Shown here piece by piece: positions 1 through 64,000 of a DNA stretch of 64,000 bases. Source of the DNA: Alcaligenes ammonioxydans (GTDB lineage Bacteria; Pseudomonadota; Gammaproteobacteria; Burkholderiales; Burkholderiaceae_B). The DNA lies in the NCBI RefSeq assembly GCF_019343455.1, contig NZ_CP049362.1:1054001-1118000 (forward strand). The letters run 5' to 3'. Every line of letters starts with the position of its first letter. The stretch's first letter is position 1. The position numbers were made by a program, and so were the translations under genes. The notes under the pieces were generated by a model, which had not been told where the DNA came from, searched no databases, and was given only the letters and a program-made list of their open reading frames with translations.

Positions 1-588
1 TCCATTTATGAGCGATTCATTGAGCGCGCTGTAGAACGCGTCAAACGCATTCAGGCAGGCAATCCGTTGCATGCTGGAACGATGGTCGGCGCCCAGGTGT
101 CGGAGAAGCAAATGGAGCGCATCCTCGGTTACATTGATCTGGGCCGCGAAGAGGGCGCGCAACGCCTGATCGGCGGGGAACGCAATCGTTTGGGTCAGGG
201 CCTGGACGACGGTTTTTATATCAGCCCCACCATGCTGCTGGGCAAAAACAGCATGCGTACCTTCCAGGAAGAAATCTTCGGACCGGTGGCCGCTGTGACC
301 ACCTTCAAGGACGAGGAAGAAGCCATCGCTATTGCCAATGACACCGAGTTTGGTCTGGGAGCGGGCGTCTGGAGCCGCGACGGCTCACGTGCCTATCGTG
401 TAGGCCGTGGCATTGAGGCAGGTCGCGTGTGGACCAACTGCTATCACCTGTATCCGGCCCATGCGGCTTTTGGTGGCTACAAACAATCCGGCATTGGTCG
501 AGAAACGCACAAGATGGCCCTCAACAACTACCAGCAAACCAAGTGCCTGCTGGTCAGCTACAGCCCGAACGCCCTGGGTTTCTTCTGA
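1..588 (+). CDS. NAD-dependent aldehyde dehydrogenase, C-terminal part (5' end outside window)
   Basis: The frame is open from base 1 to a TGA at 586-588, so 195 residues of the C-terminal part are visible and the start lies to the left. The visible part carries the EEIFGPV segment, whose Glu contacts the nicotinamide ribose in this family, the stretch [16 protein letters not shown], and the terminal [12 protein letters not shown] motif. The catalytic Cys is expected just before the window and cannot be checked. The tail ending in ALGFF resembles acetaldehyde dehydrogenases of the ExaC/AldB/AcoD type, but that subfamily is an inference. The next gene is an alcohol dehydrogenase on the same strand, so the pair probably oxidises an alcohol through its aldehyde to the acid. 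Confidence 0.9.
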
Positions 589-620
589 TTTATTGATCTA
601 TTCGTAGTGTGTCCAAACCT

Positions 621-641
621 CCCCCCATGCAATATGGGGGG
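621..641. other. Hairpin between aldehyde and alcohol dehydrogenase genes
   Basis: CCCCCCAT at 621-628 pairs perfectly with ATGGGGGG at 634-641 around a 5-nt loop. No T-run follows, so it is not a standard terminator; it could separate expression of the two genes or stabilise an mRNA end. Confidence 0.55.
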
Positions 642-722
642 ATGCCCTTCTTGCGCGCTTTTGATGTGTCTGCACTGAAAGCGGCAAGGGATTTCTTCGA
701 TCATCCATAAGGAATACGCACA

Positions 723-1871
723 ATGACCGTTTCGGAATTCTTTATCCCCTCGCACAATATTCTGGGTCCTGGTGCCCTGGATCAAGCCATGCCGATTGTC
801 GGGAAGATGGGCTTTAAAAAGGCGCTGATTATCACTGACGCCGATCTGGCCAAGCTAGGCATGGCCAAGATGGTGGCGGACAAGCTGATTGCACAAGGTA
901 TCCATACTGCGATCTTTGATCAGGTACAGCCCAATCCTACGGTCGCTAATGTCAATGCGGGCCTGGAGGCCTTGAAGGTGCAGGGCGCTGACCTGATCGT
1001 CTCCCTGGGGGGCGGTTCTTCGCACGACTGTGCTAAAGGTGTGGCGCTGGTCGCCAGCAATGGCGGCAAGATTGCCGACTACGAAGGCGTCGATAAATCT
1101 GCCAAGCCGCAACTACCACTGCTGGCTATCAATACGACCGCCGGCACGGCGTCGGAAATGACACGCTTTACCATCATCACCGACGAAACCCGTCACGTAA
1201 AAATGGCGATCATCGACCGCCACATCACTCCCTTCCTGTCAGTGAACGACTCAGACCTGATGGAGGGCATGCCGGCATCGCTGACCGCTGCCACCGGCAT
1301 GGATGCCTTGACCCACGCCGTCGAAGCCTATGTCTCCACCATCGCCACCCCGATTACGGACGCCTGCGCGGTGAAGGTGGTCGAGCTGGTTGCCAAGTAT
1401 CTACCTGTTGCCGTGCGTGAACCCCATAACAAGAAAGCCCGCGAACAAATGGCGTACGCGCAGTTCCTGGCAGGGATGGCATTCAATAACGCCTCACTGG
1501 GCTATGTGCATGCCATGGCGCACCAGCTAGGCGGTTTCTACGACCTGCCGCATGGTGTCTGTAATGCCCTGTTGTTGCCGCATGTGCAGGCTTTCAATAT
1601 GCAGGTGGCCGGAGAGCGCCTCAATGAAATCGGCAAGCTGCTGTCGGATAACAATGCAGATCTGAAAGGGCTGGATGTCATCGCCGCGATTAAAAAACTG
1701 GCGGATATGGTGGGGATTCCGAAGTCGTTGGAAGAGCTGGGTGTGAAGCGGGAAGATTTCCCGGTTCTGGCAGATAACGCGCTCAAGGATGTGTGTGGTG
1801 CGACTAACCCGATTCAGACGGACAAGAAGACCATTATGGGAATTTTTGAGGAGGCGTTTGGGAAGCGATAA
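723..1871 (+). CDS. Iron-containing alcohol dehydrogenase
   Basis: The product has 382 residues, the normal size for family III (Fe) alcohol dehydrogenases, which interconvert primary alcohols and aldehydes with NAD(P)H in the cytoplasm. The nucleotide-binding [11 protein letters not shown] lies at about residues 96-106. The four metal ligands can be placed by comparison with E. coli FucO: Asp194 and His198 in [15 protein letters not shown], His263 in [11 protein letters not shown] and His277 in [20 protein letters not shown] lies 10 nt before the ATG. It follows an aldehyde dehydrogenase after 134 nt, which suggests a joint role in alcohol use. The substrate (ethanol, butanol, a diol) cannot be read from the sequence. 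Confidence 0.93.
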
Positions 1872-1958
1872 GAGCGGGTCGTGCAGGAGTGGCCAGAGTG
1901 CTGCTTCTGCTATGGATCGGACGCCAAATCGTCTCGAGCACCCATGGTGACAGACAGG

Positions 1959-1988
1959 AAAAAGGGGCTGTAAAAACAGCCCCTTTTT
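1959..1988. terminator. Bidirectional terminator between adh and efp
   Basis: AAAAAGGGGCTG at 1959-1970 pairs with CAGCCCCTTTTT at 1977-1988 around a 6-nt loop, giving a GC stem with a U-tract on both strands. It sits between the convergent alcohol dehydrogenase and efp genes and can end both transcripts. Confidence 0.9.
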
Positions 1989-2023
1989 TTGCGCGTACCG
2001 CACTGGGCGGCACGACGACTTTC

Positions 2024-2581
2024 TTACATCACGCGGCTGCGGTATTCGCCAGTGCGGGTGTCGATTTCGATCTTGTCACCGATGTTGCAGAACAAAGGCA
2101 CGCTGATTTCGGTGCCTGTGTTGATCTTGGCGGGTTTCAGCACTTTACCGGAGGTATCGCCTTTCACGGCAGGTTCGGTGTAGGTGATTTCGCGCACGAT
2201 GATGGTGGGCAGCTCAACCGAGATGGCACGACCTTCGTAGAAAACGGCCTCAACGGACATGTTTTCTTCCAGGTAGTCCAGGGCGTCGCCCATGCTTTCG
2301 GCTTCGATTTCGTACTGGTTGTACTCTTCGTCCATGAAGACGTACATGGGGTCAGCGAAGTAAGAGTACGTGCATTCGCGCTTTTCCAGCTGAACAACTT
2401 CAAATTTTTCGTCGGCTTTGTGCACGGCTTCGCTGTTCGAGCCGGTCAGCAAGTTCTTGAACTTCAGTTTGACAACGGCGGAGTTGCGACCGGATTTGTT
2501 GTATTCCGTTTTCTGAACGACCAGAGGGTCGCCATTGACCATAGCGACGTTACCAACGCGCAGTTCTTGTGCGGTTTTCAT
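2024..2581 (-). CDS. efp: Translation elongation factor P, arginine (EarP) type
   Basis: EF-P binds ribosomes stalled on polyproline and helps peptide-bond formation. The protein has 185 residues (E. coli 188) with the KOW-like N-terminal domain and the C-terminal [26 protein letters not shown] signature region. The start at 2581 was chosen because GGAG lies 8 nt upstream and because [11 protein letters not shown] is the usual beginning; the longer frame to 2614 is not. The loop that in E. coli carries the modified Lys34 reads KSGRNS here, with Arg at position 32. Arg32 is the residue rhamnosylated by EarP in Pseudomonas, Shewanella and Neisseria, and earP is the next gene upstream, so the modification pathway can be assigned with confidence. 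Confidence 0.97.
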
Positions 2582-2653
2582 TAAAAAAACTCCGAATGGG
2601 ACAGGCTCCGCCAAACGCAGTGTCAGGGAGCTTTTAAGAGGTAATCAGTTATT

Positions 2654-3793
2654 TTAGCGTTTTCGGGCGACTTGGGTGTAAAAACTCAGCAAACTGCTGG
2701 CCAAATCGGCTTGTTCAGCCAGTTTTGCACTATATGCGCGGGCTTCTTGGTGCCATAGACGCAACACCTCAGGCTCCAGGCAGCGGCTCAAGGCAGCGGC
2801 AGCACCGGGCTGATCTGCGCTGCTCCAGGCCAGATGCAGGGCTTGAACCGGTTCGGGTAGATTGCCGGTATCCAGCCAGGCTTGAAGCTTGTCCAGATGG
2901 GCCTGTTCTTCCTGCACGTAGGGCTGCCACAGCATGGGCTGACCGGCCCAGATGGCGCGCACCAGCGAGTCCTCGCCGCGTACGATATTCAGTGCGCTGC
3001 GCCAGAGCAAGGCATCAAAGTCGGCCTGGTTCACAGCAGGGATACGCTGTACCAGCAAGTTGCCTTGCTCCAGATCCGGGATGCGTTGGGCAACCGACTC
3101 GGGCACCAGCAGCAAGGTTTTCTGCTGTCGCGTGGATAGCACCTCGGGCAGGGCCAGCACGGGTGCATCGGGATAGCAGAACAGGAACATTTGCTGCATC
3201 TCGCCCTGGAGCAAGGCTTGAATGTGTTCCTGCGCCACGCCCAGACGGTTCAGCATGGCCTGGTAGGCGGCATCGTCTTGTTGAAAGGCATCGCGGCGGG
3301 CCAGAAGATCGCTTTCACGCAGCAGGCCCCCTGTTTGCGGGACAAATCCGGGGAAAAAGAAATACTTGTTGGCCCCGTTTGCTTGCGGGGAGGGCAGACC
3401 GTGACAGCCTTGCACCCAGGGTTCTGCGCTCAGGTAATCCAGATTGATCCATAGATGGCTGTCTGCCGTCAGTTGCCTTGTCATGGCGTCGGGCGGCTCG
3501 CAGGCAAAGGCTTCGATCACAAAGGGATGTGGCGCAGGGTAGTCCTGGCGCGCATCGTGCCAGTGTTCTATATCTACACCTTGCAGCTGCTGGCTTTGCA
3601 GACCGCTTTGGATTTCGGACTGAATGCGGCTGAAGCTGTGCAGATCATCCACCCACAGGCGCAGCTGAGCGACATCGGGGCTGGCAGCCAGCTGACGGGC
3701 CAGCCGCCAGCACACGCCTATATCCCCCAGATTGTCGATAACACGGCAAAACAGGTCTATGGATACAGGCTGAGAAACAGGAGCAGTGTTCAA
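2654..3793 (-). CDS. earP: EF-P arginine rhamnosyltransferase EarP
   Basis: This enzyme transfers rhamnose from dTDP-rhamnose to Arg32 of EF-P. The N-terminal DLFCRVIDNLGDIGVCWRLA and the C-terminal NIVRGEDSLVRAIWAGQP(M)LWQPY, which form the sugar-nucleotide site, are hallmarks of the family (formerly DUF2331). The frame extends upstream to an ATG at 3859, but that would overlap the previous gene and add residues unlike the family. A TTG at 3793-3791, one base after the TAA of the preceding gene, gives 379 residues, matching the 375-385 of known EarP proteins and suggesting translational coupling; no clear Shine-Dalgarno is visible. Neighbours are efp downstream and a DUF2863-type gene upstream, all on the minus strand. 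Confidence 0.95.
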   Translation of the reverse strand: MNTAPVSQPVSIDLFCRVIDNLGDIGVCWRLARQLAASPDVAQLRLWVDDLHSFSRIQSEIQSGLQSQQLQGVDIEHWHDARQDYPAPHPFVIEAFACEPPDAMTRQLTADSHLWINLDYLSAEPWVQGCHGLPSPQANGANKYFFFPGFVPQTGGLLRESDLLARRDAFQQDDAAYQAMLNRLGVAQEHIQALLQGEMQQMFLFCYPDAPVLALPEVLSTRQQKTLLLVPESVAQRIPDLEQGNLLVQRIPAVNQADFDALLWRSALNIVRGEDSLVRAIWAGQPMLWQPYVQEEQAHLDKLQAWLDTGNLPEPVQALHLAWSSADQPGAAAALSRCLEPEVLRLWHQEARAYSAKLAEQADLASSLLSFYTQVARKR

Positions 3794-3794
3794 T

Positions 3795-5012
3795 TTAGTG
3801 CAGCTGTACGGGGTCCAGGTCGATTTCGTCCGGCAGTTCCGGGTGTTGCATCTCGCCATTGATATCCGGGAAGAAGGGGGCGTTGCAATCGTCGCAGGTC
3901 TCGGTGGAGTGCAGGCCGGGCAAACGCTGGATCTGGACCAGGCCCAAGGTGCTCAGCAGCGCTGCAATCACATCCGGAATATCGATGTGGTCCTCGTTGT
4001 GGAACGAGGAATCCGCCTCTTCCTGGCTTAGAACAGGCCAGATACAACCATAAATGACGGTGGGCGAGGAAAGGGTGCTAAAGCCTACCCGGTATTCTTC
4101 GACCTGTTCATCCCCGCAGGCCACGATCACCGCGCGTAAATGATCGGGCGAGAGCTTGACTGCGGTTTGCAGCCAGGTCACCCCCGCTTTGAGCGCCAAG
4201 GGGCGAATTTCCCGATCAGATTCGCGGTTATTGACGTAGTAGGCATTAGGGGCCAGAAACTGCAGCTGGCAGCCTGTAAACAAAGGAGTGACGATAGCCG
4301 AGTAACGCTCCACCCATTGCTCGACATAACGCAGATGGTCCGCGTGCAGATTGTCGCTGGCTTGTTGCCAACGAAACAGGGGCTGGCCGACCGGGGCCAT
4401 GACAACGCCAATCAGAAAGCGGGCATCTGCGAGCAGGCTGCTGGCTTCTTCGGGCTTGTTCAGCGGCGGCAGTTCCTGACTGCGACCCAAGGCTTGCGCG
4501 GTCAGGCTGCGAGTCCAGGTGTAAGCCTGCTGGTACGTCTGGGGCATCTCGTCGTAGTTGACCAGATTGGGCAGCAGTGCACACAGCGTGCCTTCAGCCA
4601 GAACGGTTGCGCGCAGGGCATCTTCCAGCTCCTTGTGCTGCTGGGGCTTGAGCACGCCCTGGGGCAACTGATAACGCGTCCAGGCAGTGAGGGGGGCCGA
4701 GAACAGCAGCGCATCGTAGCGCACGCCCTCATGTTCGATTTGCTGGCATTCCGCGTGGGATTCGGCCAGTTCCATCAGAATTTCGTAATGCTGGTGTTGC
4801 TGCTGGCTGCCCAGCAGTTCCAGCGTTTGTTCCACGGCCGTATTGCGTCGTCCGCTATAGAGCTTGTCCAGCAATTGAGCGGTCAGCCCTTGCCAGTAGC
4901 GGTCTTCGATCTGCGAGCCGGAACGGACCAGCGCGTCCGTGTAAGTGAGCAGACGCTGGATTTCTTTGGGTTGTTGGGCGAGCAGTTTGGAGTTGAGTTG
5001 CGACATGGACAT
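3795..5012 (-). CDS. DUF2863-type protein of unknown function
   Basis: The 405-residue soluble protein has no signal peptide or membrane segment. It resembles the betaproteobacterial DUF2863 family as I remember it, in particular the C-terminal region CDDCNAPFFPDINGEMQHPELPDE, whose CxxC pair and acidic tail are characteristic. The function is not known. It ends one base before the proposed TTG start of earP, so the two are probably translated together and may act in the same process. Two possible starts lie close together (5012 and 5006) with only weak ribosome binding sites. The family name is recalled, not searched. Confidence 0.75.
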   Translation of the reverse strand: MSMSQLNSKLLAQQPKEIQRLLTYTDALVRSGSQIEDRYWQGLTAQLLDKLYSGRRNTAVEQTLELLGSQQQHQHYEILMELAESHAECQQIEHEGVRYDALLFSAPLTAWTRYQLPQGVLKPQQHKELEDALRATVLAEGTLCALLPNLVNYDEMPQTYQQAYTWTRSLTAQALGRSQELPPLNKPEEASSLLADARFLIGVVMAPVGQPLFRWQQASDNLHADHLRYVEQWVERYSAIVTPLFTGCQLQFLAPNAYYVNNRESDREIRPLALKAGVTWLQTAVKLSPDHLRAVIVACGDEQVEEYRVGFSTLSSPTVIYGCIWPVLSQEEADSSFHNEDHIDIPDVIAALLSTLGLVQIQRLPGLHSTETCDDCNAPFFPDINGEMQHPELPDEIDLDPVQLH

Positions 5013-5109
5013 ACAAAGCCGATAGAGGGACAGGCTAGTTTACCCTTTGCCACGACTGGGGTGTGCGAATGAGGGAAGCCCCTAGGGGGCCGGATCAAAA
5101 GGACAAACA

Positions 5110-5145
5110 AAAACGCCCTCACCGCATGGGCGGCGAGGGCGTTTT
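5110..5145 (-). terminator. Terminator downstream of acnB
   Basis: AAAACGCCCTC at 5110-5120 pairs with GAGGGCGTTTT at 5135-5145. On the minus strand the stem follows the acnB stop by 17 nt and runs into a U-tract, separating acnB from the DUF2863/earP/efp group. Confidence 0.85.
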
Positions 5146-5162
5146 CAGGCAAAAGCCAGGAC

Positions 5163-7748
5163 TTACAGACCTACGGAGTCGGCAATTTCCTTGAACTCTT
5201 CGATCTGGTCGAAGTTCATGTAGCGATAGATGTCCTTGCTATTGGCTTGCAGCACACCCATATCGGCCAGATACTCTTCGCGGGTGGGGATGCGACCCAG
5301 ACGCGAGCAGATCGCCGCCAACTCAGCCGAACCCAGGAACACGTTGGTGTTCTTGCCCAGACGGTTGGGGAAGTTACGGGTGCTGGTGGACATGACGGTG
5401 GCGCCCTCACGAACCTGAGCCTGGTTACCCATGCACAGCGAGCAGCCTGGCATTTCCATACGCGCACCGGCTACACCCAGAACGCCGTAGTGGCCTTCTT
5501 CGGTCAGCTGTTGCTGGTCCATCTTGGTCGGAGGAGCGACCCACAGACGGGTTGGAATGTCGCGCTTGCCTTCCAGCAGCTTGGAGGCGGCACGGAAGTG
5601 GCCGATGTTGGTCATGCAGCTACCGATAAACACTTCGTCGATCACGGTGCCGGACACGTCGGACAGGGTTTTCACATCGTCAGGGTCGTTCGGGCAGGCC
5701 ACGATAGGCTCGTGGATTTCAGCCAGGTCGATATCGATGACGGCGGCGTATTCTGCGTCTGCATCGGGTTCGAGCAGTTCTGGATTGGCCAACCAGGCTT
5801 CCATGGCCTTGATGCGACGCGAGATGGTGCGCTCGTCTTCGTAGCCATTGGCAATCATCCACTTGAGCAGCGTGATGTTGCTGTTCAGGTATTCGATGAT
5901 GGGTTCCTTGTTCAGACGCACGGTACATGCGGCGGCAGAACGCTCAGCCGAAGCGTCGGACAGCTCGAAAGCCTGTTCGATCTTCAGGTTGGGCAGGCCT
6001 TCGATTTCCAGGATGCGGCCGGAGAAGATGTTCTTCTTGCCGGCTTTTTCCACGGTCAGCAAACCTTGCTTGATGGCGTACAGAGGAATGGCGTTAACCA
6101 GGTCACGCAGCGTGACGCCGGGCTGCATTTCGCCCTTGAAGCGCACCAGAACGGATTCTGGCATGTCCAGAGGCATCACACCGGTAGCAGCAGCAAAGGC
6201 CACCAAACCGGAACCGGCCGGGAAGCTGATGCCAATCGGGAAACGGGTGTGCGAGTCGCCACCGGTACCGACGGTATCGGGCAACAACATGCGGTTCAGC
6301 CAGGAGTGGATGATACCGTCGCCTGGGCGCAGGGAAACACCGCCGCGTGTGCTGATGAAAGCAGGCAGCTCGTGGTGAGTCTTGACGTCAACAGGTTTGG
6401 GGTAAGCGGCGGTGTGGCAGAAGGACTGCATCACCAGATCGGACGAGAAGCCCAGGCAAGCCAGGTCTTTGAGTTCGTCGCGCGTCATTGGGCCAGTGGT
6501 GTCCTGGCTACCAACGGTGGTCATGCGTGGTTCGCAGTACGTACCGGGACGCACGCCTTGGCCTTCGGGCAGACCGCAAGCACGGCCAACCATCTTCTGG
6601 GCCAGGGAGAAGCCTTTGCCGGAATCGGCAGGGCTTTGTGGCAGGCGGAACAGGGTGGTCGGAGGCAGGCCCAGTGCTTCGCGAGCACGGGTGGTCAGGC
6701 CACGGCCGATAATCAGTGGGATACGGCCGCCGGCGCGCACTTCGTCAAACAGCACGTCGGACTTGACCTGGAACTCAGCGATCAGCTCGCCGTTCTTGAA
6801 GGCCTTGCCTTCGTAGGGGCGCAGTTCGATAACGTCGCCCATTTCCATTTTGGACACGTCCAGTTCGATTGGCAACGCGCCGGCATCTTCCATGGTGTTG
6901 TAGAAGATGGGGGCAATTTTGCTGCCCAGGCACACGCCACCGAAACGCTTGTTGGGAACGAAGGGGATGTCTTGGCCGGTGAACCACAGCACGGAGTTGG
7001 TGGCCGACTTGCGCGAAGAACCGGTACCCACCACGTCACCCACGTAGGCAACCAGATGGCCTTTTTCTTTCAGGGATTCGATGAAGCTGACAGGACCTTT
7101 CTTGCCGGGCTCTTCGGGTTCGATACCGGGGCGCGGATTTTTCAGCATGGCCAGCGCGTGCAGCGGAATGTCCGGGCGGCTCCAGGCGTCGGGGGCGGGC
7201 GACAGATCGTCCGTGTTGGTCTCGCCAGTGACCTTGAAAACGGTAACGGTCAGGCTTTCGGGAACTTCAGGACGGCTGGTGAACCATTCGCCGTCAGCCC
7301 AGCTTTGCAGGACTTCCTTGGCAAATACATTGCCTTTCTCGGCTTTTTCCTGGACGTCATGGAACGAGTCGAACATCAACAGGGTGTTTTTCAGGCCGTT
7401 GGCGGCAATCTGGCCCAGCTCGGGGCTGTCCAGCAATTCGATCAGCGGGCTGATGTTGTAGCCACCCAGCATGGTTCCCAGCAGCTCTGTAGCGCGCTCG
7501 CGGCTGATCAAAGCACAGGTTTCTGTGCCCAGCGCGATGGCGGCCAGGTAGGAGGCCTTCACTTTGGTCGCATCGTCCACACCGGCGGGGACGCGGTGCG
7601 TCAGCAGGTCGACCAGAAATGCTTCCTCACCGGCAGGTGGGTTCTTGATGAGCTCGATCAGCTCGGCGGTCTGCTGAGCCGACAAAGGCAGCGGGGGAAT
7701 GCCCAGAGCAGCGCGCTCGGCAACATGTTCGCGGTAAGAGTCCAGCAT
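5163..7748 (-). CDS. acnB: Bifunctional aconitate hydratase 2 / 2-methylisocitrate dehydratase AcnB
   Basis: AcnB isomerises citrate to isocitrate in the TCA cycle and in many bacteria also hydrates 2-methyl-cis-aconitate. The product has 861 residues (E. coli 865). The N-terminal HEAT-like part starts [22 protein letters not shown], the swivel domain carries [12 protein letters not shown], and the [4Fe-4S] ligands are the Cys of [11 protein letters not shown] and the two of PGCSLCMGN. The start at 7748 was preferred over the upstream ATG at 7838 on family grounds and because the longer frame runs through the promoter. A sigma-70 promoter at 7810-7838 and a palindromic operator at 7841-7861 lie upstream. 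The nearby prpB and prpC genes lack a local prpD or acnD, so AcnB may serve the methylcitrate cycle too. Confidence 0.97.
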
Positions 7749-7809
7749 AGTGCGGGTGCCTATCGGTAAATGGTTGATATGAAAATGCAATAAATCGCGT
7801 CTCGCCTCA

Positions 7810-7838
7810 ATTGTAATTTGAAGCGCGCAGTGAAGCAA
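7810..7838 (-). promoter_or_regulatory. Sigma-70 promoter of acnB
   Basis: On the minus strand TTGCTT (7838-7833) and TACAAT (7815-7810) are separated by exactly 17 bp. The predicted start near 7803 gives a leader of about 55 nt. The operator begins 2 bp upstream of the -35 box. Confidence 0.75.
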
Positions 7839-7840
7839 TG

Positions 7841-7861
7841 GTCTTATATCTTATATAAGAC
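7841..7861. promoter_or_regulatory. 21-bp palindromic operator upstream of acnB
   Basis: Perfect 9-bp arms GTCTTATAT and ATATAAGAC flank a CTT centre; an inner 12-bp perfect palindrome TCTTATATAAGA is contained in it. All 21 bases recur at 16841-16861 beside mdh and a GntR-family gene. The centre lies near -48 relative to the predicted acnB start. The likely ligand is the GntR/HutC protein encoded at 16963-17742; that link is inference. Confidence 0.8.
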
Positions 7862-7887
7862 TTACTGAAAGCTGAACGTTCTGGGGT

Positions 7888-8163
7888 TCAGGCCAGCAGA
7901 TCGGCGTATTCGGGGTGACGGCGCATATAGACCACCGCGTAACTGCATACGGGCCGCACTTTCCACTGTTGGTTTTTTGCCGTTTCCAGTGCAAAGCGAG
8001 TCAGTTGCCCGGCAATGCCACGGCCTTCCAGCTCGGGTGGCACACGCGTGTGGGTGATGCTCATGACTGCATCGGCCAGTTCGTATTCGATGACGCTGCG
8101 GCGGTTTTCAATGTCGCAGTAAAACAGACGTGCTTGTGGGTCGTGATGGATGGTGGCCGTCAT
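7888..8163 (-). CDS. Small GNAT-family N-acetyltransferase (YjdJ-like)
   Basis: The 91-residue protein matches the minimal GNAT fold (Acetyltransf_CG type) with the acetyl-CoA loop RVPPELEGRGIAGQLTRFALETAK and a C-terminal CSYAVVYMRRHPEYADLL, as in E. coli YjdJ and related proteins. Its substrate is unknown. The start at 8163 has a strong GAGGGAG upstream; the longer frame to 8271 has no support. It begins 11 nt after the disrupted membrane protein gene and probably shares its transcript. Confidence 0.85.
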   Translation of the reverse strand: MTATIHHDPQARLFYCDIENRRSVIEYELADAVMSITHTRVPPELEGRGIAGQLTRFALETAKNQQWKVRPVCSYAVVYMRRHPEYADLLA

Positions 8164-8174
8164 GGCAGGCTCCC

Positions 8175-8575
8175 TCAGGTAGGGTTGGAGTGCAGGGCGA
8201 TCAGAACCCAAACGGCCAGCATGCAGATCATGCCCAGAAAGCAGCCGCCCCACAGTCCCATCAGGGGCCATTTGATGCCCATGGGAACATCGTCGGGTTG
8301 TACGTGCTGGAGCAGGCGATTGGCATTGCCAAACAGCGAGCCTTGGCGTTTGGGGAAATTCAGGCGCAAAAAATAATCCAGCAGCACACCGGCTTTGAGG
8401 GCAGCGTCAGCTTTTCCCAGGGGTACTGATCCAGATAAGGGTGACGCAACACCTGATGGCTGCGACGCAGATTGAAAAGAAGCAAATAAGCGCCGGAAAC
8501 CAGGCTGGTCAGGGCACAGGCAATCATCAGGGTGCCGGCCAGTGGCAAGGCATAGCGTACAAAATCAGAGAGCAT
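8175..8575 (-). pseudogene. Frameshifted small membrane protein gene
   Basis: Two overlapping minus-strand frames appear to be halves of one protein. The first, from ATG 8575, reads MLSDFVRYALPLAGTLMIAC and continues through a transmembrane helix to HPYLDQYPWEKLTLPSK before running off to a stop at 8360. The second supplies AGVLLDYFLRLNFPKRQGSL, a loop and a second helix (WPLMGLWGGCFLGMICMLAVWVLIAL), ending at 8175. A one-base shift at about 8390-8400 would join them into a protein of about 133 residues with a helix at each end, a layout like UspB, though the resemblance is loose. It may be a real lesion, a sequencing error, or less likely two genes. Function unknown. Confidence 0.6.
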
Positions 8576-8592
8576 TGAAGTTACCAGCAAGA

Positions 8593-8729
8593 CGGCCCCG
8601 CCTGCGTGATGCAGCGGGGCCGAGAGTGAAGAACCCCGGCCAGAGGGCCGGAGCATCTCCGTCACTATATGGAGGCGCCCCTGGCGCCATTTCCACCTTG
8701 CCTCGCTCGGGCTCACCGGAAACGGTGAG
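8593..8729. other. Hairpin-rich intergenic stretch downstream of prpC
   Basis: Three inverted repeats stand in a row: CGGCCCCGC/GCGGGGCCG (8593-8622), CCGGCC/GGCCGG (8636-8651) and CTCACCG-GAAA-CGGTGAG (8712-8729), and GGCGCC repeats lie near 8676-8692. None has a good U-tract. They may end or protect the prpBC message. Confidence 0.5.
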
Positions 8730-8787
8730 GCTTGCGCGTTGGCTTGTGGTCAAGATCACAGGCGAATAATAGCCCAGGATCTATGAC

Positions 8788-9951
8788 TTATGGGCGCTCA
8801 TCCAGGGGTACGAAGCGCTGATTCTCAGGGCCAATGTAGTTGGCGGTAGGACGGATGATCTTGTTGTCCACGCGCTGCTCGATGATGTGAGCGGCCCAGC
8901 CTGCGGTACGCGCAATCACAAACAAGGGCGTGAACATGGCGGTGGGCACGCCCATGGTGTGGTAAGACACGGCCGAGAACCAGTCCAGGTTGGGGAACAT
9001 TTTTTTCACTTCCCACATCACGCTTTCCAGACGCTCGGCAATTTCATACATGCGAGTGTTGCCATCGGCCTGGGCCAGCTCCTTGGCCACCGATTTGATA
9101 ACTTCATTGCGGGGGTCAGAAATGGTGTAGACGGGGTGGCCAAAGCCAATAATGACTTCCTTGTTCTCCACGCGCTTGCGGATGTCTTCTTCGGCCTGGT
9201 CGGCCGTCTCGTAGCGCTTCTGGATTTCAAAAGCCACTTCGTTGGCACCGCCGTGCTTGGGGCCGCGCAGGGCGCCAATGGCGCCGGAGATCGCGGAATA
9301 AAAGTCCGAGCCTGTACCGGCAATGACGCGGCTCGTGAAAGTGGAGGCGTTGAATTCGTGTTCGGCGTACAGGTTCAGCGACACGTGCATGGCTTTTTCC
9401 CACTCGGCCGAAGGCTTTTCGCCATGCAGCAGGTGCAGGAAGTGCGCGCCGATGCTGTCATCGTCGGTCTGCACGTCGATCATCTCGCCATTGTGGCTGT
9501 AGTGATACCAGTACAGCAGGGCAGAGCCCAGGCAGGCCAGCAGGCGGTCCGCGATGTCGCGGGCGTCGGGCAGGTTGTGGTCGTCCTTTTCAGGCAGCAC
9601 ACAACCCAGCACCGATACGGCCGTGCGCATCACGTCCATGGGGTGGCTGTGGGCGGGCAGGGTTTCCAGTGCGCTTTGCAGGGCCAGGGGCAGGCCGCGC
9701 AGACGCTTGAGTTTTTGCTTGTAGGCGCGCAATTCATTGCGGTTAGGCAGCTTGCCGTGAATCAGCAAGTAAGCCACTTCCTCAAATTCGCAAGCCTGGG
9801 CCAGGTCCAGGATGTCGTAGCCGCGGTAGTGCAGGTCATTGCCGCTGCGACCGACCGTGCACAAGGCGGTATTACCTGCGACAACGCCAGACAAGGCAAC
9901 AGATTTCTTGGGCTTGAAGCCAGTGCTAGGGGTGTTCTCGGTACTGCTCAT
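8788..9951 (-). CDS. prpC: 2-methylcitrate synthase PrpC
   Basis: PrpC condenses propionyl-CoA with oxaloacetate to 2-methylcitrate, the first committed step of the methylcitrate cycle. The 387-residue length fits the short methylcitrate/citrate synthase type, distinct from the 434-residue gltA product in this window. Catalytic regions are visible: [31 protein letters not shown] with the catalytic His, and [23 protein letters not shown] with the catalytic Asp region. CAGGAG precedes the ATG. It follows prpB by 105 nt on the same strand and is probably cotranscribed from the sigma-54 promoter at 11025-11041. Confidence 0.96.
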
Positions 9952-9975
9952 AAAGGTCTCCTGGTTGCTGGGCAG

Positions 9976-10021
9976 CCCGCGCGAGGCTGGCTGCCAAATG
10001 GGGTTTTGACCCGCGCGAGGC
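9976..10021. repeat. 12-bp direct repeat between prpB and prpC
   Basis: CCCGCGCGAGGC occurs at 9976-9987 and again at 10010-10021. Between and after the copies GCCAAA and TTTGGC form a further inverted repeat. The element may fold in the prpBC mRNA. Confidence 0.6.
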
Positions 10022-10056
10022 CCGGTTTGGCGGGGCTGGCGGGAGCCTGTGATGGC

Positions 10057-10956
10057 TCAGGACTTCTTGTTTTTCTGGAACAGCTTGTCGAGGCTTTGCT
10101 CGTAAGCATGGTAGCCGATACGATCGTACAGTTCCTCGCGAGTCTGCATCAAATCGATGACATTTTTTTGATGCCCGTCACGGCGGATCGCCTGATAGAC
10201 GGTTTCGGCTGCTTTGTTCATGGCGCGGAATGCGGACAGTGGATAGAGAACCATGGCTACATTGACCGAGGCCAGTTCCTGCACGGTAAACAGTGGGGTT
10301 TGTCCAAATTCTGTGATATTGGCCAACACGGGCACATTCAGGGTGTCGGTAAAACGCCGATAGGTGTCCAGATCGTAGCAGGCCTCGGCAAAAATGCCGT
10401 CAGCACCAGCCTCCACGCAGGCCTGGGCGCGCTCCAGGGCGGCATCCACGCCCTCCACCGCAATCGCGTCCGTGCGGGCCATGATGAAAAAATCCGGGTC
10501 GGTGCGAGCATCCACAGCGGCTTTCACGCGGTCAGCCATTTCCTCCGTGCTGACAATTTCCTTGCCGGGGCGGTGACCGCAACGCTTGGCACCTACCTGA
10601 TCCTCAATGTGGCAGGCAGCCGCGCCAAACTTGATCAGGCTTTTGATGGTGCGAGCGATGTTGAAGGCCGAGGCGCCAAAGCCGGTGTCAATGTCCACCA
10701 TCAGGGGCAGATCGCACACATCGGTAATACGACGAATGTCGGTCAGGACATCGTCCAGGGTATTGATACCCAGGTCAGGCAGACCCAGGGACCCGGCAGC
10801 CACACCGCCGCCCGACAGATAAATGGCACGGTAATTGGCTCGTTGTGCCAACAAGGCGTGATTGGCGTTGATGGCGCCAATGATTTGCAAAGGCTGCTCG
10901 TCGCGCAGGGCCTGGCGGAAACGGGCGCCTGCCGATGTCAGTGGGTTTTGGCTCAT
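10057..10956 (-). CDS. prpB: 2-methylisocitrate lyase PrpB
   Basis: PrpB cleaves 2-methylisocitrate to pyruvate and succinate. The 299-residue protein has the isocitrate lyase/PEP mutase fold with the catalytic Cys in [13 protein letters not shown], the metal-binding MVDIDTGFG and [14 protein letters not shown] lies 8 nt before the ATG. It is the first gene of prpB-prpC, divergent from the activator gene prpR, and is preceded by a good sigma-54 promoter. No prpD, acnD or prpF lies in the cluster, so the dehydration of 2-methylcitrate must use a gene elsewhere or AcnB-type activity. Confidence 0.97.
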
Positions 10957-11024
10957 TTGGGGCTCCAGATCACAAGATAAAAAAATGTCGTCAGCGTGAT
11001 GCTGCGATGGGTTGATTTCAATAA

Positions 11025-11041
11025 AGCAAATGCTGTGCCAG
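11025..11041 (-). promoter_or_regulatory. Sigma-54 (-24/-12) promoter of prpBC
   Basis: The minus strand reads CTGGCACAGCATTTGCT, which matches the RpoN consensus YTGGCACGRNNNTTGCW at every fixed position but one (A for G at position 8). GG and GC have the required spacing. It lies about 70 nt upstream of the prpB start. PrpR, encoded divergently, is a sigma-54 activator, so the assignment is strong. Confidence 0.88.
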
Positions 11042-11149
11042 GTTCAGGTATGGGGGCGAGGAAACGCCTGAAGCCAGACTAGGCGGGGATTTCTGCCATG
11101 GTTTGCACGCGTCAGTTCTTTTCGTGAATACTGCCTTTCACTGTTTTGT

Positions 11150-11177
11150 GTTTCAATGTTGAAACGTAATTTGAAAC
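11150..11177. promoter_or_regulatory. Likely PrpR upstream activating site
   Basis: A perfect inverted repeat GTTTCAA-TG-TTGAAAC spans 11150-11165 and a further half site TTGAAAC lies at 11171-11177. The element stands about 110-135 bp upstream of the -24 box of prpB and just before prpR, the usual place for an enhancer. It may also control prpR. A second small inverted repeat, CAATG-TCG-CATTG, follows. Confidence 0.7.
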
Positions 11178-11210
11178 AATGTCGCATTGTTGATGCCTGG
11201 ATGAAACCAC

Positions 11211-13124
11211 ATGCCTTATCCGTCTTCCCTTCCTGCTCGTCTGCGTCTGGTGGCGTTCGGTTTGCACGGACTGCGGTCTCTCTTGGAGGAGCTGGTGCCG
11301 CAGTTCCGCGCCCAGGCTGAAATTCTGATCGTGGACAAGGCTTATGGCGAGGCCGTGGAAACCGTGCAGGTTTTGCGACAAACAGGTGAAATCGACGTTC
11401 TGGTGTCCGCCGGTTCCAACGGCAGTTATTTGCGTGAGCATCTGGACCTGCCCGTGGTGCTGGTACATCCCGGTGGTTTCGACATTATGGGCAGTCTGGC
11501 CTCGGCACAGGCCGAGCGCAAAGCCGTGGTGACCTATGGCGAAATACCGCTTGAGTTGATGGAGTTTGTGCAGCGTTTTGATCTGCCCGTGGAGCTACGC
11601 AGCTATCGCAGCGAGGCCGATGCACGTAGCTGTGTTCAGGATTTGAAAGAGCTGGGTGTGGAGTGGGTGCTGGCACCCGGGCTGGTCGTGGATCTGGCGC
11701 GTGAGAACCAGATGGAAGGCGTGCTCCTGTATTCACAAGGAGCAGTGCGACAGGCTTTGGAGTCCGCTATCGAACTAGCCCGTGTTGCTCGCGCTGAAGC
11801 GGCTCGTCGGGATCGCTTGAATACGATTTTGGCGCAGTTGCGTGACGGTGTGGTGTCAGTCGATAGGGATGAGCGTATTGAAACCGTGAACCCGGCCATG
11901 GAAGCCTGGTTGGGTCAGCCTGCTCAGGCCATGATCGGGCGCCGCCTGGGGGCCTTGTATCCCGAGCTGGATCTGGCCGGCACACTGCGCAGTGTGGAAG
12001 TAGAGCTTGATACGGTGCAGCAGGTGGGAGGGCGCACGGCGATTGTGACCCGTATGCCGATTCTCGAGCAGGGGCGCCTGAGTGGGGCTGTGTTGATTTG
12101 TCAGGACCCGGCAGCCATTCAGCGGCTGGATCGCAGTTTGCGCTCACGTAGCCAGCAGACCGCGTCGCGGCATGCCCGTTATCAACTGGCCGACTTGATA
12201 GGGCAGAGTTCGGCCATGCGCACATTACGTGCTCAGGCCCAGGCTTGTGCACAAAGCACGGCCACGACCTTGATCATTGGCGAAAGCGGGACGGGCAAGG
12301 AGCTGCTGGCTCAGGGCATTCACAGCGCCAGCGCCCGGCGTGGTCAACCGTTTGTGGCAGTCAACTGTGCCGCTTTTCCCGACAGCCTGCTGGAGAGCGA
12401 GCTGTTCGGTTATGTGGAAGGGGCATTTACGGGCTCGAGCCGGGGCGGCAAAGTGGGCCTGGTGGAAGCGGCTCATACCGGTACCTTGTTTCTGGATGAG
12501 ATCGGGGAAATGCCTTTGCCTTTGCAAACTCGCTTGTTGCGTGTGTTGCAGGAGAAGGAAGTCTTGCGTATCGGGGCGATTGAGCCCACGCCGGTCGATG
12601 TGCGTGTGATTGCCGCGACGCATCGCGATTTGGCGGCGCAGGTGAAAGAAGGAGTGTTCCGCCAGGATTTGTTTTATCGCCTGAATATTCTGGTGCTGCG
12701 CTTGCCGCCTTTGCGGCTGCGCACCGACGATCTGCCGGAGCTGGTGGAGCATCTTTTGGGGAAAGTAGCCCAGCGTTTAGGCGGCGCGCTTACGTTGCAG
12801 CCAACGTGGCTGACGCAATTGTTGAAGCGGGGCCCTGATTACGCCTGGCCCGGTAATATCCGTGAGCTGGAAAACTTGATTGAGCGGCTGATGGTGCTTG
12901 GCTCTGTCCAGGGGGAGCAGGCGGTACAGCTGGAGGAAATCGCTCCGGAATTGCAGGCGACCGCCACAGAGAAGGCGGTGCCCGCGCTGCGTGAGCGGCA
13001 AGAGCGCAATGAACAGGAGCATGTGGCCCAGGTGCTGCAAGCATGCGGCGGTAATCGTGCTCTGGCTGCCCAGCAACTGGGGATCAGTCGCAGCACCTTG
13101 TGGCGTAAATTGCGCAAGAAGTGA
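11211..13124 (+). CDS. prpR: Propionate catabolism sigma-54 activator PrpR
   Basis: The 637-residue protein has the PrpR N-terminal sensor domain (about residues 10-190), a PAS-like segment (about 200-310), a sigma-54 AAA+ domain and a Fis-type helix-turn-helix at the C-terminus (GNRALAAQQLGISRSTLWRKL). Walker A is GESGTGKE at about 357, the sigma-54-contacting loop is GAFTGS (Ser in place of the last Ala, as in other PrpR proteins), and Walker B is TLFLDEIGEM. Members of this family respond to 2-methylcitrate and open RNA polymerase-sigma-54 complexes. It is divergent from prpB, with its binding site and target promoter in between. No strong Shine-Dalgarno precedes the ATG. Confidence 0.95.
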   Translation: MPYPSSLPARLRLVAFGLHGLRSLLEELVPQFRAQAEILIVDKAYGEAVETVQVLRQTGEIDVLVSAGSNGSYLREHLDLPVVLVHPGGFDIMGSLASAQAERKAVVTYGEIPLELMEFVQRFDLPVELRSYRSEADARSCVQDLKELGVEWVLAPGLVVDLARENQMEGVLLYSQGAVRQALESAIELARVARAEAARRDRLNTILAQLRDGVVSVDRDERIETVNPAMEAWLGQPAQAMIGRRLGALYPELDLAGTLRSVEVELDTVQQVGGRTAIVTRMPILEQGRLSGAVLICQDPAAIQRLDRSLRSRSQQTASRHARYQLADLIGQSSAMRTLRAQAQACAQSTATTLIIGESGTGKELLAQGIHSASARRGQPFVAVNCAAFPDSLLESELFGYVEGAFTGSSRGGKVGLVEAAHTGTLFLDEIGEMPLPLQTRLLRVLQEKEVLRIGAIEPTPVDVRVIAATHRDLAAQVKEGVFRQDLFYRLNILVLRLPPLRLRTDDLPELVEHLLGKVAQRLGGALTLQPTWLTQLLKRGPDYAWPGNIRELENLIERLMVLGSVQGEQAVQLEEIAPELQATATEKAVPALRERQERNEQEHVAQVLQACGGNRALAAQQLGISRSTLWRKLRKK

Positions 13125-13179
13125 GGCAGTGGCTGCCCGCCTGCTCAAGCCAGCCCGTGGGGGAAGGGGCTGTTGGTGG

Positions 13180-14640
13180 TCAGGGCTGCTCCTGATATTG
13201 AGCGAGTTTGCTCAACGCCATCAGTAATAGGCAGACCAGGATGCAGGCCAGCAGGTTATAGCTCATGCCTGCTACAAAGGCCGCCACATATTGTTCGGTC
13301 TGGGAGGAGGCAAGACCACCTGCGTTTCGGCCCGCAGTAAAGAGCAGGCCAACCACGGCCACCCCTAGCGCTGCCCCAACTTGCTGGATGCTGGAAATCA
13401 CCCCGGATGCCATGCCTGCCTGAGCCGCTTTGACAAAACCCAGAACCAGATTCAGCAAAGGAGTCATGATCAGGCCTTGGCTGGCGCCCAGAAAAATCAG
13501 GACGGGAATCAGGTGAGCGGGTTCCATCCGGGCTCCTGTCCAGGCGACCTGAGCGATCAGCCAGGCAAAGGACAGCGTATAGCCAAGGGCGCCGGCTGTA
13601 ATCGCACGGGTGCCATAACGGGCGACCAGGCGTGGTGCACCCAGAGACGCAGCCACAAAGCCTGCGCTGGCGGGCGCGAAAATACTGCCCGCCTGAAACG
13701 GACTCAGACCCAGGCCGCTTTGCAACAAAAGGGCAAAGCAGAGAAAGAACGAGCTGGCCGTGGAATACACCAGCAGGACCAGTAAAGCGCCTAAGGCAAA
13801 GCGTGGCTGGGCCAGCAGTTGCATATCCACCAGGGGCGACTGCCCCGCCTGTCGGCGTTTTTCCTGCTGTTTGTAGAAAGCCAGAAGCAAAAGTCCGGAG
13901 GCCGCCAGGGCGGCCAGGCTGGATGGGGGCCAGCCGTGCTCTGAGCTTTGGATAAGGGGGGTCAGCAGCAGGCTCAGGGCAAGACTGATGAGAACCACGC
14001 CCGTGCTGTCCAGCCCCTGGCCCTGGGGCGCACGGGTTTCGGGAATGTAGCGAGCCGCCCCAATCGCCAGCAGACCCACAGGCAGGTTGATCAGAAAGAT
14101 GCTGCGCCAGCCCAGATCAAACAGGTTGAAATGAACCAGCCATCCTCCCAGCACCTGTCCCGCAATCGCGGCCAGACCCAATGTCATTCCCAACAGACCA
14201 AAGGCGCGACGGCTGTTATCACCGTCAAAGTTGACCCGGATGGACGCGTAGACCTGGGGAAAAAGTAGAGCAGCGGCCAGACCCTGCAGCACCCTGGCCA
14301 GGATCAGCAAGAAAGCGCTGGGTGCCAGCCCGCATAGTGCCGAGGCTAATGTGAAACCGGCCATGCCAATCTGAAAGAGCCTGCGCCGACCCCATAAATC
14401 GCCCAGCCGCCCGCCAGTGATCAGCAGCACCCCAAAGGCCAGTTCATAGCCCGCCACAATAAAACCGATCTGACTAAAGCTTGCTCCCAGCCTGCTTTGC
14501 ATGTCCGGGATAGCCACATTGACCACGAACAGATCAAAAATGGTTACAAAACCAGCTAGAAGTAAAACGGACAAGCCTAGCCAGGGCGGTGTGTCGGGCG
14601 TCGGCGGGGGTGGGGTTTGGCAATAAGAGTTCGAGTTCAT
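13180..14640 (-). CDS. MFS transporter, DHA2 (14-helix) drug:H+ antiporter type
   Basis: The 486-residue integral membrane protein shows about 14 hydrophobic segments. FDLFVVNVAIPDMQ in helix 1 and GGRLGDLWGRRRLFQ after helix 2 are typical of the DHA2 family (EmrB/QacA), proton-driven exporters of toxic compounds. The start at 14640 was taken because the extra 17 residues of the longer frame look non-conserved. It is divergent from an XRE/MmyB-type regulator gene, an arrangement common for exporters controlled by the neighbouring regulator. The exported compound cannot be inferred. Confidence 0.88.
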   Translation of the reverse strand: MNSNSYCQTPPPPTPDTPPWLGLSVLLLAGFVTIFDLFVVNVAIPDMQSRLGASFSQIGFIVAGYELAFGVLLITGGRLGDLWGRRRLFQIGMAGFTLASALCGLAPSAFLLILARVLQGLAAALLFPQVYASIRVNFDGDNSRRAFGLLGMTLGLAAIAGQVLGGWLVHFNLFDLGWRSIFLINLPVGLLAIGAARYIPETRAPQGQGLDSTGVVLISLALSLLLTPLIQSSEHGWPPSSLAALAASGLLLLAFYKQQEKRRQAGQSPLVDMQLLAQPRFALGALLVLLVYSTASSFFLCFALLLQSGLGLSPFQAGSIFAPASAGFVAASLGAPRLVARYGTRAITAGALGYTLSFAWLIAQVAWTGARMEPAHLIPVLIFLGASQGLIMTPLLNLVLGFVKAAQAGMASGVISSIQQVGAALGVAVVGLLFTAGRNAGGLASSQTEQYVAAFVAGMSYNLLACILVCLLLMALSKLAQYQEQP

Positions 14641-14741
14641 GATGCTTGTCTGAATGGAAAACCCGTGTATTCTTGAACTCTTTTTAAACAATTACAATTT
14701 AACTGTTTATGCTATTACTTAAAGCAATGGGGTGCTGATTG

Positions 14742-15566
14742 ATGAGGACGCTGGAGCGAACACGCCCGGAGCTGTCTGCCTTTTTGCGCGCATGCCGTGA
14801 ACGTCTTTTGCCGGAGGAGGTGGGCTTGCCCAGTGGCGGACGGCGCCGCACTCCGGGCTTGCGGCGCGAGGAGGTGGCGGCTTTGGCGGGAGTGGGGCTG
14901 ACCTGGTACACCTGGTTGGAGCAAGGGCGTGATATTGGCGTATCGGCCAGCTTTCTGGACAATTTGGCCCGTGTTCTGAAACTGGATGCGGCCGAACGCA
15001 GACACTTGTTCTTGCTGGCGCATGAGCGCCTGCCTGCCGAGCCAGGAATTACCTGGTGTGTCTTGCCGCCCTTGGTGCGACGCTTGATGCACGACTTGCC
15101 GCATCCGGCTTTTGTCTTGAATTTACGCTGGGATGTTCTGGGCTTTAATGCCTTGGCGGATGATCTGCTGGGCTTGGGGGCGTATCCAGATGGGCAGCGC
15201 AATCTTCTGTGGCAGATGTTTACGAATCCCGCTTTGCACACCCGCTTTGTCCCTTGGGAATCGCAGGCGCTGGAGATGTTGACCAGTTTTCGTCGCGACT
15301 TTGCTCGGGCCACAGACGGAACGGATATTCATGAACTGGCCAATGAGCTCAAACGCGTATCACCGGAGTTCAAGCAGTGGTGGGAGCAACATGATGTGCA
15401 TTCACCTTGCGGCGCGTTACGCACCGTGCTTGTAGATGGGGAGTTGCGCGAGTTTGAGCAGACCTCGCTCATCATTGATGAGAGTCGTCATTTGCGTATG
15501 GTGGTGTATGTGCCGTCTGTGCGGGAAGATTCAGACGACGGGAGCGGCCAGCCTAGGGTTGGATAG
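14742..15566 (+). CDS. XRE-family regulator with MmyB-type ligand-binding domain
   Basis: The 274-residue protein has an N-terminal helix-turn-helix (RTPGLRREEVAALAGVGLTWYTWLEQGRDI, about residues 36-66), the exact signature of the MmyB subgroup, followed by a domain of about 170 residues (VLNLRWDVLGFNALADDLLG, FRRDFARATDG) that in MmyB-like proteins binds a fatty-acid-like ligand. GGGGTG lies 9 nt before ATG 14742; an in-frame TTG directly before it is less likely. It probably controls the divergent MFS gene, with both promoters in the AT-rich 100-bp gap. Confidence 0.88.
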   Translation: MRTLERTRPELSAFLRACRERLLPEEVGLPSGGRRRTPGLRREEVAALAGVGLTWYTWLEQGRDIGVSASFLDNLARVLKLDAAERRHLFLLAHERLPAEPGITWCVLPPLVRRLMHDLPHPAFVLNLRWDVLGFNALADDLLGLGAYPDGQRNLLWQMFTNPALHTRFVPWESQALEMLTSFRRDFARATDGTDIHELANELKRVSPEFKQWWEQHDVHSPCGALRTVLVDGELREFEQTSLIIDESRHLRMVVYVPSVREDSDDGSGQPRVG

Positions 15567-15642
15567 GCTTGTGCCGTGTTCCAGCGCACTGGTTCCAGGC
15601 GCGAAGTATCGAGCAGCAGGCATCAGTGATAAGGCGACAGGC

Positions 15643-15674
15643 AAAAAAAATCCCCGCCGATACGGGCGGGGATT
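15643..15674 (-). terminator. Terminator of mdh
   Basis: On the minus strand the stem AATCCCCGCC / GGCGGGGATT (15649-15658 with 15665-15674) is followed by eight U residues (15650-15643), 20 nt after the mdh stop. Confidence 0.9.
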
Positions 15675-15693
15675 GCAGACACTGGCGGTTTAA

Positions 15694-16683
15694 TTAACCC
15701 AGCAGGTCTTTCACACCGTCACGTTCTTCCAGCAGTTCGTTCAAGGTGTGGTCCATGCGCTCACGCGAGAAGGCGTCAATTTCCAGGCCTTCCACACGTT
15801 TGTACTCGCCGTTTTCGGTGGTGACGGGCACGCCGTAAACGATGCCTTCAGGAATGCCGTAGGAGCCGTCCGAAGGAACGCCCATGGTGACCCATTTGCC
15901 GTTCGAGCCCAATACCCAGTCACGCACGTGGTCGATGGCGGCATTGGCAGCCGAAGCCGCCGAGGACAGACCACGGGCTTCGATGATGGCGGCGCCACGT
16001 TTGCCCACGGTGGGGATGAAGGTGTCGCGGTTCCAGGCCTGATCGTTGATGATGGCGTCGATCTTCTCACCGTTCACCGTCGCGAAACGGGTGTCAGGGT
16101 ACATCGTGGGCGAGTGGTTGCCCCAGACGATCAGGTTCTCGATGTCAGCAACGGGCTTGCCGGACTTGGCGGCCAGTTGCGACAGGGCGCGGTTGTGGTC
16201 CAGGCGCAGCATGGCGGTGAAGTTCTTGGCTGGCAGATCAGGAGCCGATTTCATGGCGATGTAGGCGTTGGTGTTGGCAGGGTTGCCCACCACCAGAACC
16301 TTGACGTCACGGCTGGCAACTTTGTTCAGGGCGCGACCTTGTGCGGTGAAGATCTGGGCATTGAAGGCCAGCAGGTCTTTACGCTCCATGCCGGGGCCAC
16401 GTGGACGGGCGCCGACCAGCAGGGCGATATCAACATCTTTGAATGCGCTTTCAGGGTCGCTGTGGGCGGACATGCCTTGCAGCAGGGGGAACGCGCAGTC
16501 GTCCAGTTCCATCATGACGCCCTTCAGGGCCTTTTGGGCTTTCTCGTCGGGTAGCTCCAGCAACTGCAGGATCACAGGCTGGTCTTTGCCCAGCATTTCG
16601 CCAGAAGCGATGCGAAACAGCAGGGCGTAGCCAATCTGGCCAGCAGCGCCGGTAACGGCGACGCGCATTGCGGGTTTGGACAT
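15694..16683 (-). CDS. mdh: NAD-dependent malate dehydrogenase
   Basis: Mdh oxidises malate to oxaloacetate in the TCA cycle. The 329-residue protein is of the cytosolic-type bacterial family common in Burkholderiales, with the Rossmann signature [21 protein letters not shown], the substrate-binding [14 protein letters not shown] and the catalytic His in [12 protein letters not shown]. The start at 16683 ([12 protein letters not shown]) was preferred to the ATG at 16782, which extends into the promoter. A promoter lies at 16810-16838 and the shared palindrome at 16841-16861. It is divergent from a GntR/HutC regulator gene that leads into the sdh operon. Confidence 0.97.
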
Positions 16684-16809
16684 GAGAGTATGACTCCGTT
16701 TTTGGGTTTGAAGACGGTGACGAAAAACACAGTTTAAATCTTTTGCGAGCCGGCGGCCGGCTTGGGAAACGGTTTTTCGCAAGAGGAATAGTCTCTTTTT
16801 TCACTGCGC

Positions 16810-16838
16810 AGACTAGACCAAAACGATAAGGACGTCAA
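16810..16838 (-). promoter_or_regulatory. Sigma-70 promoter of mdh
   Basis: On the minus strand TTGACG (16838-16833) and TAGTCT (16815-16810) are 17 bp apart. The operator begins 2 bp upstream of the -35 box, the same geometry as at acnB. The leader is about 120 nt. Confidence 0.7.
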
Positions 16839-16840
16839 AC

Positions 16841-16861
16841 GTCTTATATCTTATATAAGAC
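16841..16861. promoter_or_regulatory. 21-bp palindromic operator between mdh and GntR gene
   Basis: All 21 bases equal those at 7841-7861 (arms GTCTTATAT and ATATAAGAC around CTT), while the flanking bases differ, so this is a conserved site and not a duplicated segment. It lies about 100 bp upstream of the GntR gene start and 2 bp from the mdh -35 box, so it can serve both directions. Confidence 0.8.
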
Positions 16862-16962
16862 ATAAGAGCGTTAGACATTCGAGGCCGGTCATGCGAAAAT
16901 TAGCGCACTGTCTATTTTATGAACAAATGCGTGTTCCCCGCTGTATTTATCGCGCATTTTTT

Positions 16963-17742
16963 ATGAGCCCCATGTCTGAGAACGTGCCGCCGCTACGCAC
17001 CCAGGAAATCGAAAAATCCGCTCCTAGCGCGGCCTATAGCCCTCTGTATCAACAGATTAAGGCTTTGCTGCTGCAGGGGCTGGATCGTGGCGAGTGGAAG
17101 CCTGGCGAGGCCATTCCCAGTGAGCTGGAACTGGCCGCACGTTTTCAGGTCAGCCAGGGGACGGTGCGCAAGGCTATCGATGAGCTGGCCGCCGACAATC
17201 TTCTGATCCGTCGTCAAGGGAAAGGCACGTTTGTAGCCACCCACCACGAGGCGCGGGTGCGTTTTCGGTTTTTGCGTCTGGCCCCCGATGACGGCAAGCC
17301 GGTCGCCTCACAAAGTCGAATCATCGATGTTCGTCGCATGAAGGCTCCCACGGATGTCGCGGTGCTGCTCGATTTGCGCACGTCCGACATGGTGGTGAAC
17401 TTGCGCCGGGTCCTCTCCTTTGATCAGGTTCCCACCATTTATGACGATATCTGGTTGCCCGGCTCGGTGTTCAAGGGCCTGACCCTGGACGCCGTCGAGC
17501 AGAACAAGGGCCCGATGTATGCCTGGTTCGAGAGCAAGTTTGGCGTGAGCATGGTGCGTGCCGATGAAAAGATTGGCGCGGTCAGCGCCACCGAAGAGGC
17601 TGCCTCGGTTCTGCAGGTGGCCGCCGGCTCCCCGCTTTTGTATGTAGAGCGTGTGTCCTACACCTATGGTGACCGACCGATGGAGTTGCGCCGGGGTTTA
17701 TACCTGACTGAGCGCTTCCATTACCGAAACACACTCAGCTAG
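16963..17742 (+). CDS. GntR/HutC-family regulator, probable TCA-cycle regulator
   Basis: The 259-residue protein has an N-terminal winged helix (SPLYQQIKALLLQGLDRGEW, then PSELELAARFQVSQGTVRKAIDEL and RRQGKGTFVA) and a C-terminal UTRA ligand-binding domain (IYDDIWLPGSVFKGL, SPLLYVERVSYTYGDRPMELRRGLY), the HutC subfamily. The start is uncertain: 16963 and 16972 give the usual length but have poor ribosome sites, while 16891 has GAGG 6 nt upstream and would add 24 unusual residues. It lies between divergent mdh and the sdh operon and next to the palindrome shared with acnB, so a role in controlling TCA genes is likely. Its effector is unknown. Confidence 0.88.
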   Translation: MSPMSENVPPLRTQEIEKSAPSAAYSPLYQQIKALLLQGLDRGEWKPGEAIPSELELAARFQVSQGTVRKAIDELAADNLLIRRQGKGTFVATHHEARVRFRFLRLAPDDGKPVASQSRIIDVRRMKAPTDVAVLLDLRTSDMVVNLRRVLSFDQVPTIYDDIWLPGSVFKGLTLDAVEQNKGPMYAWFESKFGVSMVRADEKIGAVSATEEAASVLQVAAGSPLLYVERVSYTYGDRPMELRRGLYLTERFHYRNTLS

Positions 17743-17844
17743 TACGGCGGCATACGGTATTTGATACTGCATCGTCGTGTCAAATAGGTGAAAATACCAA
17801 GGTTAAAAATTTTATGACTTTTTTTTATCTACTTCGAGGCCATC

Positions 17845-18258
17845 ATGTCTGATACCGCACCCAAGCAGCGTCCGCAGTATCGCAATATCAGCGTGCCGCA
17901 GATATTGAGCTACCGCTTGCCCCTGGCCGCAAAATCGTCGATTTTGCATCGTGTCAGCGGCGCATTGCTGTTTCTTTGCCTGCCGCTCGTTCTATTGCCA
18001 CTGTTCTCTTTGAGCGTGAGCTCTCCAGAGTCCTTCGAGACCATGCGCAGCTATGTCGACAACCCTGTCTGTAAGCTGATTCTTCTGGTGCTGATCTGGG
18101 GCTATCTGCACCACTTCTGTGCCGGCATCCGCTATCTGGCACTGGACCTGCACCTGGGTAATGACAAAGAGTCCGCCAAGAAATCGGCCGGCATGGTGTT
18201 TGGGGTCAGCCTGGCGCTGACTGTTGTGTTTGGTTTGAAACTGTTTGGGGTGTGGTAA
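17845..18258 (+). CDS. sdhC: Succinate dehydrogenase cytochrome b556 subunit SdhC
   Basis: The 137-residue membrane anchor holds three hydrophobic helices. The segment SVPQILSYRLPLAAKSSILHRVSGALLF carries the quinone-site SxxHRxSG motif, and HHFCAGIRYLALDLHLG carries the haem-ligand His. It is the first gene of sdhCDAB-sdhE-gltA, with GAGG 8 nt before the ATG. The gap to the GntR gene is 102 nt; only a weak -35-like TTGATA at 17760-17765 is visible. Its stop codon overlaps the sdhD start (TAATG). Confidence 0.95.
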   Translation: MSDTAPKQRPQYRNISVPQILSYRLPLAAKSSILHRVSGALLFLCLPLVLLPLFSLSVSSPESFETMRSYVDNPVCKLILLVLIWGYLHHFCAGIRYLALDLHLGNDKESAKKSAGMVFGVSLALTVVFGLKLFGVW

Positions 18259-18641
18259 TGGCTAATCGTGAGCGCATTGGCGCAAACCGCCTGGTAGTGG
18301 GTGCCCACTACGGTACCTTGGACTTTCTGGCACAGCGGGTGACTGCAGTCATCATGGCCATCTACACCTTGGTCATCATTGGCGGCATCCTGTTTAGCAG
18401 CGAACTGAATTTCGAGACCTGGCGCGGCCTGTTCTCGTTCACGGTCGGCTCCCTGCCTCTGGGTCAGTTGCTGGCAACCCTGTTTTTCCTGTCGTTGTCC
18501 TGGCACGCCTGGATCGGTGTGCGTGACATCTGGATGGACTACGTCAAGCCCGCTGGCCTGCGCTTGTTCCTGCAAGTGTTGACCTTGCTGTGGCTGGTGG
18601 CCAGTGTCGTCTTTTTTGCAAAAATTATCTGGAGTCTCTAA
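18258..18641 (+). CDS. sdhD: Succinate dehydrogenase membrane anchor SdhD
   Basis: The 127-residue protein has three predicted membrane helices and the motif LSLSWHAWIGVRDIWMDYVKP, in which the His and Asp belong to the haem and quinone sites of complex II. The ATG overlaps the sdhC stop by one base; a GTG at 18252 in the same frame is a weaker choice. With SdhC it anchors the SdhAB catalytic head to the inner membrane. Confidence 0.95.
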   Translation: MANRERIGANRLVVGAHYGTLDFLAQRVTAVIMAIYTLVIIGGILFSSELNFETWRGLFSFTVGSLPLGQLLATLFFLSLSWHAWIGVRDIWMDYVKPAGLRLFLQVLTLLWLVASVVFFAKIIWSL

Positions 18642-18644
18642 ACC

Positions 18645-20423
18645 GTGGCTTCCATCACAAAATCTTTGCCCCGCCGTCAGTTTGACGTAGTGGTGGTCGG
18701 TGCCGGTGGCGCCGGTATGCGTTGTTCCCTGCAATTGGCTCAGGCCGGCTTGTCCGTGGCTGTGCTCAGCAAGGTGTTCCCAACCCGCTCCCACACGGTG
18801 GCCGCCCAAGGTGGCGTCAGTGCCTCCCTGGGTAACATGAGCGAGGACCATTGGTACTGGCACATGTACGACACCGTCAAGGGTTCGGACTGGCTGGGTG
18901 ACCAGGACGCCATCGAATTCATGTGCCGTGAAGCGCCGCACGCAGTGTACGAGCTCGAGCACTTTGGCATGCCTTTTGACCGCAACCAGGACGGTACGAT
19001 TTACCAGCGTCCATTTGGTGGTCACACCGCCAACTTTGGTGAAAAACCTGTCCAGCGCGCCTGTGCGGCAGCTGACCGTACCGGTCACGCCATGTTGCAC
19101 ACGCTGTACCAGCGTAACGTTGCTGCCCGCACCCAGTTCTTCGTGGAGTGGATGGCACTGGATCTGCTGCGTAACGAAGCGGGCGACGTCCTGGGCGTGA
19201 CTGCCCTGGAAATGGAAACCGGCGAAATCTACGTTCTGGAAGGCAAGCGCGTGGTGCTGGCTACCGGCGGTGCTGGCCGTATCTGGGCTGCGTCCACCAA
19301 CGCCTTCATCAACACGGGCGACGGTCTGGGTATGGCCGCTCGTGCAGGTCTGCCTTTGCAGGACATGGAGTTCTGGCAATTCCACCCCACTGGCGTGGCC
19401 GGTGCCGGCGTGCTGATTACCGAGGGCGTGCGCGGTGAAGGCGGTATCCTGTTGAACAAGGACGGCGAGCGCTTCATGGAGCGTTACGCTCCTACCCTGA
19501 AAGATCTGGCCCCTCGTGACTTCGTGTCCCGTTCCATGGACCAGGAAATCAAGGAAGGTCGCGGTTGTGGCGACGGCAGCTACGTGGTGCTGAAGCTGGA
19601 TCACCTGGGTGCCGACGTCATCAAGAAACGTCTGCCCTCGATTCGCGAGATCGCCATCAAGTTCGGTAACGTCGACCCGATCAAGGACCCGATCCCCGTG
19701 GTTCCCACCATCCACTACCAGATGGGCGGTATCCCCACGAACTACTACGGTCAGGTGGTGACGCAAACCCCGACCGGCGAGAGCAAGATCGTCAACGGTC
19801 TGTACGCGATCGGTGAGTGTGCGGCCACGTCCGTACACGGTGCCAACCGTCTGGGTACAAACTCGCTGCTGGACCTGATCGTGTTCGGTCGCGCTGCCGG
19901 CAACCACATTGTGGACTCGCACCCCGAGAAAGATCACGCTCACCAGGAAATCAACGAGTCCTCCATCGAGTTCTCGCTGGACCGCGTCAATCGTCTGGAG
20001 TCCCGTACCTCGGGCGAAAAGGCTCAGGATGTGGGCAACAAGATTCGCGTGGCCATGCAGGCTCACTGTGGCGTGTTCCGTACCCTGGATCTGCTGCACA
20101 AGGGCGTCGACCAGATCGAATCCCTGGTTCCCGAAGTCAAGGATATTTACTTCAAAGACAAGTCCAAAGTCTTCAATACCGCCCGTATTGAGGCGCTGGA
20201 AGTGGCCAACATGATCGAAGTGGCTCGTGCCACGACCAAGTCGGCCGCCAATCGTACGGAAAGTCGCGGCGCTCATGCCCTGAACGACCACCCGGAGCGT
20301 GACGACGAGAACTGGCTGCGTCACACCCTGTGGTTCTCGGAAGGCAGCCGTCTGGAGTACAAGCCTGTCCAGATGAAACCGCTGACAGCCGAAACGATTC
20401 CGCCCAAGGCCCGGACTTTCTAA
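18645..20423 (+). CDS. sdhA: Succinate dehydrogenase flavoprotein subunit SdhA
   Basis: The 592-residue subunit oxidises succinate to fumarate with covalent FAD. It shows the dinucleotide fold VVVVGAGGAGMRCSLQLAQ near residue 11, the FAD-attachment His in RSHTVAAQGG, the active-site region GAGVLITEGVRGEGG, and HGANRLGTNSLLDLIVFGRAAG. The start is a GTG at 18645, supported by GGAG about 11 nt upstream; no ATG fits the conserved N-terminus. It lies 3 nt after sdhD. Confidence 0.98.
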   Translation: MASITKSLPRRQFDVVVVGAGGAGMRCSLQLAQAGLSVAVLSKVFPTRSHTVAAQGGVSASLGNMSEDHWYWHMYDTVKGSDWLGDQDAIEFMCREAPHAVYELEHFGMPFDRNQDGTIYQRPFGGHTANFGEKPVQRACAAADRTGHAMLHTLYQRNVAARTQFFVEWMALDLLRNEAGDVLGVTALEMETGEIYVLEGKRVVLATGGAGRIWAASTNAFINTGDGLGMAARAGLPLQDMEFWQFHPTGVAGAGVLITEGVRGEGGILLNKDGERFMERYAPTLKDLAPRDFVSRSMDQEIKEGRGCGDGSYVVLKLDHLGADVIKKRLPSIREIAIKFGNVDPIKDPIPVVPTIHYQMGGIPTNYYGQVVTQTPTGESKIVNGLYAIGECAATSVHGANRLGTNSLLDLIVFGRAAGNHIVDSHPEKDHAHQEINESSIEFSLDRVNRLESRTSGEKAQDVGNKIRVAMQAHCGVFRTLDLLHKGVDQIESLVPEVKDIYFKDKSKVFNTARIEALEVANMIEVARATTKSAANRTESRGAHALNDHPERDDENWLRHTLWFSEGSRLEYKPVQMKPLTAETIPPKARTF

Positions 20424-20436
20424 GCAGGATACTGAC

Positions 20437-21153
20437 ATGAGCCAAAAACGTAAGGTCAAATTTGAAATCTACCGCTACGATCCTGACAAGGACGAGCGTC
20501 CCTACATGCAAAAGATCGAAGTCGAGTTGGAACCTACCGACAAGATGCTGCTCGATGCGATCTTGCGCATTAAGAACGATATGGACGACAGCCTGGCGTT
20601 GCGTCGTTCCTGCCGCGAAGGTGTGTGCGGTTCCGATGCCATGAACATCAATGGCAAGAACGGTCTGGCCTGCACGACCAATATGCGCGACCTGAAAGAA
20701 CCTGTGGTCCTGCGCCCATTGCCAGGTCTGCCGGTTATCCGTGACCTGATCGTGGACATGACCCACTTCTTCGATCAGTACCATTCGGTCAAGCCCTTCC
20801 TGATCAACGATGCGCCTCCTCCTGAGAAAGAGCGTCTGCAAACGCCTGAAGCTCGTGAGGAACTCGATGGTCTGTACGAGTGCATTCTGTGTGCCTGCTG
20901 CTCGACCTCTTGCCCCTCGTTCTGGTGGAACCCCGACAAGTTCGTCGGTCCTGCCGGTTTGTTGCAAGCCTATCGTTTCATTGCCGACTCGCGTGACGAG
21001 GCTACTGGCGAGCGTCTGGATAATCTGGAAGATCCTTACCGCTTGTTCCGTTGCCACACGATCATGAACTGTACGGATGTCTGTCCAAAAGGACTGAATC
21101 CCTCGCATGCCATCGGCAAGATCAAAGAAATGCTGGTGCGTCGCAGTATCTAA
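20437..21153 (+). CDS. sdhB: Succinate dehydrogenase iron-sulfur subunit SdhB
   Basis: The 238-residue subunit carries electrons from FAD to quinone. The [2Fe-2S] ligands are Cys59, Cys64, Asp67 and Cys79 (CREGVCGSDAMNINGKNGLAC, with the Asp variant usual in proteobacteria). The [4Fe-4S] and [3Fe-4S] clusters are bound by CILCACCSTSCPS and CHTIMNCTDVCPKGLNP. It follows sdhA by 13 nt in the operon. Confidence 0.97.
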   Translation: MSQKRKVKFEIYRYDPDKDERPYMQKIEVELEPTDKMLLDAILRIKNDMDDSLALRRSCREGVCGSDAMNINGKNGLACTTNMRDLKEPVVLRPLPGLPVIRDLIVDMTHFFDQYHSVKPFLINDAPPPEKERLQTPEAREELDGLYECILCACCSTSCPSFWWNPDKFVGPAGLLQAYRFIADSRDEATGERLDNLEDPYRLFRCHTIMNCTDVCPKGLNPSHAIGKIKEMLVRRSI

Positions 21154-21171
21154 AAAGGTGGGTATGTACCG

Positions 21172-21432
21172 ATGAGAACATTGACGGAATTGGAGCGTGC
21201 GCGTCTGCGTTGGCGTGCGCGCCGGGGCTTGCTTGAAAACGACTTGATGATCACCCGTTTTCTGGATCAATACGAAAACGAGCTGACTGATCAGGACGTC
21301 TCGGCCCTGACCCGTTTGTTCGAAATGGACGATACAGTTTTGCTGGATGTCCTTCTGGCTCGCTCCGAGCCGGAAGGGCAATACGCCACCCCGGACATCC
21401 AGCGACTAGTAGACATTATGCGAAAGCTATAA
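21172..21432 (+). CDS. sdhE: FAD assembly factor SdhE
   Basis: The 86-residue protein matches the SdhE/YgfY family, which helps attach FAD to SdhA. The essential RGxxE motif is RRGLLEND at about residues 17-24, followed by the helical bundle YENELTDQDVSALTRLFEMDD. It lies between sdhB and gltA, the usual betaproteobacterial position. Confidence 0.94.
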   Translation: MRTLTELERARLRWRARRGLLENDLMITRFLDQYENELTDQDVSALTRLFEMDDTVLLDVLLARSEPEGQYATPDIQRLVDIMRKL

Positions 21433-21450
21433 CCATTGAGGAAAAAAGTG

Positions 21451-22755
21451 ATGGAATTGTCAGAAAAAAAAGCCACGCTATCCTTCTCCGACGGTAGCCC
21501 TTCGGTTGAGTTCCCTGTACACAAGGGCACCGTAGGTCCGGACGTGATCGATATCCGTAAGCTCTACGGTCAGACAGGTATGTTTACCTATGACCCCGGC
21601 TTTATGGCGACGGCGGCGTGCGAATCGGGCATCACCTACATCGACGGCGACAAGGGCCAGTTGATGTACCGTGGTTACCCTATCGACCAGTTGGCACAAA
21701 AGTGCGATTTCATGGATGTGTGCTACCTGATCCTGAACGGCGAGCTGCCTAACGCCGAGCAGAAACAGGAGTTCGACTCCCTGGTGACGAACCACACCAT
21801 GGTTCAGGAACAGATGCAGCACTTCCTGCGCGGCTTCCGTCCGGACGCTCACCCCATGGCAATACTGACTGGCCTGGTCGGTGCCTTGTCGGCGTTCTAC
21901 CATGATTCCACGGACATCACGAATCCTCATCACCGCCATGTGTCGGCTATTCGCTTGATCGCCAAGCTGCCAACGCTGGTTGCGATGGCGTACAAGTATT
22001 CTTTGGGACAGCCATTCATCTATCCCAAGAATGATTTGTCCTACACCGGCAACTTCTTGCGCATGATGTTCGCCACCCCTTGCGAAGACTACAAGGTCAA
22101 CGAAGTGGTTGAGCGCGCTTTGGATCGTATCTTCATCCTGCATGCAGATCACGAGCAGAACGCCTCGACTTCCACCGTTCGTCTGTGCGGCTCGTCGGGT
22201 ACCAATCCTTTCGCTGCGATCGCTGCGGGCGTTGCCTGCTTGTGGGGTCCTGCTCACGGTGGTGCAAACGAAGCGTGCCTGAACATGCTGGAAGAGTTGC
22301 AAGCCAACGGCGGCATCGACAAGGTTGGCGAGTTCATGGAGAAGGTCAAGGACAAGAACTCGGGCGTGCGCCTGATGGGTTTTGGTCACCGTGTCTACAA
22401 GAACTACGATCCACGCGCCAAGCTGATGCAGGAAACCTGCAAGGAAGTTCTGGAAGCCCTGGGCCTGGAGAACGATCCTCTGTTCAAACTGGCCATGGAA
22501 CTGGAGCGCATCGCTCTGGAAGATCCTTACTTTGTCGAGCGCAAACTGTACCCCAACGTGGACTTCTACTCGGGTATCGTTCAGCGTGCTATTGGCATTC
22601 CAACCTCCCTGTTTACCGCTATCTTCGCCCTGGCTCGTACCGTAGGCTGGATTGCGCAGTGGAACGAAATGCTGTCCGATCCTGATTACAAGATCGGCCG
22701 TCCACGTCAGTTGTATGTGGGCCCAACCCAGCGCGATGTACCTGCTCAGCGTTAA
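21451..22755 (+). CDS. gltA: Type II citrate synthase GltA
   Basis: GltA condenses acetyl-CoA with oxaloacetate. At 434 residues it is the large hexameric proteobacterial form. Catalytic parts are [45 protein letters not shown] and [16 protein letters not shown]. The ATG at 21451 has GAGG 9 nt upstream; the in-frame TTG at 21436 contains that site and is unlikely to be the start. It closes the sdhCDAB-sdhE-gltA operon and is followed by a strong terminator. Confidence 0.97.
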
Positions 22756-22841
22756 TTCTTGCGGGACCGGGTACCTGGGGCTTGCCCCGGGTGTAGATCT
22801 GGCCCGCAGCGCTATTGGGCAGTGACCATAGCGAGAACGCT

Positions 22842-22871
22842 AAGTGCACCACATGGTGCACTTTTTTTTTT
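22842..22871 (+). terminator. Terminator of the sdh-gltA operon
   Basis: AAGTGCACC (22842-22850) pairs perfectly with GGTGCACTT (22855-22863) around ACAT, followed by ten T residues. Confidence 0.93.
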
Positions 22872-22940
22872 GCTTTTTTCCTTTGTAAACAGTCCGATTT
22901 CAGACGCGCGAGTGGATACGGGTGCGTGAGTCAGCTGCAC

Positions 22941-23720
22941 TCACGGTGGAGAGAGAGGGTTACTAAAGCGAAAGATGCGTTGCTCACGTGCTTTGTTTTC
23001 TTCTGACAGCCGGACTTTTGCCTGGACGTGATCAAGGTGATGGCCAATCAGCTCGCGTGCCCGGTCTGCGTCCCCGTTCAGAATCGCCTTCATCACTCCC
23101 TCATGCTGTTCAGTCAGAATCTCGACTTCACGGGCATTGTCGAACTCGAACATGGCCCGTCGGTTCTCTTTCACTGTCGAGAACACCAGCTGGAATAAAC
23201 CGTTCATCAGTTGCAGCAGTACGACATTATGCGAGGCCATGGCAATGGCCAGATGAAATTGCGCGTCGGCGCGCGCCGAGAGATCTGCATCCTGATTCTG
23301 CTGGTGACGGACCATGACCTGAAAACAGTGCTCAATGCGCTTTTTGTCCGTCTCTGTCGCCCGGTGCGCTGCATGCCAGGCCGTGCTGGCCTCCAGGGCG
23401 CGGCGCGCCTCCAGGACATCGTAGCGGTACAGCGGGTCTTCATGGATCAACTCTTCCAGGGGCGCAATGCTTTGGGCCGGCCAGTTCATCAGATCGCTAT
23501 CCTGAACGTAGGTACCGCCGCCGCGGCGGGTCACCAGCAGGCCTTCAGAGCACAGGGAGCGCAAGGCTTCCCGTATGGGCACGCGCGAGACCTCCAGTTG
23601 CTCGGCCAATTGACGCTCTGAGGGGATGCGGTCCCCCGGCTGCAAATGTTTCTCCTGAATCAGCTGACGAATTTTCTCTGCAACCTGGTCTGACAGGCGC
23701 GAGCGGGATTGCTTGGTCAT
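22941..23720 (-). CDS. lldR: GntR/FCD-family regulator, LldR-like
   Basis: The 259-residue protein has a winged helix (LSDQVAEKIRQLIQEKHLQ, RIPSERQLAEQLEVSRVPIREALRSL) and a C-terminal FCD domain with the metal/ligand residues of FHLAIAMASHN and HHLDHV. It is divergent from an L-lactate permease gene, and GGTAATACC palindromes lie in the gap, matching the LldR/LldR-like repressor pattern. The ATG at 23720 was chosen because the longer frame (GTG 23768) runs through one of those sites. The lactate link rests on the neighbour and the operator, so the symbol is provisional. Confidence 0.82.
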   Translation of the reverse strand: MTKQSRSRLSDQVAEKIRQLIQEKHLQPGDRIPSERQLAEQLEVSRVPIREALRSLCSEGLLVTRRGGGTYVQDSDLMNWPAQSIAPLEELIHEDPLYRYDVLEARRALEASTAWHAAHRATETDKKRIEHCFQVMVRHQQNQDADLSARADAQFHLAIAMASHNVVLLQLMNGLFQLVFSTVKENRRAMFEFDNAREVEILTEQHEGVMKAILNGDADRARELIGHHLDHVQAKVRLSEENKAREQRIFRFSNPLSPP

Positions 23721-23741
23721 GGGAGAGGCTTTCTCGGATAT

Positions 23742-23752
23742 TGGTATTACCA
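23742..23752. promoter_or_regulatory. LldR-type operator near lldR
   Basis: TGGTA-T-TACCA is an 11-bp palindrome 22 nt before the lldR ATG. It is the same motif as at 23827-23836, so the regulator probably controls its own gene. Confidence 0.65.
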
Positions 23753-23812
23753 CTTTATTTAATTTCACAGGATTTTGGTGAGGGTAGGGGCCAAACTAGT
23801 CAGGGTTTGTGC

Positions 23813-23836
23813 TGGTAATACAAAGGTGGTAATACC
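23813..23836. promoter_or_regulatory. Tandem LldR-type operator near lctP
   Basis: TGGTAATAC at 23813-23821 is repeated 14 bp downstream as TGGTAATACC at 23827-23836; the second copy contains the palindrome GGTA-A-TACC. A -10-like TATGAT follows at 23839-23844, so a protein bound here could block the lctP promoter. Confidence 0.65.
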
Positions 23837-23963
23837 GCTATGATGCTCAAAAATACAAAACGGGAAGCGGCCTTTCTGCCCGAAGATCTGTTTCATGCTG
23901 GTCTTTTGTCCTTTAACAGAAGTGCTTCCTGCGTACATGTAGTCACACAAAGGAGAATCCGGG

Positions 23964-25727
23964 ATGAGTCTTTTATACACCTTGTTGGCCCTGACGCCAT
24001 TGCTGGTCGTCTTTCTATTGATGGTGGTGATGGGACGATCAGCCAAGTTGTCGATGGGGGCCGCTTATCTGGTGACGGTTCTACTTGCCTTGTTTGTCTG
24101 GGGTAGCCAGACCGCGGTGATTGCAGCCGCTACCGTCAACGGGATTGTGACCGCCTTGACCTTGCTGTTCATTGTATTTGGAGCTGTTCTGCTTTTGAAT
24201 ACGCTCAAGGTGGGCGGTGCCTTGAAAGCGATTCGGCAGGGCTTTATGGATGTGTCGCCCGACCGTCGCATTCAGGTCATTATTGTGGCCTGGCTGTTTG
24301 GCTCCCTGATCGAAGGCTCCTCTGGGTTTGGCACGCCATCCGCGGTAGGGGCGCCCTTACTGCTGGCGCTGGGCTTTCCGGCCATGGCTGCCGTCATGTC
24401 CGTACTCATCATTCAGTCCACGCCGGTGTCCTTTGGCGCAGTCGGCACGCCTATGCTGGTCGGTGTGCGTTCGGGCATTGATAACAAAGCTGACGTGGCC
24501 GCTGCTATTGTGCCCATGCAGCCGATGGAGTATTTGCAGCAGATTGTCGAGAATGTGGCTCTGATCCATGCTCTGACCGGTTTTGTGATTCCCTTGTTGC
24601 TCTGCGGTCTGCTGACCCGTTTCTTTGGTGAGCGCCGCTCCTTTGCCGAAGGGCTGGGTGCATGGAAGTTTGCTCTGTTTGCGGGTCTGGCCTTCACGGT
24701 TCCTTATTATTTGATTGCCGTCATTCTGGGGCCCGAGTTTCCGTCGATGTTGGGCGCGATGGTGGGGCTGGTGCTGAGCGTGACAGCAGCGCGGAAAGGA
24801 TGGTTTGCGCCACGTAAGACATTTGATTTTCCCGATCGCAGTCAATGGCCTTCTCATTGGCTGGGCACGGTTGCCATGGACAATACGGAGGCGCCGCAAC
24901 GATTTTCCGTTTTGCGGGCGTTCTCGCCCTATGTGCTGGTGGTCTTGCTGCTGATCGTTACCCGCACTTTTCCTGCCGTTAAGGCCTGGCTTACCGGTCC
25001 GTCCGCGACCATCAGAATTGAAGGCATTTTCGGCACGGGTATTTCCACATCGGCGCAATTGTTGTTCTCACCGGGGGCAATCCTGATTGTGGTGTCCTTG
25101 GCATGTATCGCCATCTTCCGCATGAGTGGCCAGCAGTACGTGGTGGGGGTCAAAGACTCGCTGCGCACCATGGGTAGTGCAGCGCCTGCCTTGTTGCTGG
25201 CCGTGCCTATGGTTCAGGTGTTCATCAACTCGGCTGCGGCAGATGGTTCTATCGCCAGCATGCCTCTGGTGCTGGCGCAAGGAGCGGCCACCGCGGTAGG
25301 GCATGCATGGCCCAGTGTTTCGCCCTGGGTGGGCAGCTTGGGCGCATTTATTGCAGGCTCCAATACCGTGAGCAACATGATGTTCTCCTACTTCCAGTTC
25401 TCTACGGCACAGCAGATTGGTTTGAATATCGACCAGTCCGCTGTTGTGGTTGCATTGCAGGCAGTCGGTGGGGCCGCCGGGAACATGATTTGTGTTCATA
25501 ACGTGGTCGCCGCCGGGGCGGTAGTCGGCATGCTGGGCCGTGAGGGGGAAATTGTCCGCAAGACCCTGATCCCCATGGTGTATTACGTCATTCAGGCAGG
25601 GCTGATTGGCCAGGCCTTGATTACCGGGGCGATGGGTTGGTGGATTGCCGCTGCCATTTTCCTGGCACTGACCATTGGTGGCTTGAGTTTGTCTCGTGGA
25701 CGGCAGATGACTCCTGCTATGGCTTGA
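23964..25727 (+). CDS. lctP: L-lactate permease (LctP family)
   Basis: The 587-residue protein has 12 or more hydrophobic helices and is of normal length for the lactate permease family (TC 2.A.14), proton symporters for lactate and glycolate. Conserved stretches are LIEGSSGFGTPSAVGAPLL, STPVSFGAVGTPM and GSNTVSNMMFS near the C-terminal half. AAGGAG precedes the ATG by 9 nt. It is divergent from the LldR-like regulator. No lactate dehydrogenase gene lies in the window. Confidence 0.93.
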   Translation: MSLLYTLLALTPLLVVFLLMVVMGRSAKLSMGAAYLVTVLLALFVWGSQTAVIAAATVNGIVTALTLLFIVFGAVLLLNTLKVGGALKAIRQGFMDVSPDRRIQVIIVAWLFGSLIEGSSGFGTPSAVGAPLLLALGFPAMAAVMSVLIIQSTPVSFGAVGTPMLVGVRSGIDNKADVAAAIVPMQPMEYLQQIVENVALIHALTGFVIPLLLCGLLTRFFGERRSFAEGLGAWKFALFAGLAFTVPYYLIAVILGPEFPSMLGAMVGLVLSVTAARKGWFAPRKTFDFPDRSQWPSHWLGTVAMDNTEAPQRFSVLRAFSPYVLVVLLLIVTRTFPAVKAWLTGPSATIRIEGIFGTGISTSAQLLFSPGAILIVVSLACIAIFRMSGQQYVVGVKDSLRTMGSAAPALLLAVPMVQVFINSAAADGSIASMPLVLAQGAATAVGHAWPSVSPWVGSLGAFIAGSNTVSNMMFSYFQFSTAQQIGLNIDQSAVVVALQAVGGAAGNMICVHNVVAAGAVVGMLGREGEIVRKTLIPMVYYVIQAGLIGQALITGAMGWWIAAAIFLALTIGGLSLSRGRQMTPAMA

Positions 25728-25739
25728 GAGCTCTGTCCT

Positions 25740-25761
25740 CCCCCCCCCCCTCTGGGGGGGG
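25740..25761. repeat. C11-TCT-G8 homopolymer hairpin
   Basis: Eleven C residues (25740-25750), TCT, then eight G residues (25754-25761) form a perfect C/G stem 13 nt after lctP. It could act as an mRNA end, and the run is also prone to slippage and sequencing error. Confidence 0.7.
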
Positions 25762-25934
25762 CAGCGCGGCAGCACGGTAAGTCCCTTTGAGTGGGGAGCA
25801 GCATTTTCTGTTGCGTGCCGTGTCTTTTGAAGCAGTGGATGAATTGCCTGCAGACACGGGTTTCTGGCCCAGCCTGTAGGCCTTGTTGAGGACAACGTCT
25901 GTTTTGATCGTTTTCAGTCCAGCAACACTCCAAA

Positions 25935-25969
25935 AAAACCGGATGCGGCTTAAAGCGGCATCCGGTTTT
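25935..25969. terminator. Bidirectional terminator between lctP and maeB
   Basis: AAAACCGGATGC (25935-25946) pairs with GCATCCGGTTTT (25958-25969), giving a GC stem with a U-tract on either strand between two convergent genes. Confidence 0.9.
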
Positions 25970-25986
25970 CAGTTAGCTAAACAGGT

Positions 25987-28281
25987 TTAGCTGTTTTGCT
26001 GAGCTTCTTGCTGAGCATCTACAACAGCCAGAGCGGTCATGTTGATGATGCGACGCACCGTGGCGCTGGTGGTCAGGATGTGGATGGGGCGAGCCGCACC
26101 CAGCAGGATGGGGCCCATGGCCACACCGTTGCTGCCTGTCATCTTCAGCATGTTGTACGTGATGTTGCCGGCGTCCAGGTTAGGAGTGATCAGCAAGTTG
26201 GCCGAACCGCGCAGCGTGCTGTCGGGGAAGGCTTTCAGGCGGATCTTCTCGGACAGGGCGGAGTCAGCGTGCATTTCGCCGTCCACTTCCAGGTCAGGAG
26301 CGCGTTCAGCCAGGATCTGACGAGCCTTGGCCATCTTGCGCGAGGACTCGGTCTGGCGGCTGCCAAAGTTCGAGTGCGACAAGAGGGCAACGCGAGGCAC
26401 TACGCCAAAACGACGAACTTCCTCGGCGGCCTGGATCGTCATGTCGGCGACCTGTTCGGCGGTGGGGTTCTCGTTGACGTGGGTGTCGCACACAAACAGA
26501 GTCTGTGTCGGCAGCATCAGCACATTCATGGCGGCAAAAGTCTGGGCTTCTTTCTTCAGGCCAATGACTTGTTCGACATAATTGAGCTGACTGTCGTAGT
26601 TGCTTGCTACACCGCAGATCATGCCGTCCGCGTCGCCCCGTTGCAGCAGCATCACGCCGATCAGCGAGTTGTGCTTGCGGATCATGGCTTTGGCGATGTC
26701 CGGCGTGACGCCTTCACGTGCCTTGAGCTTGTAGTAGGCGGTCCAGGTTTCGGTGAAGCGATCGTCGTCTTCAGGATCAACGATTTGCACGTTCTTGCCG
26801 GCTTCCAGACGCAGACCCGCTTTCTTGACGCGCATTTCGATGACGCTGGGGCGGCCAACCAGAATAGGCTGAGCCAGCTTTTCGTCCACCACGGTTTGGA
26901 CAGCACGCAGGACGCGCTCGTCTTCACCGTCAGCGTAAATGATGCGCTTGGGCGCAGCCTTGGCCTGCATGTACAACGGACGCATCAGCGGGCCGGTGTG
27001 GTAGGTCATGGCGATCAGCTTCTGACGGTAGGCGTCCATGTCTTCGATGGGGCGGGCGGCAACGCCAGAATCCATCGCAGCCTGGGCCACAGCCGGAGCG
27101 ATCTGAACAATCAGACGGGAATCAAACGGCTTGGGAATGATGTACTCAGGCCCGAAGCGCAGATCTTCGCCGCCATACGCGGTGGCCATGTCGTCGCTTT
27201 GCTCGACCTGGGCCAGTTCGGCAATTGCTTTCACGCAAGCCAGCTTCATCTCTTCGTTGATCACGCTGGCACCAACGTCCAGGGCGCCACGGAAGATGAA
27301 GGGGAAGCACAATACGTTGTTGACCTGGTTCGGGTAGTCCGAGCGGCCGGTGGCGATGATGCAGTCAGGGCGGGCAGCCTTGGCCACTTCAGGGCGGATC
27401 TCGGGCTCGGGGTTGGCCAGCGCCAGAATCAGGGGCTTGTCGGCCATGGTCTTGACCATGTCGGCAGACAGCACGCCAGGGGCCGAGCAACCCAGGAACA
27501 CGTCAGCGCCCACCATGGCGTCAGCCAGTGTGCGGGCGTCGGTTTCCTGAGCGTAGCGAGCCTTGTTGGGCTCCATGTTCTCGTCACGACCTTTCCAGAT
27601 GATGCCGCGCGAGTCAGCTACGAAGATGTTGCTCAGCTTCACGCCCAGGGCAACCAGCAAGTCCAGGCAGGCAATGGCGGCAGCGCCCGCGCCCGAACAA
27701 ACCAGCTTGATGTCGGCGATGTTCTTGTTGACGACTTTCAGGCCGTTCAGAACAGCGGAGGACGAAATGATGGCAGTGCCGTGCTGGTCATCATGGAACA
27801 CGGGTATGCTCATGCGCTCGCGCAGCTTCTTTTCAATATAGAAGCACTCGGGGGCCTTGATGTCTTCCAGGTTCACCCCACCCAAAGTGGGTTCCAGCGC
27901 AGCAATGATGTCGACCAGCTTGTCGGGATCAGTTTCGTTCAATTCGATATCGAATACATCGATGCCAGCGAATTTCTTGAACAGGCAGCCTTTGCCTTCC
28001 ATGACGGGCTTGGCGGCCAGAGGGCCGATATTGCCCAGGCCCAGTACCGCTGTCCCATTGGTGACCACGGCGACCAGGTTGGCGCGCGAGGTGTACTTGG
28101 CGGCGGCTTCTTCGCCTTCGGCGTGGATGGCCATGCAAGCAGATGCGACGCCGGGGGAGTAGGCTAGCGAGAGGTCATCTTGATTGGCTAGGGTCTTGGT
28201 AGGGACCACCGAGATTTTCCCGGGAGTGGGATACGCGTGATAGTCCAGCGCAAGTTTGGCCAGATCGGCGTTGGCATCCAT
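25987..28281 (-). CDS. maeB: NADP-dependent malic enzyme with phosphotransacetylase-like domain
   Basis: MaeB decarboxylates malate to pyruvate with NADP. The 764-residue protein has an N-terminal malic enzyme part (about 1-430; [50 protein letters not shown]) and a C-terminal phosphotransacetylase-like part (about 430-760; [35 protein letters not shown]) that has a regulatory role in the family. AGGAG lies about 10 nt before the ATG. It is transcribed away from the odh operon and supplies NADPH and pyruvate from TCA malate, which fits the PHA genes found further on. Confidence 0.96.
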
Positions 28282-28638
28282 TTTGGTAAAGCTCCTGATA
28301 GGATTTTCTAGTGTAAAAGTGAATCTAATTTATAAGAAATACAGACACCAGGTAGGTGCTGATTTGTTATAGGCAGCATATGTCATGGCAACGCTTGTTG
28401 CCTGCCTCAAGGTGACCAAGGGCAGGCTGGGCTCGGTTTGGTGGAAAAGAGGCCGGCGACGCGCGTACTTGCTGCACCCGTTTAGCATATCGGAATTTTT
28501 CCATCATGTGGGGCAGGCAAGGGGCGTCAATCATGATTTGGCGCGCTTCTTTTGTAAGAATCCGTCCGCGTGATAGATCGATGTGTTTGTTAATGCCAAC
28601 GGTCTGGTGCAGTCCCCAAGCATTTTAGATGTCATTAA
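28282..28638. other. Intergenic region between maeB and odhA promoters
   Basis: About 360 bases without a credible gene. The maeB ribosome site lies at its left edge; AT-rich boxes near 28320-28345 may hold the maeB promoter, but no good -35/-10 pair stood out. A 62-residue open frame at 28385-28573 has no ribosome site and no recognisable features. Confidence 0.5.
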
Positions 28639-28666
28639 TTGCGCCTTTTGTGTGCGGCGTTATACT
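28639..28666 (+). promoter_or_regulatory. Sigma-70 promoter of the odh operon
   Basis: TTGCGC at 28639-28644 and TATACT at 28661-28666 are 16 bp apart. Transcription would start near 28673, giving a leader of about 130 nt before odhA. Confidence 0.65.
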
Positions 28667-28680
28667 AGATCAATACGGCT

Positions 28681-28801
28681 TGTATAAGGCGTCCCACGTT
28701 GCCTTCTGCTCCTGCTATCCGCTAACCGGCGAGGTCCGTGTCGCGGAAGGTTTTCCTGCATCTCAACACGAGTGAAACACTCGGATAGGTGAAGCGTAAT
28801 A
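28681..28801 (+). promoter_or_regulatory. Structured 5' leader of odhA, candidate sucA RNA motif
   Basis: CTATCCG (28715-28721) can pair with CGGATAG (28782-28788), enclosing AACC/GGTT and TCCG/CGGA stems. A competing hairpin CGAGTG-AAA-CACTCG (28769-28783) shares two bases with it. The long stem reaches into AGGTGA, the likely odhA ribosome site. Weinberg and colleagues described a 'sucA' RNA motif in leaders of sucA in Burkholderiales; this leader is in the right place and order, but I could not align it to the covariance model. Confidence 0.5.
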
Positions 28802-31669
28802 ATGTCATCGCAAAAAGAACTGCTCAGTAACTCTTATCTGTTCGGGAGCAATGCTCCTTACGTCGAAGAACTCTACGAGTCCTACCTCGACAATCCGGGC
28901 TCCGTCGCCGACCAATGGCGCGAGTACTTCGATCAACTGCAGCATCAGCCAGCTACTGACGGCCGCGACAGCACCCGCGATCAAGCGCACGCGCCTATCG
29001 TCGAGTCCTTCGCGCAACGTGCCAAAGCCAATGCCTTCCTGACCAGCGCGCAGGCACCGGATCTGACCGTTGCCATGAAGCAAGTGTCCATCCAGTCCAT
29101 GATCGCGGCTTATCGCTCCCTGGGCGCACGCATTGCTGATCTGGACCCCCTGAAGCGTTCGGAACGTCCCAACATTCCCGAGCTGGACCCCGCTTTTTAC
29201 GGCTTGACCGAAGCGGATCTGGATCAGGTCTACTCCGCCACCAACACCTACTTCACCAAAGCCGACACCATGACGCTGCGCGACATGCTCAAGGCCTTGC
29301 GTGATACGTATTCCCGTTCGGTGGGCGCAGAATTCATGTATATCTCCGACCCGGTCGTCAAGCGCTGGATTCAGCAGCGTCTGGAGTCGGTGCACGGCAC
29401 AGGTTCTTTCAGCGTTGAGCAAAAACGCAACATCTTGCAGCAGTTGACCGAAGCCGAAGGCCTGGAGCGCTTCCTGCACACCAAATACGTCGGCCAGAAA
29501 CGCTTCTCCCTGGAAGGTGGCGAGAGCTTCATCGCATGTATGGATGAAGTCATCAATCACGCAGGCGAGAACGGCGTTCAGGAAATCATCGTGGGCATGG
29601 CCCACCGTGGTCGTCTGAACATGCTGGTCAACATCATGGGCAAGATGCCCGGCGACCTGTTTGCCGAATTTGAAGGTCGTCACGCTGAAGGTCTGACCGA
29701 CGGCGACGTGAAATACCACAATGGTTTCTCCAGCGACCTGTCCACCCGCGGCGGTCCAGTACACCTGTCTCTGGCTTTTAACCCCTCTCACCTGGAAATT
29801 GTTAATCCCGTGGTCGAGGGCTCGGTGCGCGCACGTCAGGATCGTCGCAGCGACGAGGACGGCAGTCAGGTTCTGCCCGTACTGGTTCACGGTGATGCGG
29901 CGTTTGCCGGTCAGGGCGTTGTCATGGAAACACTGAACCTGGCCCAGACCCGTGGTTACGGTACCGGTGGCACCCTGCACATCGTTATTAACAACCAGAT
30001 TGGTTTCACGACGTCTGACCCACGCGATACACGCTCCACACTGTATTGCACCGACGTGGTCAAGATGATTGAGGCCCCTGTTTTCCACGTTAACGGTGAT
30101 GACCCCGAAGCCGTGGTGTTCGTCACTCAGCTGGCACTGGATTTCCGTCGCGAGTTCAAGCACGACGTGGTGATTGACATCGTTTGCTTCCGCAAACTGG
30201 GCCACAACGAGCAAGATACGCCCTCGATGACCCAGCCGCTGATGTACAAGAAAATTGGTCAGCACAATGGCACGCGCAAGCTGTACGCCGACAAGCTGGT
30301 TGCGCAGGGTGTGTTGTCCGAGAACGAGCCCGAAGATCTGGTTAAAGCCTACCGTCAATTGATGGAAGACGGCAAACGGACGGTGGAACCGGTTCTGACC
30401 GATTACAAGAACAAGTACGCTACGGACTGGTCTGCATTCTTGGGCGCAAAATGGACAGACCATGCGGATACCGCACTGCCCATGTCCGAGCTGACCCGCA
30501 TCGGCGAAAAACTGACCACCGTGCCCGAGGGCTTTACCGTTCACCCGCTGGTCAACCGCATGCTTAACGACCGTCGTGCCATGGCACGGGGCGAGGCACA
30601 GGTTGACTGGGGCATGGGCGAACACTTGGCCTTTGCCACCCTGGTCAACAATGGCTATGCCATCCGTATCACCGGTCAGGACTCGGGTCGTGGCACGTTC
30701 ACGCACCGTCACGCCGTGCTGCACGATCAAAAACGTGAGCGCTGGAACGACGGCACCTATATTCCTTTGCAGAATGTCTCCGAGGGCCAGGCGTCCTTTA
30801 CGGTGATCGACTCGGTTCTGTCCGAAGAAGCCGTGTTGGCGTTTGAGTATGGCTATGCTTCGGCAGAACCCAATATCCTGACCATCTGGGAAGCCCAGTT
30901 CGGTGACTTCGCCAACGGCGCTCAGGTAGTGATCGACCAGTTCATTACCTCGGGTGAAGCCAAGTGGGGCCGTCATTGCGGTCTGACCTTGATGTTGCCA
31001 CACGGTTATGAAGGTCAGGGTCCGGAGCACTCTTCGGCTCGTATCGAGCGCTTCCTGCAACTGTGTGCAGACAACAATATTCAGGTTGTCCAGCCTACCA
31101 ATGGCGCCCAGATCTTCCACGTTCTGCGTCGTCAGATGATTCGTCCTTTCCGCAAGCCCTTGGTCATCATGACGCCCAAGTCCTTGCTGCGTAACAAAGA
31201 CGCCACGTCGCCACTGAGTGATCTGGCTGAAGGCCACTTCATGCCTGTGATCGGTGAAACGGATCAGGCCATTGATGCAGCCGCTGTCAAGCGCGTTCTG
31301 GTGTGTTCGGGCAAGATCTACTATGACCTGGTCAACACCCGTAAGGAACAAGAGCGCAGCGACATTGCCATTATCCGTGTGGAGCAGTTGTACCCCTTTG
31401 CTCACAAGTCCTTCCAGGCAGAGCTGTCCAAGTACAGCAACGCCAAGGAAGTGATCTGGGTTCAGGACGAGCCACAAAACCAGGGTGCCTGGTTCTACGT
31501 TCAGCATCACATCTACGAGAACATGAGCGAAGGTCAGAAATTGGGTTACGCCGGCCGCGCCGCGTCCGCTTCGCCCGCCGTAGGCTACCTGGCCAAGCAC
31601 CAGGAACAGCACAAGGCGCTGCTGGAGCAGGCTTTCGGCGCTCGCAAAGGCTTCATGCTGACCAAATAA
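28802..31669 (+). CDS. sucA: 2-oxoglutarate dehydrogenase E1 component
   Basis: E1 decarboxylates 2-oxoglutarate with thiamine diphosphate and passes the succinyl group to E2. The 955-residue length and the N-terminal LSNSYLFGSNAPYVEELYESYLDNPGSV are typical. Thiamine diphosphate and active-site regions include GMAHRGRLNMLVNIMG, NPSHLEIVNPVVEGSVRARQ, HVNGDDPEAVVFV, and the C-terminal LPHGYEGQGPEHSSARIERFLQL. It heads the odhA-odhB-lpd operon behind a structured leader. Confidence 0.98.
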   Translation: MSSQKELLSNSYLFGSNAPYVEELYESYLDNPGSVADQWREYFDQLQHQPATDGRDSTRDQAHAPIVESFAQRAKANAFLTSAQAPDLTVAMKQVSIQSMIAAYRSLGARIADLDPLKRSERPNIPELDPAFYGLTEADLDQVYSATNTYFTKADTMTLRDMLKALRDTYSRSVGAEFMYISDPVVKRWIQQRLESVHGTGSFSVEQKRNILQQLTEAEGLERFLHTKYVGQKRFSLEGGESFIACMDEVINHAGENGVQEIIVGMAHRGRLNMLVNIMGKMPGDLFAEFEGRHAEGLTDGDVKYHNGFSSDLSTRGGPVHLSLAFNPSHLEIVNPVVEGSVRARQDRRSDEDGSQVLPVLVHGDAAFAGQGVVMETLNLAQTRGYGTGGTLHIVINNQIGFTTSDPRDTRSTLYCTDVVKMIEAPVFHVNGDDPEAVVFVTQLALDFRREFKHDVVIDIVCFRKLGHNEQDTPSMTQPLMYKKIGQHNGTRKLYADKLVAQGVLSENEPEDLVKAYRQLMEDGKRTVEPVLTDYKNKYATDWSAFLGAKWTDHADTALPMSELTRIGEKLTTVPEGFTVHPLVNRMLNDRRAMARGEAQVDWGMGEHLAFATLVNNGYAIRITGQDSGRGTFTHRHAVLHDQKRERWNDGTYIPLQNVSEGQASFTVIDSVLSEEAVLAFEYGYASAEPNILTIWEAQFGDFANGAQVVIDQFITSGEAKWGRHCGLTLMLPHGYEGQGPEHSSARIERFLQLCADNNIQVVQPTNGAQIFHVLRRQMIRPFRKPLVIMTPKSLLRNKDATSPLSDLAEGHFMPVIGETDQAIDAAAVKRVLVCSGKIYYDLVNTRKEQERSDIAIIRVEQLYPFAHKSFQAELSKYSNAKEVIWVQDEPQNQGAWFYVQHHIYENMSEGQKLGYAGRAASASPAVGYLAKHQEQHKALLEQAFGARKGFMLTK

Positions 31670-31703
31670 CGCACCCAAAATTTTAAATACGGAAAATATA
31701 ATC

Positions 31704-32918
31704 ATGGCACTTACCGACGTTCTGGTTCCCCAACTCTCTGAATCCATCTCCGAAGCCACTTTGCTGGAGTGGAAAAAACAACCTGGTGAAATGGTCCAGG
31801 CTGACGAAATCCTGATCGAAGTCGAAACCGACAAAGTCGTGCTGGAAGTTCCCGCCCCTGCCTCGGGCGTGCTGAGCGAGATCGTCAAAGCCAATGGCAG
31901 CACCGTGACCTCCGGTGATGTATTGGCTCGTATCGACACCGAAGGCAAGGCCAGCGCTGCCGCTCCAGCCGCTGCCGCTGAAGCCGCTCCTGCGGCTGCA
32001 CCTGCAGCCGCTCCCGCCGCTCCTGCTGCATCGGTATCGTCCGTAGCATCGCCTGCGGCCGCCAAGATCCTGGCTGAAAAAGGCGTGGAAGCCAGCTCCG
32101 TGGAAGGCTCCGGCCGTGGCGGTCGCATCACCAAGGGTGACGCACTGCAAGCCAACACCGCGTCCGCCAGCAAGCCTGCCGCCGCTCCCGTGGCTCCTCC
32201 TACCCTGTCCCTGGATGGTCGTCCAGAACAGCGCGTACCGATGAGCCGCCTGCGTGCCCGTATCGCCGAGCGTCTGTTGCAGTCGCAGTCCGAAAACGCC
32301 ATGTTGACTACGTTTAACGAAGTCAACATGCAGGCGGTGATGGATCTGCGTAAAAAGTACAAAGACCAGTTCGAGAAAGAGCACGGCGTCAAGCTGGGTT
32401 TCATGTCCTTCTTCGTGAAAGCCGCAGTGGCTGCTTTGAAGAAGTACCCCGTGTTGAACGCCTCGGTAGATGGCAAAGACATCATCTATCACGGCTACTT
32501 TGACATTGGTGTAGCGGTTGGTAGCCCACGCGGTCTGGTGGTGCCTATCCTGCGCAACGCTGACCAGTTGAGCATTGCTGAAATCGAACAGCAGATTGCT
32601 GATTTCGGCGCCCGTGCTCGTGACGGCAAGCTGACTCTGGAAGAGATGACAGGCGGCACTTTCTCGATCTCCAACGGTGGCGTGTTCGGCTCCATGCTGT
32701 CCACTCCCATCATCAACCCACCACAGTCCGCCATTCTGGGCATTCACGCCACCAAGGATCGCGCCGTTGTGGAAAATGGTCAGATCGTGGTTCGCCCCAT
32801 GAACTACCTGGCCATGTCCTACGACCACCGCATCATCGACGGCCGCGAAGCCGTTCTGGGTCTGGTGGCCATGAAGGAAGCCCTGGAAGATCCACAGCGT
32901 TTGCTGTTGAACGTCTAA
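31704..32918 (+). CDS. sucB: Dihydrolipoyl succinyltransferase (E2 of 2-oxoglutarate dehydrogenase)
   Basis: E2 forms succinyl-CoA from the succinyl-lipoyl group. The 404-residue protein has a lipoyl domain (about 1-75) with the attachment Lys in EVETDKVVLEV, an Ala/Pro-rich flexible linker (about 80-115), a peripheral subunit-binding domain (AAAKILAEKGVEASSVEGSGRGGRI.., about 120-155) and the acyltransferase domain ending with the catalytic His/Asp motif YDHRIIDGREAV. It follows odhA by 34 nt. Confidence 0.97.
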   Translation: MALTDVLVPQLSESISEATLLEWKKQPGEMVQADEILIEVETDKVVLEVPAPASGVLSEIVKANGSTVTSGDVLARIDTEGKASAAAPAAAAEAAPAAAPAAAPAAPAASVSSVASPAAAKILAEKGVEASSVEGSGRGGRITKGDALQANTASASKPAAAPVAPPTLSLDGRPEQRVPMSRLRARIAERLLQSQSENAMLTTFNEVNMQAVMDLRKKYKDQFEKEHGVKLGFMSFFVKAAVAALKKYPVLNASVDGKDIIYHGYFDIGVAVGSPRGLVVPILRNADQLSIAEIEQQIADFGARARDGKLTLEEMTGGTFSISNGGVFGSMLSTPIINPPQSAILGIHATKDRAVVENGQIVVRPMNYLAMSYDHRIIDGREAVLGLVAMKEALEDPQRLLLNV

Positions 32919-33026
32919 GCACGTGGTAGTTCCGGTCTAGTATGTTTACGGCCAAGTGCTTGCTTCTAAGCCTTGGCCGGCTTTGTTTAAGGCCCTGGGG
33001 GCTGGTTTTTCCGGCCTGACTGCTTC

Positions 33027-33045
33027 CCGTCTGACTCGCAGACGG
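33027..33045 (+). other. Hairpin in the odhB-lpd gap
   Basis: CCGTCTG (33027-33033) pairs with CAGACGG (33039-33045) around ACTCG. It lies in a 163-nt gap inside the operon and is followed by only a short T-run, so partial termination or mRNA processing could set the E3 level. Confidence 0.5.
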
Positions 33046-33081
33046 TCCAGTGTGCCTTTTCACATTTATGGGATTTTTTTT

Positions 33082-34509
33082 ATGGCTAAGCAATTTGATG
33101 TTGTCGTGATTGGTGCGGGCCCTGGTGGCTACATCGCCGCCATCCGTGCGGCTCAACTGGGTATGAGCGTTGCTTGTGTGGACGCCTGGTCGACCGCTGA
33201 AGGCAAGCCCGCTCCTGGCGGCACCTGCACGAACGTGGGTTGCATTCCTTCCAAGGCCTTGCTGCAATCGTCTGAGCATTTCGAGCACGCCAATCTGCAC
33301 CTGGCCGAGCACGGTGTGGACGTCAAGGGCGTATCGTTGAACCTGGACAAGCTGATCGGTCGCAAAGATGTGGTCGTCAAGCAAAACAACGATGGCATTT
33401 TGTACCTGTTCAAAAAGAACAAGGTGACTTTTTTTCACGGCACCGCCTCCTTTGGCGCCAAAGTGGATGGCGGCTGGTCCGTGAACGTAGCCGGTGCCAA
33501 TGCTGAAGAGCTGGTTGCCAAAAACGTCATCATTGCGACCGGTAGCTCGGCCCGTGCCTTGCCCGGTGCCGAGTTCGACGAAGAACAAATTCTGTCCAAC
33601 GATGGCGCATTGCGTCTGCCCAAGGTACCCAAGAAGCTGGCCGTGATTGGCGCCGGCGTGATTGGTCTGGAGCTGGGCAGCGTGTGGCGTCGTCTGGGTG
33701 CTGAAGTGACCATTCTGGAAGGGGCTCCCGAGTTCTTGTCCGCTGTGGATCGCGACGTTGCCAAGGAAGCATTGAAGGCTTTCACCAAACAAGGTCTGAA
33801 GATCAACGTGGGCGTGAAAGTGGGCGAAATCAAAAAGTCCGCCAAACAGGTCACCATCAACTACGTGGATGCAGCTGGCGCCGAGCAAAAACTGGAAGCC
33901 GACAAGCTGATCGTCTCCATTGGCCGTGTTCCTAACACCGCCGGCCTGGGCGCGGAAACCATCGGTCTGAAGCTGGACGAGCGTGGCTTTGTGATTGTGG
34001 ACGAGGATTGCGCGACCAGCCTGCCCGGTATCTGGGCAGTGGGTGACGTGGTTCGTGGTCCTATGCTGGCGCACAAGGCGGAAGAAGAAGGGGTGGCCGT
34101 GGCCGAGCGTCTGGCTGGTCAGCAGCCGCATGTCAACTTCGACACCGTGCCTTGGGTTATCTACACCTCGCCCGAGATCGCCTGGGTTGGCAAGACCGAA
34201 CAGCAACTGAAGACGGACGGCCGTGCTTACCGCGCTGGCAGCTTCCCCTTCCTGGCTAACGGCCGTGCCCGCGCACTGGGTGATACAACCGGCTTTGTGA
34301 AGGTTCTGGCGGATGCCAAGACCGATGAGGTCTTGGGTGTCCACTTTGTGGGTCCTGTGGCTTCCGAACTGGTGGCTGAAGCGGTTGCCATCATGGAATT
34401 CCGTGGCGCATCCGAAGATATCGCCCGTATTTGCCATGCACACCCAACCCTGTCCGAAGCCCTGAAAGAAGCGGCTCTCGCAGTGGATAAGCGCGCTCTG
34501 AACTTCTGA
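33082..34509 (+). CDS. lpdA: Dihydrolipoyl dehydrogenase (E3)
   Basis: E3 reoxidises dihydrolipoamide with FAD and NAD. The 475-residue protein shows the FAD fold [19 protein letters not shown], the redox disulfide in [17 protein letters not shown], the NAD fold [15 protein letters not shown] and the C-terminal interface His in [14 protein letters not shown]. The start at 33082 ([11 protein letters not shown]) was preferred over the frame's earlier start at 32956. It closes the odh operon before a strong terminator. Confidence 0.97.
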
Positions 34510-34532
34510 TAGACTTTCAGGGTGTTGTGGGA

Positions 34533-34562
34533 AAAGGGCGGGCACAGTCTCGCCCTTTTTTT
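34533..34562 (+). terminator. Terminator of the odh operon
   Basis: AAAGGGCG (34533-34540) pairs with CGCCCTTT (34551-34558) around a 10-nt loop, followed by a T-run to 34562, 24 nt after the lpd stop. Confidence 0.9.
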
Positions 34563-34691
34563 CGCCACCAAAGGCTGTTCACGTCAGTCTGGCAGGGCTG
34601 GCATGTGTGTGATAGTGACCGCGCTGCAAGGCTCAGGGCCTGCCTTAATAGCCGTGCTGCGGCGGGCCGCAGCGCAGGCTGGCAGATCACT

Positions 34692-34708
34692 ACCTGTCCT
34701 GGACAGGT
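34692..34708. promoter_or_regulatory. 17-bp palindrome upstream of zapE
   Basis: ACCTGTCC-T-GGACAGGT is a perfect inverted repeat ending 18 bp before the zapE ATG. It may be an operator or an mRNA hairpin near the ribosome site; no matching site was seen elsewhere in the window. Confidence 0.55.
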
Positions 34709-34726
34709 TCTTTTATTTTCAGTGCT

Positions 34727-35818
34727 ATGAATGTTCGCGAGTATTACCATCAGGCCCTAGCAGAAAAAGGCTACCGTGCCGACCAGGCGCAAGAGCAGGC
34801 TATTGAGCGGCTGCAACGCTATTACGACGAGTGGGTGGCCTATCGCAAGATGCGATCCAGCGCCTTGCGCCGTATGTTCTCCCGCCCGGAGGTGCCGCGT
34901 GGGGTGTACTTATGGGGAGGCGTAGGACGTGGCAAGAGCTTCCTGATGGACGCTTTCTACCTGACAGTGCCGCTCAAGCGTAAAACCCGGATTCACTTTC
35001 ATGAATTCATGCGCGGCGTGCACAAAGAGCTCAATCAGGTCAAGGGCATGAGCGACCCGCTGGACGAGGTCGCCAAACGTATCGCCAAGCGTTATCGCCT
35101 GATCTGTTTTGACGAGTTCCATGTTTCGGACGTGGCTGACGCCATGATTCTGTACAAGCTGCTGCTGGGCTTGTTCGAGCGCGGCACATCCTTTGTGATG
35201 ACGTCCAACTACGAGCCCTCCACGCTGTATCCGGAAGGTCTGCACCGCGACCGCATTCTGCCCGCCATTGCGCTGATCCAGAAGAACATGGATATCATGA
35301 ACGTGGATACCGGCGTGGATTACCGTCGTCGTGCGCTGGAACAGGTGAAAACCTATCTGACGCCCTTGGGGCCGGAGACCACCGCAGAGCTGCAATCCAT
35401 GTTCACCGCCCTGTCTGACACGGCTCCTCAAGAGCCTGTGCTCAGTATCGAAAATCGGGATGTGAAAGCGGTGGCCTTGTCCGGCTCGGCCGTGTGGTTC
35501 GATTTCGAAACCCTGTGCGTGAGCCCACGCTCACAGAACGACTATCTGGAACTGGCCAATCGTTTCCAGACTGTGATCCTGTCCGATGTTCCCCGTATGA
35601 CGGCCCGTGATGCTTCTGCCGCACGGCGTTTCACCTGGCTGGTCGATGTTTTTTACGACCACAAGGTCAAGTTTATTATGTCCGCGGCGGTGCCCGAGGA
35701 ACAGTTGTATGTGGATGGCCCCATGGCTAATGAATTTCACCGTACTGTCTCGCGGTTGATGGAAATGCAATCGCGCGAGTACCTGGAGTCAGAACGGCGC
35801 CAGGCAGTTATTTTGTAG
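34727..35818 (+). CDS. zapE: Cell division ATPase ZapE (AFG1-like)
   Basis: ZapE is a peripheral AAA-type ATPase that acts at the Z-ring in E. coli. The 363-residue protein has Walker A GGVGRGKS at about residues 64-71, Walker B LICFDEFHVSD, the arginine-containing VMTSNYEPSTLYPEGLHRDR segment and the C-terminal AFG1 signature FTWLVDVFYDHKVKF. The gene lies directly after odhA-odhB-lpd, as in many Burkholderiales, but behind the operon terminator. Confidence 0.94.
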   Translation: MNVREYYHQALAEKGYRADQAQEQAIERLQRYYDEWVAYRKMRSSALRRMFSRPEVPRGVYLWGGVGRGKSFLMDAFYLTVPLKRKTRIHFHEFMRGVHKELNQVKGMSDPLDEVAKRIAKRYRLICFDEFHVSDVADAMILYKLLLGLFERGTSFVMTSNYEPSTLYPEGLHRDRILPAIALIQKNMDIMNVDTGVDYRRRALEQVKTYLTPLGPETTAELQSMFTALSDTAPQEPVLSIENRDVKAVALSGSAVWFDFETLCVSPRSQNDYLELANRFQTVILSDVPRMTARDASAARRFTWLVDVFYDHKVKFIMSAAVPEEQLYVDGPMANEFHRTVSRLMEMQSREYLESERRQAVIL

Positions 35819-35892
35819 GAATGGGGTGCGGCCCTGGCCCGGGCACCTGATTCCTGACCCTGACACGTAGTTTTATAAGCGTATTTTTTATC

Positions 35893-37215
35893 ATGACGAC
35901 ACGAGTACTGACCGGTGTTACCACAACCGGTATTCCACATCTGGGTAATTATGCTGGCGCGATTCGTCCCGCCATCCGTGCTAGCCAACAAGCCGATGTC
36001 GACGCCTTTTTCTTCATGGCCGATTACCATGCCCTGATCAAATGCGACGATCCAGAGCGCGTGGCCATCTCGCGCCGTGCGATTGCCGCGACGTGGCTGG
36101 CCTGCGGCCTGGATGTGGAAAAAGTAACGTTCTACCGTCAATCTGATATTCCGGAGATTCCAGAGCTGGCCTGGATGCTGGGGTGTGTGACCGGCAAAGG
36201 CCTGATGAACCGTGCCCATGCCTATAAAGCCGCCGTGGACAAGAATGAGCTGGCGGGGGCCGAGCCTGATGATGGCGTGACCATGGGGTTGTTCAGCTAC
36301 CCCGTGCTGATGGCGGCCGATATTTTGATGTTCAATGCACACAAAGTGCCAGTGGGCCGCGATCAGGTCCAGCATTTGGAAATGGCCCGTGATATCGCTA
36401 AGAGCTTCAACCATCTGTATGGTCGTGGCCAAGAGCTGTTTGTGTTGCCCGAAGTGCAGGTCGAAGAAGACGTGGCACTCTTGCCCGGTCTGGACGGGCG
36501 CAAGATGTCCAAGAGCTACGACAACACGATCCCGTTGTTCGAAGGTGGCGCCAAGGCATTGAAGGCAGCCATTGCCCGCATTGTGACGGACTCCAAAGGC
36601 CCGGGCGAGCCTAAAGATCCGGATGATTCGCACCTGACAGCCTTGTACAAGGCATTTGCGACACCCGAGCAGACTCAAGCCTTCCGGCAGCAGTTGATCG
36701 AGGGCATGGCCTGGGGCGAGGCCAAGGATGCCTTGCACCAGTTGCTGGAAGCCATGATTGCTCCCATGAGGGATCGTTACGAAGCCCTGATGGCTCGTCC
36801 TCAAGACATTGAAGACCTGTTGCAAGTTGGCGCCCGTAAGGCCCGTGCCTATGCAACGCCTTTTATCCATGAGTTGAAAGCCGCGGTTGGCTTGCGTGAC
36901 CCATTGAGCGTGACGGCCGTCAAAACGGAATCCAAGGCTCGCAAAGCTCGCTTCGTGAACTTCCGCGATGAGGATGGTACTTTCCGTTTCCGCCTGCAAG
37001 ACGCTGCGGGTCAAGCCTTGTTTCTGTCCCGCTCCTATGCGGACCCCAAGCAGGCCGGTGTAGCGATCAAGGCCTTGCAGACGGCGGCATTTGATGAGGT
37101 GGTCAGGCAAGAGGGCTCGGAACTGCAGATTCATTGCGCAGGGGAAGAAGTCGCGCGGGTATCGGTCGATCAGCGTGACGCCGTCCACGCCGCTTTGGAC
37201 TCGATGCGGGACTAG
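35893..37215 (+). CDS. trpS: Tryptophanyl-tRNA synthetase, long form
   Basis: TrpRS charges tRNA-Trp. The HIGH-like motif is GIPHLGNY at residues 13-20 and the KMSKS motif is [10 protein letters not shown] near residue 203. The protein has 440 residues, about 100 more than E. coli TrpRS; the extra C-terminal part (after about residue 345, [20 protein letters not shown] onward) is a separate small domain seen in some betaproteobacterial enzymes, of unclear role. Confidence 0.95.
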
Positions 37216-37396
37216 CAGGGATGATGCGCTGCAGGGTTGATCCCTCCTTGGGATGGAGTCTGCAGCTGCCCTGATGGTGGGTTTTATGTCCCGTCCTGAC
37301 GAGCCAACGCCTCAAGCCACTGGTGCATGGTAAAAGCGCTTGACGAGGGTGAGGTTCAGCCAGGGCTGGGAGTGATGTGCGCCTGGCGCAAAACAT

Positions 37397-37428
37397 CGAG
37401 CCCTGCATGAATGCTCACGCAGGGCTCG
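37397..37428. terminator. Probable bidirectional terminator between trpS and the acidic protein gene
   Basis: CGAGCCCTGC (37397-37406) pairs with GCAGGGCTCG (37419-37428) in a perfect 10-bp stem. Four T residues follow on each strand. It lies between convergent genes. Confidence 0.7.
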
Positions 37429-37458
37429 CTACTTTTGTTCAGATTGTGCAGCTAGTCT

Positions 37459-37971
37459 TTATTCTGCCGCCTGGGCTGGTATGTCCAGCTGCTCGCAGAG
37501 CGTCAGAATTTCGTCCAGGTGCTCACGTTTGACGACGATCAGTTGGAACTCCTCGTCATAGCTCTGGGCAAACTCCAGCAGACAGTAGGAGGGGTGAAAC
37601 TCCTGCAACTGTTCATTCGCCCACTGAAAAAAGCCGTCCACATCCTGGAAAGGCATGTCGTCGTAAGGAAAAGCGGGCAGGTCCCGGCTTTCAAAAGCGG
37701 CCAGAATCTCTTCCCACAGCTCATCGACGGTATCGGCTAGTGCCAGATAGTCATCCAGCTCGTAGCTGATGGCCAGGACCAGAGCGCCATCCGGATCATG
37801 TTCCATCAGGTTCTGGGCATGCTTGCCATAGGCCTCACCCATCGCCGCTGTACTGGCGCTGGCAGCCAGAATGGTCTGGCTGATGGCTGCAATCTCCTGC
37901 TCCTCCTGATCAAATCCGGTCAGCAGATTGAGCAGACGCGTCAGTTGGGAAAGGCGCTCGGTCTCAGTCAT
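37459..37971 (-). CDS. Acidic protein of unknown function downstream of tex
   Basis: The 170-residue soluble protein is very rich in Asp and Glu and has no signal peptide or membrane segment. It is probably all-helical in the first half (TETERLSQLTRLLNLLTGFD) and ends with FQLIVVKREHLDEILTLCEQL. I do not recognise it with certainty; the style recalls DUF6630 proteins, unverified. It starts 3 nt after the tex stop on the same strand and so is very probably cotranscribed with tex, which is the only clue to its role. Confidence 0.7.
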   Translation of the reverse strand: MTETERLSQLTRLLNLLTGFDQEEQEIAAISQTILAASASTAAMGEAYGKHAQNLMEHDPDGALVLAISYELDDYLALADTVDELWEEILAAFESRDLPAFPYDDMPFQDVDGFFQWANEQLQEFHPSYCLLEFAQSYDEEFQLIVVKREHLDEILTLCEQLDIPAQAAE

Positions 37972-37974
37972 GGC

Positions 37975-40323
37975 TTATCTCCGAAGTTTGCTAAAGGCCG
38001 CTGCCATGGCACCTGTTGGTGCCGGTTCAGCTTGCCGGTTGGGGCGATTGTTTCCGGAACGGCGCTGGGGAGCGTTGCTTGTGCTGCTGGAACCACGCAC
38101 CGGGGCGCTGTCGTCGTTCAGGCGCATGGTCAAACCAATACGCTTGCGGGCTACATCCACTTCCTGGACTTTAACCTTAACCGTCTGACCTACGCGAACC
38201 ACATCACGTGGATCTTTCACAAAGGTGTCCGACAGGGCGGAGATATGCACCAGGCCATCCTGATGGACACCCACATCCACAAAGGCACCAAAGTTGGCCA
38301 CATTGGTGACCACGCCTTCCAGAATCAGACCGGGCGTCAGGTCATTCAGGGAGTTGATGCCTTCCTGGAATTTGGCGGTTGTAAATTCAGGGCGTGGGTC
38401 ACGACCGGGCTTTTCAATTTCGTTAAAAATATCACGCACGGTGGGTAAACCAAAGCGCTCATCCGTAAAGTCCGAGGGAGACAGGCCTTTGAGGGCGCCT
38501 GATTTACCCATGACATCGCTGGCCTGGGCCTGTAAGCGCTCCAGAATACGAGCGGCAACCGGGTAGGCTTCGGGGTGAACGGCAGACGCGTCCAGGGGGT
38601 TGGCTGCGCCGGGAATACGCAAGAAGCCCGCTGCCTGCTCAAACGCTTTCTCGCCGAATCGGGGTACTTCGCGCAATTGTTTGCGGCTCTGAAAAGCCCC
38701 GTTCTCGTCACGCCAGGTCACGATGTTTTTGGCCAGAGTGTTGTTCAGCCCCGAAACCCGAGCGAGCAGGGGAGCAGAAGCAGTGTTCACGTCCACCCCG
38801 ACTGCGTTCACACAATCCTCGACTACCGCATCCAGACTGCGGGCCAGCTCGCGTTGGTTGACATCGTGCTGGTACTGCCCGACACCAATGGATTTGGGGT
38901 CGATCTTGACCAGCTCGGCCAGGGGGTCTTGCAGGCGGCGGGCGATGGAGACGGCACCACGCAGGCTGACGTCCATATCAGGAAATTCCTGGGCAGCCAT
39001 TTCCGAAGCAGAGTACACCGATGCCCCTGCCTCGGACACGACCACGCGGGTCAGTGGCAGTTGCGGGAAGGCCGACTGAAGGTCGGCCACCAGTTTTTCT
39101 GTTTCACGCGACGCTGTGCCGTTGCCAATGGCTACCAGTTCAACCTGGTGACGGGTAGCCAGACCGGCCAGGGTGCGAATTGCCCCTTCGCGGTCGCGAC
39201 GAGGCTCAAAGGGGTAGACGGTGGCGGTATCCAGTACCTTGCCGGTGGCATCGATCACAGCGGCTTTGACGCCGGTACGAATGCCAGGGTCCAGGCCCAG
39301 AACGGCTTTATTGCCCGCGGGGGCGGCCAAGAGTAAATCGCGCAGGTTGGCGGCAAACACGCGGGTGGATTCCTGCTCGGCTTGTTCGCGCAGACGACCA
39401 ATCAGCTCGGATTCAAACGCCGTCAGCAACTTGACGCGCCAGGTCCAGCGGCAGACCTCGGCCAACCAGTGATCCCGTGGGCTGGCGTCGGCGGAAAAGT
39501 CAGCGCCAATATCGGTCAGTTCCGCCACTTTCAGCACACAAGGGTGCGGCAAAAGCTGATCCTGTTCGGGGTTCAGGCCCAGGCGCAGGTCCAGCGCACC
39601 TTGCTGACGACCGCGCAACAAAGCCAGTACGCGGTGAGAAGGTAGTTGGCGCAGCGCTTCGTTAAAGTCGAACCAGTCGCGGAATTTGTCACCTTCCTGT
39701 TCCTTGCCTTCGGCAACCTTGGAGTACAGGTGGGCGGACTTCCACAGATAGTCGCGCATGGCTTCCAGCAAATCGGCCTGTTCAGCAAAGCGCTCGGCCA
39801 AAATGTCGCGGGCGCCGTCCAAAGCGGCCTTGGCTGTGTCGATTTTGGCCTCGGCATTCAGGTAGCCTTCGGCCAGGGCCAGTGGATCGGCCTCTTTTTG
39901 GGCCAGAATGGCGTCTGCCAGCGGCTCCAGACCCGCTTCGCGGGCAATTTGGGCACGGGTGCGACGCTTGGGCTTGTAAGGGGCGTACAAGTCTTCCAGA
40001 CGCTGCTTAGTGTCCGCTGCCAAAATGGCCTGTTCCAGCTCGGGCGTCAGTTTTTCTTGCTGGCGGATCGATTCCAGAATGGCATGACGACGCGATTGCA
40101 TATCGCGCAAATAGATCAGGCGCACTTCCAGATCGCGCAGGACATTATCGTCCAGGCCACCGGTGGCTTCCTTGCGGTAACGGGCAATAAAAGGGACCGT
40201 GGCCCCGTTGTCCAAGAGCTCGACCGTGGCGGCGGCTTGTTGGATGCGGATGTTCAGTTCAGAGGCCAGTAGCGCCAGAATCTGTTGGTGATCCTGTTGC
40301 TGGGCGAGGGTTTCCACAGTCAT
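37975..40323 (-). CDS. tex: RNA-binding transcription accessory protein Tex
   Basis: Tex is a conserved nucleic-acid-binding protein linked to transcription and stress tolerance. The 782-residue product has the Tex N-terminal helical domain ([22 protein letters not shown]), the YqgF-like nuclease fold ([18 protein letters not shown]), helix-hairpin-helix motifs ([25 protein letters not shown]) and a C-terminal S1 domain ([26 protein letters not shown]). The start at 40323 was chosen over the ATG at 40413 because the conserved sequence begins there. It is divergent from the DinG-type helicase gene. Confidence 0.95.
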
Positions 40324-40483
40324 TTCAGTTATGGGTCCATCGTTGTAAAAGGGTCTGCAAGCGCCGCATTTTGCCATAAAGACCGGCAGCGACCCAGAAT
40401 TGGCAGGTATCATCTTGTATGTATTCCACTGTGATTGTAGACAGTTCTGTCTTTCATCACCTCACCCTTAGCGGTTTTGCCCC

Positions 40484-42538
40484 ATGTTGTTGCAGGATTA
40501 TTCCGATATATTTTCCCCTCAGGGCCCCCTGGCAGGGTCTGTCTCGCACTATCGTCCGCGGCAGGCTCAGCTGGAGCTGGCCCAAGCCATCAGCGAAACG
40601 GTCGCCGACTCCGGCGTGCTGATCGCCGAGGCCGGTACAGGAACGGGCAAGACCTGGGCCTATCTGGTGCCTGTGTTCATGCAAGGGGGCAAAGCGCTGG
40701 TCTCGACCGGCACGCGCACCTTGCAGGATCAATTGTTCCGGCGCGACATTCCCCACTTGCGCAAGGCGCTGGCCCTGCCGGTGGATGTGGCCTTGCTCAA
40801 GGGGCGCAGCAACTATGTTTGCCATTACCATCTGGAGCGCCTGGGGCAGGACGACCGAGCCCTGAAGTCCCGTGCGGAGATCGCGTATCTGCGAGCCATC
40901 CAGCTTTTTACCGAGCGCAGTCGCAGTGGCGACAAAGGCGAACTGGCCGAAGTCCCTGAGGATGCGGACATCTGGCATCGGGTCACGTCCACACGAGATA
41001 ATTGCCTGGGGCAGGATTGCCCCTTTGTACGTGACTGTTTCGTGATGAAAGCGCGCCGCCATGCTCAGGATGCCGATGTGGTGGTGGTGAATCATGCCTT
41101 GTTCATGGCCGACTTGGCCCTGCGCGAAGAGGGTGTGACGGATTTGCTGCCCAGCGTGGATCTGGTGGTGTTTGACGAAGCCCACCAATTGCCCGACGTG
41201 GCCACCCGTTTTCTGGGTAGTAGCGTGTCCTTGTACCAATTGACCGATTTGTGTCGGCAGATTGAAGCGGCAGGTCTGGCCCAGGCGCGCGAGACCGTGG
41301 ACTGGAGTCAGGTCGCCCGCAAGTTGGAGCAAGCCGCTCGGGATTTGCATTTGCGAACCGCGTCGCTGGCGGCTCAAGGTGGCCGTGCAACGTTCCAGGC
41401 CTTGCCCGAGCCGGAGCTGTTTGATGAAGCGCTGGAGCATTTGCTGGAAACCTTCGACAAGGTCATCAAGATGCTGGCCATGGTGGCGGAGCGGCATCCT
41501 GATCTGGCCGCGGCTCATAAAAGCGCCTTGGACTTGCGGGCGCGTTTGTTCCAGTGGAGCCAGCCGGATCGTCAGGGGCGCCATGCCTACCTGCCTGAAA
41601 GTGAAAAAGAGCAGGACCAGCCCGATGAGTTTGTCCGTTGGGTCGAAAGTGGCCAGCACTATTTGCGTTTGCACAGTGCTCCTTTATCGGTGGCCAAGAT
41701 TTTTTCGCGCTACAGAGGCAAGGAGCAGTCCTGGGTGCTGACCTCGGCCACCTTGTCGGTGCATGGCGATTTCAACCACTTCAAGCGACAGCTCGGTTTG
41801 TTTGATGCTCGCACCGAAGCCTGGGCTTCACCGTTCGACTATCCGAATCAGGCACTGTTTTATGTGCCCAGCACCTTGCCGCTTCCCAGTCATCCGAATT
41901 TCAATCAGGCTTTCGTGGATGCGCTCATCCCCCTGATCAAGGCCGGGCAGGGCGGGGTGCTGGTGCTGTGCACCACCTTGCGTTCGGTGGAGCGAATCGC
42001 TGAGATGTTGCGGGATCGATTCGATCGGGAAGACATTGAGCGTAACGTGCTGCGCCAGGGAGAGCGATCGCGGCAAGTGCTGCTGGATGAGTTCCGGGCG
42101 CGTGGCAATGCGGTGCTGGTGGGCAGCGCCAGTTTCTGGGAAGGGATTGACCTGCCCGGTGATGCACTGACTCTGGTGGCAATCGACAAACTGCCCTTTG
42201 CGCCACCTGATGATCCCGTGCTGGAAGCGCGTATCAAGGAGTGCAAGGATCGAGGTGGTAATCCCTTTATGGAATACCAACTGCCAGAAGCCGCGATTGC
42301 CTTGAAACAAGGAGCAGGGCGCCTGATCCGTACCGAGCGCGACTGGGGCGTGTTGATGGTGGGTGACACCCGTATTGTCGAGAAACCCTACGGCAAATTG
42401 CTGTGGCGGGGTTTGCCACCCTTTGCCCGTACTCGTGATCCTGCCCGTGCTCTGGCGTTTCTGCGGGAGCAGAAAGCCCGGCGGCAAAGCGAGGAAGTGA
42501 CGGATGTCTCGATGCAAGATGGTCCGGATCAGCGCTGA
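40484..42538 (+). CDS. ATP-dependent DNA helicase, DinG/YoaA (XPD-like) family
   Basis: The 684-residue helicase has Walker A AEAGTGTGKT at about residues 48-57, the DEAH box VVFDEAHQLPD near 230, and motif VI QGAGRLIRTERD. Four Cys (one in NYVCHYH, three in DNCLGQDCPFVRDCF) lie where XPD-family helicases bind a [4Fe-4S] cluster. These 5'-3' helicases resolve structured or RNA-DNA substrates. The length and lack of an exonuclease domain point to the YoaA group, though separating YoaA from DinG would need a tree. Confidence 0.93.
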   Translation: MLLQDYSDIFSPQGPLAGSVSHYRPRQAQLELAQAISETVADSGVLIAEAGTGTGKTWAYLVPVFMQGGKALVSTGTRTLQDQLFRRDIPHLRKALALPVDVALLKGRSNYVCHYHLERLGQDDRALKSRAEIAYLRAIQLFTERSRSGDKGELAEVPEDADIWHRVTSTRDNCLGQDCPFVRDCFVMKARRHAQDADVVVVNHALFMADLALREEGVTDLLPSVDLVVFDEAHQLPDVATRFLGSSVSLYQLTDLCRQIEAAGLAQARETVDWSQVARKLEQAARDLHLRTASLAAQGGRATFQALPEPELFDEALEHLLETFDKVIKMLAMVAERHPDLAAAHKSALDLRARLFQWSQPDRQGRHAYLPESEKEQDQPDEFVRWVESGQHYLRLHSAPLSVAKIFSRYRGKEQSWVLTSATLSVHGDFNHFKRQLGLFDARTEAWASPFDYPNQALFYVPSTLPLPSHPNFNQAFVDALIPLIKAGQGGVLVLCTTLRSVERIAEMLRDRFDREDIERNVLRQGERSRQVLLDEFRARGNAVLVGSASFWEGIDLPGDALTLVAIDKLPFAPPDDPVLEARIKECKDRGGNPFMEYQLPEAAIALKQGAGRLIRTERDWGVLMVGDTRIVEKPYGKLLWRGLPPFARTRDPARALAFLREQKARRQSEEVTDVSMQDGPDQR

Positions 42539-42945
42539 CGGCGCCATTAAGGAGCTGCTTCCGTACACCCGTTCATAGATCAAGATAATGCTGGAGGTCG
42601 GTTGTTTGGCCGATTTCCAGTTTAGTCGGGTGCTTGTTTCCAGAGGCAAGAAACGCTTTTGTTTTCTGAGTACAATGACGGCTATGGCTACCCTTGCTTA
42701 CTTCACATTGGAACCGCTGGATTACCGGGGCGCAGCCATGCCTCGCGGACACTTCCACTCCGTTACACCGCCCTAAGTGGCACTAGCGCTGCAAGAGCGC
42801 TCTCTTCTTGCCCCCTACCTGTTTGACTGGTCTGTAGCTATCCATCGCTACGGGCTTGCTCTTGTTTGCCTTGCACGTTCTGCCCTTGTTTGTGGAGTAG
42901 GGCGTTGTGAGCGCGTCTATCCCTTGTTTGCTAAGGGCAGTGTTC
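42539..42945. other. Intergenic region between the helicase and SulP genes
   Basis: About 400 bases without a supported gene. A -10-like TACAAT at 42671-42676 has no proper -35. Small inverted repeats are AGCGCT-GCAAG-AGCGCT near 42785-42801 and GTAGC/GCTAC at 42834-42851. A 62-codon open frame at 42588-42776 shows no family features. Confidence 0.5.
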
Positions 42946-44427
42946 ATGTTTATTGAAAAAATGAGAACGGAGTGGTTCTCCAACGTTCGGGGTGATTTGC
43001 TGGCTGGCCTGGTGGTGGCCTTGGCCCTTATTCCTGAAGCGATCGCATTTTCCATTATTGCCGGAGTCGATCCTAAAGTCGGTCTGTATGCCTCTTTCTC
43101 TATCGCGACGCTTATTGCTTTTGTTGGCGGGCGACCCGGGATGATTTCGGCAGCGACCGGGGCGATGGCCTTAGTGATGGTGACCTTGGTGAAAGAGCAC
43201 GGGCTCGACTATCTGTTGGCTGCAACCATTCTGGCAGGAGTACTGCAAATGTTGGCTGGGTTTTTACGCCTCGGCCAGCTTATGCAGTTTGTCTCTCGGT
43301 CGGTTATCACGGGCTTCGTCAACGCGTTGGCTATCTTGATTTTTATGGCCCAATTGCCAGAGTTAAGCAATGTCGCCTGGCCCGTTTATGCGATGACTGC
43401 GGCAGGTCTGCTTATCATTTATGGATTGCCTTATTTCACCAAGGCGGTGCCTTCGCCCTTGGTGGCCATTGTTGTTCTAAGTATTGTGTACATGGTTTTG
43501 GAACTGGATATCCGTACCGTCGGCGATATGGGAGCCTTGCCGGACAGTTTGCCCAGTTTTTTGATCCCACAGGTTCCCTGGACGTGGGAGACCGTGCAAA
43601 TTGTCTTTCCTTATTCTGCCACCCTATGTGTCGTGGGCCTGCTCGAATCATTGATGACGGCCACCATTGTGGACGATATGACCGACACCACGAGTAACAA
43701 GGATAGAGAGTGTGTCGGTCAAGGTATTGCCAATATCGCTACGGGTTTTGTGGGAGGCATGGCTGGTTGCGCCATGATTGGTCAGTCAGTGATCAACGTG
43801 AAATCCGGTGGCCGCGGTCGCCTGTCCACCTTAACGGCGGGTGTGGTGCTCTTGATACTGGTTGTGTTCCTGGGGGAGTGGGTGAAGCAGATACCTATGG
43901 CGGCCCTGGTCGCTGTGATGGTGATGGTTTCTATCAGCACCTTTAATTGGCGCTCGATCAAGGATCTGGTGGTTCACCCCAAAACATCCAGTGTCGTCAT
44001 GTTGGCCACGGTGGTGGTAACGGTGGCCACGCATGATTTGGCCAAGGGAGTACTGACAGGCGTTTTGTTTTCTGGCGTGTTCTTTGCACATAAAGTTCGC
44101 CGTGTTTTGCAAGTTAGCTCCAGCCTTAGCCAGGATGCCCAGACCCGTACGTATGTCGTGTTTGGGCAGGTGTTTTTTGCTTCTGCAGAGAGCTTTGTTG
44201 AGAAGTTCGACTACCAGGAGAAAGTGGCGCGCATTTGCATCGATGTAAGCCAGACACGATTCTGGGACTTAAGCTCGGTCGCAGCGCTGGATCGGGTTGT
44301 GCTGAAATTGCGCCGTGGTGGAACCTATGTCGAGGTACACGGTTTGGATGCCAGCAGCACGGCGATGGTGGCGCAATTTGCCAGTTATCCCAGAAATAAG
44401 GATATGGATTCCGTAAGCGTTCATTAA
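42946..44427 (+). CDS. SulP-family anion transporter with STAS domain
   Basis: The 493-residue inner membrane protein starts with the SLC26/SulP core ([36 protein letters not shown]) and has about 11-12 helices, then a short cytoplasmic STAS domain from about residue 400 ([23 protein letters not shown]). Family members move sulfate, bicarbonate or dicarboxylates. The segment [25 protein letters not shown] is typical of the bacterial bicarbonate/sulfate branch. The ATG at 42946 follows AAGGG; a GTG at 42907 in the same frame is less likely. Substrate not determined. Confidence 0.9.
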
Positions 44428-44435
44428 TTGAAACG

Positions 44436-44462
44436 GCCGGAGCTGGATGCTCCGGCTTTAAG
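44436..44462 (+). terminator. Terminator of the SulP gene
   Basis: GCCGGAGC (44436-44443) pairs with GCTCCGGC (44449-44456) around TGGAT, followed by a short T-rich tract. Confidence 0.8.
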
Positions 44463-44610
44463 TTTTATGGATTGGCCATTGTTGCTCCTGATTGAAAGTA
44501 GTTAGGCCCCGGCTTTCAGTCTTTTACGGCGCTTCATCTACTGAAAATAATCATTCAGGTTTAAACAAAAAACGTAACTGATCGCAGGGTAATCCCCATA
44601 CTCCATGTCA

Positions 44611-44639
44611 TTGACTCACCAAATCTGACTCATTACCAT
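44611..44639 (+). promoter_or_regulatory. Sigma-70 promoter of the cupin/oxidoreductase/TRAP operon
   Basis: TTGACT (44611-44616) and TACCAT (44634-44639) are 17 bp apart, with a start predicted near 44646. Confidence 0.65.
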
Positions 44640-44642
44640 CTC

Positions 44643-44662
44643 AACATACAACTATGTATGTT
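44643..44662. promoter_or_regulatory. Palindromic operator over the operon start site
   Basis: AACATACA-ACTA-TGTATGTT is a perfect inverted repeat 3 bp downstream of the -10 box, covering the predicted start, a repressor position. The TetR-family gene at the end of the same cluster (49296-49976) is the natural candidate for binding it; that is inference. Confidence 0.7.
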
Positions 44663-44690
44663 CTAAAACCACTTGTGTTTGGTGATCCGC

Positions 44691-45056
44691 ATGACAAGAG
44701 AAAAAGCGTTGCCGCGAGTAATGCGTTTTGACGATTTGGTCTTTCAGCCTCGGCAGGAAAAGCCAGAGATGGCGCAGTTGGCGGAGATTGTGGGCGAGGA
44801 TGACGGTACGCCTCTGGGGGCGGGGTATGCACGTTTGAATCAGGCCCGTATTGAATGGACCGTGCTGTATGACGAGGTCGTGACGGTGATTGAGGGCAGC
44901 ATGCGCATTCACACCCCTGAGGGCATTCTGGAGGCGGGGCCGCGCGATTGCATCTGGCTGCCTGCTGGCACCCCCTTGATCTATGAAGCAGACTCCGCGC
45001 TGATTCATTACTGTCTGCACCCCAGCAACTGGGCCAGCGCACGGGCGGCGACATGA
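44691..45056 (+). CDS. EutQ-like cupin protein
   Basis: The 121-residue protein has a single cupin barrel: WTVLYDEVVTVIEGSMRIHTPEG is cupin motif 1 and GPRDCIWLPAGTPLIYE motif 2, as in EutQ-type proteins. One or two of the usual metal-binding His are missing, so metal binding is doubtful. Start ATG 44691 lies about 45 nt after the predicted transcription start; the frame opens earlier at 44673. Its stop overlaps the start of the FAD oxidoreductase gene (ATGA), so the two are translationally coupled and probably act on the same compound. Confidence 0.83.
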   Translation: MTREKALPRVMRFDDLVFQPRQEKPEMAQLAEIVGEDDGTPLGAGYARLNQARIEWTVLYDEVVTVIEGSMRIHTPEGILEAGPRDCIWLPAGTPLIYEADSALIHYCLHPSNWASARAAT

Positions 45057-46378
45057 GCATCCAGAACATTACGTGTCTGCCCGAGAACGACAAGACCAAT
45101 GGCTGGAGTCGCTTGCTGGCTCCCCGCACACCCAAGCCCGCCTTGGCTAACGACGTGCACGCTGACTGGGTGGTCGTCGGTGGTGGCCTGGCCGGCTTGG
45201 CCGCAGCCCGTCGCCTGGCAGAGAATCGCCCCGGCGATCGCATCGTTGTGCTGGAAGCGGATCAGGTGGGCGAGGGCGCGCAAGGTCGAAACTCCGGCTT
45301 TGCAATTGATAGCCCTCATAACGTCGGCAGTTCCATGGGCGAGCTGGATGCCGCCCGCTCGCATGTACGCCTGGCGCGTACCGCGATTGCTTACTTGAAA
45401 ACCCAGGTCGAGCGTTACGGCATCGAGTGCGACTGGAGTCCCATCGGGAAGTTCCACGCCGCGGTTTCCGAGGAAGGCGTACGCACAACCTTGAAGCCTA
45501 CGCTGCAAGTGCTGGAGTCCTTGAAGGAACCGCATGAGTGGCTGGACGGCAAGGCGCTGCACGACAAGCTGGGATTCAAGCATTTCCGCACAGGCATTTA
45601 TACCCCCGGCACCGTGTTGTTGAACCCGGCCGGTCTGTCGCGTGGTCTGGCCGACAATATGCCTCCCAACGTCACCGTCTACGAAAAAACACCTGTGCTG
45701 TCCTTGCAGCAAGGCGATGGCGTCACGCTGGAAACACCCGGTGGCAAGGTTCGTGCAGGCAAGATGATTCTGGCCGTGAACGTCTTTGCGGAGCAGTTCG
45801 GTTTTTATAGCGGCAAGCTGATGCCGATGGCGGCTCATGCCAGCTTGACCCGTTGCCTGACGGAAAGCGAACAGCGCGAACTGGGTGGTTTGCCCAGCTG
45901 GGGTTTGACGCCCGCCAACGCCTTTGTGGGCATTACCATGCGTCGCACCAATGACCAGCGCATTCTGATTCGTCAGCACATGACATACGCTCCCAGTTTG
46001 CGTAGCGATGACGAGAGCCGTCGCCGCGTGCGCATTGAGCACAAAACCCTGTTTGACGAGCGTTTCCCGAATCTGAAGAACGTGGAAATGGAGCACACCT
46101 GGACGGGCTTCATCTGTCTGTCCCGTAACGGCTCGCCCGGCTTTGGTCAGGTGGCCCCGCATGTGTATTCCGCAGTGTGCCAGAACGGGGTGGGGCTGAC
46201 CAAGGGCACGATCTCGGGCATGTTGGTCGCGGATCTGGCTTGCGGTCTGGACAATCCCTTGATTGCCGATATGCAGGCTTTGGGGCAACCCGATGCCTTG
46301 CCGCCACGCCCGTTTCTGGATATCGGCGTCCGGGCCCGTTTGGGCTGGGAGCTGTGGCGAAACCGGGCGGAAGCCTGA
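45053..46378 (+). CDS. FAD-dependent oxidoreductase, PuuB/DAO family
   Basis: The 441-residue protein has an N-terminal FAD fold (WVVVGGGLAGLAAARRLAE, about residues 39-57), the GRNSGF segment (about 83-88) and a C-terminal DAO-fold part (WTGFICLSRNGSPGFGQ, QNGVGLTKGTISGMLVAD). It is most like gamma-glutamylputrescine oxidase and related amine or N-methyl amino acid oxidases. Together with the cupin and the TRAP transporter downstream it forms a probable uptake-and-oxidation pathway for an unknown amine or amino acid derivative. Confidence 0.88.
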   Translation: MSIQNITCLPENDKTNGWSRLLAPRTPKPALANDVHADWVVVGGGLAGLAAARRLAENRPGDRIVVLEADQVGEGAQGRNSGFAIDSPHNVGSSMGELDAARSHVRLARTAIAYLKTQVERYGIECDWSPIGKFHAAVSEEGVRTTLKPTLQVLESLKEPHEWLDGKALHDKLGFKHFRTGIYTPGTVLLNPAGLSRGLADNMPPNVTVYEKTPVLSLQQGDGVTLETPGGKVRAGKMILAVNVFAEQFGFYSGKLMPMAAHASLTRCLTESEQRELGGLPSWGLTPANAFVGITMRRTNDQRILIRQHMTYAPSLRSDDESRRRVRIEHKTLFDERFPNLKNVEMEHTWTGFICLSRNGSPGFGQVAPHVYSAVCQNGVGLTKGTISGMLVADLACGLDNPLIADMQALGQPDALPPRPFLDIGVRARLGWELWRNRAEA

Positions 46379-46426
46379 TACTCAAAGTGTGAACAATAAA
46401 TTTAAAAGAGATACCCAGGAGGAGTT

Positions 46427-47419
46427 ATGAAGCTGTTGAGCAAGACTTTGCTGACTGTGATGTTCAGCCTGAGCGCGGCCACCGTGTCCGCGCAAACCAT
46501 GCGCATTGCGACGGACTCGGGCGCGCAAGGTTCACCCAGTGGTGATGCCATCGAGAAATGGGCGGCTCTGATTAAAGAAGGCACGCAAGGCGCTTTGTCG
46601 CCGCGCGTGTTTTATCAAAACCAGTTGGGTGGTCAGGAGGAGGTGTTCGACCAGCATGTGGCTGGTGATGTGCAGTTGATGCTGAACTGGCCCATGACCT
46701 CTTACGACAAGCGCATCGCGGTGATCTATACGCCCTATATGTTCACCACCTGGGAGGAGGCGCTGGCCGCTTATCAACCGGGTGGCTGGCTGAATCAAAC
46801 CCTGGATGGTGTGTATAAGGAAAATGGCTTGAAGTTTTTTGGCGCCTGGCCTGAAGGGTTCAATGGAGTGGCCACCAAAGGCAAACATGCGCTGACCGTG
46901 CAGGACGCCAAAAATATCAAGGTGCGCGTGCCTCCTATCGCCCTGATGCAGCAGTCCGTGCAGGCCATGGGTTACCAGACGGCCGCCATTGATTGGGGTG
47001 AAGTGTTTACCTCGATTCAGACCGGCGTGGTCGATGGCGATGCAGCCAACGTCATTTATTACGACTACGAGTACTTCCGGGACACGCTGGATTACTACGT
47101 GCGCAGCAAGCAGCAGTTTATTACCGGTGTGCTGTCCATGAACCTGGAGGCCTGGGAGGCCTTGAAGCCCGAGCAGCAGCAAGTCGTTCAGGCTTCGGCC
47201 ATCGCCATCATGAAGGATCAGTTCGCCAAGGCTCAAGAGACCGACGCGGCAGTGGTCGAGAAATGGAAAGCCTTGGGCAAACACTATATCGAACTTGACA
47301 AGGATCAACTGGCCGCGCTGGGAGAGCATGTCCGCGCGCAGGTCTGGCCGTCCATGAAGTCGCAGGTAGGCGATAGCATCATGGCGCATATCGAGAAAAA
47401 TGCCTCGGCGCTGAAGTAA
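46427..47419 (+). CDS. TRAP transporter substrate-binding protein (DctP)
   Basis: The 330-residue periplasmic protein begins with a signal peptide (basic MKLLSK, hydrophobic core, cleavage after VSAQ or nearby). The conserved binding region includes NIKVRVPPIALMQQSVQAMG, where the Arg usually holds the substrate carboxylate, and DWGEVFTSIQTGVVDGDAAN. AGGAGGAG precedes the ATG. It delivers substrate to the DctQ/DctM permease genes that follow. The substrate probably carries a carboxylate; its identity is unknown. Confidence 0.92.
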   Translation: MKLLSKTLLTVMFSLSAATVSAQTMRIATDSGAQGSPSGDAIEKWAALIKEGTQGALSPRVFYQNQLGGQEEVFDQHVAGDVQLMLNWPMTSYDKRIAVIYTPYMFTTWEEALAAYQPGGWLNQTLDGVYKENGLKFFGAWPEGFNGVATKGKHALTVQDAKNIKVRVPPIALMQQSVQAMGYQTAAIDWGEVFTSIQTGVVDGDAANVIYYDYEYFRDTLDYYVRSKQQFITGVLSMNLEAWEALKPEQQQVVQASAIAIMKDQFAKAQETDAAVVEKWKALGKHYIELDKDQLAALGEHVRAQVWPSMKSQVGDSIMAHIEKNASALK

Positions 47420-47439
47420 GCAGCGGCGTACAAGGGAGT

Positions 47440-47946
47440 ATGACTGTGAGTGAGGACCTTCCGATCAAGCAAGGCCCGGCCCTGATCGCCCTTCAATGGC
47501 TGGCCATTGTGTCCAGCATTGTAGTGGCGGCAGGTTTGGCCTACGTGGTGGCTGCGCGTTATTACCTCCACTGGCCAGCAACCGGTGTCCATACCATTGT
47601 GATGGTGGCGGCGATTTGGCTGTACATGACAGGGGCGCTGATCGCCAGCCAGTCCCGTCAGCATCTGGTGGTGGATTACCTGTCCCATCGTTTGAAAACG
47701 CCGCGTGCGCGAGCGATTCACCGATTCTGTGTGACAGTGCTGGTGCTGCTAATTGTGGTGGCCTTTGCCTATTGGACCTTGCGCATGTTCATGTGGGGAT
47801 CGCGTTTTTCCACCACGATGGCCGAGCTGTCTATCCCTGTCTGGGTTCCTCAGTCAGCTATCGGTCTCAATGCCCTCGGCAGTCTGGCCTATGGCTTGCG
47901 TGATGTCTATGAGTCCTGGATGGCCTTGCAACGGGGAGAATATTAA
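47440..47946 (+). CDS. TRAP transporter small permease (DctQ)
   Basis: The 168-residue protein shows four hydrophobic helices in the DctQ layout, including LALQWLAIVSSIVVAAGLAY and the MFMWGSRFSTTMAELSIPVWVP loop typical of the family. It lies 20 nt after the binding-protein gene and 2 nt before the large permease gene. Confidence 0.9.
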   Translation: MTVSEDLPIKQGPALIALQWLAIVSSIVVAAGLAYVVAARYYLHWPATGVHTIVMVAAIWLYMTGALIASQSRQHLVVDYLSHRLKTPRARAIHRFCVTVLVLLIVVAFAYWTLRMFMWGSRFSTTMAELSIPVWVPQSAIGLNALGSLAYGLRDVYESWMALQRGEY

Positions 47947-47948
47947 TC

Positions 47949-49244
47949 ATGCATGCTGGTTTTTCTGTTCTCCTGCTTTTGTTCCTGCTGGGCGTGGGAG
48001 TGCCGGTGGCCTGGTCTTTTGCCGGTACGCTTTTGCTGCTGACCTGGGTGTATGACGTCAATCTGAATACGTTGATGCTGCAGGGTTTTCGCTCTTTGAA
48101 CTCCTTGGTTCTTCTGGCTTTGCCTTTATTTATCATGGCGGGGTATTTGATGCAGGCCGGCGGGATCGCCCACCGGCTGGTTGGCTTTGCCGAAATGCTG
48201 GTCAAGAACCGCCGCGGGGGGATGGGGGCCAGCATGGTCCTGGCTTCCGGGGTGTTCGGAGCCATTTCGGGTACGGCTTCTGCAGCGGTTGCCTCGATCG
48301 GAACGATTCTGGTCGACCCCATGGAGCAGCGTGGTTATCCGCGCCCCTATTCAGCGGCCTTGCTGGGAATTTCTTCTTTGCTGGGGATTCTGATCCCACC
48401 ATCGATCACCATGATCTTGTTTGCGGTTGTCACCCAGCAGTCCGTGGTGGCCTGTTTTGCGGCAACAATTGGTCCCGGGCTGCTCCTGATGGTGGGTTTG
48501 ATCCTGTTTAATTACGTGGTCGCAGGACGTTGGTTCAAAGAGCAGCCCACGCCACCAGCCTCCGATACAGGCCGTCGCTCTGCATTGGGAAGCCTGCTTT
48601 TGGCGATTCCCGCCTTATGCATCCCCGTGCTGATTCTGGGGGGGATTTACGGGGGCGTATTCACGCCAACCGAGGCAGCGGCGGTGGCGGTTGTGCTCGT
48701 GATTGGGATTGGCTGCTTTGTGTATCGTGAGCTGACTTTGCGCAAGTTATGCGACAGCTTTGTACGCACGGCCGAGACCACAGGCACGGTCATTCTGATC
48801 TTGCTGTTCTCTTTCCTGATTGGCCGTATCCTGGTGGCGCAGGGCGTGCCGCAGGACCTGACAACTTTTGTGACAGGACTGGTCGATAGTCCCATCGGCA
48901 TTTTGTTGATGGTCAATGTGTTTTTGATTCTGGTGGGGATGATTATCGACGACGTGTCGCTGACCGTTGTCGTCGCTCCCTTGCTTCTGCCTTTGGTAGG
49001 CGTGGCGGACGTCAATCCGATTCAGTTTGCCGCCATCGTGGCGTGTGCTGTGATTGTGGGTTCCAACAGCCCGCCCATGGCGCCGGTGCTGTACATGTCC
49101 TGTCGCATCAGTAAGGTGACAGTCCATCGCTCTTTTGGCCCGGCCATCGCCATGATCGTATTCGTCGCCATTCCGGTTCAATTGATCACTACCTTCGTGC
49201 CCGCTGTTTCCTTGGCGTTTCCACGAATGCTGGGTCTGTTATAA
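47949..49244 (+). CDS. TRAP transporter large permease (DctM)
   Basis: The 431-residue protein has about 12 helices and the DctM signatures LPLFIMAGYLMQAGGIAHRL, SGVFGAISGTASAAVASIGTI, IPPSITMILFAVVTQQS and GGIYGGVFTPTEAAAVAVV. It is the channel part of the sodium-coupled TRAP carrier encoded with the two preceding genes. Confidence 0.94.
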   Translation: MHAGFSVLLLLFLLGVGVPVAWSFAGTLLLLTWVYDVNLNTLMLQGFRSLNSLVLLALPLFIMAGYLMQAGGIAHRLVGFAEMLVKNRRGGMGASMVLASGVFGAISGTASAAVASIGTILVDPMEQRGYPRPYSAALLGISSLLGILIPPSITMILFAVVTQQSVVACFAATIGPGLLLMVGLILFNYVVAGRWFKEQPTPPASDTGRRSALGSLLLAIPALCIPVLILGGIYGGVFTPTEAAAVAVVLVIGIGCFVYRELTLRKLCDSFVRTAETTGTVILILLFSFLIGRILVAQGVPQDLTTFVTGLVDSPIGILLMVNVFLILVGMIIDDVSLTVVVAPLLLPLVGVADVNPIQFAAIVACAVIVGSNSPPMAPVLYMSCRISKVTVHRSFGPAIAMIVFVAIPVQLITTFVPAVSLAFPRMLGLL

Positions 49245-49295
49245 GAGGAGCGCCGGTATACTTTGGCGACTAAAGCGACTCTACAAGCAGGCGAT

Positions 49296-49976
49296 ATGAG
49301 TGATAAGGAACTGATTGAACGGGTGGCCCAGGCCGGGGCCCTGACCGAGCCCAACGTGCATCTGACACGGGCGGACTGGCTGGAAGCCGCTATCCGCCTG
49401 TTCATGCAGGAAGGGGTGGAGGCCGTGCGTATCACCCGGCTGGCGCAGCTTATGGCCGTCACGCGAGGCAGTTTTTACTGGCATTTCAAGGACAGGGACG
49501 ACCTGCTGGACGGGCTGGTTGGTTTTTGGGAGCAAAAGAACATGCGTTCCACCATGCTGGCGCTGGAGAACGTGGACAATTTGCAAGATGGCATGTTGTC
49601 CCTGTTCTCCACCTGGCTGGACGTGTCCCGTTTTGAGCCGGGTCTGGATATGGCCATGCGGGATTGGGCAAGGCGCTCCGAGCGGGTGCGGCAAGCCGTC
49701 GCGCGGGCGGACAAGGCCTGCATGAACGCCTTGGCCAATTTCTTCCAGCGCATGGGTGTGGAAGAGATCGAAGCCCAGACCCGAGCCCGGACCACGTATT
49801 TTTGCCAGATAGGCTATTACCTGATTGGTCTGCAGGAGGATCTGGAGGACCGGATGGTGTATTTGAACGACACCATGAAAATCCTCGGAGGCCAAGCCTT
49901 AGACCCGGCCAAGGCCGAGGCTTTTGCCGAGCGCATGTATAGCGTGCAAAAGGACAATGCCAGGAAAGAGCGGTGA
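49296..49976 (+). CDS. TetR/AcrR-family regulator
   Basis: The 226-residue protein has the TetR DNA-binding domain (WLEAAIRLFMQEGVEAVRITRLAQLMAVTRGSFYWHFKDRDDLLDGLV) in the first 80 residues and a variable all-helical ligand domain. An upstream in-frame TTG at 49263 has GAGGAG 12 nt before it, so the start is not settled. It is the last gene of the cupin/oxidoreductase/TRAP cluster and a likely repressor acting at 44643-44662, with the transported compound as a plausible inducer. Confidence 0.87.
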   Translation: MSDKELIERVAQAGALTEPNVHLTRADWLEAAIRLFMQEGVEAVRITRLAQLMAVTRGSFYWHFKDRDDLLDGLVGFWEQKNMRSTMLALENVDNLQDGMLSLFSTWLDVSRFEPGLDMAMRDWARRSERVRQAVARADKACMNALANFFQRMGVEEIEAQTRARTTYFCQIGYYLIGLQEDLEDRMVYLNDTMKILGGQALDPAKAEAFAERMYSVQKDNARKER

Positions 49977-50134
49977 TACTTAGGATGCTCTGGAGCCAGT
50001 GGGGGGATGGGCGGACTCGGATGGCCGCCAGGGCACGGAGCTATCTGATGGATAGTCTTATTGATAGTCCTTGCTCGGATGATTAGGACAACACAAGCTG
50101 GCAGGGAACATCAGTTTGAAGGTAGAAAAAAACT

Positions 50135-50170
50135 AAAAGGGCCGAATCCTGGATGGGATTTGGCCCTTTT
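50135..50170. terminator. Bidirectional terminator between tetR-type gene and bamD
   Basis: AAAAGGGCC (50135-50143) pairs with GGCCCTTTT (50162-50170), with inner pairs AATCC/GGATT. T-runs follow on both strands, between convergent genes. Confidence 0.9.
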
Positions 50171-50247
50171 TTGGGTTGCGTTCTGCGAGACGTTTTATTG
50201 TCGCCTCACAAAGGCAGCGCGTATTGTGCGCTGCTTTGCTTCAAGGC

Positions 50248-51081
50248 TTAGAACCAGTTGATCGGGTTCCAGTAATTCACCTTGGAATCCAGCCCTTCCT
50301 TGAAGTACTTCGAGTCAGGGAAGTTTTCGTCCATCACCCGCTTGGTGGTGTCGCGCAGTTCGGTCTGACCCAACTTGTCGTAGGACAGGTACATCAAGTA
50401 CAGCGCACGTTCAGCAATGGGCACGCCTTTGAAGTCGGTAATGACGGTCTGCGCACGGTTTACGGCCGCCACGTACGCCCCACGCTTGTAGTAGTACTCG
50501 GCCACGTGTACTTCGTTCTGTGCGATGGTGCTGACCAGCCAGGTCAGCCGCTTGGCTGCATCGGGCGCGTAACGGCTGTTAGGGTAGCGTTGCAGCAGAT
50601 CGTTAAAGGCTTCGTAGGACTCACGCAGACCTTTGGGGTCACGCTCGCTGGGGTCCTGCTGGGTGATATTGGACAGGGCCGCACTGGGAGGCGTAAAAGA
50701 AATCAGCCCTTTCAGGTACAACATGTAATCGGTGCCAGGGTGGCTGGGGTATTGCTTCTGAAAGCGGTCAATTGCCGCCAGGGCCTTGGCAGGCTCGTCG
50801 TCCTTCCAGTTGATGTAGGCTTGGTCGATCAGCGATTGCTGTGCATAGGTGCCAAAGGGATAGCGGGACTCGACGGCTTCCAGGCGGGTACGCGCGTCTT
50901 TCCAGTTGCCGGCCGCCATCTCTTCACGGGCGTCTTTATACAAGCGCTCGGCGGTCCAGCCCGAGGTAGGGTCAACTTCTTTTTTGGTAGTGCCGCAGCC
51001 AGCAAGCAATGTGGCAGCCAGCATTAATGCGGCTACGTGGGCCAGCTTGGTACCACGAATACGTGGCAAGTTCAGGTTCAT
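50248..51081 (-). CDS. bamD: Outer membrane assembly lipoprotein BamD
   Basis: BamD is the essential lipoprotein partner of BamA in inserting outer membrane beta-barrels. The precursor has 277 residues from ATG 51081, with a lipoprotein signal ending in the lipobox LLAGC (Cys at about residue 29). The mature part has tetratricopeptide-like repeats (YKDAREEMAAGNWKDARTRLEAVESRYPFG, AYEAFNDLLQRYPNSRYAPDA). A TTG at 51123 in the same frame is possible but less likely. It is divergent from rluD, as in many proteobacteria. Confidence 0.95.
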   Translation of the reverse strand: MNLNLPRIRGTKLAHVAALMLAATLLAGCGTTKKEVDPTSGWTAERLYKDAREEMAAGNWKDARTRLEAVESRYPFGTYAQQSLIDQAYINWKDDEPAKALAAIDRFQKQYPSHPGTDYMLYLKGLISFTPPSAALSNITQQDPSERDPKGLRESYEAFNDLLQRYPNSRYAPDAAKRLTWLVSTIAQNEVHVAEYYYKRGAYVAAVNRAQTVITDFKGVPIAERALYLMYLSYDKLGQTELRDTTKRVMDENFPDSKYFKEGLDSKVNYWNPINWF

Positions 51082-51140
51082 GCGAGTCACAAAAGCGTCC
51101 TTGGTGTTAGCATTGCTGCTCAATTATATGATTTGTCGCC

Positions 51141-52106
51141 ATGCCTGACACAGATACTGAAAAAGATAGTGTTGTTTCTTCCGACGCACTGCGTTTTATC
51201 CTTCCCATCTCCGCGTCTCCCGATCGTCTGGACAAGACTTTAGCGCGTTTGCTGCCGCAGCATTCGCGCAGCCGTCTGCAGTCCTGGGTCGAGAGCGGGC
51301 ATGTGCTTGTCAACGGCCAGGTGGTCAAGGTCAAGCATACGGTTTATCCCGGTGACATTGTTCAGGTCTGGGAGCAACAGGCACCCGAAGACATGGCGTT
51401 CGAGCCCGATGACGTGGACTTTGAAATTGTGGCTCAAAGCGATTCCTGGCTGGTGGTTAACAAGCCGGTAGGTCTGGTCACGCACCCGGGCGCGGGTAAC
51501 TGGCGCGGCACCTTGCTCAATGGTCTGCTGTTTCGCTTTCCCGCTTTGCGTCAGGTGCCCCGTGCCGGTGTCGTACACCGGCTGGACAAAGATACGTCCG
51601 GCTTGCTGGTTGTCGCTCGCACGGAAGTTGCTCAAACCCACTTTGTCCGACAATTGCAAGAGCGTAGCATGGGACGCCAGTATCTGGCCCTGGTTCATGG
51701 CGTATTGCCGGGTCAAGGTTCGGTCGAGGAGCCCATCGGGCGTGACTTGCGCGTTCCCGTACGCATGAGTATCGGGCCCTCTGTCGCTCCCAAGCCGGCA
51801 GTAACGCATTATCAGATGCTGCGTCAGGGCTATGCCGGTGACGAGGCGGTGACCGAGGTGGCGTGTCGCTTGGAGACAGGGCGTACCCATCAGATCCGGG
51901 TCCACCTGAGTTCGATCAAGCACCCCTTGCTGGCCGATACGCTTTATGGCGGTCGGGCCGTGGCGGGCGCGCAGCGTCAAATGTTGCACGCTCATGTGCT
52001 GGAGTTTGAGGACCCCGATACCGGCGAGCGTCGTCGCTTTTCGGCCGAGCCACCGGCTGATTATCAATCTGTTGCAGAGACGATTGAATGGCACACGCAC
52101 AGCTGA
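51141..52106 (+). CDS. rluD: 23S rRNA pseudouridine synthase RluD
   Basis: RluD makes the pseudouridines of helix 69 in 23S rRNA (1911, 1915, 1917 in E. coli). The 321-residue protein has an N-terminal S4 RNA-binding domain (LDKTLARLLPQHSRSRLQSWVESGHVLVNG) and the RluA-type catalytic motif HRLDKDTSGLLV with the catalytic Asp. Its end overlaps the start of pgeF by 19 nt, and its position opposite bamD supports RluD over RluC. Confidence 0.94.
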   Translation: MPDTDTEKDSVVSSDALRFILPISASPDRLDKTLARLLPQHSRSRLQSWVESGHVLVNGQVVKVKHTVYPGDIVQVWEQQAPEDMAFEPDDVDFEIVAQSDSWLVVNKPVGLVTHPGAGNWRGTLLNGLLFRFPALRQVPRAGVVHRLDKDTSGLLVVARTEVAQTHFVRQLQERSMGRQYLALVHGVLPGQGSVEEPIGRDLRVPVRMSIGPSVAPKPAVTHYQMLRQGYAGDEAVTEVACRLETGRTHQIRVHLSSIKHPLLADTLYGGRAVAGAQRQMLHAHVLEFEDPDTGERRRFSAEPPADYQSVAETIEWHTHS

Positions 52107-52855
52107 TTCCTACGGTTGGCGGCCCCGAACAAGCGGGACTGCTTTATTTCTGTACGACTCGTGCCGGTGGTGTCAGCCAGGGCGAGCGGGAAAGCCTGAA
52201 CCTGGGGCTGAATACGGGTGATGATCCGCAGCGGGTGCAGGCCAATCGTCAGCGTATGGTGGACTTTTTGGGCGTAGAGCCGATCTGGCTGGCGCAAGTT
52301 CATGGCACGGATGTGCTGGATGCCGATCAGGATCTTTTACCCGCCGAGCCTCGGCAGTTTGACGCCGCCGTCACTACCCGTAGCGACCGCACGCTGGCTA
52401 TCTTGACGGCCGACTGCCTGCCCGTCGTGATCTGGGACGAGCAAGCCCGGGTCGTGGGGGTTGCTCATGCCGGTTGGCGTGGCTTGCAGGCCGGGGTGCT
52501 GGAGCGAACCTGGCAGGCGATGGTAAGGCGCTGCCCGCAAGCGGGTTCCTGGCAGGCCTGGATTGGGCCGGCCATCAGCCAGAAGCACTTTGAGGTGGGG
52601 CAGGAGGTGTTTGATGTCTATGTCCGGGCGGAACCTGAATTGGCTACTTTTTTTAATGCGGGAAAGCATCCCGGCAAATGGCAGGCAGATTTGCCCGCCA
52701 TTGCGCGCCATCGCTTGGAACAATTGAGTCCGGGCGCCATGAAGGTGCATCTAAGTGGCTTGTGCACGTTCGAGGATGATGCGCGGTTTTACTCCTATCG
52801 CCGTTCGCCGCAAACGGGCCGACAAGTCACCATTGCGCGTCTGGCCCATCGCTAG
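52088..52855 (+). CDS. pgeF: Purine nucleoside phosphorylase / polyphenol oxidase-like protein (YfiH, LACC1 family)
   Basis: The 255-residue protein has the three zinc ligands of the family: His in LAQVHGTDVLDAD, Cys in LTADCLPVV and His in VAHAGWRGLQAGV. Family members act as purine nucleoside phosphorylases and adenosine deaminases in vitro; in E. coli the homologue has been linked to peptidoglycan quality control. The overlap with rluD and the bamD-rluD-yfiH order are conserved in many proteobacteria. Confidence 0.92.
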   Translation: MAHAQLIPTVGGPEQAGLLYFCTTRAGGVSQGERESLNLGLNTGDDPQRVQANRQRMVDFLGVEPIWLAQVHGTDVLDADQDLLPAEPRQFDAAVTTRSDRTLAILTADCLPVVIWDEQARVVGVAHAGWRGLQAGVLERTWQAMVRRCPQAGSWQAWIGPAISQKHFEVGQEVFDVYVRAEPELATFFNAGKHPGKWQADLPAIARHRLEQLSPGAMKVHLSGLCTFEDDARFYSYRRSPQTGRQVTIARLAHR

Positions 52856-52997
52856 CCGTTTTTTGTTCCTACGCACTATGAAAAGCAGGCTTTGGTTTCA
52901 GTTGATGGTGTGTCAGCCTAATTAATTACCCCAATTGACTGGGTTTGCGACGAACGTCATGCTCTAAGCGTATTTGCAATTCGTTTACAGGTGGCAG

Positions 52998-54629
52998 ATG
53001 TCGAGTAACAACCGTGCTTTTCAAGGTTTTGGCAAACCGATCGATGCCGCCCGCTGTGCTGAATTGCAAGCCCATTACCTGCAGCAGTGGCAGAATTTGT
53101 GGGAACAGGCCCAGCGTGGCGACTTGCCCCCGGCGAAAGACAGACGGTTTGCCGATGCCGCTTGGCAGAACAATCCTACCGCCCTGTTCAATGCCCATGT
53201 CTGGCAACTGAGTGTTCAGGCCATGAACGATATGCTCGGTCTGATGGAGCTGGATGAGGCCCAGCACGAGCGTCTGAGCTTTTCCACCATGCAGTGGGCC
53301 GAGGCCATGTCGCCCAGCAACTACCTGATGCTCAATCCCCAGGCCCTGCAGACCATGATGGATACTGGCGGCCAGTCGGTCCTGGAGGGCATGTCCAATT
53401 TTATGGAGGACTGGCAAAAAGGACGTTTGACGCAAACGGATGAAAGCCAGTTTCAGCTTGGGGTTAACGTGGGCACCACGCCTGGTGCTGTGGTGTTTCA
53501 GAACGATATCTTTCAGTTGATCCAGTACGCGCCCACCACCGCGATGGTGCATGCCGTGCCGTTGCTGATCGTGCCACCGTGCATCAACAAATTCTATATT
53601 CTGGATTTGCAGCCTGAGAATTCCTTTGTGCGTCACGCCCTGGATCAGGGCTTGACCGTATATCTGATGTCCTGGCGAAATCCTCAGCCTACCGATGAGC
53701 CCCATATTCATGCCCTGAGCTGGCAGGATTATCTGGAGCAAGGCGTGCTCGAGGCGGTTCGTGTCAGTCAGGAGCTATCGGGGCAGGACAAGATCAATAC
53801 ACTGGGTTTTTGCATCGGAGGCACCTTGCTGGCCAGCGCGTTGGCGCTGGCGCGTGCCAAAGGGCAGGAGCCAGCCGCGTCCATGACCCTGCTGACCACC
53901 ATGCTGGACTTTAGCGATGTCGGCATGCTCAACGTCTTTATCGACGAGGCGCAGGTTGCCTTTCGGGAGTGGCAGTTGGGGCAGGGGGGACTGCTCAATG
54001 CCCGTGAACTGGCCAGTACCTTTTCGTTTTTGCGTCCCGCCGAACTGGTTTGGAATTATGTGAGTAGTAATTATTTGCAGGGCAAGAAGCCGCCTGCGTT
54101 TGATTTGCTGTATTGGAACTCTGATGGCACGCATCTGCCCGGTCCTTTTTTTACCTGGTATCTGCGTAACACCTACTTGGAAAACCGTCTGATTCAGGAT
54201 GGGGGAGTGCCGGTCGGTCAGTATCGTGCTGACCTGAGCAGCCTGGCTTTGCCGGTTTATGTGTACGGTTCCAAAGAAGACCATATTGTGCCGTGGCAAT
54301 CGGCCTATGCTTCTTTGCGGGCGTTGCCTGCTGCCCAAGCTCGTTTTGTGCTGGGAGCATCGGGCCACATCGCTGGCGTCATTAATCCCCCTGCCAAGCA
54401 GCGCCGTAACTACTGGGTGCTGCAGGAAGATGAGCCCCTTGCCAGCCTGCAGGCTCAGCAGTACCTGGAGCGGGCCCAGTCTGTTCCCGGCAGTTGGTGG
54501 ACGGATTGGATTGCCTGGCTTGCGCCCTTGTCGGGATCGCGGCGTCGCGCCAAACGGCGCTTGGGCAATGCGCGCTATCCCGTTCTGGAAGAGGCGCCTG
54601 GCAGTTATGTAAAAGTGCGTGCCAGTTAA
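52998..54629 (+). CDS. phaC: Class I poly(3-hydroxyalkanoate) synthase PhaC
   Basis: PhaC polymerises 3-hydroxyacyl-CoA on the granule surface. The 543-residue protein has the lipase-like box GFCIGGT with catalytic Cys272, and the other triad members can be placed as Asp428 in YGSKEDHIVPW and His457 in GASGHIAGV. The N-terminal region is a little shorter than in Cupriavidus PhaC (589). The start at 52998 follows AGGTGG. The gene is followed by phaB and phaR; phaA (thiolase) is not in the window. Confidence 0.95.
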   Translation: MSSNNRAFQGFGKPIDAARCAELQAHYLQQWQNLWEQAQRGDLPPAKDRRFADAAWQNNPTALFNAHVWQLSVQAMNDMLGLMELDEAQHERLSFSTMQWAEAMSPSNYLMLNPQALQTMMDTGGQSVLEGMSNFMEDWQKGRLTQTDESQFQLGVNVGTTPGAVVFQNDIFQLIQYAPTTAMVHAVPLLIVPPCINKFYILDLQPENSFVRHALDQGLTVYLMSWRNPQPTDEPHIHALSWQDYLEQGVLEAVRVSQELSGQDKINTLGFCIGGTLLASALALARAKGQEPAASMTLLTTMLDFSDVGMLNVFIDEAQVAFREWQLGQGGLLNARELASTFSFLRPAELVWNYVSSNYLQGKKPPAFDLLYWNSDGTHLPGPFFTWYLRNTYLENRLIQDGGVPVGQYRADLSSLALPVYVYGSKEDHIVPWQSAYASLRALPAAQARFVLGASGHIAGVINPPAKQRRNYWVLQEDEPLASLQAQQYLERAQSVPGSWWTDWIAWLAPLSGSRRRAKRRLGNARYPVLEEAPGSYVKVRAS

Positions 54630-54755
54630 TTTTTCCGTTTTTCAGATTTTGGGAGCAGGGCCGCTGGCCTGCTTCCTTCATCCCGATGTCAGGCTTTCTC
54701 ATTGCCCGGACTGGCGCAGGGATATGAGCTTTGTCACCCCTTTCTGGAGATGTCT

Positions 54756-55493
54756 ATGAGCAGCAAAGTAGCTTACGTAACTGGTGGTATGGGAGGGATA
54801 GGGACAGTCATTTGCCAGCGCCTGGCCAAGGACGGTTTCACCGTGATTGCAGGCTGCGGCCCCAATCGTGATTTTCAGAAATGGTTGGGCGAACAGGCCG
54901 AATTGGGTTACGCCTTTCATGCGTCGGTGGGCAACGTAGCAGACTGGGACTCCACTGTCGAGACGTTCAAGAAAGTGTTTGCCGAGTTTGGCCGTGTGGA
55001 TGTGCTGGTCAACAATGCAGGGATCACGCGCGATGGCACCTTTCGTAAAATGAGTCAGGAAGACTGGCGTGCCGTGATCGACACCAATTTGAACAGCCTG
55101 TTCAACGTGACCAAGCAAGTGATCGATGGCATGGTGGAGCGTCAATGGGGGCGTATCATCAATATCAGTTCGGTCAATGGGCAAAAAGGTCAGTTTGGCC
55201 AGACCAACTACTCGACAGCCAAAGCCGGTATTCATGGCTTTACGATGGCCTTGGCTCAAGAAGTTGCCAATAAAGGGGTGACAGTCAATACTATTTCCCC
55301 CGGATATATTGGCACCGACATGGTCCGGGCGATTCGTCCTGACGTTCTGGAGAAAATCGTCGCTACCATTCCGGTGGGCCGCTTGGGCACCCCCGATGAA
55401 ATCGGGTCCATGGTTGCCTGGCTGGCGTCGGGTGATTCGGGTTTTGCCACTGGCGCGGATTTCTCCCTGAATGGCGGTCTGCACATGAGCTAA
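54756..55493 (+). CDS. phaB: Acetoacetyl-CoA reductase PhaB
   Basis: PhaB reduces acetoacetyl-CoA to (R)-3-hydroxybutyryl-CoA with NADPH, the monomer for PhaC. The 245-residue short-chain dehydrogenase has TGGMGGIGTVICQRL (cofactor loop), NNAGITRD, the catalytic Ser in NISSVNGQKGQFGQ and Tyr-x3-Lys in NYSTAKAG; GQKGQFGQTNYS is typical of PhaB. GGAG 7 nt before ATG 54756 decides between two adjacent ATG codons. Confidence 0.95.
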   Translation: MSSKVAYVTGGMGGIGTVICQRLAKDGFTVIAGCGPNRDFQKWLGEQAELGYAFHASVGNVADWDSTVETFKKVFAEFGRVDVLVNNAGITRDGTFRKMSQEDWRAVIDTNLNSLFNVTKQVIDGMVERQWGRIINISSVNGQKGQFGQTNYSTAKAGIHGFTMALAQEVANKGVTVNTISPGYIGTDMVRAIRPDVLEKIVATIPVGRLGTPDEIGSMVAWLASGDSGFATGADFSLNGGLHMS

Positions 55494-55551
55494 GGCTTGC
55501 AGACGTACACAGTGCATGTTTTGTTTTATTGATTAGGAAGTAAGCACCAGC

Positions 55552-56094
55552 ATGGGATCTCCTCGACTCATCAAGAAATACCCCAATCGTCGCTTGTACG
55601 ACACACAGGCCAGCGCTTACATCACCATGGTTGATGTCAAGCAGCTGGTGCTGTCCGGGGAGGAGTTCGCGGTCGTCGATGCCAAAAGCGGCGAGGACCT
55701 GACGCGCAGCATTTTGCTGCAGATCATTCTTGAGGAGGAAAGCGGGGGTATCCCCATGTTCTCCACTCCAGTGCTGATGCAGATCATCCGCTTTTATGGC
55801 AATGCCATGCAAGGGGTGATGGGCTCGTATCTGGAAAAGAATATTCAGGCATTCATGGAGATTCAGGAACGCATGACCGAGCAGTCCAAGGGGATGTATG
55901 GTGGCCAGTTTGGCCCCGAGGCTTGGGCGCAGTTCATGAGTGTGCAGGCCCCGATCATGCAAACTGTCATGAACAGCTATATTGATCAAAGCAAGAATCT
56001 GTTTGTTCAAATGCAGGACCAGATGCAAGATCAGACCCGGCAAATGTTTTCGGTCTTTCCTTTTGCGCCACCGGGCAAAGACAAGAAAGACTGA
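55552..56094 (+). CDS. phaR: Polyhydroxyalkanoate synthesis repressor PhaR
   Basis: The 180-residue protein has the PHB/PHA accumulation regulator DNA-binding domain at its start (RLIKKYPNRRLYDTQASAYITMVDVKQLV) and the PhaR middle domain (DLTRSILLQIILEEESGGIPMFS), then a Met/Gln-rich helical tail. PhaR represses phasin genes and itself, and is released by binding to PHA granules. It ends the phaC-phaB-phaR set. Confidence 0.95.
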   Translation: MGSPRLIKKYPNRRLYDTQASAYITMVDVKQLVLSGEEFAVVDAKSGEDLTRSILLQIILEEESGGIPMFSTPVLMQIIRFYGNAMQGVMGSYLEKNIQAFMEIQERMTEQSKGMYGGQFGPEAWAQFMSVQAPIMQTVMNSYIDQSKNLFVQMQDQMQDQTRQMFSVFPFAPPGKDKKD

Positions 56095-56098
56095 TTGT

Positions 56099-57240
56099 TC
56101 AGTCCACCCGTGTTTTAAACGGGGTGTGTTGGCTGAGCACTTCCTCATAGCGGGCCACATGGCCCGCTTCTTCGTGCAAAAACGCATCAATTGCTTGAGC
56201 AAAGCGAGGGTCTGCGATCCAGTGAGCGGAGCAGGTCGGTGTGGGCAACAGGCCGCGCGAGAGTTTGTGTTCCCCTTGTGCGCCGCCTTCAAAAAAGCGC
56301 AGTTGCTGCGCAATGCAAAACTGAATCGCCTGGGTATAGCAGGTCTCAAAATGCAGGCCGGGTACGTAGGCAGTACAGCCCCAATAACGTCCGTACAGGG
56401 TGTCCTTGTCGCGTAGCGACAGGGCGCAGGCAATATATGCTCCCTGTTGGCGTGCCAGAATCAGTACCAGGGACTCGGGGATCTGGTCGCGCAGGCGGGC
56501 AAAGAAGTCTCGGTTCAGATAGGGATGCTGGCCACGCTCCTGGTAGGTATTGGCGTAGCAGCGGTAAAAAAAATCCAGATCCCGCTCGCTGATATCCAGG
56601 CCCTGTTTGTGCTCAAACGATAGACCTTGCTCGTAAACCTTGCGGCTGTCCTGCCGCATTTTCTTGCGTTTCTGTTGGGTTAGCGAGGCCAGAAAGTCCT
56701 CGTAGCTGGCGTAATCGCGGTTCTGCCAGTGAAACTGCACATCCTGGCGCATCATGAAGCCCGCTTGTTCCAGAGCCCACCGGTCGTCTGCGTGAGGGAA
56801 CAGCACATGGACAGAGGACAGTTGATTGCTGCGCGTCAGTTCAATGAGCTGCCGTGCCAGCAAGACGCGATCTTCTGGTGTACCGGCCAGCAGACGTGGG
56901 CCGCTGACAGGCGTAAACGGAACCGAACACAAGAGCTTGGGGTAGTAGTCCAGACCATGACGTTGATAGGCCTGAGCCCAGCCCTGATCAAACACGTATT
57001 CCCCCGGGAGTGATGCTTCAGATACAGCGGCACGGCGCCGCACAGAGTCGCACCACGATGCATCAAGAGGTAATGCGGCGACCAGCCTGTCTGAGGGGTG
57101 ACGCAACCGCTTTCATGCAAACTCGTTAAAAAAGCATGGCTGACCAGCAGATGATGGCCCGACAAGGTGTCCCAGCCTGCCGCATCGAGCTGGTTCAGTT
57201 GCGTGCAAAGGGAAAATTGGAGTGATTCTGTGCTGTCCAT
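56099..57240 (-). pseudogene. FemAB/GNAT-like (COG3146) gene with a frameshift
   Basis: Two minus-strand frames are parts of one COG3146-type protein (PF04339, GNAT superfamily). The N-terminal part starts at ATG 57240 (MDSTESLQFSLCTQLNQLDA) and runs to AVPLYLKHHSRG; the C-terminal part continues with EYVFDQGWAQAYQRHGLDYYPKLLCSV and ends at 56099. The switch lies in a run of five C (57001-57005, plus strand) next to GGG: one more base would restore an open frame of about 380 residues. The lesion may be real or an error in the homopolymer. An alternative start for the C-terminal part alone would be at 57106, but it would lack the conserved N-terminus. Confidence 0.75.
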
Positions 57241-57379
57241 GGCAATCGGGGCGGTGGTGAGCCTATTGTGAAACAGAGCAGGGCATACGTCCTGAGGGCT
57301 TTGTATACTAGCCAGCGTTTTATGCAAAGGGAAGGCTTGTTTGGCATCGGTGCCCAAACGGGTTCAATTAGAGACATTC

Positions 57380-58342
57380 ATGAAGAAAATTGCCGGTGCG
57401 TTGGGCCTTGCGATCATGCTGGCGACCTCAGCTCAAGCAGGCCCGGCCTGTGAGTATCTGCGTCATTACGTGGCTTTGGAGCCGCAGTCGGGTGCCGAGC
57501 TGCAGATGCAAGATGAGCAGGGAGCTTGTCGTGTTCACAATGCCCAATGGTCAACAGGGTATTCGTCGATGCTGCTGGCCTTTGATGAGCTGGTTTTGCA
57601 AGATAAGGGATTGGCCGATTTTTCGGGGCAGCAAGATATGCCTCAAGCCATAGAAATGGCGATCAGCGGTATTTATGTTTTGACGGGGCGGCTGCCGGGG
57701 CAGGACTACATTATGCGCCTGCAAGCCAAGCCGATGGATTTTTCGCTTAAATACCAATGGGACCCAGCCTCGGCCCATCTGTATCTGGAGCAGCTTCGGT
57801 TGCGCAGCCAGTCCCTGCGAGAATTTCGGGTTCAGGCGCAGTTTGGCATTGAGTCCGCAGCGGGACGCGCCTTGAGCCAGAGCGAGCTTGAGCAGGCGCA
57901 ACTGAAAAGCCTGAGGCTGTATCTGGACAATCAGAATCTGATTCAATCCATGGTCATGCCAGTTGTGGTGATGAGCATGAGCATGGATGAGGACCCGCGC
58001 CCCTCTATTGATAAGGCTTTGCTGGCGGCACGCACCGCCGTGCGACTTATGCCTGACTCAGTGGCTGATCGGGACAGCCGCCATGCCTTGCTGGCATTTA
58101 TTGGGCAGTTGCCCGCTCCGCAAGGGCGATTGTCCTTGGATGTCAAGATGGACCCGCCGTGGTCCATGGTGCATCTGGAGCCAGGAGTGTCTGTTGACGG
58201 GGTGCGGCAAATGCTTTCTGGTCTGAGACTGCACGCGAAGTTCGAGACGGGGCAGACCCCGGCTGTGTATGCCTGGCTGCGCGATCATGTGCGGTCCGGT
58301 TTGCAGTGGTTTGCGCAGCGCAAGACGGCGGTAGCGCCGTAG
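57380..58342 (+). CDS. Predicted periplasmic protein of unknown function
   Basis: The 320-residue protein begins with a clear signal peptide (MKKIAGALGLAIMLATSAQA, cleavage after AQA). The mature part has two Cys near its start (PACEYLRHYVALEP and EQGACRVHN), which could form a disulfide, a helical middle (LRSQSLREFRVQAQFG) and a C-terminal domain. It has no lipobox and no family I recognise. The start at 57380 was chosen for the signal peptide; the frame opens earlier at a TTG (57341). Confidence 0.75.
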   Translation: MKKIAGALGLAIMLATSAQAGPACEYLRHYVALEPQSGAELQMQDEQGACRVHNAQWSTGYSSMLLAFDELVLQDKGLADFSGQQDMPQAIEMAISGIYVLTGRLPGQDYIMRLQAKPMDFSLKYQWDPASAHLYLEQLRLRSQSLREFRVQAQFGIESAAGRALSQSELEQAQLKSLRLYLDNQNLIQSMVMPVVVMSMSMDEDPRPSIDKALLAARTAVRLMPDSVADRDSRHALLAFIGQLPAPQGRLSLDVKMDPPWSMVHLEPGVSVDGVRQMLSGLRLHAKFETGQTPAVYAWLRDHVRSGLQWFAQRKTAVAP

Positions 58343-58458
58343 TGGTCGCTGAACGTGCTGGTTCGTCAAGGCTTTGGGGACGGCCAGGGGGCAGGCCATA
58401 CGACAAGCCATACGCTTGTCAGGTGATAGGCAGCAGATGATTGCCGGAAAATAAGGAC

Positions 58459-58488
58459 AAAAAAACCGCCGCATAAGCGACGGTTTTT
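58459..58488. terminator. Bidirectional terminator at the chromosome/prophage edge
   Basis: AAAAAACCGCCG pairs with CGACGGTTTTTT (one mismatch) around CATAAG, with T-runs on both strands. On the minus strand it directly follows a tRNA-like 3' end (58495-58510), so it may have been the terminator of that tRNA gene. Confidence 0.85.
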
Positions 58489-58494
58489 TAAATT

Positions 58495-58510
58495 TGGTTG
58501 CGGGGGCGCG
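58495..58510 (-). other. tRNA 3'-end remnant, probable prophage attachment site
   Basis: The minus strand reads CGCGCCCCCGCAACCA. This ends in an encoded CCA with the acceptor strand CCCCGCA and discriminator A, as in initiator tRNA-fMet, where A72 faces C1. GGTTC also occurs upstream, but the T-loop and the rest of a tRNA are not present, so it is a remnant. A terminator follows at once. This is the pattern left when a phage inserts in the 3' end of a tRNA gene; the intact gene would lie beyond the far end of the prophage. Confidence 0.5.
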
Positions 58511-58553
58511 ATACAGAACCCGGAACGAAAGTATAGAGTTACATAAAAGTTAC

Positions 58554-58578
58554 AACCCGCCTAGAGCGGGTTTTTTTT
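58554..58578 (+). terminator. Terminator near the prophage edge
   Basis: AACCCGC (58554-58560) pairs with GCGGGTT (58566-58572) around CTAGA, followed by a T-run to 58578. No gene on the plus strand ends just before it, so it may insulate phage from host transcription. Between here and 58746 I see AT-rich sequence and no gene. Confidence 0.8.
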
Positions 58579-58746
58579 GTGTCCACAGCCTGTAACGCAT
58601 TTGAGTGGCATGAACTTAGTAGATATAAGCTGGTTACTGTGACACTACGTCTGGTTGAACGCATATTGATGGCTTAACTTGGCATAGAATCATGTCTAGT
58701 CATTAACTTAATCACCAATACACACTCAGCTAGCGAGAACTTAAAA

Positions 58747-59136
58747 GTGTCTGATCAAAAAAAACCACCTAGCCACCAGCGTCCGGCTGTGCTTCATATA
58801 GAGAACAGTTTAGGCACCCGAGCTTCTATTCGAGTGTTTGGAGACTCTCCTGCTGCAACAGTGATCAATTCGTGGGATACAGATATAAATGCTGTTGTTA
58901 TCTATCCCGAGGCAATAGAGCAATTTGTTAAAATAGATCAAGCTATCACGCAACTTGCTGTGCCTTCTGATACAAAAGAGGAACTGCTCCGACAAACTGA
59001 CGATTTGAAAAATAACTTTGGGAAGCCAACTTTTTCTGAAAAATACATGAAACTCATTAGTGCTGTTGGGGCTCATGCAGATGTTCTCAGCTTGCTTGCC
59101 GGTTTGGCATCAATAGCGTCCTCGGTCGCTAGCTGA
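58747..59136 (+). CDS. Phage accessory protein of unknown function
   Basis: The 129-residue frame starts at a GTG (58747) with only a weak ribosome site (GAGAAC). Codon use is AT-rich, unlike the host genes to the left. The protein has a hydrophilic first half (HQRPAVLHIENSLGTRASIRVFG), a helical middle (KEELLRQTDDLKNNFGKP) and a C-terminal hydrophobic stretch of about 20 residues, VLSLLAGLASIASSVAS, that could insert in a membrane. It stands alone on the plus strand between the attachment site and the lysis genes, the place for a lysogenic cargo gene. I do not recognise its family. Confidence 0.6.
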   Translation: MSDQKKPPSHQRPAVLHIENSLGTRASIRVFGDSPAATVINSWDTDINAVVIYPEAIEQFVKIDQAITQLAVPSDTKEELLRQTDDLKNNFGKPTFSEKYMKLISAVGAHADVLSLLAGLASIASSVAS

Positions 59137-59217
59137 AAAGCAAACTTGTAAAATCATTATGGCTTGGCAAAAATTGGTGGAGTGAGAAATTAATGGCTGC
59201 ATGATGTTTTGCAATTG

Positions 59218-59697
59218 CTATCGTACGCCTATATTTTTATATGCTATCTCACAAGCTAATCCAGCTACTCGGCGTCGGTCAGCCTCCGCTGCGTAGACTT
59301 CCGCCATTCCATCAAGCCCTCCAAGCAGCTCGGCAAACATTCTGATGGCGGTATCTGCTGCCTGGCGCTCTGCGGCAGCGCTGGCAAGCGCGGTGTCCCG
59401 ACGATAGCGGTCGGCGTATTTTTCGGCGGACTTGCGCACGCGCTCATCAGCAGTGCGGCGCTCAGCAATAGCAACTTGCTCCAACTGTTCTTGAGTCTCA
59501 CGGTCTCGAGCCTCCATTTCTTCGGTTAATTTATGTTCGATCTGCCGCGCTCTACTCTCTGCATGGGCGACAGCGACCATGTATTCGGCCTGCGCCTGGC
59601 TGTAGCCCTTCTTGTACTGGGCTGAGCTATAGAGCTGCAGCCCAGTAAAAAGGACTGCGAGTGCAGCAGCCCCTGTTACTGCAGATCGGATAGACAT
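59218..59697 (-). CDS. Rz-like inner membrane spanin (DUF2514 type)
   Basis: The 159-residue protein has an N-terminal membrane anchor (AVTGAAALAVLFTGLQLY), then a long charged coiled coil (about residues 30-115; KLTEEMEARDRETQEQLEQVA) and a C-terminal RMFAELLGGLDGMAEVYAAEADRR typical of DUF2514/Rz proteins. It spans from the inner membrane to the Rz1 lipoprotein and disrupts the outer membrane at lysis. AGGA precedes the ATG. It overlaps the endolysin stop by 22 nt and contains the Rz1 frame. Confidence 0.88.
   Translation of the reverse strand: MSIRSAVTGAAALAVLFTGLQLYSSAQYKKGYSQAQAEYMVAVAHAESRARQIEHKLTEEMEARDRETQEQLEQVAIAERRTADERVRKSAEKYADRYRRDTALASAAAERQAADTAIRMFAELLGGLDGMAEVYAAEADRRRVAGLACEIAYKNIGVR
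59265..59501 (-). CDS. Rz1-like outer membrane spanin lipoprotein, nested in Rz
   Basis: In another frame inside Rz, a GTG at 59501 with GGAGG 9 nt upstream begins a 78-residue protein. It has a lipoprotein signal (basic MRLKNSWSK, core LLLLSAALLMS, lipobox MSAC with Cys at residue 22) and a Pro-rich mature part (PPKNTPTAIVGTPRLPALPQ), the classic layout of an o-spanin. A nested Rz1 frame is known from lambda and many phages. The strong ribosome site and the signal peptide set it apart from a chance frame. Confidence 0.85.
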   Translation of the reverse strand: MRLKNSWSKLLLLSAALLMSACASPPKNTPTAIVGTPRLPALPQSARQQIPPSECLPSCLEGLMEWRKSTQRRLTDAE

Positions 59698-60134
59698 ATC
59701 TTCCTCTCCGCTTCACGCCGCAATTCCAACCCGCGCAGTTTCTTGCCACCGGCATACACCCAACGCGGGAGTTGGTTGCAGGCCCCGGACAAATCACCAG
59801 CCTGCAGCTTGCGCACTAGCGTAGATCCGCCATAAGATCCAGGGCCCACGTTGTAGACAAAGCTGGCCAGCGACACACGCACGCTATCGGGCAATGGCTG
59901 CGGTACAGAACGATCCACAACAGCCAAGGCCTTGCGCACCTCCTGCTCAGTCAAAGCATCGCATCGCTCAGGGGTGGCCACATCGCCCAGCTTCACGCCA
60001 TGGGTAAAGCCGTCGCAGATAGTCGGGATGCCCACCGGGTCCACATAGGCAACCAGTGAACGGCCTTCCCAGGCAGCGACCAGACCAATGGCCGCTGCAG
60101 TTACCCCAGTACCTACCTTAGTTTTTAGATCCAC
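59676..60134 (-). CDS. GH24 endolysin (lysozyme), possible SAR type
   Basis: The 152-residue lysozyme has the T4-type catalytic spacing E-x8-D-x5-T in WEGRSLVAYVDPVGIPTICDG and the C-terminal QLPRWVYAGGKKLRGLELRREAER. GTG 60134 is chosen as start because AAGGAG lies 7 nt upstream; the longer frame to 60224 reads through the holin gene. The N-terminus KTKVGTGVTAAAIGLVAA is weakly hydrophobic and ends directly at the catalytic Glu, as in signal-arrest-release endolysins that reach the periplasm without holin transport. Confidence 0.87.
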   Translation of the reverse strand: MDLKTKVGTGVTAAAIGLVAAWEGRSLVAYVDPVGIPTICDGFTHGVKLGDVATPERCDALTEQEVRKALAVVDRSVPQPLPDSVRVSLASFVYNVGPGSYGGSTLVRKLQAGDLSGACNQLPRWVYAGGKKLRGLELRREAERKICLSDLQ

Positions 60135-60342
60135 GTTTCCACTCCTTGAGTCGTTCCCAGCGTTTACCCAGAAACGTGAAAATCTGAACTGACGAGCGCG
60201 TGAACTCGGGAAGCTTCGCGACAATCAGCATGAACACATAAGCCCCCCACATAAAGAGAATGATTTCTTGCGCTGTCCATCCGTAAATGACCAGCGCAGA
60301 GCCCGTGCTTATCGGAAGATGAGCTGCGTCGTTATCAAACAT
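60118..60342 (-). CDS. Putative phage holin
   Basis: The 74-residue protein has one clear membrane helix (IILFMWGAYVFMLIVAKL) and a basic tail (GKRWERLKEWKRGSKN). The ATG at 60342 has AAGGA 9 nt upstream and is preferred to 60363. Position directly before the endolysin, with a 17-nt overlap, supports a holin; the single helix suggests a class III-like or pinholin-type protein, which would match a SAR endolysin. No family match could be made by eye. Confidence 0.68.
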   Translation of the reverse strand: MFDNDAAHLPISTGSALVIYGWTAQEIILFMWGAYVFMLIVAKLPEFTRSSVQIFTFLGKRWERLKEWKRGSKN

Positions 60343-60383
60343 TCGTAAATTCCTTTGGGGCATAGCGGCCTCCGATGTAGCCG

Positions 60384-61199
60384 TTAGACGATGCCGTACT
60401 TTGCCATTAGGCCGCCCAGGAGAATGTCGGCAGCGCCTTTGTATTCAGGCTTGGAAATGTCTTCTCGTAAAATGAATGACATTCCAAAGTTGCCAAGGGC
60501 GGGCGACTGTGCATTCCTGTTGCCCCACAGGGCAAACGTCGTGGCGGTAAGCTGGCGCTTGTCGCTTTCGTTGCGGGCATAGCTTGCAAAGTTGTTCACG
60601 AAAGCGGAAATACCTAACTCGACAGAAAAGCACACGCCGGTGATGACCGTTGCCCCGAAGATGGGAACAGTAGAATCGAAAGAGATGCGCGGTGTCGTGA
60701 CTCCGCCTTGTCGGGAAATTAGTCGCGGCGTGCCACTGGTAGTGGTTTCGGCTGACATTCCCGCGAACACGACGTTTTCTCCAAGACTGCCGGCCCCAAT
60801 GCCGAAGATGTCTTGCCTGGTGTTGGCGGCAGGCAACGACATTCTCTGGACAGAAATCAGGCTCCAGGCGTTGGCATTGATGCCCGGGGAGCTAAGTATC
60901 TGCAGCGATGCCGGATCAGCCACGGTGAACGTGGGCTGACTGTTCAGTGCATTCGTGTGCGCTGGGCGGCCAGCATTGCCACTTTGGATCAACACCCCGT
61001 CATGGGCGGCATCACGAAGGCGGAATTGGCCCTCTATCACTGTGCTCAGCGCGGGAGATGGGTCAAACCAGTGCGATATCAGGGGTTGACCGCTTGCCGT
61101 CTTGAGCGATGCGGCAGCCGCCAAGAACGGGTCAAATTTGATGGTACCAAGCGCTCCAGCACCAGGGACCGCAATATCCAAAAACTCTACATAGCGCAT
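60384..61199 (-). CDS. Phage tail-associated protein of unknown function
   Basis: The 271-residue protein starts 3 nt after the tail fibre stop, with AAGGAG before the ATG. It is rich in Ser, Thr, Ala and Gly and looks like a beta-rich lectin-like (LamG/concanavalin-type) domain (NAWSLISVQRMSLPAANTRQ, FGATVITGVCFSVELGISAFVNN, LRDAAHDGVLIQSGN). It may be a receptor-binding or distal tail protein working with the fibre. No catalytic motif is visible. Confidence 0.65.
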   Translation of the reverse strand: MRYVEFLDIAVPGAGALGTIKFDPFLAAAASLKTASGQPLISHWFDPSPALSTVIEGQFRLRDAAHDGVLIQSGNAGRPAHTNALNSQPTFTVADPASLQILSSPGINANAWSLISVQRMSLPAANTRQDIFGIGAGSLGENVVFAGMSAETTTSGTPRLISRQGGVTTPRISFDSTVPIFGATVITGVCFSVELGISAFVNNFASYARNESDKRQLTATTFALWGNRNAQSPALGNFGMSFILREDISKPEYKGAADILLGGLMAKYGIV

Positions 61200-61202
61200 G
61201 AT

Positions 61203-63539
61203 TTACTCCTTGATTTCGTTGAATGATGCTGAATAGCTGGTCGCTGTGACTGGAAGACCGTTGATGCCGATGACCCCCACGCCAAGAACCTCCTTGCCAA
61301 CCGCCCAGGGAGGGGCCATCAGCCGCCCATCCCCCGCTTGCAACTGAGAAAACCCTAGTTGAGGTATGCCTCGACGGTGAAACGTAATCGCGCAATCCAC
61401 ATCGAAAGCCACCGCGTCAGGGGGGGCCCAGAAGTACCCGCCGTGCCATTCGTATGATTCTCCCGGGGCAAATATTGCGTTCGCGGATAATCCGCTCACA
61501 ACGCAGGAGTAGAACTTTCCCCCGTCGCCCTTGCGAAAAGCTCCCACTGTGCCTCGGATAAATCTGCCGTCACCCGCCTCGAAGCCTCTATCCATCCAAA
61601 CCCCGTGGAAGCCATTCTGATCACTACCGAGCACCGTCGCCCAGGATGGATAGGCGCTGAACACGCCAGACGTGAGCGTGCTTCCGTCGGTAGGAATGGG
61701 TAGCCGAGCCTCTTGCTCCCCATCCAAAAAGTGATAGGTGTCGTATCCCGACCAAAAAAACTGCGGGCCATTGTCGCGTTCGACATGCACCTCTTCCAAC
61801 GCGGTTGTGCAAACAAACCCCGATACGTCACCGGGCTTAAAGCTCGCTCTGATTTTCTGCTCGAGCACGTATCGACCCAACGTTATCGTGTTGTACGCCA
61901 TGATCTCGTTGACCCACTGCACATCAACACAATTTGCATACCCCTCAAATTTCTCTCCAGGAAGTAACCTGCGTCCATCCACCCAAAAAGCAATTGAAGT
62001 CATGCGAGCGGTTTTCAGACCGCTTGCGTCACTATTGGAGCCGTGGTTGCCACCGGTATAGATTACAAATGTCGAGCCATCCCCGTTTTGCAGGGCTCGC
62101 ACAACATAAGGCGGCCAGCAATCCGACGTAGCGGCGTGGATAGTCTGCCAAACGCTATTTGCGGGATCACCCAGTGGCGCCACCTCGGTAGATCGCCAGT
62201 TGAAAAGACTGTTGTGCCCATTGGGTAGGTAACGCACCCGTAGCATTTGGTCCTCGCCGTGTTGCCACACGCAGCGAAGATCGGACCCGGACAGTCGCAC
62301 ATACATAGGGCCAGCACCGACCCACTCAGACGGCGTCGGACCGTCTGAGGTCGGCAAAATGCCGCCCTCTACATCAACCGTCACAGCATCGAAGTCATCT
62401 GCGAAGAAACGGTAAGGGTAAGCAATGAAGCGGCTGTAGCCGTCGAGTCGGGCGACAATAGCGCCGCGCACGTCTACCTTGTAGCTGTGGAAATCATCAC
62501 CGAACGCGCAAAATGGGTAGAGCGTATGCCCTACTTCTCCCGAGTAAAGCGAGCTGCTTGAGCCATTGACGTACTTGGCGCGGATAATGCGATACTGTCG
62601 ATCAGCCACAACCTCGGTCGGCAGGGTCAGGTAATAGTCTGCGTTCGGAAGCGCCCAGACTTGCTGTGCGGCATACGCACGAGCAATGGCGTAATTAGAT
62701 TTTTTTTCAACCGCCTCACGGTTCGGGTAGGTGTCGATGTAAACGGCAGTACCAGAGACAACACGGTATAGGTCTAAAAACCCATCTTGAAACTGCGACG
62801 GGGTTGTCGCGTAATGCCCCTCAGGCACGGGGGGGAAGTCACCGCCACCGTTAATAATTGTGTTGGTGTCTGGGTACAGGCCTGATGCGAGAGTTGCAGC
62901 ATCGGCGGCCGCTTCTGCTCTGTCGGCATCAATTGCCGCTGTGGCCGCGTCCTGGGACGCTGATAAGGCATCTTCCTCAGCAGACTCGGCGGCTGCCTCG
63001 GCTCGCTCCAGGGCATCAACAAGTTGCGGAAGGTCGGACGGAATGGCGACAGGATCGCCATTAGCATCAAACCCAAGTGCATGATTAGCGCGTTGACGAC
63101 GTAAGGGTAAAAAACCAATGCCACCATCTGAGTCACGGACCATCAGCACGCGACGACCACCCAAAGACGTCATACCGAATATGCTGGCCAGCTGCTGGCA
63201 GATCATCGTCAGCTTATCCAGGGCGCGTTCGTGCGCACGCTCTGGAAACGGGTCGTTGCGCTGGTAAGCGGTCTCTTGGGTGATCGAGACGATGCGGTCA
63301 ATCAGTAGCGTTTGATCTGCAGGATAAGCGGCAGCAGTGGTAAGAGTCCCGCCAGACTGCTGGCCTGCGCCAGTAACGCTATAGTCTGCGTCGAGCGAAA
63401 GCTCCTGTTCGTTGCCCTCGCTGTCCACGAGAGTGACCCGCAGATCTCGATTCTGAAGAAACCTGAACGGGACGGGAAAGGACGTAGCCACACCATCGGT
63501 GGCGTACTGAACACGGGACTGTTCTGAGGAAACTGTCAT
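61203..63539 (-). CDS. Phage tail fibre / tailspike with T7 gp17-like N-terminus
   Basis: The 778-residue protein starts with a T7 gp17-like particle-binding domain (about 1-150; YATDGVATSFPVPFRFL, LDADYSVTGAGQQSGGTLTT, AYQRNDPFPERAHERALDKL). An Ala-rich coiled coil follows (about 170-220; ALERAEAAAESAEEDALSAS), then repeated beta-rich segments (DDFHSYKVDVRGAIVARLDG and DDFDAVTVDVEGGILPTSDG) and a long C-terminal receptor or enzyme part that I cannot assign. It binds the host surface. Starts at 63539 (ATG) and 63548 (GTG) are both poor in ribosome sites. Confidence 0.85.
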   Translation of the reverse strand: MTVSSEQSRVQYATDGVATSFPVPFRFLQNRDLRVTLVDSEGNEQELSLDADYSVTGAGQQSGGTLTTAAAYPADQTLLIDRIVSITQETAYQRNDPFPERAHERALDKLTMICQQLASIFGMTSLGGRRVLMVRDSDGGIGFLPLRRQRANHALGFDANGDPVAIPSDLPQLVDALERAEAAAESAEEDALSASQDAATAAIDADRAEAAADAATLASGLYPDTNTIINGGGDFPPVPEGHYATTPSQFQDGFLDLYRVVSGTAVYIDTYPNREAVEKKSNYAIARAYAAQQVWALPNADYYLTLPTEVVADRQYRIIRAKYVNGSSSSLYSGEVGHTLYPFCAFGDDFHSYKVDVRGAIVARLDGYSRFIAYPYRFFADDFDAVTVDVEGGILPTSDGPTPSEWVGAGPMYVRLSGSDLRCVWQHGEDQMLRVRYLPNGHNSLFNWRSTEVAPLGDPANSVWQTIHAATSDCWPPYVVRALQNGDGSTFVIYTGGNHGSNSDASGLKTARMTSIAFWVDGRRLLPGEKFEGYANCVDVQWVNEIMAYNTITLGRYVLEQKIRASFKPGDVSGFVCTTALEEVHVERDNGPQFFWSGYDTYHFLDGEQEARLPIPTDGSTLTSGVFSAYPSWATVLGSDQNGFHGVWMDRGFEAGDGRFIRGTVGAFRKGDGGKFYSCVVSGLSANAIFAPGESYEWHGGYFWAPPDAVAFDVDCAITFHRRGIPQLGFSQLQAGDGRLMAPPWAVGKEVLGVGVIGINGLPVTATSYSASFNEIKE

Positions 63540-63576
63540 GGCAGGCACAATCTGGGGAGATAATGCCGTCCATGGT

Positions 63577-63594
63577 CTACGCGCGCGCGCGTAG
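63577..63594. repeat. 18-bp alternating CG palindrome
   Basis: CTAC, then five GC steps, then GTAG make a perfect 18-bp palindrome between the divergent tail fibre gene and the 63639 gene. It could form a cruciform or Z-DNA or act as an operator. Confidence 0.65.
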
Positions 63595-63638
63595 TTTGAT
63601 GCGAATTACAAGAAGTTAATTACTACAGGAGGAGGGTC

Positions 63639-64000
63639 ATGGATATGAATGAACTTGCAACTCTTCTTTCATCTGCGGCAACGCTTTTAGGTACTGGTAT
63701 TGCAGGTGTTGCTCTTTACATTTCGGTCAAGGCAAGAAAGGACCAAAAGGTCAGGGACTCTGATGCGCTTTTGATAGAGCAGAGTGAAAATTACTTATCA
63801 AGAGCCTTCGCTATTTTAGCAAGCGGTGAAGGTGGCACGACTTTGCCCAGTGCCCCCTCACGGCTCGAATGGGTGTCGGCCGCAAGAATGATTGAAGAGC
63901 ATAAGAAGATCGTTCCAAAGATTATTTTGGCGCCAAATAAACTAAGGATAGAGGCGCTACAAGAATATTGGCGCACAAGGCTAACACACTTGTTTTTAGA
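63639..64000 (+). CDS. Phage membrane-anchored protein of unknown function (3' end outside window)
   Basis: ATG 63639 follows a strong GGAGGAGG and the frame stays open for 120 codons to the window edge. The protein begins MDMNELATLLSSAATLLGTG and has one N-terminal helix (about residues 8-29) followed by a basic KARKDQKVR, then a soluble part (SENYLSRAFAILASGEGG, RLEWVSAARMIEEHKKI). It is read against the tail fibre gene and is AT-richer than it. A lysogenic cargo role such as superinfection exclusion is possible but unproven. Confidence 0.72.
   Translation, partial: MDMNELATLLSSAATLLGTGIAGVALYISVKARKDQKVRDSDALLIEQSENYLSRAFAILASGEGGTTLPSAPSRLEWVSAARMIEEHKKIVPKIILAPNKLRIEALQEYWRTRLTHLFL

Follow-up and report, generated by a model that had tools for sequence, protein, structure and literature searches.

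Predicted operators of the GntR/HutC regulator SdhR upstream of acnB, mdh, and other TCA-cycle genes in Alcaligenes and related Burkholderiales

Two identical palindromes in the Alcaligenes ammonioxydans genome, one before acnB and one between mdh and a GntR/HutC gene, are predicted from their sequence and surroundings to be operators of SdhR, a known but little-studied regulator that would be the product of this neighboring gene, at 16963-17742 of the window (the whole 64-kb stretch of DNA analyzed here, taken from a genome that forms a single contig of 3,774,827 bases). The original prediction had postulated a dedicated TCA-cycle regulon tied to the GntR/HutC gene, which is supported by the counts of the core motif, the positions of its targets, and its co-occurrence with sdhR; the regulon is tighter and wider than that prediction could know, and the sign of regulation is probably opposite to the activation it had suggested. 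We assign a probability of about 0.8 to the SdhR-operator model as a whole, comprising array binding, repression, and release by a metabolite.

Neither the regulator nor its motif is new. SdhR, a member of the HutC subfamily of the GntR family, was given the consensus TCTTATGTCTTATATAAGACATAAGA by Suvorova, Korostelev and Gelfand (2015, PMC4494728), whose main text names it once, with the motif only and citing a 2012 J Bacteriol paper, and calls that motif a "palindrome with additional symmetry" and an exception to the HutC consensus. The targets, distribution, promoter spacing, and 7-bp steps described below come from the present analysis and go beyond the main text of PMC4494728; the target list of the 2012 source paper may overlap with ours. 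Among the papers searched, PMC4494728 was the one in which the letters of the core were found. No paper with a title on this SdhR was among the matches listed for the name; in one set of these matches, PMC4494728 was the only paper to contain the word, which also occurs once in the accessible text of an E. coli paper (PMC7064253) from another set. PMC5343134, which surveyed the regulons of proteobacteria in 2016, does not contain SdhR in its main text. Among the literature matches listed, most of them judged by the listing alone, we found no experimental study of SdhR.

Results

The 21-mer GTCTTATATCTTATATAAGAC is identical at 7841-7861 (acnB) and 16841-16861 (mdh and the GntR gene), exactly where it had been placed, and, as read from the sequence, both copies end 2 bp upstream of a -35/-10 pair that lies on the minus strand with 17-bp spacing (Table 1). 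In 100 dinucleotide-preserving shuffles of the window, no match to the 21-mer with up to three mismatches was found. At the same tolerance, the genome-wide scan proposed along with the original prediction added two further matches, one shifted by 7 bp at mdh and one upstream of aceA, and the control, which in our motif scans is the pattern read backwards, also gave two. The recurrent unit is a 12-bp core, TCTTATATAAGA, which lies off the center of the 21-mer at both sites. We rejected the 21-bp dyad as the operator unit because the outer half-sites are often degenerate in the distant order-level loci while the core stays, which makes the core the main element. The mdh site, better described as a 26-bp element of four half-sites than as the 21-mer, agrees with TCTTATGTCTTATATAAGACATAAGA at 25 of 26 positions; the acnB site has 5 mismatches of 26, mostly in the outer half-site. 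Upstream of acnB in three Castellaniella loci and one other (L046, L047, L053, and L039), the 21-mer keeps its place with its center inverted (CTT to AAG), so that the core has moved by 7 bp.

Table 1. Predicted regulatory elements and associated genes in the 64-kb window.
Feature	Positions	Strand	Description
acnB, aconitase B	5163..7748	-	TIGR00117, 1524.6 bits
acnB promoter	7810..7838	-	-35 TTGCTT 7833-7838, 17-bp spacer, -10 TACAAT 7810-7815
Predicted SdhR operator of acnB	7841..7861		Three half-sites, core 7849-7860; also upstream of acnB in relatives
mdh, malate dehydrogenase	15694..16683	-	NF003916, 576 bits
mdh promoter	16810..16838	-	-35 TTGACG 16833-16838, 17-bp spacer, -10 TAGTCT 16810-16815
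Predicted SdhR operator between mdh and sdhR	16842..16867		Four half-sites, core 16849-16860; 25/26 to published consensus
Predicted sdhR promoter	16872..16900	+	-35 TAGACA 16872-16877, 17-bp spacer, -10 GAAAAT 16895-16900
sdhR, GntR/HutC regulator	16963..17742	+	GntR HTH and UTRA domains; start 16963 or 16972
sdhCDAB and gltA, downstream of sdhR on the same strand	17845..22755	+	ORFs; SdhA and citrate synthase by NCBIfam; sdhC, sdhD, and sdhB by eye

The GntR protein has the architecture of the HutC subfamily (PF00392, E 4.8e-21; PF07702, E 2.1e-33) and is 98% identical to SdhR of Alcaligenes faecalis AU14. Its gene adjoins the sdh genes, as the name sdhR suggests, and has the operator motif upstream of itself; sdhR-sdhCDAB-gltA would form one operon. 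We used NCBIfam to check the identities of AcnB, Mdh, SdhA, GltA, and the prp proteins. The region between acnB and mdh (window 8788-13124) holds the methylcitrate-cycle genes prpC and prpB together with prpR, of the sigma-54 type, and the core with up to two mismatches is absent from it. A second GntR-type gene, divergent from a gene for a large lactate-permease-like membrane protein (by eye), occupies 22941-25727 of the window.

The operator departs from the consensus of its subfamily. According to the main text of PMC4494728, this consensus is NyGTMTAKACNy, and regulators with an Arg at position 28 of the helix-turn-helix (HTH) show a strong preference for an operator G/C pair; the canonical GT-N4-AC is not found in the SdhR core, TCTTATATAAGA, which has TT/AA there. 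With the gapless Pfam alignment of protein residues 25-88 to profile positions 1-64, HTH position 28 would correspond to SdhR residue 52, if the numbering of the paper starts at the Pfam domain. In a set of 110 SdhR sequences, which includes that of our own genome and in which the same species may occur twice, no Arg is found at residue 52, which is Leu in 41, Ile in 30, Phe in 13, Met in 8, and another residue in 18, and the stretch S61-Q-G-T-V-R-K67 is invariant. The absence of Arg from residue 52 fits an operator that has TT where the family has GT.

The 3.77-Mb genome holds exactly four exact cores: one precedes acnB, one lies in the space shared by mdh and sdhR, one precedes the isocitrate lyase gene aceA, and one precedes icd; the control pattern at zero mismatches has no copy in this genome. 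All 10 Alcaligenes genomes searched likewise carry exactly four exact cores. Across 41 family genomes, 133 copies were found vs. 3 for the control, with 39 genomes positive and zero to six copies per genome. Among the 91 annotated cores (of 161 found), 87 lie upstream of genes of the TCA or glyoxylate cycle: acnB (24), mdh/sdhR (24), aceA (16), icd (16), acnA (4), monomeric isocitrate dehydrogenase (idh, 2), and glcB (1), with 4 elsewhere.

Some copies stand further from this pattern. The glcB core (L096) is 390 nt upstream of its gene, and a one-mismatch core in our own genome (L010) lies ~370 bp upstream of glcB, encoding malate synthase G, which is unusually far; two more one-mismatch copies there (L011 and L012) have no adjoining TCA gene by eye. 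The four exact cores away from TCA genes are found near the isochorismate synthase gene dhbC (L101), in a 0.8-Mb genome (L111), near a gene for polyphosphate kinase 2 (PPK2; L141), and ~450 nt from the dephospho-CoA kinase gene coaE (L143), and may be chance occurrences or local targets.

The motif co-occurs with the regulator gene. Among 80 named SdhR loci, which are the best 80 of 556 relatives and so lean to close ones, every one has a site within 420 nt upstream of sdhR, with an exact core in 70 and one mismatch in 10. We also surveyed 120 genomes of the order, 59 of which have an SdhR-like match at E 1e-45 or better. Of these 59, 44 carry the core, vs. 20 of the 61 others (p 4.7e-6); with the match set at 195 bits or more, the counts are 42 of 52 vs. 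22 of 68 (Fisher p 1.4e-7, kinship ignored), leaving 10 of the 52 genomes without an exact core. In the 30 order-level SdhR loci that match best among those 59 genomes, a sample leaning to close relatives and including our own genome, an exact core lies within 190 nt upstream in 26, and the remaining four have one mismatch (two loci) or two (two loci). Even SdhR homologues of no more than 47% identity can have the exact core immediately before them.

The geometry between site and promoter had been predicted to be fixed, which is true of the end of the half-site array at mdh and acnB but not of the dyad core. Among 77 distinct mdh sequences, the distance from the last half-site to the -35 box is 3 bp in 41, 4 bp in 27, 0-1 bp in 4, and 5 bp in 3, and 2 have no TTGAC; among 39 distinct acnB sequences, 35 have a distance of 3 bp and one of 4 bp, the promoter there being a TTG.../TA(C/A)AAT pair (36 of 39), and no promoter was found in 3. 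Identical 50-nt sequences were merged for these counts, which are not independent since near relatives remain, and the two mdh and three acnB sequences without a recognized promoter were counted as misses. Left out of the mdh count were nine loci in which no core was picked up on the mdh strand and which have a one-mismatch core each (L030, L054, L059, L060, L065, L067, L068, L078, and L080). The acnB count omits L052, where no site appears upstream of acnB even if 8 mismatches of 26 are allowed. Since a generic consensus scan required a match to TTGACA, the promoters it gave for a number of acnB, aceA, and icd loci were doubtful or missing; the mdh and acnB promoters were taken from gene-specific scans instead. 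The core itself lies 3 bp before the acnB -35 box in 8 sequences, 10-11 bp before it in 25, and 17 bp before it in 3, corresponding to 0, 1, or 2 half-sites in between, and 7, 8, 10-12, 17, or 18 bp before that of mdh. On the sdhR side the arrangement is mirrored: in 20 of 24 loci, our own genome included, the core is followed at 9-11 bp by the start of a promoter-like pair. In the order-level loci, the gap from the last half-site to the -35 box varies more.

At other targets, the dyad does not keep to one position upstream of the -35 box. A TAAACT/TACACT block resembling the mdh -10 boxes is found at the core in all 16 icd loci, sharing its first T with the core in 7 and preceding it by 2 bp in 7, by 5 bp in 1, and by 7 bp in 1; we found no clear -35 box at these 16 loci, and the -10 assignment rests on this block. 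In one of them (L167), the core ends 48 nt before the icd start codon. At acnA, a TTGAC ends 12 nt before the core in three of four loci (L161 has none), so that the core would cover the -10 box. Of the two cores at monomeric idh genes, that of L113 follows a TATAAT by 17 nt, with 33 nt left between its end and the start codon, and that of L158 is 236 nt away. In two acnB genes (L114 and L153), a -10-like box lies 14 nt after the core, which places the core on the -35 position.

Discussion

From the motif, its position before genes, its co-occurrence with the regulator gene, and the promoter-like layout, we infer binding, oligomer, sign, effector, and operon as follows. An SdhR dimer would bind the 12-bp core, and further subunits would probably occupy the flanking 7-bp half-sites (ATAAGAC), with 3-4 bp left between the end of the array and the -35 box. 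The protein would most likely act as a repressor. Bound just upstream of the -35 region, it would block this region at acnB, mdh, and sdhR, whereas its sites at icd, acnA, and monomeric idh would have it cover the start site, the -10 box, or the leader. Binding of a TCA-cycle metabolite (a di- or tricarboxylate) to the UTRA domain would release SdhR, with a joint rise in the expression of acnB, icd, mdh, sdhCDAB-gltA, aceA, and probably glcB; that the effector is a TCA acid is our guess from the targets. Several counts speak against the model: 10 of the 52 genomes with a match of 195 bits or more have no exact core, 22 of the 68 others do have one, and 4 of 91 cores are not near TCA genes. The icd loci without a clear -35 box and the acnA locus without TTGAC weigh against it as well.

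Could the palindromes have some other origin? Identical copies 9 kb apart with different flanks are what a mobile or structural repeat without regulatory role (a REP-like element or terminator) would also give; yet such a repeat would hardly be limited to zero to six copies per genome, with 87 of 91 annotated copies upstream of the genes of one pathway, or have its core kept across genera while the flanks differ. We rejected the repeat element as contradicted by this distribution of targets and consider it next to impossible. It is also very improbable that another regulator binds the operators and the neighboring GntR protein is a bystander. The presence of at least one core in 20 of 61 genomes lacking an SdhR match at E 1e-45 or better would agree with such a regulator, but the motif is assigned to SdhR in the main text of PMC4494728, the exact core adjoins even the 47%-identical homologues, and the lack of Arg at HTH residue 52 is in line with the unusual operator.

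The more serious question concerns the sign. The original prediction suggested a regulator that touches RNA polymerase, perhaps an activator. In such a model, SdhR would activate mdh, acnB, and sdhR, with sigma region 4 or the alpha C-terminal domains contacted from the -35-proximal half-site, or act in a dual manner by also repressing icd and acnA. A gap of 3-4 bp in 68 of 77 mdh sequences and of 3 bp in 35 of 39 acnB sequences is tighter than a repressor needs, and the near-constant end of the array relative to the -35 box at mdh, acnB, and sdhR weighs against our repressor model, since an activator could require it too. Against activation, 7 of the 77 mdh sequences have a gap of 0, 1, or 5 bp, the order-level loci are more variable, and the mdh -35 box is near consensus (TTGAC). 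Activator-dependent promoters usually lack a near-consensus -35 box. Furthermore, the core lies at the likely start site (icd), beyond it (idh of L113), or on the -35 position (acnB of L114 and L153). The activator idea is not supported, since at icd, acnA, a monomeric idh, and two acnB genes the core overlaps or follows the promoter, as would suit a repressor. We rejected it as first choice and regard it, with or without a dual role, as unlikely. As far as promoter layout can tell, SdhR sites more probably turn their target genes down than up.

A tentative idea, which we hold to be doubtful, is that 0, 1, or 2 extra 7-bp half-sites span the distance from the core to a point that is always 3 bp before the -35 box. 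Sigma region 4 would then be met by the last subunit of the array rather than by the core dimer, and evolution would shift the core in 7-bp steps with this contact kept. Additional half-sites near GntR sites are widespread, with a function still to be studied, according to the main text of PMC4494728. If the idea is true, such a head-to-tail array would give a function to these unexplained half-sites across the GntR family, and the 7-bp register at SdhR sites offers a direct handle on their purpose.

Among known systems, the HutC-subfamily repressors YvoA and DasR (2wv0, 4u0v, 4zs8, and 9i0v) share the GntR HTH and UTRA domains with SdhR, which they match over nearly the full length (E 1e-18 to 1e-20), but their subfamily consensus has GT/AC where the SdhR core has TT/AA. 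Repeated half-sites are shared with NanR and other GntR regulators that act on direct repeats; at SdhR sites, unlike there, a dyad core is joined by 0, 1, or 2 additional half-sites in a 7-bp register that runs up to the -35 box. A 162-residue chain deposited as a putative GntR-family transcriptional regulator (PDB 3cnv), which we take to be from Bordetella, matches the effector part of SdhR over 160 residues (E 5e-59) and is, by this similarity, probably the effector domain of an SdhR orthologue. A literature search with the code 3cnv and GntR found no paper. The regulator, its operator motif, and the solved effector domain of a close relative are already in hand.

In E. coli, control of the TCA and glyoxylate cycles is exerted by ArcA, Cra, and others. 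In many Burkholderiales, much of both cycles appears to be under the control of a single regulon that is small and clean. A further element is seen at aceA, where a conserved block, TTTGC..TGCAGCA, lies just downstream of the core and overlaps the promoter in L008 and 15 other loci. In some genomes, this second block is close to TTTGC-N-GCAAA, and we presume that it may be the site of a RamB/ScfR-type regulator.
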